A stretch of DNA of 64,000 nt from positions 8,176,741-8,240,740 of the forward strand of contig NC_133224.1 in assembly GCF_040436345.1 (NCBI RefSeq), read 5' to 3'. The notes under the pieces are model-generated. The model saw nothing but the letters and a program-made list of their open reading frames with translations. It was not told the origin of the DNA and did not search any database. Source of the DNA: Pagrus major. Lineage: Eukaryota > Chordata > Actinopteri > Spariformes > Sparidae. The number at the start of each line of letters is the position of its first letter. Position 1 is the stretch's first letter. Both the position numbers and the translations under genes were made by a program. Positions 1 to 64,000 of this stretch are shown one piece after another.

Positions 1-269
1 TCTGCAAGAACACAAAACAGCTGCCTTTTCAAAATAAAAGCAGGGATTCAAAAGGTCGAAAACAATTCACCGACACTGGGCTCATGTAAGTTGTTCTGAT
101 TTTCGAAAAGTTGTTGTGTTTTAAATTAAATAGTCTACAAAAGCCCAAGACTCCTCTAATAAATTTTGTCACATAGGACAAAGAAAAGAAGCAACAAGCG
201 GAGATCAGAAACTTTTAGCTTTCAAGCTTGAAAATGTCCAAATAGAAACAACAAAAAAACATGTGAAAC

Positions 270-1778
270 CTGGTATTCAGAGGGATTGAGCCTGTTGTAC
301 ACAGTCACTGTAGTCCAGGGGTCAATGAGTTCAGTGATTGGACAGCACCTCTCCAGAGAGCACCTCCTGTTGGCAGCACAGGGGAACTGCACCTTCACCA
401 ACAGCTGGTCCTCTTCCACAGAGACGGAGACAGAGGGAGGGCTGAAGGCTGCAGGGTCAGAGGAGAAAGAGGTTAATCATCTTAAAACTCAACATTACCA
501 CTCTTTATTACCCGTCACACATTAAAGCAGGCTGATGTACTTTAAAGACAAATAATGTAAGTCAAGATAGGCTGTCACTGACTGAAGTCACTGTAGTCGA
601 ACTTGCGTGGCTCGATCCAGACGGTGGAGCTGGGGCTGAGGTGGACGCCGAGACGGATCATGTTGTACAGCTCAAAGTTTGTGAAGGCCTGAGAGACATC
701 ACAGCTGCGGGACGACACCCAAACGCACCACGGCACGTCCTGCCAGGGGTCTCTGCAGCCAGGGAACCAGAATTTTTTACTTCCTGATATCGGTGTCAGC
801 ACCACAAACAATCGAGTATCGGTCGGGTCGGTTGTGTTGTTGTTGACACAGTAGCATTTTTTAAAATTTGATTTTTGTCAGCTGAGTGGTGATGAATCCT
901 TCTGTTATTCATTATCACTTTATGACTCTGCATTTAAATTAATTTAGTTAAATAATGAATGATTTTTTTAATCTGTAGTCTTCGTTCTGTCTAAATAACG
1001 TTGATTTATTGTTCCAGCTGTTATTATGCACCCTTTTTCTTTTTTGCAATTTATTCCTCTTCCAATATGTTAGAAAACCTGAAAAATACTAAAATATAAT
1101 TTTGTAAACTTATCCTAAACACTTGATTAAAAGGAATGTATATATTTACTCATCTCCTGACACATACAACAATAGAAAAAGTACTAAATAGATATATTAC
1201 ACTAGTATAAATAGTAACCAAAGTGAAGAAACAAGAAATTTGCAGTAAAATTGAATACAGAAACGGCACGTTTAGGAAAGAAATTTCTTATATTTGCAGA
1301 TAACTAGTTATTCCAAGTGTGTGAAGATACAGAACACCACACACACACACTAAGACCCAGACAGGAGGACTTACCCCTGAGTCTTTGTTTGCACAGTGTA
1401 GGTGGTATTAGGACTGGCATGGGGACAATCCCACCGCAGGAGGCAGCCTAAATCCAGTGACTCCACTGCCGTGAAGCAGACTAACCCAGTCGACCCTGTG
1501 GAGTTCACACGAAACATACACCAAAATAGCACAGTCACAAAGATGCTCACTGACACGTTAAGTCTGACTGTCACAACTTTGTTAACGCTTGCCATCATGA
1601 GCTGCCACAGAGGAGAGGATGGCTTACTAAAACACAGGGAACGGCTACAGAAAAGTACAATAAATGCATTTAAACTCTGATATGAGCTTCAGTACTCACC
1701 TTTGATGAGCAGGGCGACTATGACACACAACCACACAGGTGCCCTCCACCGACCCTTGGTTACATCTGGCGTCTCCAT
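270..1778 (-). CDS. Class II cytokine receptor (CRFB), IFN-gamma receptor 1-like; N-terminal part only
   Basis: Four coding exons read on the minus strand: 1700-1778, 1375-1465, 583-752 and 270-448. They join in frame with AG acceptors and GT donors, giving 173 residues; the remaining exons lie left of the window. Residues 1-26 are a short charged start followed by a hydrophobic stretch (VWLCVIVALLI), likely a signal peptide. Exons 2-3 form the first fibronectin-III domain, with LLRWDCP, the N-glycosylation site NTT, TYTVQTK and the paired cysteines CVWVSSRSCDVS. Exon 4 starts the second domain (VEEDQLLVKVQF, then TVTVYNRLNPSEYQ). The one-domain-per-two-exons layout is that of class II cytokine receptors, which bind interferons or IL-10-family cytokines at the cell surface. 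The second-domain start resembles IFNGR1 more than tissue factor, but this is by eye, and the intracellular JAK-binding part is not visible. The exon 3 acceptor was chosen at 753-754 because the AG 28 bases further upstream gives a stop in the required phase. Confidence 0.8.
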
Positions 1779-2969
1779 GGCAAATGTTGGACCTCTGGAT
1801 TAAATCAGCAAGACAGTGATGGTCTGAACTACAGCCTGCACCGTACTGGAGGTGACTGACTCCCTTTAAAGTAAGACAAATGAACCGGTGCAGAGGACGA
1901 GCTGGCGTAAGCTGCAGGGGAGACTGACAGACTGGAGTCAGAGGGAGCTAGTAAGGGGTGGAGAGATAAGGATTTAATTGAAGGCCAGTGACTTTGTAAG
2001 AGAGAGGAAGGGTTGTAATCTGCTTAAAAGGAGGATGAGAAGTTTGAGAGGCTGAGACAGTTAGATAAACGGATGATTTGAACTTTTTTTTCTCTTCTGA
2101 CCAGAAAATGTGAAACTATAGGAGCATCAATCTTTAATTTATTGTCATTAAGCAAAGATAATATAATAATATCATGTTTTGTCATACTCTTGTCAAAAAA
2201 ATATTTTAAAAAAGCCAAATAAAATCTAAATAAAGTGCTCATCATGTAGAAAGATGACAAATATAAATAAATTATGTTCACCGTCTTTGTTTAATGTGTT
2301 AGTATGTTAGCATGTATTTTATACGTTACCGATGTAAACAGGCTAGATAAAAATGATAAGCCATAATGATGACACTAACAAGTTGATGTGGACCCATTTA
2401 CCATGATGAACATTTTTTGTTAGCCCGTTGGCATGTCTTGCTGTATATGCCAAGAAGCTAAATTATAACATAAACATGCCAACATGCTCACAATGACAAT
2501 GCTAACATATTAATGATACAGCAACTATAGGCTAATGTTTAGCATGTTACTACGCAGATGTGTCCTATGCTACCTGGATTTAATGCAACAGAGGTAAATG
2601 CTAATGTAAACAGGCTAGCTAACAATTACCATATTAACATTGTTTTTAGCTTGTTAGTAGACGCTTGCATGCCTTTATATATGCTCCCGGGCTAAATGCA
2701 AAGTATAATTTTTACCATGTTCACCCTCCTCATTTATTTGTTAGCAGGCTAACATTTGCTAATCAGGCCTGAGCAGAAAGTACAGTTGGGACTGTGGGGA
2801 ATGCCATTGCTTTTGTCGGTAGTTTGGTAATGAGCAATACAAATTCAAATGTTGATGTGAGAGAAGTTAAGAAGTCACCCATCTTGAAGATATTTCACTC
2901 TGGAGCAAAATGGTGGACCACTCAACCGAACACCACCATCCGAAAAAGAGCAGATAAATATCAGGAGAG
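1779..2969. other. Intergenic region between the receptor gene and tesk1
   Basis: This stretch holds the promoter side of the receptor gene and then AT-rich DNA running into the presumed tesk1 polyadenylation end. No convincing exon is seen. Short open frames at 2024-2281 and 2794-3009 have no domain and fall in low-complexity or repeat sequence. Positions 2330-2790 are a dispersed repeat listed separately. Confidence 0.6.
2330..2790. repeat. Dispersed GCTAACA-rich repeat, copy 1
   Basis: The segment repeats GCTAACAT, TTAGCATG and GGCTAGCTAAC words and ends in AACATTTGCTAAT before a CAGCTG-like tail. The same ordered words recur at 15630-15860, inside a tesk1 intron. This is a dispersed teleost repeat, and I do not assign it to a named family. 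Confidence 0.65.
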
Positions 2970-2988
2970 CGTCACTGCATTCTATCTT

Positions 2989-3859
2989 TTTATTCAATAC
3001 CATTTTTAAATAATAAGAATCTGTACATCTCTTAAGCAGGTCTTTGACCATTCATTCCAAAAAGTAATAATGACATCAATAAATTTCCTTATTAACAGTA
3101 ATACAGTTGAAGTGCTTAAACCAGGCAACCAGAAGGGCCAATAGAGATCATACAGCAACGAAAGAACGGTGTACAGCACACACTCTCATATTCAGCCTCT
3201 CACACTGAATCCACCACGCACTCATTTGTCCATATCACACCCACACACCCACACACACACACAAACACACACAGCCCTGCAGTGCACCATACACCTCTTG
3301 ATAATTAAAGACATTAAAGCAAAACTGCCTGTTCATTCAGAAACAGCACCAAACATCAAAAATCATTGCAGCAGTAATAATACTAAGCTTAACATTCCTC
3401 ATTTCAGCATCATCGTCATCGTCATCATCATCAATATCATCAGTCATAGGAATCTTTACATCTGCGAATATACAGGATCTAACCAGTGGGGCCCCAAACT
3501 GGAGTGTTTACATGCTGAACAGTTCTGGATGCTACCGATCATCAGTCAGATCTACGCAGGCACTGCTGACTCTTAAGTTGTGCATGTCGCCCTCAGCCCA
3601 GCAGAGGGCGACATGCAACCAGTCGCCAGCAAGGACACCAGTTTCTTGTCCCACAGCTTATAAAGGAGAAAATCAGCCTGGAGTGTGTTCGGCTCGGCGC
3701 CTGCTCTGCACCAAAAGCATGTGTGGAGAATAAGCAGGGTATTGCTTTGAGTTAAAATCTGTGCAAATTCCAAGAAGACCCACTTAATTTCCAGTGTGGA
3801 GCTTTTGGTGCAGAGTTTCGACACGTCTTTATGTGTATTTGGTGATCAGACACCGGGGT
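2989..3859 (-). other. tesk1: Likely tesk1 3' untranslated region with poly(A) signal
   Basis: Downstream of the tesk1 stop on the minus strand there is no further coding. The first clear AATAAA on that strand is at 2989-2994, implying a 3' UTR of roughly 870 bases. It includes a short CA run near 3240-3275 and the hairpin at 3581-3617. The poly(A) choice is an inference. Confidence 0.45.
3581..3617. promoter_or_regulatory. Perfect 13-bp hairpin containing a CTCF-like core motif
   Basis: Arms 3581-3593 and 3605-3617 are perfect inverted complements around an 11-base loop. The right side reads CCAGCAGAGGGCG at 3598-3610, which fits the core of the vertebrate CTCF consensus. It lies in the probable tesk1 3' UTR and could act as RNA structure, as a DNA-bound insulator site, or not at all. 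Confidence 0.5.
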
Positions 3860-27029
<23,170 letters not shown>

Positions 27030-28560
27030 CTCGGACGCCCCGGGAGGAGAAGGAGGAGGAGGACGTGGGAGGAGGACGTGCGAGTAGTTTAAAATCCAGC
27101 CCGGCTACTGTTTACATTTCCCATGTCCGTCCGTCCGCTCCGAGGCCAGGGCGCAGGCGGCGGGGCTCTCCGGAGAGGGAGGGATGAGCAACTCTCAGCG
27201 GGGGGAAACCAAATGTCGCAGACCGGCTGGGCCTGAATCCTGTGCACGGGCTCGTGTCTAACAAACTACGCAGCTGCAGCGCTGCATCCTGCACCGTCAG
27301 GCTGGGTGAAGTCCCTCATGGCGTGCAGCAGAGGAGGCTGTGCCGTTTTTTAAAGTGCGCAGGCTGCTGCTGCTGCTGCTGCTGCTGTCTTGGCAGTCCC
27401 TCTCTCTCCTCTCTCTCTCTCTCTCTGTCGGTTTCCTCAACTCCGCTGCTCCTCCTGCAGTGGAAAAGGCCGGGGCTCCCCTTCCTGGCTCCACCAATTG
27501 AATCCCGGGTTTCCAGTGCGCACAGAGCTGCCTCCGTGACGCTGCAGCCTATTGAAACTGAAGAGGGAGAGTGAAGAGAGGGGCGGAAACAGGGGCGTTA
27601 ATACACTATATCATAAAGTGAGTGCAGACAAGAGTTTTTTTTTTGGCAATAGCATGATCTGATCACACAAACTATCACGCGCTGACGCACGACGTCAGAT
27701 CGAACTGTGTGAACGCGTGATGACATTAAAAAAAAGACCAAAATCAAAATGCATCAGAGATCGTAAATGAGGCTGTTTGGACGCGTTATCTGCTCTCCAG
27801 TGATAACAGCAAGTGGATGCATCATGATATCGCCTCTCACTGTCACAGCCCTGCACTTTGCACACACACATACACACTGATCCAATCACCCGGCTGGTGT
27901 TCATGGATGCAGCCCAGGAGTGGTGAGGGGTCGGCGTGCAGCCTGCAGGAAGCCTCCACCTCCACCTCCACCTCCTCCTCCTCCTGCATGGTGCGTGTGG
28001 CGGATCTCCCCACAGCCGGACTGCGGCTCGTAAATTATGGATGCCAAACTGAGCTGAGTTTTGTGAGCTCGTCTGTCACGGACTCAAGTCTCCTCAGGAC
28101 ACACACGCTCTCTCACACTCACACACGCATGCAGTAGCCTACACATGAGCTTCAGAGGGGAAAAACGCTGACGCACAGCAGCAGCAGCGTGCTTCAAGTA
28201 GATGCGACTTACCTGGCCTGCTCTAACAACACAACCTCCACATGTGTCCTCTGTGGAGCCCCGAGCTCCGGATCAGCTGCTCATCGGCGTCCTGTTACCG
28301 AGAGCTTTATTTGACTAATTAATCATCTTTTCTTTTGCGCCAGCACGCACCGCCTCCACGCACACACGCGCACGCAAACTCGGGGGGGGCTCCTGTGGTT
28401 TCGTTTTACGCCGCCGGCGCTCCTCCGCGCTGCCCTGCTGCCGGGTTGCTTGGCCGCATGTAGGAAGAGGAGCGGTGACTTTTGCTGTGCTTTATCGGAG
28501 GCGGCGACGCGGGGCGGGTCCACACGTGATCACCGCTAAAAAAAATGCACCTGTGGGGGC
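27030..28560 (-). promoter_or_regulatory. tesk1: tesk1 promoter and 5' UTR region, GC-rich
   Basis: GC and CpG content rises sharply from the first coding exon to about 28.5 kb, in contrast to the AT-rich flanks. This is the usual setting of a housekeeping-type vertebrate promoter. It includes a (CTG)8 run at 27364-27387, a (CT)n run near 27407-27426, and CACCTCC/CTC runs near 27955-27985. No TATA box or exact start site is assigned. Confidence 0.55.
27364..27387. repeat. (CTG)8 trinucleotide repeat upstream of tesk1
   Basis: Eight pure CTG units, which read CAG on the tesk1 sense strand about 340 bases upstream of the start codon. It may lie in the 5' UTR or promoter. Confidence 0.9.
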
Positions 28561-28989
28561 GCATGAACTGGCCCAGTTCTCACCTATACGCGTGTCTGTG
28601 CGACGGTATCCAGTGTGCGCCAATCACAAGGAGCTACAGCCAGTACACTCTTATATTTGTGCCACAGAAAACCTGAAGAGTCTTTGTTTTATTTTTGGTT
28701 ACACGATCTGTGGGATGGTGGCAAACTATCCAAACCACCTTAACTTCAAGGCAGAGGCTAAACAAAGATTGTGTCTGAGATTATTGGATCCAATATCCAG
28801 CATTTTTCCTTCTTATTGGAACCAGTGTGATAAATACTTGGCTGTGATGCAGCATTCAATTCAATTCAAAAAACTTTATTTGTCTCCAGGGCAAGGCACG
28901 TGGAGCAGTTGTACACAACACAATACAACACAACACAACACAGAACAGTCAGCTAGTTAAAATAAAAATTAAAAAAATATAAAAAAAAG

Positions 28990-29160
28990 TATAAATAGAA
29001 TAAAGATGTAATCTGCAAAGTAACTAGTAACTAAAGTTATCAAAGTTTGCCACGAAAAATGTAGTGGAGTAGAGAATGGAAATACTCAAGTACAGTACAA
29101 GTACTTCAAAATCTAAGTAAGTACAGTTCTTGAGTAAATGTACTTAGTTACTCTCCATAA
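28990..29160 (-). repeat. Dispersed TACTTGAGTA-type repeat, inverted copy
   Basis: Contains GTAACTAGTAACTAAAGTTA, AATACTCAAGTACAGTACAA and CTTGAGTAAATGTACTTAGT, the reverse complement of the element at 6118-6450. Confidence 0.75.
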
Positions 29161-30246
29161 CAAATGTATGAGTATTAGGATAACATGACATGCAGTGCAC
29201 TTGTGGCTTTCGGAGCAGTTGTCTGCTTTGCCCAGTTAGTCGTGCAGCCTTTTTTTTTAAGGGTCAAGATGCTCAATTTTGCTTGGCATTAAAGAGAAAG
29301 AAAAACACTTCTCCTACCTAAAGTTTTGTTTATTTTGTCTTTTTTTCCCCTGAAATTCTGGAAGGTTTGACCTCGTGAGGACCGTGAAAACGATTAAAAT
29401 GAAGCACAGATGCATGGGGGGGTCACAAGGAGGCGTGGCACCACTACTATGATGTCTTGCAAACAAATCTACTCCAGCCAAACTGATATTAAGGCCCCTA
29501 ACTCCCCACCTGGCTGTCTATAAACCTGCTGAGTGGACACTTGTCTGGTTGAAATACTGTAATGAGCCTGATGGGAGACATTTAAGTAGCTATTAAATAT
29601 TGGTACAACACATAAATGCCAAGTCCAGTTGGGATGTGTTTGCTGGAATGAGTCCAAATTGGCCTTTTCTGCATTTCATATCCTAAAATATTAAACACAG
29701 ACACTCGGGGTAGAGTTAGAGTTAAGCCTTTTTTTTTTTAATGACCGCAGAATTACTCATATTTATGTATAGAGCAGTTTCCACTGGAGAACATAACATG
29801 AGATGTTAAGTGGGTCAGAATAAAAGAGATGGAAGCTGATTCTGACTCAGACCCTGGATATTAATGCTCTTCGCAGCTGATTGTGAACACTGTGTGGGAT
29901 ACCCGAAGGTTGCTGGACGCCAACGAGCCATAAAGAAGTGTGTCGTACAGCGAGGAGCCATCTCACACCTCGCAGCCACATACTGACACACCGTTCACAC
30001 ATTCAGCCGGAGGTGTGTGATTCCCTCCGAGCTGCTGAACAGATCTGTGGTCTCTCGCTGCATTATTTAGTAATTGATTGTCTCTGTTAAAGCCAGAGGA
30101 AAAATACTAAAGTCGCACCGTCATCGCTGATAATAATATGTACTATTTATTATTTAGTGCTGCTGATCACTTATTCATCACACTGACTGTTATAGTTGTT
30201 TTGGGCCTCAGTGAGCGTGTGTGTGGGGATTATGTGCAAGCATTCA

Positions 30247-30249
<3 letters not shown>

Positions 30250-30306
<57 letters not shown>

Positions 30307-30316
30307 TGTGTGTGTA
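30250..30316. repeat. (TG)n microsatellite
   Basis: TG tract with one TTTG interruption near the end, in the tesk1-faah2 interval. Confidence 0.93.
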
Positions 30317-30779
30317 GGTGTGTGACAGGGGATTATCTTGACCCTGAGGCTTCATGTTCTTGGGCAGAGATTCTCCTCTAATGACTTTCTGTTGACTTTA
30401 TGGACTGATCACTCAAAGGACTGGTGGCAAACTATCCAGACCATCTTAACTTCAAGGCAAAGGCTGAACAATGGCTAGAAGACAGCGTTCCCATGAAGAA
30501 TGTGGATATCTTTATTTGTGTTTTACTTTTTTGATTCGTTGATTTTTGCATCTGAAAGAATGTGTCTTAGTGTTTCTCAAAGTCCAAGATGGCGTCTTCA
30601 AATGTCTTGTTTTGTCTAAAACCCCCAAATATTCAGTTTATTGTTATAAAGGAGAAAAGAAACCAGAAATATTCACATTTAGGAAGCTGGAATCAGATAT
30701 TTTTGACTATTCTTTCCCAAATATTACTCAATATCGATCAGTCATTTGGTCCACCACTTTGATTGAGATTGAAATAACT

Positions 30780-30960
30780 ATAACTATTGGATAGATTGCC
30801 ATGAACTGTAGTCCAGACATTCATGATCCCAAGACGATGAATACTTTGGTGATCACATGACTTTAGCTCTACCAGCAACTCAACATTTTTGGCTTTTAGT
30901 GAAGTAGCACAACAATTATTGGACGGATTAGAATTCATGTGTATGTTTACAATGAATTGT
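30780..30960. repeat. Dispersed repeat fragment
   Basis: Contains AGATTGCCATGAACTGTAGT, ATCCCAAGACGATGAATACT and AATTATTGGACGGATTAGAA. These phrases recur widely in fish genomes. No coding content. Confidence 0.5.
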
Positions 30961-33366
30961 AAAGACTTTGGTGATTCCTTAACTTTTTGTCAGCCTCATC
31001 ATCAGGTCAGATTTCCCAGGTCATGAAATTTTCTAAAAAAAAAACATATTTTCTAATATTAGAATATTAAAACAGACTTGTACACTTTCATGTCCGTTTT
31101 CAGGTCTTGGGGAGTACTTCAGAATATTTTGAAGAAAGTTGTATAAAGCCTTGATAAATTGACTTGAGTGATGTCACGTGAGTCAGCGTCAGTTGGGGCT
31201 GAAGACTAGAAAGAAGTGAGTTCACAAGACTTCTGTAGCTGCTCCTCCTTTCTGCTTGAGATGCAGCTCCAGGCTACATTAACCGCTACTGACATAACAT
31301 GCCTAAATCTCCGACCGGTCTGCAACTGAGTAACATTATTGGTATAATAGACACCAGGTTTCGAGAAGAAAGAACGTGTGGAATAAAAATGACAATATCT
31401 CTGGTTCTGCTGTGTCGATTTTTATCCTTTTTTAAAAAACTGTCCATCTTTTGTCCAACAGTGTTATAGACCTGCAAAGTTAAATCAGTATAATACATCT
31501 TTTATGTCGCTGAATGCCTGTCTTTATCTAGATACATGTGTAATTGATGGTCAAAACACCAGGGACAATGATGGACTAACTGTTAAGTCAATTCAATAGG
31601 CAAAGTTGAACCAATAACCAATTCACATCAGTAGATCCAAATCAATAAATGATTTCAACACTCCTGTATTTGTCTTCTGCTTACAGAAGAGATCACTTTT
31701 TATTTAAGCCAGGAGAACAGTAGAGTATTATCTTTACTACAAATACTTCCAACCTCTTTTTTTCTATTATAGTGAGACTACTTGCTGGGCTTGAATCAAT
31801 ATAAGTCCATTTTTCTTATGGTCTCAAGAGGGACAAAAAAAAAAAAAGTGTTTTAATGAGGCTGGCTCGTGTGCCTCTCATTCAGATCCCCTGCTGGAAA
31901 GTTTTAACAACAGCCAGTAGGAAGGGAATCAATAACACACTCCTGCTGCATCTAACACCTGAGCTGCTCAGAGTCCCTTTACAGGACGGATCAATCCCTG
32001 CAGAGAACAGGAGTAAACGTAGGACTGGAACTGATCCACAAGCTTCCAGGCACAGTGACTGAAAGGAAGCTCACATAGTAAGCGATGAAGCCTGTCTCTT
32101 GATTCATATATTTGTTTATTTTCTACACAAAAATAATCGGGTATATCGAAAAAGCTAAGAATTTCAATTACATATGACTGAATCTCAACCTGAAACCCCC
32201 CCTGAATCTGCACAGGGGCTCTGGTCAGGACCCTTGCTCTCAATACAGTGTGTGATGTAAATAAAACATCAAAAACAAACCTCTCCTGCATCTAAAATTC
32301 CAATTTCCACCTATACATCCAGGTCTGGAGAGGACAAATCTATATCCTGAGCCTGCTGTGACTCCCATCTGACCATCCCGGTGGCGGCCCCTCGTTAAGA
32401 CTCATCTGTGGGCACTAACGATCACGCTCGCCCCTGCTTGGCCTTACAGGCAGCCAGGCGGGGGGCCAGGGGCCTCTATAATTGGTTTTTGGAGCACACC
32501 AGCTGTTTCATGTGTCCGCACGCCTGTCCCCAAAGGAGGAGCAGAGGGGTGCCCCCCCCCCTCCAACACCCCCGCCACCTCCCTCTTCAAACTACCCCTC
32601 CTCCAGCGCTGGATGAAAGAGTACTGCCAACAAATACACAAGTGGAGATGGTGGTGCAGCTGATGGGGGGGAGCCACATGTATATAAATACACAAGATAT
32701 AAATAATTTATATTACAGCATATGCTTTCTTTTAAAATGCGGACAAAATACGCCCCAATAATCAGTAATTACAGCAGACCAAGCTTTCATCCAATAGAGT
32801 GAAGATACAAAATCATAAAAATCTGAAAATGAGAGAAAATATTTTTATTCCTAACATTTAATAAATGAATAAATATACTTTATTTTATTTTAACCTTTGT
32901 TTTACCAGGATAGGCACTGAGATTAAAAATCCCTTTTTCAAGGGAGTCCTGGCCTCCACAGACATCAGCACAAAATAAAAGTAGTGATTAAAAATAGATA
33001 CAAAGCAAAAACAAACAAAAACAAAAAACAAGATCTCAAAGATGTTAGAAGGTACATTAAGAGAAACTTAATTTCATTTTTGTTGTTTTAAGTTCGTTGG
33101 ATTGTTATTTGACACATAATTTGCAGACAAACAGACAATTCAGAGTTCAAAGTGTCACTTTCACAGATAACGGGAAGTGGAAACTTCATGTTTACAAAAG
33201 AAAACCACGTTTCCACTTCAAAATACAGAAGTGAAAAAGATTTTCAAGGGCCTCAAAAAAACAACGATTACGAGTAGATCAGACTGGACAACATTCAGTA
33301 AGTGCCAGAACAAAAAAAGTTTATGTCCAACCAGAAAGATAAGAATACAAAGATACATTTAAAGAT

Positions 33367-33880
33367 ATTTAGTCATTATTTGAAGATACAATGTCATTAT
33401 TTTGGTATATTGCGTCATTATTTTGGGATACTATGTCATTATTTTGGTATATTACGTCATTATTTTGAGATACTACGTCATAATTTTGAGATACTACATC
33501 ATTATTTTGAGATACTATGTCATTATTTTGAGATACTTTTGAGATACTATGTCATTATTTTGAGATACTATGTCATTATTTTGAGATACTTTTGAGATAC
33601 TATGTCATTATTTTGAGATACTACATCATTATTTTGAGATACTTTTGAGATACTATGTCATTATTTTGAGATACTACATCATTATTTTGAGATACTTTTG
33701 AGATACTATGTCATTATTTTGAGATACTATGTCATTATTTTGGTATACTGCGTCATTATTTTGAGATAGAAAGTCATTTTTTGTGATACTACATCATTAT
33801 TTTGGGATACTACGTCATTATTTTGGGATATTGACTCATTGTTTTGAGAAAATGTTTCATTATTTTGGAGAAAGTTTCTC
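33367..33880. repeat. 21-bp minisatellite (GTCATTATTTTGAGATACTAT)
   Basis: About 22 copies of a 21-base unit, with variants GGTATA, GGGATA and TACATC. At several points an extra 10-base TTTTGAGATA block produces a 31-base step, giving a second-order pattern. Because 21 is a multiple of three, it stays open in one frame and reads as a repeating HYFEIL-like peptide; I do not regard that as a gene. Confidence 0.92.
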
Positions 33881-36769
33881 ATTGTTATTATTATCATGCT
33901 ATTATTTCTATGTTCTTTTTTTCATCACATCGTCGTAAATAGGCTTCCATACAAAACAACAAAAAGGTGATGCAACACAAAAGGCTGCATGTTGTTTCAT
34001 TCGTCATTTCTTCAGTTATTTGTTAGTGATTTTTAGATCGATGGGTAGTTTTAAAATCTATTTACTGTAAGCACAGTTTTCTTCTGCTCTCAAACAGCTG
34101 ACCTTTCGTTACTCAGCAGCTAAACAACCCAGAAAGAACTTAATTAATTGTGTTTTTAGTGGAAAATCAACACAATGTTTCTCATGCTTTTCAACCTTGT
34201 GAAGAACAATCTGGGTAAAACACTGAGTACTTGTTATTTTAACTAATGAAAATGGCCACTTAGGCACACAAACAGACGCACAGTCGGCTTTACAACCCCA
34301 AAGGGCAGACATATCAGCCTGCATTGGTCTCCAGGGTGGAATGGAGGTGCTGGAAAGTGGATCAGAGTGAAGTGGCGCTCCATCCAAAGGGAATAGTAAA
34401 GTAAATTACTGCCCACTCAGAGATGACTTGAACTAGACAGAGGGTTTTTTAGCCTGTCATCTCATTAGGATAATTGAATGGATAATACTATATGTGATCC
34501 ATTTGGGTGGGAGTGTTACCAGGGAGAACAGTGGAGTTTTTCCTACATGGTCAGAGTCAAAATAATGAGCTGTAGGTAGAAGGCTTGTGGCGTCAAACCC
34601 GTGACAACAGAGACAGGAAAGAAGATGGAAATCAATACAAACGTGCCTGAAGCCGTCCTCTGTTGTTCACTGACCCCGGATCATTTTACCCCGAAGGCCT
34701 GCATTCACAAAAGCTTCACAGTTCCCATAACAGCACATGGTAGAGACACTCCATAATCTCTAGATAATAGACAGTTAACCACATTTACCTGATGCACTTT
34801 CCCAGACAGAAGCACTCCTCCTGCAGCTTCACGCAGACAGGGATACAAACGCTGTCAGTTGTGCGTTTCCCCTGGTTTTCCCTCTTGTCTCTACATGCCC
34901 GGTAGTTGTCTGGGCCTCAGGTTTCACCTTACAGGTGAGGAATGATCTGTTTTTCTCCCCTCCATTGAGATTTGGATATGTTTGTGTTTTTTGGACTGGG
35001 CGTACCCCTTCGAGTAGTATTTATGTTTTAGTTCAGCGTCTGTCATTTAATTCTGTCACCAGAAAATGCAGTTTGTTGGCTAAAGATAACTTATTGCCTC
35101 TCAGCTGCGTGTTAATGGGTTTACAGGTTGTAGGTCAACGCCTGTGTGCAAAAGGTTGCAGCATTTTAAAGAGCGCAAAACATCCACTTCCTCCAGTTGA
35201 CAGAATTTAAAGTAAACTAAAATTTCCTGCCTCTGAGCGTCATCTCTTTATCCCTAAACTGGCTGTGAAACGAGGTCCCTCCTGAAATAACAGGATCAAT
35301 AAATAGCTCAGCAGGGTGTTGCTGCCATTCTGTTGGTCTTATTGATTTCACATTTCTTTTATGCGCCCAGTCAAGCCCTAATATGATGTTTTCAACTCGT
35401 ATGATGAACGCAAAAACCCCCTCTCATTAGTGAAACACTCTTTTTAATCTAAATAAAAGGCACAGGAGCCATTATTTAACATATAAATGCAATCAGGCTG
35501 CTCTTTAAAATACATCAAATGACATATTAATCACTTGACTCTACACATAGCAACACGATGCTTTTGTAGATGTAGAAGTATCAGTATTTAGGTATTTTAA
35601 CCAAGCTGGGGTCATCATTTATTTTGGTGTTACAGGAACAAGAGAGATGAAGCATGCGCTAACCCAGACAAGATGTTATCAAAGGCTGTGTTCAATTCAG
35701 TTTCACAGTTAGACAACATAATTTACTGCACAGTGTGATGACTGTGTTGGTGGTGCAGTGTGAGCTGCCTGTAACAGACAGACAGTATGGATTCTCCACT
35801 AACCCACTGACCTGCATTGCAGAGGCAGGTTTTTTTCCTCTGTGCTACGTGCTCTGTATGTTCAATTACATGTTTAACTCTTTAGCAATGCTGCCCTCTA
35901 GTGCTGATAGTCAGTTAGGAGCCAATTGAATGTAATTAAGTACATTTACTCAAGTACTGCACACATTTGAGGTACTTACAGTTTACTAGTCATACATCAG
36001 CAGGTTGTTTTTTTACTTCCTGTCTCAAAAACTCACACTGTTATGTACAGAGGGATGTGAATATGCTATATTTAACAATCAGACATCACAATGAAAAAGC
36101 TTTTTAACCAAAAGGTTCATAAACATCAGTTGCAACTTTATACTGACAATCCAAATAATCCTTATAGATTAACTAAAATCAGTGAGTATAAATTGTTAAT
36201 AGTCTATTGCAGAGGCTGTTTTTTCAGTGACTATGTGCTCAGTTCTGTGTGAAGTTAATTTTCTAACTGTGACTGGTTTTAACATTATCTCTAAATTTCC
36301 AATTCAAATACCGGTTTGGCACAACGCCTCCGCATTTACGAGCAGTTCACAGGTTAAACTTTACTTTATATCACCCTGGAGGCTGCCTGCCAGAGGTCAA
36401 TATCGACTGGTCACAGTATTTTCAATGTGTTCCGGTCACAATTTTCAAAATAAAACTACCCACATAGTTTACTTCATACTAATTTTGGATTTAGCCGGAA
36501 AGTTAATTCTTATCCTGACTCGAAACTCAATGTCTGCTTACTATCTTTTAAAAGGATCTTTCAAGGCATCTCATGGTCTCCTTCGGTGGGTGGAGGGGGC
36601 TGGAGTTTGCTCAGTTTTTGTTGATTTCTCACTAAACCTGAGTTTCTGGTTAGACTATGGCATGTGGTGGAGAGCTCGAGAAGAAAATAGCAAGAGGATG
36701 TTGAGTTCAGTTTTTAAAAGTTGTTTTTAGATTCCTCCAGCTGCAATTTTGAATTTTGAATTATTTTAT

Positions 36770-37250
36770 TTAAGCGGGCAACTGCTCCAAAAGTACAATT
36801 TTGAGGTACTTGTACTTTACTTGAGTATTTCCATTTTCTTGTACTTCATACTCCCACTCCACTACATGTATTTGATATCTTTGATTACTAGCTACTTTAT
36901 CAGAGCCAATGTAGTGCATTTTTAAATAAATGTATTTAATCAGCAATCTGATAAAAAACAAAACAAACACACTGATTCTGATAATCAGAAAAATACTGAA
37001 TATCAGGTCTGATAATCGGTCAACCCACTATACAGTACGTGCATACATGTAAATGTACGTATACTTTACTTTTACTTGCACTTTTTATACTTCTGTACAT
37101 TAACATCAGATACTTTAAGACTTTTACTCAGGTACTGTTCGTATAGGCGACTTTCACTGTTACTAAAGTAATATCTTAACATGATGGCTTCACTTTTAGT
37201 ATATTTGAGTATGATGAGTAAGTATGATTTTTGGGTACTTTTACAACACT
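36770..37250 (+). repeat. Dispersed TACTTGAGTA-type repeat, long diverged copy
   Basis: Contains TTTTGAGGTACTTGTACTTT, ACTTGAGTATTTCCATTTTC, TCAGAGCCAATGTAGTGCAT, and an end with GGGTACTTTTACAACACTGG. A second internal restart near 37060 suggests two elements side by side or an insertion. Confidence 0.7.
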
Positions 37251-37469
37251 GGTATTTTATCATCTTAAAACATGTACAATCTTGATCTTTAAGTAACAGG
37301 TAACCAAAGTTTGAAATCAATTTAGTGGAATAAAAACTATAATATTTGCTTCCGAAACAAAGTGGTGAATAAAGTAGCATACAATGAAAAAGTACCCCCA
37401 AATTGCACTCATGTCAGTACTTGAGTAAATGTACTCAGTTACACTGCAGTGACTATTGATAATCTCATC

Positions 37470-37675
37470 TGGGATGTTGCTGGTTCATGGTTTTATTTTG
37501 AAGGTGATCCACCGGGCTTCCGGTGCCGTCCCTCACTCCCCGGAGCTTTACTGCTGTCATGGAGCATTGACACACGCGCAGTCACGCACGGTGCAGCCGC
37601 TGAATGACGGGGCGTACAGGCGGGACCACGGCCGAGTAACCGGTGACCCTCCGTCCAGTCCTCCGCGGTGTCGAC
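37470..37675 (+). promoter_or_regulatory. faah2: faah2 promoter and 5' UTR region
   Basis: GC and CpG content rises abruptly just before the faah2 start and continues into exon 1, while the upstream flank is AT-rich repeat. No TATA box is apparent. Confidence 0.45.
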
Positions 37676-40600
37676 ATGGCGCTGAGCCGTCTGGAAAAGC
37701 TTCAGGTATGGCTCTTCAAGGCGTTCATGGACGCCCTGTTCGCCCTCTTCCGGCTCTTCGCCCCGCTGAGAGCCGGCGTGTCCGGGAAGAAGCTGCCGCC
37801 CGTCGGCGACCCGCTGCTGCTTCTCTCGGCGACGCAGCTCGCTAAGAAGATCCGACGGAAAGAGGTGCGTACCCGGGCCGAAGCGAGCGACGACTGCGGC
37901 CGGACGGAGGGAGCTTTAACGTATTTAAGTCAAGCCGAATGAATAAGCACTTCCTCGTTCACTACTTTAGGTTATTGCTTGTTTACAATCGTAAAAGTTA
38001 TATAAGCAGTTAGCTGTTCGTCTTTAAATCCTTCTTGTTTTCAACGTGATTTTGTTTTTTCAACAACAAAAACCTCATTATAGTCAAAGCTAGGTCCACT
38101 CTCTGCGGGTCTAATCCCCACAGGTTAAATGTACAAACCTGATAAACGAGACAGTAGCACCTGTGGGATATACACACACCTGTGCTTCTTAGCCATGCAA
38201 TAATTAATTAATTAATTAATAATAATGTCTTGAGACAGTACAGTTTTCCATACCATTATAAGGCTATACAAGGCTTATAGGGTGCAGCACTCTCAGATAA
38301 AATGACTGTAAAATACATACTGTGAATAGAGGATGTTACCTGGTTTTATTTATTATGTTTTTTACTTTTTAACTCAGAATTTTAATACTAAAGACATTAA
38401 TGAGGTAATAATACAAACTTAGAAATATTTATTAGTTCCATAACTGAATAAACAAGCTGTTCTCAGAGGAAAATAAGGTCCCCAGAACACAGTTTGAAGC
38501 TAGAAAGGTGGCAGGGTCCGCCAAATATAATCAAAGTCCTTTAAGGTCAGTTTGTTTATTCAGTTTATTCAGTCATGAAAGCAAAGAGAGTTTGTTTATT
38601 TAGTTTGTTGATGATGAAGGTCTTACTCTTCTCAATGAAATTACTACATACTGCTCCTTTAAAGCCTTATATATAGAAGTAATATATATCTTCATATTTT
38701 TAAATCTCCTCAAAAACCCTTCATAAATGCTACAACTCGGTGACCAAATCAAATATCACTATATTCTTGACCAAGTACCTCGTTATTGTGACAATATTAC
38801 CAAGATGACCACTGGATGTTTCCTGGGACATTACTCGCACATTATAACCACAGCCACGCCTGTTTTGGACTTTATCTGGAGGTGTGAATTGTTTTACTTG
38901 TTATTCTGGTCTGAGTCTGTGTGTGTGTGTGTGTGTTACCGATCACAATACATGTTTATATAGTGTAACAGTGGTGTTTCTGGTTTCTCAGGTCTCCAGT
39001 GTGGAGGTGGTGCAGGCTTACATTGACAGGATCCAGGAGGTCAACCCTCTTCTGAACGCTGTCATAAAAGACAGGCAAGAAAGACCCTCCTTCTCTGATG
39101 GCTTTATGATAATAGATTAATTGTTTTTGCTCATTTGTTAAGCAAGAGGTTGCTCAAAATGTGAGGAATTGATGCGTTTCTTCGTCATAATTGATAGTAA
39201 ACTGAATATTTTTTGGTTTTGGAGCGTTGGTGGGACAGATGAAGACGTTTTATGATGTTATATTGGGTTTTTTCACTATTTTGAATGAGAAAATACTTGT
39301 AAACTGCGGCTATTGTGCTCCAGTGTTTCTTTTATTAATCATTATTCCTCCTAATGGATGTTTGGAGCAAAATTCTGACTTGTTTTAGTGCAGCCAATTA
39401 AGTTTTTTAGCAAAATTCTTTAAAAAAAAAACTGAAATTGGTTTCAACTCTGATGCATAATCTCAAAAATAAAGCCGTTTTAATCAGGATTAAAGCAGAT
39501 TTGGGTCAAATCAATTTTTCTTCCTCCGTCCAGGTTTGACGCTGCCCTCCAGGAGGCGGCCCAGGTCGACAAGCTCATCGAGGAGGAGACCGGTGGAGAG
39601 GAGGTGCTGGAGGACCGACTGCCTTTACTGGGAGTCCCACTCTCTGTCAAAGAGTCCTACGCCCTCCAGGGTAAACGCCAGAAATCTAATCTCCTGTCAG
39701 TCACATGAAACCATCAAATAACCAGCGTTTGAGCCAACATCTGATACTAGGAACATAGATCCACCCACACCCAGTTACTGTTTAGTGGAGGCGTTTAGAC
39801 TTCCTTGATTGCCACAAGATGAAACTTCAAAGCTGAAATGTATCTGTCAGTCTTTAGTATTGAGTTTATTTCGTGCTTCATTCAACATTTTTCCCTCCTG
39901 CAGGCATGCCGTTCACTACAGGTGTGATCTCCAGGCGAGGAGTCATATCCACTGTCGACGCTCCACCGGTGGCCCTGCTGAAGAGAGCAGGCGCCATCCC
40001 GCTGGGCGTCACCAACACCAGCGAGCTGTGTATGTGGTTAGAGTCCCACAACCACCTGTACGGCGTCACCAACAACCCGTACGACCTGGAGAGGATACCA
40101 GGAGGGAGCTCAGGTCAGCATCTGTTTGACGGGTTGAAGGGTGGACTCTTGATCACACGTTGTTGTCAAGCAGCGTTTATTCAGAGCAGCTTATTGTCGG
40201 AGTCGATCTCTTTGTCTCCAGGAAAGCAGCGCCCTGGTTATGCCTGATAATCATATTACACTGCAGACACACAAACACAGAGGCGCTGGCTCTGGTTCCT
40301 TAAAGGGGAACTCTTAAAGGGAAAGGCAGGTTTTGGATGCTTCTGTTGCAAATGTGAAAAAAGTTGTGTGAAGTTGCGAAGTCTGTTAAATTTGACTCAA
40401 ATGATCTGAGTCAGCACCAGTTGGGGCTGAAGACTACAAGCTTGAAATTAAAAAAAAAATCAACATGTGTGAAATAAGATGTGTTTACTCTGAGGGCAAC
40501 TGTTTTCAATTAAACAAGACTGATTAAAGCCGACCTGCCACATCCACCAGCTTATCTCTTCTCTCTCTCTGTGTTTATCTCCCTTCTCCTCCGCCTGCTT

Positions 40601-42326
40601 CAGGCGGCGAGGGAAGTATACTGGGAGGAGCGGGCGCCGTCATCGGCGTGGGCTCGGACATCGGCGGCAGCATCCGTATGCCCTGTTTCTTCAACGGAGT
40701 ATTTGGCCATAAAACCACTCCCGGTAAGAGAAACTTAATGTTTTAATGTATATTAACGTACGCCGTCCTTCTGGGCAACATTCTTTGTATTTAACTGTCG
40801 TCTCAGGTTTAAAGAACACATTTATGTCCCGGACTTAAATGTAATGTGTTTCTGCAGGTGTCGTGTCCTGTGAGAACCAGTACCCTCCTTGCTCTGGCAG
40901 ACACGGGGAGTACGTCAGCAGTGGTCCCATGTGTCGCTACGCCGAGGACCTGCTGCCCATGCTCAAGATCATGGCGGGACCCAACGCTCGCATGTAAGAG
41001 CTCTGCCGGTGTCGCTGCAGTATTTAGTTTTTCCAACACTAAAGCAAAGAGTAGTAGTAGTAGCAGTTATATTGTCACCAGACCTGCTGTGAGAGGATTA
41101 CTTACAGGCAGGGGGAAGAAAACTACTTAAAAATACATGTTGTAATATTTGAGTAGCTTTATCCGCTGCCGTCTCAATCCTAATTCTTCCTTTTATGCTA
41201 CATGTGATAGTGATAATGGGCCCTAATGCGAGAACATTTTCCTATTCTTGTCCTAAATTTCTCCTACTTATTTCTGTGAGGTTTGCTCATACAAGCCTCA
41301 GGATCCACCAAACTCTCTTTACCAGACAAATCACTGGATGGATGTCACTTGTTCACTAGGAGGTTTGCCGTTGAAAAACAACGATGGAGGCCCCTCAAGA
41401 AGTTATAACATCAGAACTGGAGAGTTTATTTAATCAGAGACGAGCACTGAAGGCTTTTCTCGATGGAAAAGATGTTTTCACTCAACTCTTAACTGGCCTC
41501 AGTAAGAGTTTGATTTACCAACTGGCTCTGCTGGTGGTAGTGCTGATATAAATGGTTGACGATACCCTGCGATAGATGGTGATGGACAGATGGTTCGTCC
41601 AAGTGTTTTGAGATGGAGATAAACAGCGACATGCGAGTAAGGGGAAGAAGGACGATGCCTGTTTGCAAGTAAACGTTAAGGCTTAAAAAAAGTGCCTTAC
41701 AGGGTCAAGAGTCAGGTTTGTTTGTTTATTTATTCGTCTAATTTGCATTATTTGCTCACACATGTGTTCACAGGTTGTCCTTAAACACGAAGGTCGACTT
41801 AAAGAAGCTGCGGTTCTTCACCATCCCCCACGACGGCGGCTCTCCGATGACGTACCCAGTCAGCAAAGAGCTTATAGAGATTCAGAGGAAGGTGTGTTGA
41901 TTACATCACTTATTCTATTAAGCTGCAAAGAGATGAGAAGATTTTTAAAAAAAAAAATCAAATCATGTGATGTTCTCCAGGTGGTGCAGCACCTGGAAGA
42001 TGACCTTGGAGTGAAAGTCCAAGAAGTGCATCTCCCCGAGCTCCGCTACGGCTTCCAGATCTGGGACACCTATATGGGTCTCCCTGACAAGGAGGGCAAA
42101 GTAGGTCCTGCTGTAATCTGAATCTGAACAGTGTGTCCCTGAATGCACAGAAGAAGAGTTGCTGGACAAAGGCCAACGAGCAGTTCATCAGTTTTCCCGT
42201 TAGATAATGTTTCACAGTGACAGAAAGCAGGCCCAGTCTCAGTCACAGCACCTATTGTAGTCTGCTGCTGCCCAGAAATGTTTCACTAATCCGTTTAGCT
42301 ACCAGGACACACGCACACACACACAC

Positions 42327-42375
<49 letters not shown>

Positions 42376-44042
42376 CTCGGAAGTTATTTCTGCTATGCCA
42401 TTACTTATTCACAGTTTCCTGATAAGAAGTAATTGACTTCAAATATGGATTTAATACAACATATGAACATACAGTATGTTAACATAGGGTGGTGTCTCAA
42501 ACTCAGAAATACTATATGCTTAGCTAGGATCAACAGTAAGATCAGTACATGTACAAAGTGATATTTCTATAGTTATTTTTCTCCTTTTTTGATACTTCAG
42601 GGATCAAATCTATTAGAAAATGTCATGAAGACAGCAGGTGTTTCTTGTTAATTAGCTGTGCGCTGCTGTTTTAAGGTATTTCAAGGCCAACTGTGTGTTG
42701 TTGGATGGGGACAGCACAGCAGTGTGGCAACTTAAGTATATGACAGTCACTCATTGTACTTACTGTGGCCTTCAAAATGAAAAATAACTGTTTAAAATGT
42801 TTCCTTCCCGCAGCCTCCTCAGGCATTTGTGGAGCTGATGGGGGAACCAGGACGACCCGCGTGGCCTCTGTGGGAGCTGCTGAAATGGATGGTGAGACGA
42901 TCAGAACATACAACTCCCGCCATCGGTAAGATGGGAAAACATTAACTATCATCCTTTCAAACTGCTGTTAATTAATTAAGTTTTACTTTCATTTTTATGT
43001 GTTATTATCCAAACACATTTTTATTTAATTTAGAAATTAAAAAATACTTTTCATTCATGTAATTATTTATTTCATAGTTATCATATAAAAATCATTATTT
43101 GTGTACTTTGGAGCTTCATGCAAGTATATGAAACTACATAGAAACTGACAAATTAAACACCAACGTAAACTATTGATAGTTTTAAACACAATAAATTATG
43201 CACCGGAAAGCATACGTTAAATAAATTGTCATTAGATACATATTGTATAATTTGTATGAATAATAAGTAGGAGAAATTCTGTTTTATTTCGGTAAAAGCT
43301 GTCTGAAAGCTGTAGCTGCACAAGTTTACGTGAACTGAACAGGATGTGTGTGTGATATCTTCAGGTCTGGCCCTGCTTGAGATGAGCCATGCGTCCAAAC
43401 CCTCAGCCTTCATCATCCAGCAGAAGGAGAAGCTGCAGAAGGAGCTGGAGGAGCTGCTGGGCACTGACGGTGTTTTTCTTTACCCTTCCCACCCCAGAGT
43501 AGCTCCCAAACACCACCACCCGCTCTTCAGACCATTTGACTTCGCCTACACAGGTTAGTCTGACCTCAAGTGATACAGTGCAGTCAGTCAGTCTTTCCAT
43601 TTTTTCTACAAGCTGCAAGTTGAGTCAAGATGTTTTAGTTTGTTATTTGACAGTGTCAAGTGAATTCTGGAAGTTAACATCTGATATTATAGAAACTAAC
43701 ATCCCACATGATGCTAGACTATGAATCCTGTGTGACCTAAACTGAAAAAGGGTCTTCTTCTTCCACCAGAATAATCAAAATGATCAAACAAATTCTCAGA
43801 AAATGCTCCAGTCTTACTTTTATTTCCACATATTGAAACATTTCATCCCTTCCTCTCTACTCCCAGGTATAATCAACATCCTCGGGCTGCCGGTCACCCA
43901 GTGCCCTCTGGGTCTGGGTGAGGAAGGTCTGCCCCTGGGTGTGCAGGTCGGTGCTGGGAAGCTGCAGGACCACCTGACCCTCGAGGTGGCCCTCTACCTG
44001 GAGAAGACGTTCGGAGGCTGGAGGGACCCCGGAGCCAAATAA
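37676..44042 (+). CDS. faah2: Fatty-acid amide hydrolase 2
   Basis: Eleven exons: 37676-37864, 38992-39074, 39534-39670, 39904-40113, 40604-40723, 40858-40993, 41774-41891, 41981-42100, 42814-42925, 43365-43553 and 43867-44042. They total 1590 bases, 529 residues (human FAAH2 is 532). FAAH2 hydrolyses fatty-acid primary amides and N-acylethanolamines such as anandamide. The amidase-signature triad is intact: Lys130 in PLSVKES, Ser205 in GGSSGGEG and nucleophile Ser229 in GSDIGGSIR. Residues 9-30 are hydrophobic (VWLFKAFMDALFALFRLF), fitting the N-terminal membrane or lipid-droplet anchor. Conserved blocks run to the C-terminus: ELCMWLES, SGPMCRYAEDLLPMLKIM, FLYPSHPRVAPKHH, LGLPVTQCPLGL and YLEKTFGGW. 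Intron 2 begins GC (39075-39076) and not GT; the frame requires it. The start codon is in the GC-rich first exon, and its context is CGACATGG. Confidence 0.97.
38340..38670 (+). repeat. Dispersed AATAAACAAGCTGTTCTCAG repeat, long copy
   Basis: Shares with 51850-52195 the order: GAGGTAATAATACAAACT, ATAACTGAATAAACAAGC, GGTGGCAGGGTCCGCCA, TTAAGGTCAGTTTGTTTATT and a CTCCTTTAA end. It lies in faah2 intron 1. Confidence 0.8.
42308..42373. repeat. (CA)n microsatellite with CG interruptions
   Basis: CA tract in faah2 intron 8, with ACGCAC interruptions. Confidence 0.93.
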
Positions 44043-44681
44043 AACCTCACAAGCAAACAGCCATTGCCAAAATCTCCTCCTGGTCGGATGGAAGATTGTC
44101 AGACTGACTCTATCTGCCTCGCTGCTTAACTGTAGTACAGAAATACTGCGGTACAATCAGATTGTTGAATGTTCAAGTGGAAGAGATTGATTTTTGCACT
44201 AATGGGGGAATCAGCTGCTCCAGTGAGCGCAAGTCATGATTTTATAATTTGCCATGAGCACAAGACTCAGAAAGATGATTTTTAGCGCTAATGGAAATAA
44301 CGGATCATTAACATTATCACAAAACGGGGCTGTTGTGCCGTTAATTTATAGAAGTTTTATAGAACTTGCACAATTAATTCCTACAGTTACACGTGTGTAA
44401 CTAACAGCAGACCTACTGTAGCTGTGTTAACTCTCAGAGGCTCGGTACATGACAGGTTCTAGGTTTTAAATGTTCTGCACACTCACACAGGCGTCTTGTT
44501 CTAACTAATTACACTTGTGCTCAGGTTCACACTCGGTGGAGCCGACCTGGGAGTTTGCATTAAAGAATCATAAAAGTGTAATAAGACCTGCGTGAACAGG
44601 TGCATCAGGTGTGGTCAGAATAATGAAACGCCTGTGTGGATGTGTACTGTAGATGTGAAATGTCAGTCAGCGCTTGACGGT

Positions 44682-44687
44682 AATAAA
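44682..44687 (+). terminator. faah2: faah2 poly(A) signal
   Basis: AATAAA 640 bases after the faah2 stop, followed by a T-rich stretch near 44716-44727 that fits a downstream element. It is the first canonical hexamer after the stop that I see. Confidence 0.6.
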
Positions 44688-44699
44688 TGTTTTAATACT

Positions 44700-46350
44700 T
44701 AAGGTTTTGCATGTCTTTTTTTTTTTATCTGTGTGGTGATGTGAATGTTGCATAATTGCAGTTAATCGACTGTGGTGCCTGTTTTATGCTGCGACACATT
44801 TGTTTCAGTTGATTTAAAAAAAAAGGTACGAATGTTTTCTCTTATTTATAATTTCACCGCGTCTTATGACAAACATGTTAAGTACATTCTCCAGTCTGGT
44901 GGTGGTTGTTCTTATGCCCGTGTGTCTCTAGCATAGTCTTAATGTAAATAATCAACCTGGCAACAGTTAAATGTTAACTTAAGGTAAGCTGGCTTGCACT
45001 CACTAAAATATAAACCATAATGATTAACCCCATGGGGTTCTTTGACAGACATTTCAAGCCCTTTATGGCCGTTTCTGCAGACTTACCCACAGTTCATAGT
45101 GTTGTAATGTTATACACAGGGTCACGACAGGTTATCAAGGGAACCAGCCAAAAATCGTTTCAATAAACAATGGTAATACGGATACGGATTCAGATGGGGG
45201 GACAGATCCAGCGATTTGTTCTCACTTCTGACATTTTTTGTTCTCAGGGAGTAATGCACGGATCTTCAGACCTATTTAAGTGGCTGGTATTTATGAGCGA
45301 GTACAATTTGATGCAGATCCAAATACAAATTCAGATCTAGTGGATTTAAATGTTTTATTTGATATTGTATTAGGTTTAGGGTTAGGACTGATTGAAGGGG
45401 ACTGTTGGGCCCTGGCGGATGTATGCGCTCTACTGAGTTCTAGTTGTTTATGCATCTTATTTATATCACTAACTTATATCTGACTTTTTCACCTAGAACT
45501 GGTTCCCTACTTTGATCAGTTTATTTAACTAAACAAGGACACAATGCCTAATTAGCTTCTGAAACACTGGAGAACATTTTCCCTGAAACCTCTGACTGAA
45601 TAAGCTTCTATTGTGTATATTTATACTTGTTTCGTTTTTATTATTACATATTTTAAAACATAAAGTAAAAAGTCCTAAACCAACAGGGTTAAGTGAAGGT
45701 CAAAAAGTGCCCCTCACAACTTACCAGGTGACAACTGTGTCGGTGAGGGTTCAGGGCTTCCCTCACCCAAAAAGGTGAAAGCGAGAAAGAAAAGGAAAGA
45801 AAAGCCCCTCTGGAGTCTGTTGTCACTTTATTTTCTTCCCTTCTTTTGAAAAAGGATGAAAAATTATTAAACATCTACCAGAAGGCTCCAAACAGAACTT
45901 GACAGCATTGAGAACAATTCAGTTTTGGTCACCTCTATGATGACTGTCATTGTCGTTCTCTTCTTTTTTTTTTCTCTCTCTCACAAATCATGAATGAGTT
46001 CTGAAAGGTCCGTGATAAGCTGCGAAGGTCACATTCATACAGAAAAATACAGACGGCTCGTCTTTTCTTTGCTTTAGACATGTGACATGCTTGTACTTCG
46101 GAGTACAAATGTTGAAAAGGTGTCTGCCGTGAGAATAATTCTTCTCCTCAGACTCGAGTATAACTCTCACCCCTCCTGACCACAGCATCATTCAGGAATC
46201 GGAGGTGACTTAAAAACAGAAACAATAAAAGGGTAAAGGGAAACAATCAAACAAAAAGTACAGAAATATTCTTCAAAGAGTCCTGCATTTTGGCGGCGCA
46301 GGAAAAAAGGGAGGACCTTTCTCTCCTTGACGACCTCTCACCCGCCCAGT
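44700..46350. other. Intergenic interval between faah2 and nelfa 3' ends
   Basis: The two genes converge here. Apart from a dispersed repeat at 45110-45445, the DNA is AT-rich and I see no gene. Confidence 0.6.
45110..45445 (+). repeat. Dispersed repeat ending GGGCCCTGGCGGATGTATGC
   Basis: Contains ATACGGATACGGATTCAGAT, GATGCAGATCCAAATACAAA and GGGCCCTGGCGGATGTATGC with GCTCTACTGAGT. The last block is the inverse of the start of the copy at 24020-24310. Confidence 0.65.
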
Positions 46351-46352
46351 GC

Positions 46353-46358
46353 TTTATT
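46353..46358 (-). terminator. nelfa: Candidate nelfa poly(A) signal
   Basis: AATAAA on the minus strand about 100 bases after the nelfa stop. A second hexamer lies further on, near 45827, so the 3' UTR may be longer. Confidence 0.4.
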
Positions 46359-46459
46359 TGGCCCAAATGTGTATGCAAATACTTGTGTATGTGTAAACAT
46401 GTTGGTTTCGAAGTGGATAAGAAATTTTGGGTGTGTGTTTTCCGAGCGAGCGAAGCGTC

Positions 46460-49400
46460 TCAGGAGGTATTGGTGATGGGTTTGTATTTCTTGAGGCGGG
46501 TCCACTGCCCTGTGGAGTAGTTCATTTCGAAGACTGTGTCCACCAGCATCGTGGTGCTGCCGGTGCCGTCGGCTTTGGGCAAGACCTCCGTGTGCTCGCT
46601 CAGCTTGATCTGGATGATGTCCCCCTGCTCCGGGCACGGGTTCTCTGCATCGACAGGAGGAAGCAGACTGGTTATCATTGGTCCTGACAGGTTTGTGTGT
46701 GTGTGTGTGTGTTCTGAGCTCATTTAAATTCAATGGATGACAACAAGAAGCAACTCTTGTGTGACAATGATTTGCAGACTTGGGGCGTGTGGTGTCCACT
46801 TGGAGTTTTTTTGTGGGGGCAGAAAAGAGCTGAGATGATGTGTTTGTTGACACTGTCCCTGCAGTTTACTATCTGTTAGTTTTTTATTTAACATCAAACA
46901 TCAGAGCAAGGAGGATTTAATGTGGATTTACCAGATGTTTCTGAATATACAGTACCTAGGCTGAATGTGCTTCTGTATGAGTCTGTGTCTCTCCACTAAA
47001 TATCACTCAGCAAATGCAATCTATACGTTAATTAGAAATGTATGTTGATGAAAAAGTGAATGTCCTGCTGTACCTCTGGATCCGGCCATGAAGCCCAGGA
47101 TGAGGGCCTTCTCTGGTCTGGTAACCTTGTTGGCGGTCTTGAACATCTCCTGGGCAGCGTACATCTGGTCTCTCTGAGGAGCAGAAACGTGGCAGAGAAT
47201 TTTGATGAGAGCTTTTGTAATGAACAGATTCAATAACACTGCAGAGGATTTTTTTGTAATGCATCTTTAAACCACCCACACTCCATCTCCACCTTACCGT
47301 GAGCGACAGATTCTTTTTGGGCTGGGGCTGTGGGGGCGTAGGGGCTGGTGTGGGGGTCGGGGTCTGAGGCGTGCTGGGAGGCTGGGTTGGGGTCTCCGGC
47401 TGGCTGGCGGTCGCAGCTGCTGGGGGCCCGTTGCTGGCGGGGGTAGAGACTGGCGTGCTGGGGGACGTGGGGGTTGCTGGATTCGCCGTGTTGCTGGCGT
47501 TGTACATGGGCGTCCTTTGTTTGTACTGGCCTGGTAAGGTGGCAGTGGCGGTGGCGCCAGCGCCGGCTGTCGCCGACTCCTCTGGTTGGCGAGCCGACTG
47601 CAGCGTGTCCCGTCCCGAACCACCAGCATTGGCTTTGGAAGAGGACAGTGAAGGAAAAGACATTATGAGATTGAAATGATGCCCGAGAGGTTTTTTTTTT
47701 CTCTCTTTGAGCTAATAAGTATGAAGGAGCTGTACTGATATGATCCAAGGCTGTGTGTCTAACCTGGCTGTGCCTCGGAGCTGGGAATGTAAGAGGAGGA
47801 GGGAACCATGCTGGGTGTGGCCGGTAGGTAGCTGGTTGACGGCAGAGGATTCTCGTTCAACGCCCCCAGTTTCTGAAAAACAAAAGCAAACATCACTTGC
47901 TATGATGGAGACAGAAAAAACGGATTAAGGAACAAAGACGAAGGAGGGAAAAACAAGACAAAACTGGAGAAACAAGAAATGTCTGAGTGATGTGACTACA
48001 AGGCACCTGTGCAGAGACGAGGCCGGCAGCGTAGTCTGGTGTCGTGTTTTCCACCACTGCTGCTTCTTCTTTGGCTGCTTTCTCTCCGGTCTCAGTTTCT
48101 ACAGCAGGAGAAAACATTAAATAAACATCAGTATAATCCCACTTTGATGATATAGCTGTAGAACTTGACTGATGGAGGGCTGAATATATAATTACCCAGA
48201 GTCTTTCTTCTCCTCTTAGCTTCTCTTCCAGCTCCAACCATATCCAGCTCTGAAATATCTAACAGCTGCCAAGGAGAAAGAGGTGGGAAACATGAGAAAC
48301 ACACACATTTATGCAAGAAATAAACGACAAGAAAGCACAAGCACACAAAATGTTAAGTTTTCTGGTAGCATTTTTGAAAATTCCTTTACCTTGACCCCCC
48401 TCTCCTTACGCTGGGGCGTCCGTGCAGGGGCAATAGGTGTGCGGTTACTGGGAGGGCTGAACATACTGGGGGCAGTGGGGCTGCGGAACGGGGCCTTGGG
48501 GATCCCCTTGAGAGGAGCTGCAAATATTGACATATATCAGCAACAATTACACCATAATAATAAAAAAAACGACACTTTAATGTGTCAACGTTTTGACTGA
48601 TAAAAATTATGAACATTATGATGGTGCTTTTTATTTTTTAAAAACAGAATTTAAGACCTTGATAGTAAAAATAAAAGCACTTTGAAGTGGCCTTCAACTC
48701 ACTGGTAGTGTCAATCTTTTTGACCAATCCTCTCCCTTTGGCGTGAAAAGGCACTCCAGCTGTCTTTTTCAGCTGTTGGGCTGTCTCCGTGGCTGAAAAA
48801 GAAAAAGAAGATACAACATGATGAGAAAAAAAAACTGCACACTTGCAATTTCTTATATTTTAATTAAGATATTAAGAGCCAGGAGTTCTGGGAGAGTAGA
48901 ACTGTAAACAAACCCACATGTCTTTGCATTTGTATCCAACTAACACATTTAAATATGCTAAAAGCAAACCAAGGATTGTACAAAAGACACCCATACTGGT
49001 GTAGAGAGAGGATGTGTGTGTGTGTATGTTTTACATTTCTGTAGCAGCTCTGCTCTGAGGGTTGCACTCTTGGGCTTCCTTTTCAGCTGGAAATGTTTGA
49101 CAGGGGGTGTAAGGGGGCCCACCAGGGTGGTTAATGCACTCTTGTTCAGGTACTGGCACTCCAGAGGAAGCATGGCAGACGCCTCACACTCACCCACTGG
49201 GAAGGAGAGGAGGGGGAAGAGATAAACTGGCAGTTCATCACAGGACATACTTCTATATCGCTGTTTTATTCAGCGACATGAATATAAAAAGACATGTCAG
49301 GTATCCCCTACCTTTCTCCCTGAGCTCTCCGAGAATATCCTGCACATTTGGATTCTGCTCCTCCAAGTCCAGATTGAGAGAACCGGTCTCTGGGAAGGAC

Positions 49401-51420
49401 TTGAGGATGTCAGCAACCATCAGCACCCAGGGCTCTGAATCCACCGTGGCCAGCTGGATTATCTCAGACAGAGCCTCCTTCATCTGTGAAACAAAGGATA
49501 AACACCTTAGCCTGCATCAAAAGTTCCCAATCAGTTACTAACGTCTCACTATTCAAGAAATTAATGATTCTTGTTCATTCACTGATGATTAATCTTTGTG
49601 TTAATCTGTAACTTGTGGTGAGATGACGTGCAAAATTTGTAATGCAATCAAATCATCTCATATCAGTGCAAGAGGAACAACTGGGAGCAGCCACATTTCA
49701 AATGATTTTCTAGTACTGACCTGTACATTCAACTTTCCTTACTTTGCAAATTACTGCTCTGTTCTAACTTTACAACACAGAAGCGCTGTGCAATATTTAT
49801 AGACAAGCAACTATTCAGAAACTAGTGCCGAGTCCATGGGGTAAAGTAACTCTGTGCACTTTTTAAAGTTCAGTACTTAAACACAACTCTGAGGTGCTTT
49901 ACTTTAGTATTTAAAATGTTTTCTAGATACTTGCACTCAACTTTGTCTCAGAGGGAACTTTTTTCATCATTAGATGTATTTGACACATAGTTACTCCAAG
50001 ATTGCAGATAAAACACACGTGATCACCCAACATTAGCCCATTAACGGGCGAAAAAATATTCTACATTTGATAGAAGCTGAGATTGTATCTGCTTTATTAC
50101 TGTGTGTTTTACTCTCTTATGTGTATTCTGTTTTTATTGCTTTTAGCTTGCTTTATGTTTTATTCAGTTTTGGAGAGAGCTTTGCAACTGTGTTTTGAAA
50201 GGTGCAACATGAATAGTTTATTATTTTTGTTATATTTATTATTATTACTACTATAATCGGATTTAATTTTCATTCATTTTCTGACATTTTTTGAATAAAA
50301 CAGCTTATCAAGAAAATATAAGCTGTCAACCTTGGGCTCCAATTTTCTGAAGTTTAATAGACCAAAGCTGTAATCGCTTGATCAAGATTCTTATTTGCAG
50401 ATTAAAATCAACCATAAAAATAACCATTAGTTGCAGGATTGTAGTTCAAACTGCCTCCACTTTGCCCAGCTACAGCACAGCAAACCATCATTTTATTCTT
50501 GATTCATTTTCCTCTCAACTCTTCAGTACCAGGTCTCTTATCATGGGGCTTTTTACATTGATGTACTGTATCTACACAACATATTTGAACGTGCAGAGAC
50601 TAGTGAGACCTCAGCCCTGCAGAGGTAGGTCTTTATTCTCTGTTTAATACTCTGTCTGAATATGCAGGGCACACTGATGACGGGTGTCTAAACGTTTGAA
50701 CATCTAAACAAGTGATATGTCGGACTAGATGCTAGTACCGCCCTCCAGCTCGGGCTGTAGCTCTCCTGTGCCCATCCCACCATAATGTCTGTGCGGGCTC
50801 CGCTGGGCTACAGTCGCCCGCTGTGGCTGGTGAACCACCGCTGAAAATGCGCAATTATGGGTTAGCATCAGGTTAGTCGTGTAGCTGCCTAGCGTGAATA
50901 TTAATGCGTATGGATGCCTTTCTCTAAAAAAGTGAGGCGAAAGCGTCGCAGGAACAACATCAGCTCGTTTCTGACTTTAGCTAACGGATCTTTACCGCCG
51001 CCAGTAGTTAAAGACAGCAAGCTAATGTAGCTAATTGTGTTTAAGAGCTGGGTTTGGCGTTTCACAGGAAGTCTAAAACACACGCAGGAATAGCAGCGTT
51101 TTGGTGTGAAGCAACTAGCCGGAGATTGCGCGCTTTTCTCAGCTGTGTGTCTGAATTAATAGCGTAGCTCGCCCGTCAGGCTAACGGCGAGCTAACGCAC
51201 AGCAGCCCACCTCGTCCACGGTCCGCCGGGGGAGATGCAGCATCCCGAGCAGCAGCTTCAGCTTCACCGGCGGCGATAAGCTGGAAAAGCACAGCCGTAT
51301 GTTGTCGATTACTGACACGGTGAGGAGAGACGCGATGCTCGGAGGCGTCCAGAGCTCGTCCGTGGATCCCAGTTTGTTGTGAAGCCACAGGCCGGTGTCG
51401 CTGTCCTTCATCGACGCCAT
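46460..51420 (-). CDS. nelfa: Negative elongation factor A (NELF-A)
   Basis: Eleven exons on the minus strand: 51211-51420, 49312-49483, 49035-49196, 48703-48792, 48390-48517, 48196-48265, 48007-48098, 47764-47872, 47298-47632, 47074-47173 and 46460-46644. They total 1653 bases, 550 residues (human NELFA is 528). NELF-A is a subunit of the four-subunit NELF complex, which with DSIF holds RNA polymerase II in promoter-proximal pausing. The N-terminal half (1-190) is near-identical to human: DTGLWLHNKLG, PWVLMVADILKSFPETGSLN, PNVQDILGELREKVGECEAS and KRKPKSATLRAELLQK; this part contacts NELF-C. The middle includes LLDISELDMVGAGREAKRRR and a long Pro/Thr/Ala-rich tentacle (exon 9). The C-terminus keeps AAQEMFKTANKVTRPEKALI, IIQIKLSEHTE and TMLVDTVFEMN. 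The start has a strong AAGATGG context, which also fits a YY1 site. Confidence 0.98.
49825..50000 (+). repeat. Dispersed TACTTGAGTA-type repeat, diverged copy
   Basis: Contains GGGTAAAGTAACTCTGTGCA, AAAGTTCAGTACTTAAACAC and GAGGTGCTTTACTTTAGTAT. It is recognisable but strongly mutated, in nelfa intron 1. Confidence 0.5.
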
Positions 51421-51500
51421 CTTGGAAAAAGAAGTGCTATAAGTTCGGGCATTTTAACGGGCTACCTAAGAAAACAGTCAGGACCCCGCCCACACCGGGG
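51421..51500 (-). promoter_or_regulatory. nelfa: nelfa proximal promoter and 5' UTR
   Basis: GC-rich sequence with a CCCCGCCCAC GC-box (51484-51493) directly upstream of the nelfa start. Base composition falls to AT-rich within 50 bases beyond it. Confidence 0.45.
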
Positions 51501-51849
51501 GATGGGGAGCGTGTATCAACACTGAGCCGTGAACAGTCCAAAAGAAATGAATTTTAACTTTAATACTTTGGCTATATCTTTGTTTTGAGCTGGGTTATTT
51601 GTCCATAAGTTGTATGCGTTGTTAATAAAGTTTAAATGGTGTATTTCCTCTTTCAAATGTAGCTGAGAATGGGTATCGCTAACATAAAGACGCATATTAT
51701 TTAAAATTTGCTCGCTCAATTCTTTAAAAAATAAACTTATTCACTTACTATATAAATATTTGCGCCATATTTAGTCTTTGCACTGCGCAGTCTTGTTACT
51801 TGAACAGCACAGTACCACCTGGACCACAACCCCCTATGTAAGTTTGAAG

Positions 51850-52195
51850 AAATTCAAACTCAGAATTTAAATATTTACAATATAAATGAGGTAATATTAC
51901 AAACTCAATCACAAAATATAATTTTTTCCCCATAACTGAATAAACAAGCTGTTCTCAGAGGGAAAAAAAGGTCCCAAGAACACTGTTTGAAGCTGGAAAG
52001 GTGGCAGGGTCCGCCACATATAAACCATGTAAAACAGTTTGAAATTGTGTTGTCCTTTAAGGTCAGTTTGTTTATTCAGTCATGAAAGTCGTGTTTATTT
52101 AGTTTGTTTAGGCATAAATACAAAAAAATCAATCAATTCTCTTCTGATTAAAATGTTTTTCCCAAAAACTACATAGTGCACCTTTAATACGATGC
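51850..52195 (+). repeat. Dispersed AATAAACAAGCTGTTCTCAG repeat, long copy
   Basis: Contains ATAACTGAATAAACAAGCTG, GGTGGCAGGGTCCGCCA, TTAAGGTCAGTTTGTTTATT and ends CTACATAGTGCACCTTTAA. It sits between nelfa and nicol1 and so interrupts an otherwise short shared upstream region. Confidence 0.8.
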
Positions 52196-52489
52196 TCCAT
52201 TACCAACTGGGAAAAGTGGAGCCCATATCTTCATGGCCAACCAAAGGCCCCAGTTCCAATGTGGTGCAGCTGGTTATAGTTTGAACCGCACTGACTTCTG
52301 CCGTTGATTTACTCATTAACTGACCCAGAGACCCAGTGTTGAAGAGGCAGAGCAAAAGAACACATATTCTGTATGTATTTTCATTTAGTAGTGTTATAAG
52401 TGGATAATTATAACTTAGCCTATCTCTGATCCCATATCTTGTATGTCAGATCATAGTCTGAACAATGAACTAGTGAGTATATCTGTAAA

Positions 52490-52585
52490 AATAAATGTAG
52501 TGAAGTAAAGTAGAACACATGGAGGGGCAGAAAACGGAAGTATAAAAGTATCTAAAAAAGTACTCGTGCAGCTATTAATTAAAAG
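52490..52585 (-). repeat. Dispersed TACTTGAGTA-type repeat, inverted fragment
   Basis: Contains AATGTAGTGAAGTAAAGTAG and AAGTATAAAAGTATCTAAAA, an inverted, degenerate fragment of the family. Confidence 0.5.
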
Positions 52586-52752
52586 TATTTATTGAAGATA
52601 AGGAATCCATGTTGAGAACTATGCATGTCACGATTTATATAAATCTATATCATTTAAGCATTAATTGCACGTCTGTCCAGGCTTTTATTTTGAATGCTTG
52701 TCACCGGAAGTCTTGATTCTGGCCCCTCCATAGCTAATTTTTCATGAGCCCC

Positions 52753-52762
52753 GCGCATGCGC
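52753..52762. promoter_or_regulatory. nicol1: NRF1-type palindrome GCGCATGCGC in nicol1 promoter
   Basis: Perfect NRF1 consensus palindrome in a local CpG-rich patch. It lies about 85 bases upstream of a good donor (CACG|GTATGT, exon end 52845) that could close a non-coding first exon of nicol1. Confidence 0.55.
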
Positions 52763-53085
52763 ACTCCCTGCATCCCCATTAAAACAATCTTAGCTAGGTG
52801 GGCATCTTGCGCTGAGCTGGTGAAAACATAATCGACTGTTTCACGGTATGTGAACACATAGTTTCTTAAATAAATAACAATTCTTCCTGTTTGATGTATT
52901 TTTAAATGCATGCTTATATTTACCGATGAAACCTGGACTGTTTTCTAAACAAAGCCCCGTTACATTTTCTTATTCCACTGAGTGGCGGCCGTGTGGGATC
53001 ATCTCCCGTTGTTGTGCTTCTGCAAAAACCTCACACCTGCAGATTTTATTTTTCATTTCCAGAGGTTATTGATCACATCGTCACC

Positions 53086-55311
53086 ATGGCGTCCAGTGGA
53101 TATCTGCAGGCAGCGGTGCTCCTTCTGGCGGTGCAGCTCCTCTGCCTCGGTGCAGCTGATGCGGATCAGGAGACTGGGACTGTCATCCCTGCTGAAAGTA
53201 GGTGGATTTAAACAGTGTTCAGTGCAGGTTTTTTTTTAAAAAAAATGTTTGTTGAAATCAGCATTAATCACTGATAATCACACACTAATATTAGCAGGTG
53301 CCCCCACAGAGGTTTCCTGGGGGAATTGCAGGTCATTCTAATTGGTGTATACATGACAACATGAAAATGGGCCTGCCCCCTTTTTATTTCATCTCCTCTA
53401 GGTTATAAAAAAAAAGAGGTTTCAAGGCAAATACCTATGCTTTTGTTTTGATAATTAAAAATATCTCCAGTAAAATGAACACAATCAACATTTATAACAC
53501 CTTAAAGCAAGACAATGTACATTTTAAAAGGAATATTATGTAATCTTCCTTTTACAAATGAAAAGTTGAATTTAAAAGCAAGAAAAAAAAACACCCTCAC
53601 TCCGTTCAATACACTCAGGTTTTCGCTGCTACAGCCTTACTTGGTCTGGTATAAAAGCCACGCAAAATAATTCAGGGGGGTATTTACACTCAATCCATTA
53701 ATCTCTTTATTCTACTTACTTATTCTACTACTTACTCTATAATACTACTTGTACTGTTGCACCTCGAGCTGTTGTAACATGTGAATTTCCCCATTGTGGG
53801 ATAAATAAAGACAATCTTAATCTTAATTCTGTGATTTCTTTCCTCTTATATTAAGGTCGCCCATGTGTGGATTGTCACGCATTTGAGTTCATGCAGAGGG
53901 CACTGCAAGATCTAAAGAAGACCGCCTTCAACCTGGATGCCAGGGTGAGTTACGTCCGACACAATCCTGTCATGAGGCCTCTGATTATTACCCTTGTTAT
54001 GATTTTATATGGCATGCTCTACATATGCCATGCAATTAAAGTGATCGCCTGCTGATGAGTCTTTTAAGCAACAATTACTGATGATGGTGATTTTGTTTTG
54101 GACAATATGGCCTTAAAATAATATGATAATAAACAATATATATATTAATATTTTGAAATCTCCTCAAAAATCTACTTCATACCTTGATATTAATTCTACG
54201 ACAATATTGTACTGATGACAGTTGGTTATTATAGTTTCACAAAATAATAATACAGTTGGATTTTTATCATTAATGTGGACGTAAAGACTATGTGGGTAAT
54301 TAAATCACTCTACTGTAATGCAGCCTTTAAAACCAGTACGACATATCACAATATAACGATATCCAGTCTTAGATGATATATAGTATAATATGTTTTATGC
54401 CTTTTTAATTATAATTTATTGTAAAAATTGTTATTTATTTGATAGCGTATTCAACAGGGATAATACAGATCAGCACTGTTACACAGGAAGACACAATGCA
54501 ACAGATATAATGTTTATCGGGTGTCTAGCTGAAGCCAATTTCCAGCCATCGTCCCTGGTAAAGGTTTTTAAAAGTTAAAGTTGAAGAGGACGAGTAATAA
54601 TATTAAAAAAGAAAACAGGCAAAAAACCTAAAAGAAACAACTGAGATGTGTTGTTATATATGTGTATTATTATAACAACATAAAGTATAAAACAGTTATA
54701 AATGTCCTAATAACACAACTTTAAAATGTAAATTAATATTTTGTTATTATAATTCAGCTTCATTTAGTGACCAATTCTTCTTTTAGCATTTATCTACTCG
54801 ATGTTAAAATGGTGAACTCTTGCAGTAAGTTGGTGAGTTCAGCATAGTTTATTCAAGTGTATACAAGTAATAACAATGATTCGTCTATATGTTTTATCAG
54901 TTAACCCAATAATCACTCATATATTTTTAAATGTAAACATTCAACATACTATTTCTAGTGTCAACAGTGAACCTTTAAACTCAATAAGTAATATTTTACT
55001 TTTATCTTTACTTTTGTCTTTTCTTGAATTATTGGTGACTGATGCTCAGTTCTACCATCTTCAGGAAAATAATCTGCAAATAGAAACTGTTTAATTACTT
55101 AAACGCAGAGGGGTTGGGTGACTTTTTCAGCCTAGAGTCGTATCTGTGGTGTTCCTAAGAAGTTGCGTACAGCCACAGCTACTTCATAGTTCCTCAGTCG
55201 GTGTTTACACGCATTGACATGTTGTCTTGTCCTGTGCAGACGGAGATGCTGGTGCTGAGGGCGGAGAGGAGGGCTCTGTGCGACTGTATGCCCACCAACT
55301 CGCTGCGCTGA
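53086..55311 (+). CDS. nicol1: NICOL1 / C4orf48-type small secreted signalling peptide
   Basis: Three coding exons: 53086-53197, 53856-53944 and 55240-55311, giving 273 bases and 90 residues. Residues 1-24 are a signal peptide (LLLAVQLLCLGAA). The mature part begins near TGTVIPAES and carries the family's hallmark RPCVDCHAFEFMQRALQDL (39-57), then LDARTE and AERRALCDC. Human C4orf48 (NICOL1) is a secreted brain and testis factor; the 39-83 region is near-identical by eye. Cysteines are 41, 44, 81 and 83. The human equivalent of Phe62 (KTAF here) is, as I recall it, a cysteine, so this protein keeps only two CxC/CxxC pairs. A 5' UTR joins at acceptor 53062, probably from a non-coding exon ending 52845. 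The gene is divergent from nelfa, its human neighbour as well. Confidence 0.96.
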
Positions 55312-56360
55312 GCTCTGCACCAGAACACCTGAGGACACTTCCACCTGCCATCACACACCGACACTGAAAACAACCCCTGTTCAAAAACCTCTACTCATGC
55401 ACAACGATTTTCATCTTAACTTATTGACAAAATAGGCACTTTATTTTCTTTTCTCTCATTTCTCTGTTGAGTGAAGCTTTTTAGTTGACATCACGTATCA
55501 CCAGACAACTTTTATACCACCAACGTTTTACATCATGACTGTGAAATTATGTCTCCATTGTCACAGGACTGGGGTCAGTTCTCATTTGTCTCCTATGAAG
55601 CATAAACTATTTTTTGTACTTTTTAGTATTTGACTGTATAATGTAGATACTGTAGAATGCATCCGTAAATTTACTCGTTGAATGTGTCGTATGAGATAAA
55701 TGTTTACGAACAACTTTACACATTAAACTGTAGCATCACACGGAATTTATTTAACTGCTCAAAACTGATAACAGTTTAAATTTGTTATAAATTAGAAAAT
55801 CAGTAAAAATTTCACTGATTAAAGCGAATTGATTGCAAGGTCGGGTAACTTATTAAAGGAGTTTTTCTTTGTAACCATGACGATTTTTTTTTTTCCTGTA
55901 AAGAAGTGGTCATCAGAAAGAAATGTTAAGTTTCAACGACGATATTTTCGGACGTTTTGTTTTTCTAGGCGGAAAAAAAAGCGTCTCTGTAGGTCTTGAT
56001 TTAGCACAGCACTGTAGCATGAATTTACAGCACTTTTTGTTAACCTACTGTTAATATAGATTGTATGTATAGATTCTGTATATGTACACGGGTATGTGTA
56101 ATGGAGGTGTCTACAGACATTGTCTTCTCTGTCGGAATAAGGTGTATGCAAGAACAGGGAAGAACGATAAAGTGTCGAATGAACTGCAATATCCGCAGGG
56201 GAAGGGAGGAAGGTTAGCTGCAGCAGGGGACATAGAGATAGAAATAATAATTGTCTTATTGTTGCTCGTTCATGAACAGTGTACTTTGTTAACATTATGT
56301 CACGAGATGCCCCCATTTATTGTCTTAATGTTGTACCTATCAATAAAAACAATGAATGAT
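55312..56360 (+). other. nicol1: Probable nicol1 3' UTR
   Basis: AT-rich, no further coding supported. A canonical AATAAA at 56342-56347, and another near 56449, give candidate ends. The open frame 56082-56525 lies across this end and shows no domain, so I treat it as chance. Confidence 0.4.
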
Positions 56361-56619
56361 CTCCAATGCTTTTTATTCTTCCTCTGGCTGGGACTTTTAT
56401 CACAGATCATCAGTGATAAAGAAGCACATTGTGTTTGCGCTGGCTTTAATAAAGACACATTCATTCATTTATTTGTGGTTTCTGCACTGTCTCACGGCTC
56501 AGTTGCAGGTGTTGCACTGCGATGACTGTGTTGAAAGTATTTCCACTTCTACAACGTTTTAAGAGAGGAAAACCAGCAAACAATCCCATTATAGCAAATG
56601 AACCAGTGAATTAAACCAT

Positions 56620-56850
56620 TAAAGGCACAATGTGTAGGAATTAGGCGCAGAAATGGAACATAGTGTTTATAATTATTACATATAATATTACAGAGGGAGC
56701 TAGTAGTCTTCCACAAAGTCGGCCTTAAAGACGGACTAGTGCGCAGATGAATCTCCGTGTTCGGTGTGATGACGTCTAATGTCCACGACAACGTCTGTAG
56801 TCTCATTTAGCCGCTTGTTAGCAACCGCCGTTTTTAAGACACACAAGGGC
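56620..56850. repeat. Dispersed repeat starting AAAGGCACAATGTGTAGGAA
   Basis: This opening phrase and the TAGTAGTCTTCCACAAAGTC interior are typical of a frequent fish interspersed repeat. No coding. Confidence 0.5.
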
Positions 56851-58044
56851 CTTATACTTTAATTGTGGGACATTTAATGATGTATTTTATGCCATCGAAC
56901 CAAATGTGTAAATATTTTAAGCCTGTGGTACTCACAGACCTTTATTCAGCCATTTAAAAAAAACAAAAAAACATTAAATTTCAGACTTCTGAGTTCTGGG
57001 TTTTAGGACTCATTACTGCAGCACTCTATTAGAAAACAGTAAAATGTACTGTAGATCTAGTTGTCAAGTGTTAATCCCAATATTTAAATCTCTTTCAATC
57101 AGTCTGGGAGTGAGAGCAGGTTATTTATTGAGCTTATGTGTTCGGGCCTCTACAATTTATTGGACACTGATTGTCTCTGGGCAACACCTTGAATCTTAGC
57201 AGCATGTCCCGACTGTGCTCATTTGTCTGGTCTGCAGAGCCTCTCAGAGCAGTGTGTGTGTGTGTGTGGTACCAGTCACAGGAGTGATGTTATAGCTGAC
57301 CTTAAGTCCTCCCACACACACACACACACACACCTTTTTATTTATTTACAATAGGAATACACCATGGAAAAAAAGGAAAAACCTGCAATACCTGAATCTC
57401 CACCAGCAGGAGGAGCCCTAAGTAAAGGCAAACCACCAGCTGTGTCGCAGCGATGCACCACTCTCCACACTCTACATACCCCTCGGCTGTAAGTTCAGAT
57501 GAGGTGAAATACTGTAAATAATGACAAGAAGAGAAAACTGAGGCACTAAATTGGCCACTGAAGCACCTGCAGTGACCTGGCAGGAATCTCAGCCCCAGAG
57601 GCACCACCGTGTGCTGCCAGCACTACTGAGGCAAAGCCTCTTGTAATGCACCACAAGCAACCATATTACACAAGATACTCCTAATTCTTTTGAGGCTGAG
57701 GCATCTCTTGCTGGAAGAAGAAGAAGTGACTGGGAGGTTTGAGTATGCAGGGACACCAAGTATACGCTGAATCACTCTGAAAAATCCTTGTTGTCAAGAA
57801 GCCTCCACTTTCTTTCTCGCTCCCTCTCCCACTCACTCACTGGCTCCTTCTCTCCACACAAGCCTTTCAGCTTTTCTTTCATCTGCCTCTGGAAAAGCTG
57901 CCTGAATCGTTCCAGCTGTTCCTGAAATTCTCAGGAGGGGGCAAGCAAGCTAAATCCTCAACATTTCCCCCCTTTTTTTATCCCTTTATCTTACTTGGGC
58001 ATTGATTTGACCTTGCTGTTGAACTATGGGACGTATTCAGCATA
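56851..58044. other. Intergenic DNA before the duplicated segment
   Basis: No gene recognised. Contains a TG tract (57250-57268) and a CA tract (57313-57333) in inverse orientation 45 bases apart, and AT-rich DNA elsewhere. Confidence 0.6.
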
Positions 58045-58239
58045 CCAGAGGGCAACCCAGCCAGGACCAATCTGAGGCTTGTACATTTGGGGAAAGGCCA
58101 GAGGGCAGTAATAGCACAATATATATATCACTACATGGATGTTTCCCAACCTTTTTTGACCCCCGCAGCCTTGTCAGAGGAGCACAATAATTTATGTAAA
58201 AATATGAATATATACAAGTGAATATTGTTTATTTTTTGT

Positions 58240-58660
58240 CCATTAGCTACCTTTATCTATTTTAAACACATATCCAGTACTTTTGGCTAACTTTTGCGAA
58301 CCATTTTAAGTGTTTAGTTGTTACTTTTAGTAAGCCATTTGAACTGTGTAATTAATTTAATTTGGCTAACCATTTTAACTGTTAATTCATGACTTTTAGC
58401 TCACCATTTGAACATTTTATTCATTTAATTTAGTTAATGATTTCTACCGTTTATTCATTACTCTCAGACCGCCATTTGACCTTCATGACTTTTAGCTACC
58501 GTACCGTTTGTCCATTACTTCGCTAAAAATTTGAAATGTTTATCCAGAGTTTAGCTACCTGAACTGTTCTTACAATTATTACTCATTAATTTGTTTATTC
58601 AGCACTTTTAATTAACCATTTCAACTGTTTCATTACATATAAAAACCTACTGACGTGACT
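58240..58660. repeat. Degenerate tandem array in unit A (TTTTAGCTAACCATTTGAAC type)
   Basis: Roughly 30-45 base units built of TTAGCTAACCATTT, GAACTGTTTATTCATTACT and variants, with irregular spacing. The homologous array in unit B is 62515-63215 and is longer. Confidence 0.7.
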
Positions 58661-58780
58661 GATTGTTCATAGCTTAATAAGGACACTGAGACAAATATTG
58701 AATTTCGTCATGTCAAGAGCTTTTATTTGATCCCATCACTGTAAAACATGGCCTCAGTTGGTTTAAATGCTGAAATGCTC

Positions 58781-58786
58781 TTTATT
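58781..58786 (-). terminator. Poly(A) signal of acidic gene copy A
   Basis: AATAAA on the minus strand inside a probable non-coding last exon whose acceptor (CTGCAG) is at 58851-58856, exon start 58850. The corresponding site of copy B reads AAGAAA. Confidence 0.6.
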
Positions 58787-59182
58787 GTAGTCATCATGTG
58801 GTCATCATGTCGACACCTGTGGTGCTGAAGATCAGGTGTTAGTTGGAGAGCTGCAGAGGAAGAGCAGATACAGATACACGTGAGTAAATAGACTACAAGA
58901 TGTGAGCTTAAATGTTTTCTTATAGTTTTCTGTGAGATGTTCAGTCAGATCCTAATTCTGTCTTCATTAATAATGGAGCAGATAAAAAAATAGCGCCTGT
59001 TATGACAACACAATATTTGATAGAGTAAGATATGGCTCTGTGCTGTACCATGATGTATGGCCGTATTGTACATACTTATACCTACAAAAGTAAATGAAAA
59101 CTAATACTAAAAGTATGAGAAGAAATGATGCATACTTGTGACTTACAGGCAAGATGTTGTGAGGGATTCAGCCTTGTCAGGT

Positions 59183-59675
59183 TCAAAGGAAATTCCATGT
59201 TGGGCTCATCATCTTCCAATCACTCCCCGACCCTTCAACAACGTCCTCCTCTGGCTCCGACCCTTCAGTAGCGTCCTGCTCTGGCTCCGACCCTTCAACA
59301 GCGTCCTCCTCTGGCTCCGACCCTTCAACAGCGTCCTCCTCTGGCTTTGGCAAATCAACTTTAACCTCATCATTGATGGCTGTTAGAAAGACATGTAATT
59401 GCATCCATTAAGAAAGGTCAGATACTCAAACAGTTGTCCCTTTAGTCAAAGAACTTATCCAGTTTTGTAATTTTATATCGAGAAATCACACAAAACACTG
59501 ACAAGAGGTGACATTGCATCAATGCATACGACACATCTGGTGCACATACCACTTTATACTTGACATCAGAATTTATCATCAAGTTACCTTTGGCTTTAGC
59601 AGAATCATCTGCTGATGGTGCTGCACTGAGCGCAGCCACAAAGGCACAGGCCAGCAGAAGAATTTGGATCTTCAT
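59183..59675 (-). CDS. Small secreted acidic repeat protein, copy A (family not recognised)
   Basis: Coding exons on the minus strand are 59588-59675 and 59183-59379, joined in phase 1, giving 94 residues. A non-coding first exon (59792 to about 59848) and a non-coding last exon (58850 to about 58760) are suggested by good splice sites. Residues 1-19 (MKIQILLLACAFVAALSAA) are a clear signal peptide. The mature part starts PSADDSAKAKAINDEVKVDLP and contains four near-perfect 10-residue repeats of the SEPEEDAVEG type, so it is strongly negative and probably extracellular. The tail GSDWKMMSPTWNFL is in a different frame from copy B at the same site. Phase-1 splicing argues against the SCPP mineral-protein family, whose introns are phase 0. 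The stop is 36 bases before the last junction, within the range tolerated by nonsense-mediated decay. I know no family match. Confidence 0.72.
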
Positions 59676-59871
59676 TTTCTGAAAGGAAACATAAAAACGT
59701 ACAAAAATACTGTGAAATGGTCCGTGAGTATTTAGTGACAGATTCTGTTCAGTCTGTGGGTCTGACAGAAGAGTAAAGGTACCGTATTTACCTTCAGTTT
59801 TCACTAGCTCTCAGGTCCAAAGGACTTCAACTCAAGTCAGGAGTGTTCTGACCTTCCAACTGATGCCCCTT

Positions 59872-59880
59872 CAATATATG
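59872..59880 (-). promoter_or_regulatory. TATA box of acidic gene copy A
   Basis: ATATATTGA on the minus strand, about 30 bases upstream of the presumed start near 59845. The first-exon donor AAG|GTAAATA is at 59790-59792. A TATA promoter suits a tissue-specific, strongly expressed secreted product. Confidence 0.55.
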
Positions 59881-59884
59881 TGAA

Positions 59885-60683
59885 CTTCTGAGCTAGGAAT
59901 GTTTGTTCGGTAACAAAGCTCATCCAATGAAAGTTTCCACATTTTTTGCTAGTCTGTGACAAACATGCTCCGAGGCAAATGATGTAGTGCACAGCCACCT
60001 TCCGTGCAGAGACACGTATTGACACCAAGGATCAACTGAACAACTGTATTTTATTTCATTTATATCAACTATTCATGTTAAATACTGATCAGGTGGAAAT
60101 TATGTTTGGAAGTCCCTCTGTGAAAGCACGAGAAGCCGACTGGCATTTATTGTACAGCCTTGGCTTTTGATTGAGTACTCCACTAAATCACACAATAATT
60201 TAAGGTCATTAACATTTCTTTTGGAGAAAATAATCACGTCATAAGCCGGCAATTAAATCAGAATTTGCTAACTTTTAGACACTCTTATGCTGTTATACGC
60301 CAGCAATTGGTACAATTATGGCTACAAAGGTTTCTGACTTATAACAGTTAATAACTTCTTTTCAACTCTTACTGCTTTTTGCTAATGCTCTGAGGTTTGA
60401 GCAAATTTGCTGATGAACTGGCTGATCTGGTTTCAAATGATGACGTCATTCAGAGCACCACACTCTGAGAGCAGCAGAGGCAGTCGGTGTTTCGCGGACA
60501 CAGAATATCAGTCCTAGATAAATGCGATAACTGTGGACTGAACGTTGAATTCACAAATCAAGAATGCGCTGTTGTTTTTCTGAAGTTATCGTAGAGGAAT
60601 TAGTCCTTGTCGATGTGTTGAAATGTTCTTCATCTTTACGTAACATTAGACAAGCAGACATATTTAGCTGTTTTATTTTTCTA
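59885..60683. other. Upstream flank of acidic gene copy A
   Basis: AT-rich, with no exon seen. Minus-strand open frames here are short and without domains. Confidence 0.55.
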
Positions 60684-60726
60684 TTTTACGAGTTTGAAAG
60701 GCGGACGACCTTTCAAACTCGTAAAA
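60684..60726. repeat. Perfect 18-bp inverted repeat with 7-base loop
   Basis: Arms 60684-60701 and 60709-60726 are exact inverse complements (TTTTACGAGTTTGAAAGG and its complement), loop CGGACGA. It lies about 100 bases before a Penelope-like fragment and may be part of that element's terminal structure or a separate palindromic insertion. Confidence 0.85.
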
Positions 60727-60824
60727 GTTAGGGTACATAGTATTGTTCTCACTACAACCCTATGTCGGCTACACTGCTTCAGTTCTAGCAAACAGTCAAG
60801 TTAGCATTGGTAGTCGATCCAAGA

Positions 60825-61178
60825 GACGGAGAGAGGATGGAGACAGAAGCCTCAACATTGAGGTGTACAGAAAACCTACACACACAGATCAGTACTTGCT
60901 GTTCGACTCTCATCACCCACTGGAGCACAAGCTGGGGGTCATCAGAACCCGACCATCGGGCTGAGACCGTGCCCACTAAGTCAGGGGAAGGAGAAGGAAC
61001 AGAAGAACAGCAGGGGAGCACTTAAAACCTGTAGCTACCGAAACTGGACCTTTGTCAAAACTGCTAAAAGATCCAGAGCAGACAGAGAGGAGAAGAAAAC
61101 ATAACAACATCGTCATTCCCCATGTCGCAGGAACATCTGAAAAACTCAGGAGGATCTTTAATAAACATCATATCCTGG
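60825..61178 (+). mobile_element. Penelope-like retroelement fragment (RT C-terminus and linker), broken
   Basis: The frame at 60825-60949 reads SLNIEVYRKPTHTDQYLLF then DSHHPLEHKLGVIRT, a hallmark of the end of Penelope-like reverse transcriptase. After a frameshift near 60950 it continues as HRAETVPTKS, then NWTFVKTAKRSRADREEK and, from 61103, NNIVIPHVAGTSEKLRRIF with NKHHIL, the segment leading to the GIY-YIG domain. Frameshifts and in-frame stops make it a dead copy. It ends where a hAT-like terminus begins. Confidence 0.85.
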
Positions 61179-61620
61179 CAGAGCCAGGCCTCGGCATAGG
61201 CTGTATAGGCGAATGCTAAGGGTGCCATCATCCACGGGGGGCGCCGCAAACAGGGGGAGAAAAAAAAAAATTACTATTTTTTACCAGTGCTATTACAACT
61301 ATTATTTCAAAATATTATATAAGCCCACAACAACATAACTTCATAGCAAAGCCTATTAAATAATGGATAGGCCTTTTTCTGGATTCCTGGCTGGCTCGTC
61401 ACATTGTACCTGCCCTCTGTGAGGGTGGGGAGCGGGGTCGAGAGGCGAGTTGCCTGAATCTGACCGGACCGTGACCCAAAGACCAAGAGAGAGATTTATT
61501 AATACTGTAGCAGAATCACAATGTCCAAAAGACTGAAACCATCCGGCGCCCAGGGAAGGAAAAGAAGGAAAGAAGAGAAAAACATGAAAATATATACACA
61601 CATATATACATATTTATATA
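61179..61620 (+). mobile_element. hAT-like transposon, 5' end only
   Basis: Begins CAGAGCCAGGCCTCGGCATA, resembling the terminal repeat of a common fish hAT group, and runs through GGTGCCATCATCCACGGGGG. From 61521 it opens MSKRLKPSGAQGRKRRKEEK, an N-terminus typical of ZMYM/hAT-type transposase proteins. The frame is cut at 61620 by the Tc1-like element, and the 3' part is missing. An 8-base target copy cannot be checked because the far end is absent. Confidence 0.6.
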
Positions 61621-62258
61621 CAGTTGCAATCAAAATTATTCAACCCCCACTACAAATTAGGTTTATTGGCAACACGTACAAACTAGCAGCTGTTTGCAAT
61701 AAACAAATCAAACAAGAACAATTTAAATAGCTCAACACAACTAATATGACAAGTGGTTTCTCCAAATTCAACACAAAATGCCACTTTTAATGACTACTGC
61801 AGTCTCAAAATTATTCAACCCCTTGATGACAAGCATCTTTAGTACTTAGTAGAGCACCCTTTTGCTGTTATGACCTGCTGCAAACGTGATGCATAGGCAG
61901 AAACCAGCTTCTGGCAGCGTTCCTGAGGAATCTTAGCCCATTCCTCATGGGCAAAGGCCTTCCGCTCACTAATATACTTGGGTTTGCATGCTGCAACCGC
62001 CTTTTTCAAATCCCACCAGAGATTTTCAATGGGGTTCAAGTCAGGCGACTGTGATGGCCACTCTAGTATCTTCCAGGACTTCTTCTGAAACCAAGCCTTG
62101 GTGGACTTTGAGGTATGCTTGGGATCATTGTCCTGTTGGAAGGTCCAATGACGCCCAAGCTTCAGCTTCCTTACAGACGGCATGACATTTTCTCCCAGGA
62201 TTTCCTGATACTTGATTGAATCCATCTTGCCCTCCACACGCTGCAGGTTTCCAGTGCC
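61621..62258 (-). mobile_element. Tc1/mariner-like transposon, 5'-truncated
   Basis: The outer end is CAGTTGCAATCAAAATTATT preceded by TA at 61619-61620, the expected Tc1 terminal repeat and target. A second AAAATTATTCAACCCC block is at 61807-61822. The minus frame 61839-62258 encodes the C-terminal part of a DDE transposase: GTGNLQRVEGKMDSIKYQEI, WTFQQDNDPKHTSKS, then WPSQSPDLNPIENLWWDLKK with the third catalytic acid in the ENLWW block. The N-terminal half and the first catalytic Asp region are missing, because the element ends at the boundary of duplicated unit B. Confidence 0.9.
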
Positions 62259-62514
62259 AGAGGGCAACCCAGCCAGGATAAATCTGAGGCATGTACATTT
62301 GGGGAAAGGCCAGAAGGCAGTAATAGCACAATATATATACATATATATGTAAAACTACATGGATGTTTCCCAACCTTTTTTGACCCCCGCAGCCTTGTCA
62401 GAGGAGCACAAGCACCTCTTCATCGACACCACTCGTCATGTCTCACTTGAAACTGATTTTAAACCGGATTTTATGTAAACCTATGAATATATACAAGTGA
62501 ATATTATTTATTCT

Positions 62515-63215
62515 TTGTCCATTAGCTACCTTTATCTATTTTAAACATGTATCCAGTACTTTTAGCTAACTACGTGAGCTTTTTAGCCAATCATTTTTGC
62601 CAGCCATCTGAATTGTTTCTTGATTGCTTTTAGCTGCCATTTCCACGGTTTGCTTTTCACGCTCTAGCTAACTATTTCAACAGTGCATCCATTATGGTTT
62701 GCGAACCATTTGAAGTGTTTCGTTGTTACTTTTAGTGAGTCATTTGAACAGTTTTTTCATTTAATTTAGCTAATGATTTCCACCTTTTATTAATTACTCT
62801 CAGACCGCCATTTGGCCTTCATGACTTTTAGCTAACGTACCCTGTTTGTCCATTACTTCGCTAAAAATTTGAAATGTTTATCCGGACTTTTAGCTATCTG
62901 AACTGTTCTTACAATTACTTTTAACTCAATATTTAAACAACCACCACTGCTGATGAAAATCAAGCTGATGTGGCTCAGGCACAAATGTTCACAGATGAGG
63001 TCATGTTTAAAGTTGTGTCACCTTAAATGAATTACTCTTATCCATGACTTTTAGTTAGGTTACCCTGTTCATCCATTACATAGCTAACCATTTCAAATGT
63101 TTATCCAGAGTTTAGCTACCTGAACTGTTTTTATAATTACTACTTATTCATTTGTTTATTCAGCACTTTTAATTAACCATTTCAACTGTTTCATTACGTA
63201 TAAGAACCTACTGAC
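62515..63215. repeat. Degenerate tandem array in unit B
   Basis: Same TTAGCTAACTATTTCAAC / TTTATTCATTACTTT words as the array in unit A, with more units. The length difference is part of the growing offset between the two segments. Confidence 0.7.
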
Positions 63216-63778
63216 GTGACTGATTGTTCATAGCTTAATAAGGACACTGAGACAAATATTGAATTTCGTCATGTCAAGAGCTTTTATTTGATCCCATGAC
63301 TGTAAAACATGGCCTCAGTTGGTTTAAATGCTGAAATGCTCTTTCTTGTATATCACGTGGTCATCATGTCGACACCCATGGTGCTGAAGATCAGGTGTTT
63401 GTTGGAGAGCTGCAGAGGAAGAGCAGATACAGATACACGTGAGTATATAGACTACAAGATGTGAGCTTAAATGTTTTCTCATAGTTTTCTGTGAGATGTT
63501 CAGTCAGATCCTAATTCTGTCTTCATTAATAATGGAGCAGATAAAAAGATAGCGCCTGTTATGACAACAGAATATTTGATAGAGTAAGATATGGCTCTGT
63601 GCTGTACCATGATGTATGGCTGTATTGTACATACTTATACCTACAAAAGTAAATGAAAACTAATTAAATAACTGATTTAGGGGAAAAAATATACATTTTT
63701 GGAAAAGTATGAGAAGAAATGATGCATACTCGTGACTTACAGGCAAGATGTTGTGAGGGATTCAGCCTTGTCAGGTTT

Positions 63779-64000
63779 TTAATTAAGAGGGTTAGGCTCA
63801 GCCTCATCATCTTCGGATTCCTCGTCCATCTCAGGCTCATCATCTTCGAAATCCTCGTCCATCTCAGGCTCATCATCTTCGAAATCCTCGTCCATGTCGG
63901 GCTCATCATCTTCGAAATCCTCATCCATGTTGGCCTCATCATCTTCTAAGTCCTCCTCTGGCTCCGACCCTTCAACAACGTCCTCCTCTGGCTCCGACCC
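63779..64000 (-). CDS. Small acidic repeat protein, copy B (partial, 3' part)
   Basis: The last coding exon enters from beyond the right edge and ends in a stop at 63779-63781, leaving 73 visible residues. It begins GSEPEEDVVEGSEPEEDLED, shared with copy A, then has four 11-residue DEPEMDEDFED-type repeats, and ends SEDDEAEPNPLN. Nearly every residue is Asp or Glu apart from Pro, Met and Phe; there is no Lys or Arg. The donor CTTGCCT|GTAAGT is at 63739-63741 and the non-coding last exon starts at 63409, as in copy A. Signal-peptide exons should lie right of the window. Function unknown; calcium or cation binding outside the cell is a guess from composition. Confidence 0.7.
   Translation of the reverse strand, partial: GSEPEEDVVEGSEPEEDLEDDEANMDEDFEDDEPDMDEDFEDDEPEMDEDFEDDEPEMDEESEDDEAEPNPLN

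Follow-up and report, generated by a model that had tools for sequence, protein, structure and literature searches.

A five-copy tandem array of genes predicted to encode a secreted, highly acidic repeat protein in Pagrus major

The array and its gene models

Five tandem copies of a small gene, A to E, lie at C10:8.2345-8.2588 Mb in Pagrus major, and the window (the whole stretch of 64,000 nucleotides of DNA that was analysed) reaches only the edge of this array, with copy A the sole copy complete inside it. A preliminary description had recognised a pair of genes here; the pair proves to be part of a set of five, and the interval given for it, 59183..64000, misses the end of copy A exon 3 together with exon 4 (about 58700-59182). 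The count comes from a tblastn search with the 29-residue signal-peptide exon as query and the window, C10:8230001-8290000 and C10:8290001-8300000 as targets, in which five distinct full matches were obtained and the next best match across the window and C10:8230001-8300000 had an E value of 1.4. Genome searches returned no further copy of the gene beyond A-E. Among the neighbours read (NELFA, NICOL1 and a NAT8L-like ORF), NICOL1 flanks the array on one side and the ORF, which we take by eye to be NAT8L, on the other.

Each copy consists of an untranslated exon 1, a signal-peptide exon 2, one acidic repeat exon 3 and an untranslated exon 4. No copy differs from the others at any of the six inferred splice sites, as would be expected if splicing occurs at these junctions, and at these sites the signal-peptide exon, with 88 coding nucleotides, would join the repeat exon in phase 1 in every copy. 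Likewise, the AATAAA signal and the exon 4 acceptor are present in 5/5 copies. The common exon layout and phase-1 splicing of the preliminary description are thus borne out and extend to five copies in exons, splice sites, phase and AATAAA. A coding last exon was considered and is ruled out by the stop codon that terminates exon 3 in all five.

In copy A, on the minus strand, the untranslated exon 1 spans about 59792..59848, its 5' end being estimated from a TATA-like CATATATTG (59880-59872) that would lie some 25-30 nt above it and its donor, AAG/GTAAAT, being identical in the five copies. Exon 2 (59588..59678, minus strand) comprises a 3 nt leader, an ATG at 59675 and the signal peptide region MKIQILLLACAFVAALSAAPSADDSAKAK up to its phase-1 end, and exon 3 (59147..59379, minus strand) comprises AINDEVKVDLPKP, 10-residue acidic repeats, a deletion and a frame-shifted tail, with a stop that ends at 59183 and the donor CCT/GTAAGT. 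The untranslated exon 4 (58700..58850, minus strand; 3' end estimated) follows the acceptor CTCTGCAG/CTCTCC and holds AATAAA at 58727-58722. A second possible acceptor, TTTTGTAG, lies inside the 3' intron at window positions of about 59088-59081 in copy A, and its use would alter the untranslated end only.

Copy B, also on the minus strand, enters the window with the 3' part of its exon 3 (63741..64000), which carries the last part of the 10-mer array and then 11-residue repeats and EAEPNPLN before a stop ending at 63779; the far end of this exon, at C10:8241096, corresponds to position 64356 and is outside the window. Its untranslated exon 4 occupies 63262..63409 (minus strand; AATAAA at 63288-63283; 3' end estimated), and its 5' part past 64000 has the same layout as copy A. 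An upstream (promoter) region, 59871..60400 on the minus strand, is common to the five copies, B-E having 97.9-98.5% identity with A across its 530 bases. When the sequence upstream of A and C was scanned for motifs, one M-CAT-like site and neither MEF2 nor CArG boxes appeared.

Repeat structure and composition of the proteins

The open proteins measure 221 (B), 254 (C), 254 (D) and 185 (E) amino acids. In each of these four, Glu-rich 10-residue repeats are followed by Asp-rich 11-residue repeats (MDEDFEDDEPE), 2-11 of the former and 3-7 of the latter by pattern count, and a single frame runs through to an identical EAEPNPLN end. TRF delineates a 30-nt array in copy A (59227-59346, score 212) and a 33-nt array in copy B (63797-63955, score 234). 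The 10- and 11-residue repeats originally ascribed to both genes therefore need qualification: the 10-mers are found in A and both types in B, but A has no 11-residue repeats. Copy A lacks the second half of the repeat exon, a deletion having fused its 10-mer array to the frame-shifted tail; without 11-mers it is consequently the least representative copy, and it is probably a decaying member of the array.

Assuming a cut after residue 17, Asp and Glu together make up about half of the mature chain in B-E (101/204 residues in B, 114/237 in both C and D, 78/168 in E) and 24/77 in A, and the charge at pH 7 is -96 for B, -105 for C and D, -69 for E and -19 for A. The mature chain has no cysteine. 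The two zones of B-E differ in character: the 11-mer zone has a net charge per residue of -0.53 to -0.65, a D:E ratio near 1:1, Met in every unit and Phe in most, and the 10-mer zone has a net charge per residue of -0.22 to -0.40 with Glu in excess of Asp. By the charge-hydropathy line, all five proteins class as disordered. AlphaFold, run on the single sequence of copy A (the one without 11-mers), gave one helix at residues 3-17, corresponding to the signal peptide, and coil elsewhere, at a mean pLDDT of 61, low confidence being expected for such input. Composition and exon 2 thus agree with the initial recognition of a strongly acidic repeat protein whose N-terminus resembles a signal peptide, and its assignment to no recognisable family also stands, Pfam giving 0 matches for A, B and E and a PDB search with E giving no family (best chain, E value 0.37). 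S/T-x-x-E/D sites number 5-15 per protein. A peptide precursor cut at dibasic sites was considered and rejected, there being no K/R pair in the repeats and a single KK in the tail for C, D and E.

Divergence among the copies

Duplication of the five genes is recent. Copies C and D have 14 differences in 2455 columns, on which ground a simple assembly copy was rejected, and the pair may derive from haplotype duplication. Exon 2 has 0/91 variable columns among the five copies, and 51/1171 are variable in the pooled distal-upstream, intron and downstream sequence. With the latter as yardstick, the chance of 0/88 variable coding positions is 0.02; with introns 1 and 2 alone (11/321), it is about 0.05. 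Exon 1 (1/73) and exon 4 (8/151) are not clearly slower than the introns, and downstream DNA among B-E also has 0/148 variable columns. The conservation test for exon 2 is weak, and gene conversion could be a source of the sameness of the copies. Indels of whole 30- or 33-nt units hold the frame automatically, so that a kept frame proves little.

These data bear on whether the array is simply a non-functional amplified segment, a decaying locus duplicated in tandem whose open frames have merely been retained. The truncation of copy A and its 39 private changes, part of which sit in its badly aligned truncated exon, against 13 in E, 9 in B, 5 in C and 4 in D, are in keeping with decay, and given that the copies are young, open frames need not reflect selection. 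Nevertheless, four of the five copies are open at full length, exon 2 is invariant and the splice sites are kept, and we regard this explanation as very improbable.

Predicted function and relation to known acidic proteins

The explanation that we favour, at roughly even confidence, is that the array encodes a secreted, intrinsically disordered, cation-binding polyanion whose capacity is set by array length and gene number. The signal peptide, as judged from sequence, would route the chain to the secretory pathway. The mature chain would stay unfolded and bind divalent cations, most likely Ca2+, through its charge density, with weak binding on the Glu-rich 10-mers and stronger binding on the Asp-rich 11-mers. 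Since capacity would depend on array length and gene number, slippage by 30- or 33-nt units and tandem gene duplication would shift the dose with the chemistry unchanged; recent tandem duplication would have raised that dose, and selection may have acted on dosage. The earlier suggestion of calcium or mineral binding is a guess, narrowed here to the Asp-rich 11-mer zone. According to PMC8391695, Ca2+ binding by disordered proteins relies on dense charge, Asp being better than Glu and hydrophobic residues apparently being required, and Glu-only chains bind little Ca2+. The predominance of Glu in the 10-mer zone, set beside that part of PMC8391695, counts against the binding model.

Bulk negative charge might alternatively outweigh metal binding altogether, the product being a lineage-specific secreted filler or decoy of egg, mucus or gut that serves as osmolyte, lubricant or binder of cationic peptides. 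Wide variation in repeat number would be expected if charge alone counted, but B-E all retain both the separation of a Glu-rich from an Asp-rich Met/Phe zone and the terminal EAEPNPLN, although these copies are young, and we consider a filler unlikely.

In SCPP genes, exon 1 is untranslated, exon 2 holds the signal peptide and the last exon is untranslated, and the untranslated first and last exons shared with many of these genes, taken with an acidic, probably disordered and secreted product, raise the question of a starmaker/SCPP-kind mineral or otolith matrix protein, phosphorylated by Fam20C and steering crystal growth. The array side of this likeness is read from DNA alone. The portions of PMC4260845 used here describe medaka Starmaker-like (Stm-l) as highly acidic too (D 16.9%, E 20.4%, pI 3.81) and count Stm among the SCPPs. 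However, PMC6732285 gives phase 0 for virtually all introns of SCPP genes, whereas the array genes have a phase-1 intron; the Fam20C motif S-x-E, as given in an extract of PMC10294482, has 0 sites in the five mature proteins; and basic residues amount to 2.5-5.4% in B-E versus 10% in Stm-l, as stated in the same portions of PMC4260845, which also ascribe highly conserved internal repeats to Stm and none to Stm-l. The array genes have, moreover, a single repeat exon each, no RGD in the proteins and no Pro/Gln-rich body. Starmaker and Starmaker-like proteins resemble the predicted products in being very acidic, disordered, secreted and expected to bind cations, and the regular 10/11-residue repeats, phase, motif and basic content set the array apart from their descriptions. 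Phase-1 splicing at the inferred sites and the absent S-x-E sites argue against SCPP/SIBLING membership, strengthening the case already made on phase and the lack of a Pro/Gln-rich body in the preliminary description, and a protein of this kind seems a poor prospect.

In walleye pollock, the aspolins of muscle are made as precursors with a signal sequence and an extreme Asp content, close to pure poly-Asp. An aspolin-type muscle protein, an acid-rich Fe2+ carrier with a signal peptide that promotes iron-mediated TMAO demethylation, would match the signal-peptide-like start and very acidic mature part of the array proteins. In place of poly-Asp, these have repeats that mix Asp with Glu and also contain Pro, Gly, Ser, Phe and Met, mature B having 35 D and 66 E among its 204 residues, and by this comparison of descriptions an aspolin is doubtful. 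AGARP, of coral rather than fish origin, and other Asp/Glu-rich disordered proteins share extreme negative charge with the array proteins, the likeness being one of description only. PMC12557392 reports that Ca2+/Mg2+ compact such a disordered protein rich in Asp and Glu, which speaks for the cation-binding model, and that AGARP undergoes this compaction on divalent ions with no gain of structure.

More tentatively than the polyanion model, the five genes can be viewed as a young, lineage-restricted family that arose between NICOL1 and NAT8L, has no relation to SCPP genes and encodes a secreted, two-zone acidic polymer, a metal-ion buffer whose genes are being amplified in tandem for dose. The novelty of the family is provisional, its copies being known from this one genome.

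Apart from a few points, the protein is of an ordinary kind. If expressed, the array would show that fish can arrive at secreted acidic polymers by a route outside the SCPP genes, and it would be a clean example of dose being altered through the number of repeats and of genes. The young copies, with C and D so little diverged, offer material for tracing how such arrays grow. Finally, aspolin has been associated with the formaldehyde that forms in fish during storage, and if the array proteins are aspolin-like, the array would supply a gene structure for a protein tied to that process.

Extent and setting of the array

The array of genes for this acidic repeat protein is real and compact; the protein itself is of an ordinary kind, and no family name is assigned to it. 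With the copy A protein as query, a search of the genome (786 Mb, 25 contigs; 51 of 51 candidates scored) gave 19 matches at E <= 0.001, all inside C10:8235926-8256578 (C10 being contig NC_133224.1), and a looser search with the 42-residue N-terminus at E <= 10 gave five candidates, the same five genes, both searches beginning with a quick first look that a very diverged relative could escape. It follows that the tandem pair of the preliminary description is the part of a larger array that lies at the window's edge. The five start codons stand 4.9-5.2 kb apart: A (ATG at C10:8236415, 94 residues), B (C10:8241409, 221), C (C10:8246524, 254), D (C10:8251674, 254), and E (C10:8256578, 185). The DNA of the repeated unit spans about C10:8234467 to 8258830.

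To the left stand the N-terminal exon of NELFA (window 51181-51453, minus strand; PF23553, E 5.3e-31) and, adjoining it, the neuropeptide-like gene NICOL1/C4orf48 (window 53086-55311, plus strand), whose first coding exon alone matches PF15161 (E 0.018, under the Pfam cut-off) and whose other two were read by eye. To the right, an ORF at C10:8264729-8265244, without a Pfam match, is presumably the start of NAT8L. Since the human gene order is NELFA-NICOL1-NAT8L, the array seems to be placed within an otherwise conserved interval. A Tc1-type transposase remnant in the A-B spacer (window 61839-62150, minus strand; Pfam DDE_3, E 4.6e-10) has its full-length DNA match in that spacer only; because 100-150 bp from its 3' end recur in the B-C, C-D, and D-E spacers, its insertion may have come either before or after the gene duplications. 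Elsewhere in the window are a protein kinase exon (12637-12915, minus strand; PF07714, E 1.4e-8) and an amidase exon (39864-40247, plus strand; PF01425, E 1.5e-19), the latter presumably of a fatty-acid-amide-hydrolase-type gene.

Gene anatomy and divergence among copies

As read from the DNA, each copy would begin with an untranslated exon 1 ending at the donor AAG|GTAAAT. Exon 2, ending at AAG|GTAACT, would hold the ATG and the signal peptide; exon 3, ending at CCT|GTAAGT, every repeat; and exon 4, untranslated, the AATAAA. None of the six splice sites differs among the five aligned copies. Pairwise divergence over aligned positions runs from 0.6% (C-D, 14/2455) to 3.6% (A-C, 69/1918). Exon 2 is unvaried (0 of 91 columns), while variation is seen at 51 of 1171 columns pooled from distal upstream, intron, and downstream DNA, a yardstick by which the chance of zero changes at its 88 coding positions is 0.02. 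The sequence evidence for constraint on exon 2 is nonetheless modest, because exon 1 (1/73), the exon 3 start (1/35), and exon 4 (8/151) do not stand out, the chance rises to about 0.05 with introns 1 and 2 alone as yardstick (11/321 variable), and downstream DNA among B-E is likewise unvaried (0/148). Gene conversion among copies could also produce such sameness. The repeat columns are the most variable (46 of the 306 that are free of gaps in B-E), in part because repeats align out of register. Within C10:8245000-8252500, C and D encode identical proteins from DNA differing at those 14 of 2455 sites, a likeness that may reflect a very recent duplication event, gene conversion, or an assembly in which one haplotype was duplicated.

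Both arrays of 10- and 11-residue repeats, earlier ascribed to the pair, are present in B, but A has no 11-mers. In the five-copy alignment A has lost these and the remainder of its 10-mer array, and its frame runs into an unrelated tail. Private changes number 39 in A versus 13 in E, 9 in B, 5 in C, and 4 in D, an excess consistent with A being in decay, even though part of it stems from poor alignment of its truncated exon.

Protein composition and predicted role

Proteins B-E share AINDEVKVDLPKP, then a 10-residue array rich in Glu, followed by an 11-residue one rich in Asp, and they all close with EAEPNPLN. By pattern count, ten-mers number 11 in B, 10 in C, 10 in D, 2 in E, and 3 in A, and eleven-mers 3, 6, 6, 7, and 0, respectively. 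With signal-peptide cleavage presumed to follow residue 17 (residues 15, 18, and 21 likewise satisfy the simple -3,-1 rule), Asp plus Glu make up 46-50% of the mature chain in B-E and 31% in A. None of the five mature chains contains Cys, an N-glycosylation motif, RGD, or an S-x-E site (the Fam20C phosphorylation motif). All five fall on the disordered side of a charge-hydropathy plot, and an AlphaFold model of A, run without an alignment, shows residues 3-17 as its one helix and the rest as coil, at a mean pLDDT of 61. Consistent with the earlier failure to recognise a family, A, B, and E have no Pfam match, and the best PDB chain for E reaches only E 0.37. Novelty is provisional, since the comparison among teleosts was confined to the Pagrus major genome.

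The poly-Asp composition of aspolin is not matched. Membership of the SCPP/SIBLING group fails on intron phase and S-x-E sites: the 88 coding nucleotides of exon 2 would place the splice in phase 1, in line with the argument of the preliminary description, and S-x-E is likewise absent.

A folded enzyme or ligand is unlikely for a chain so acidic, repetitive, and Cys-free. One study has disordered proteins binding Ca2+ through dense charge, with Asp favoured over Glu and hydrophobic residues apparently required, an Asp-Ser repeat peptide lacking them binding poorly (PMC8391695); another describes divalent ions compacting an Asp/Glu-rich protein with no structure gained (PMC12557392). In the 11-mer zone, Asp and Glu occur in about equal numbers, every unit has a Met and most have a Phe, and the net charge per residue is -0.53 to -0.65; the 10-mer zone has -0.22 to -0.40 and more Glu than Asp. 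By the rules of these two studies, the 11-mer zone would be the stronger cation binder. Taken with the character of the chain, this literature leads us to commit, with middling confidence, to a secreted polyanion that binds divalent cations; it may even so work in the SCPP/SIBLING manner, despite the two features at odds with that group.
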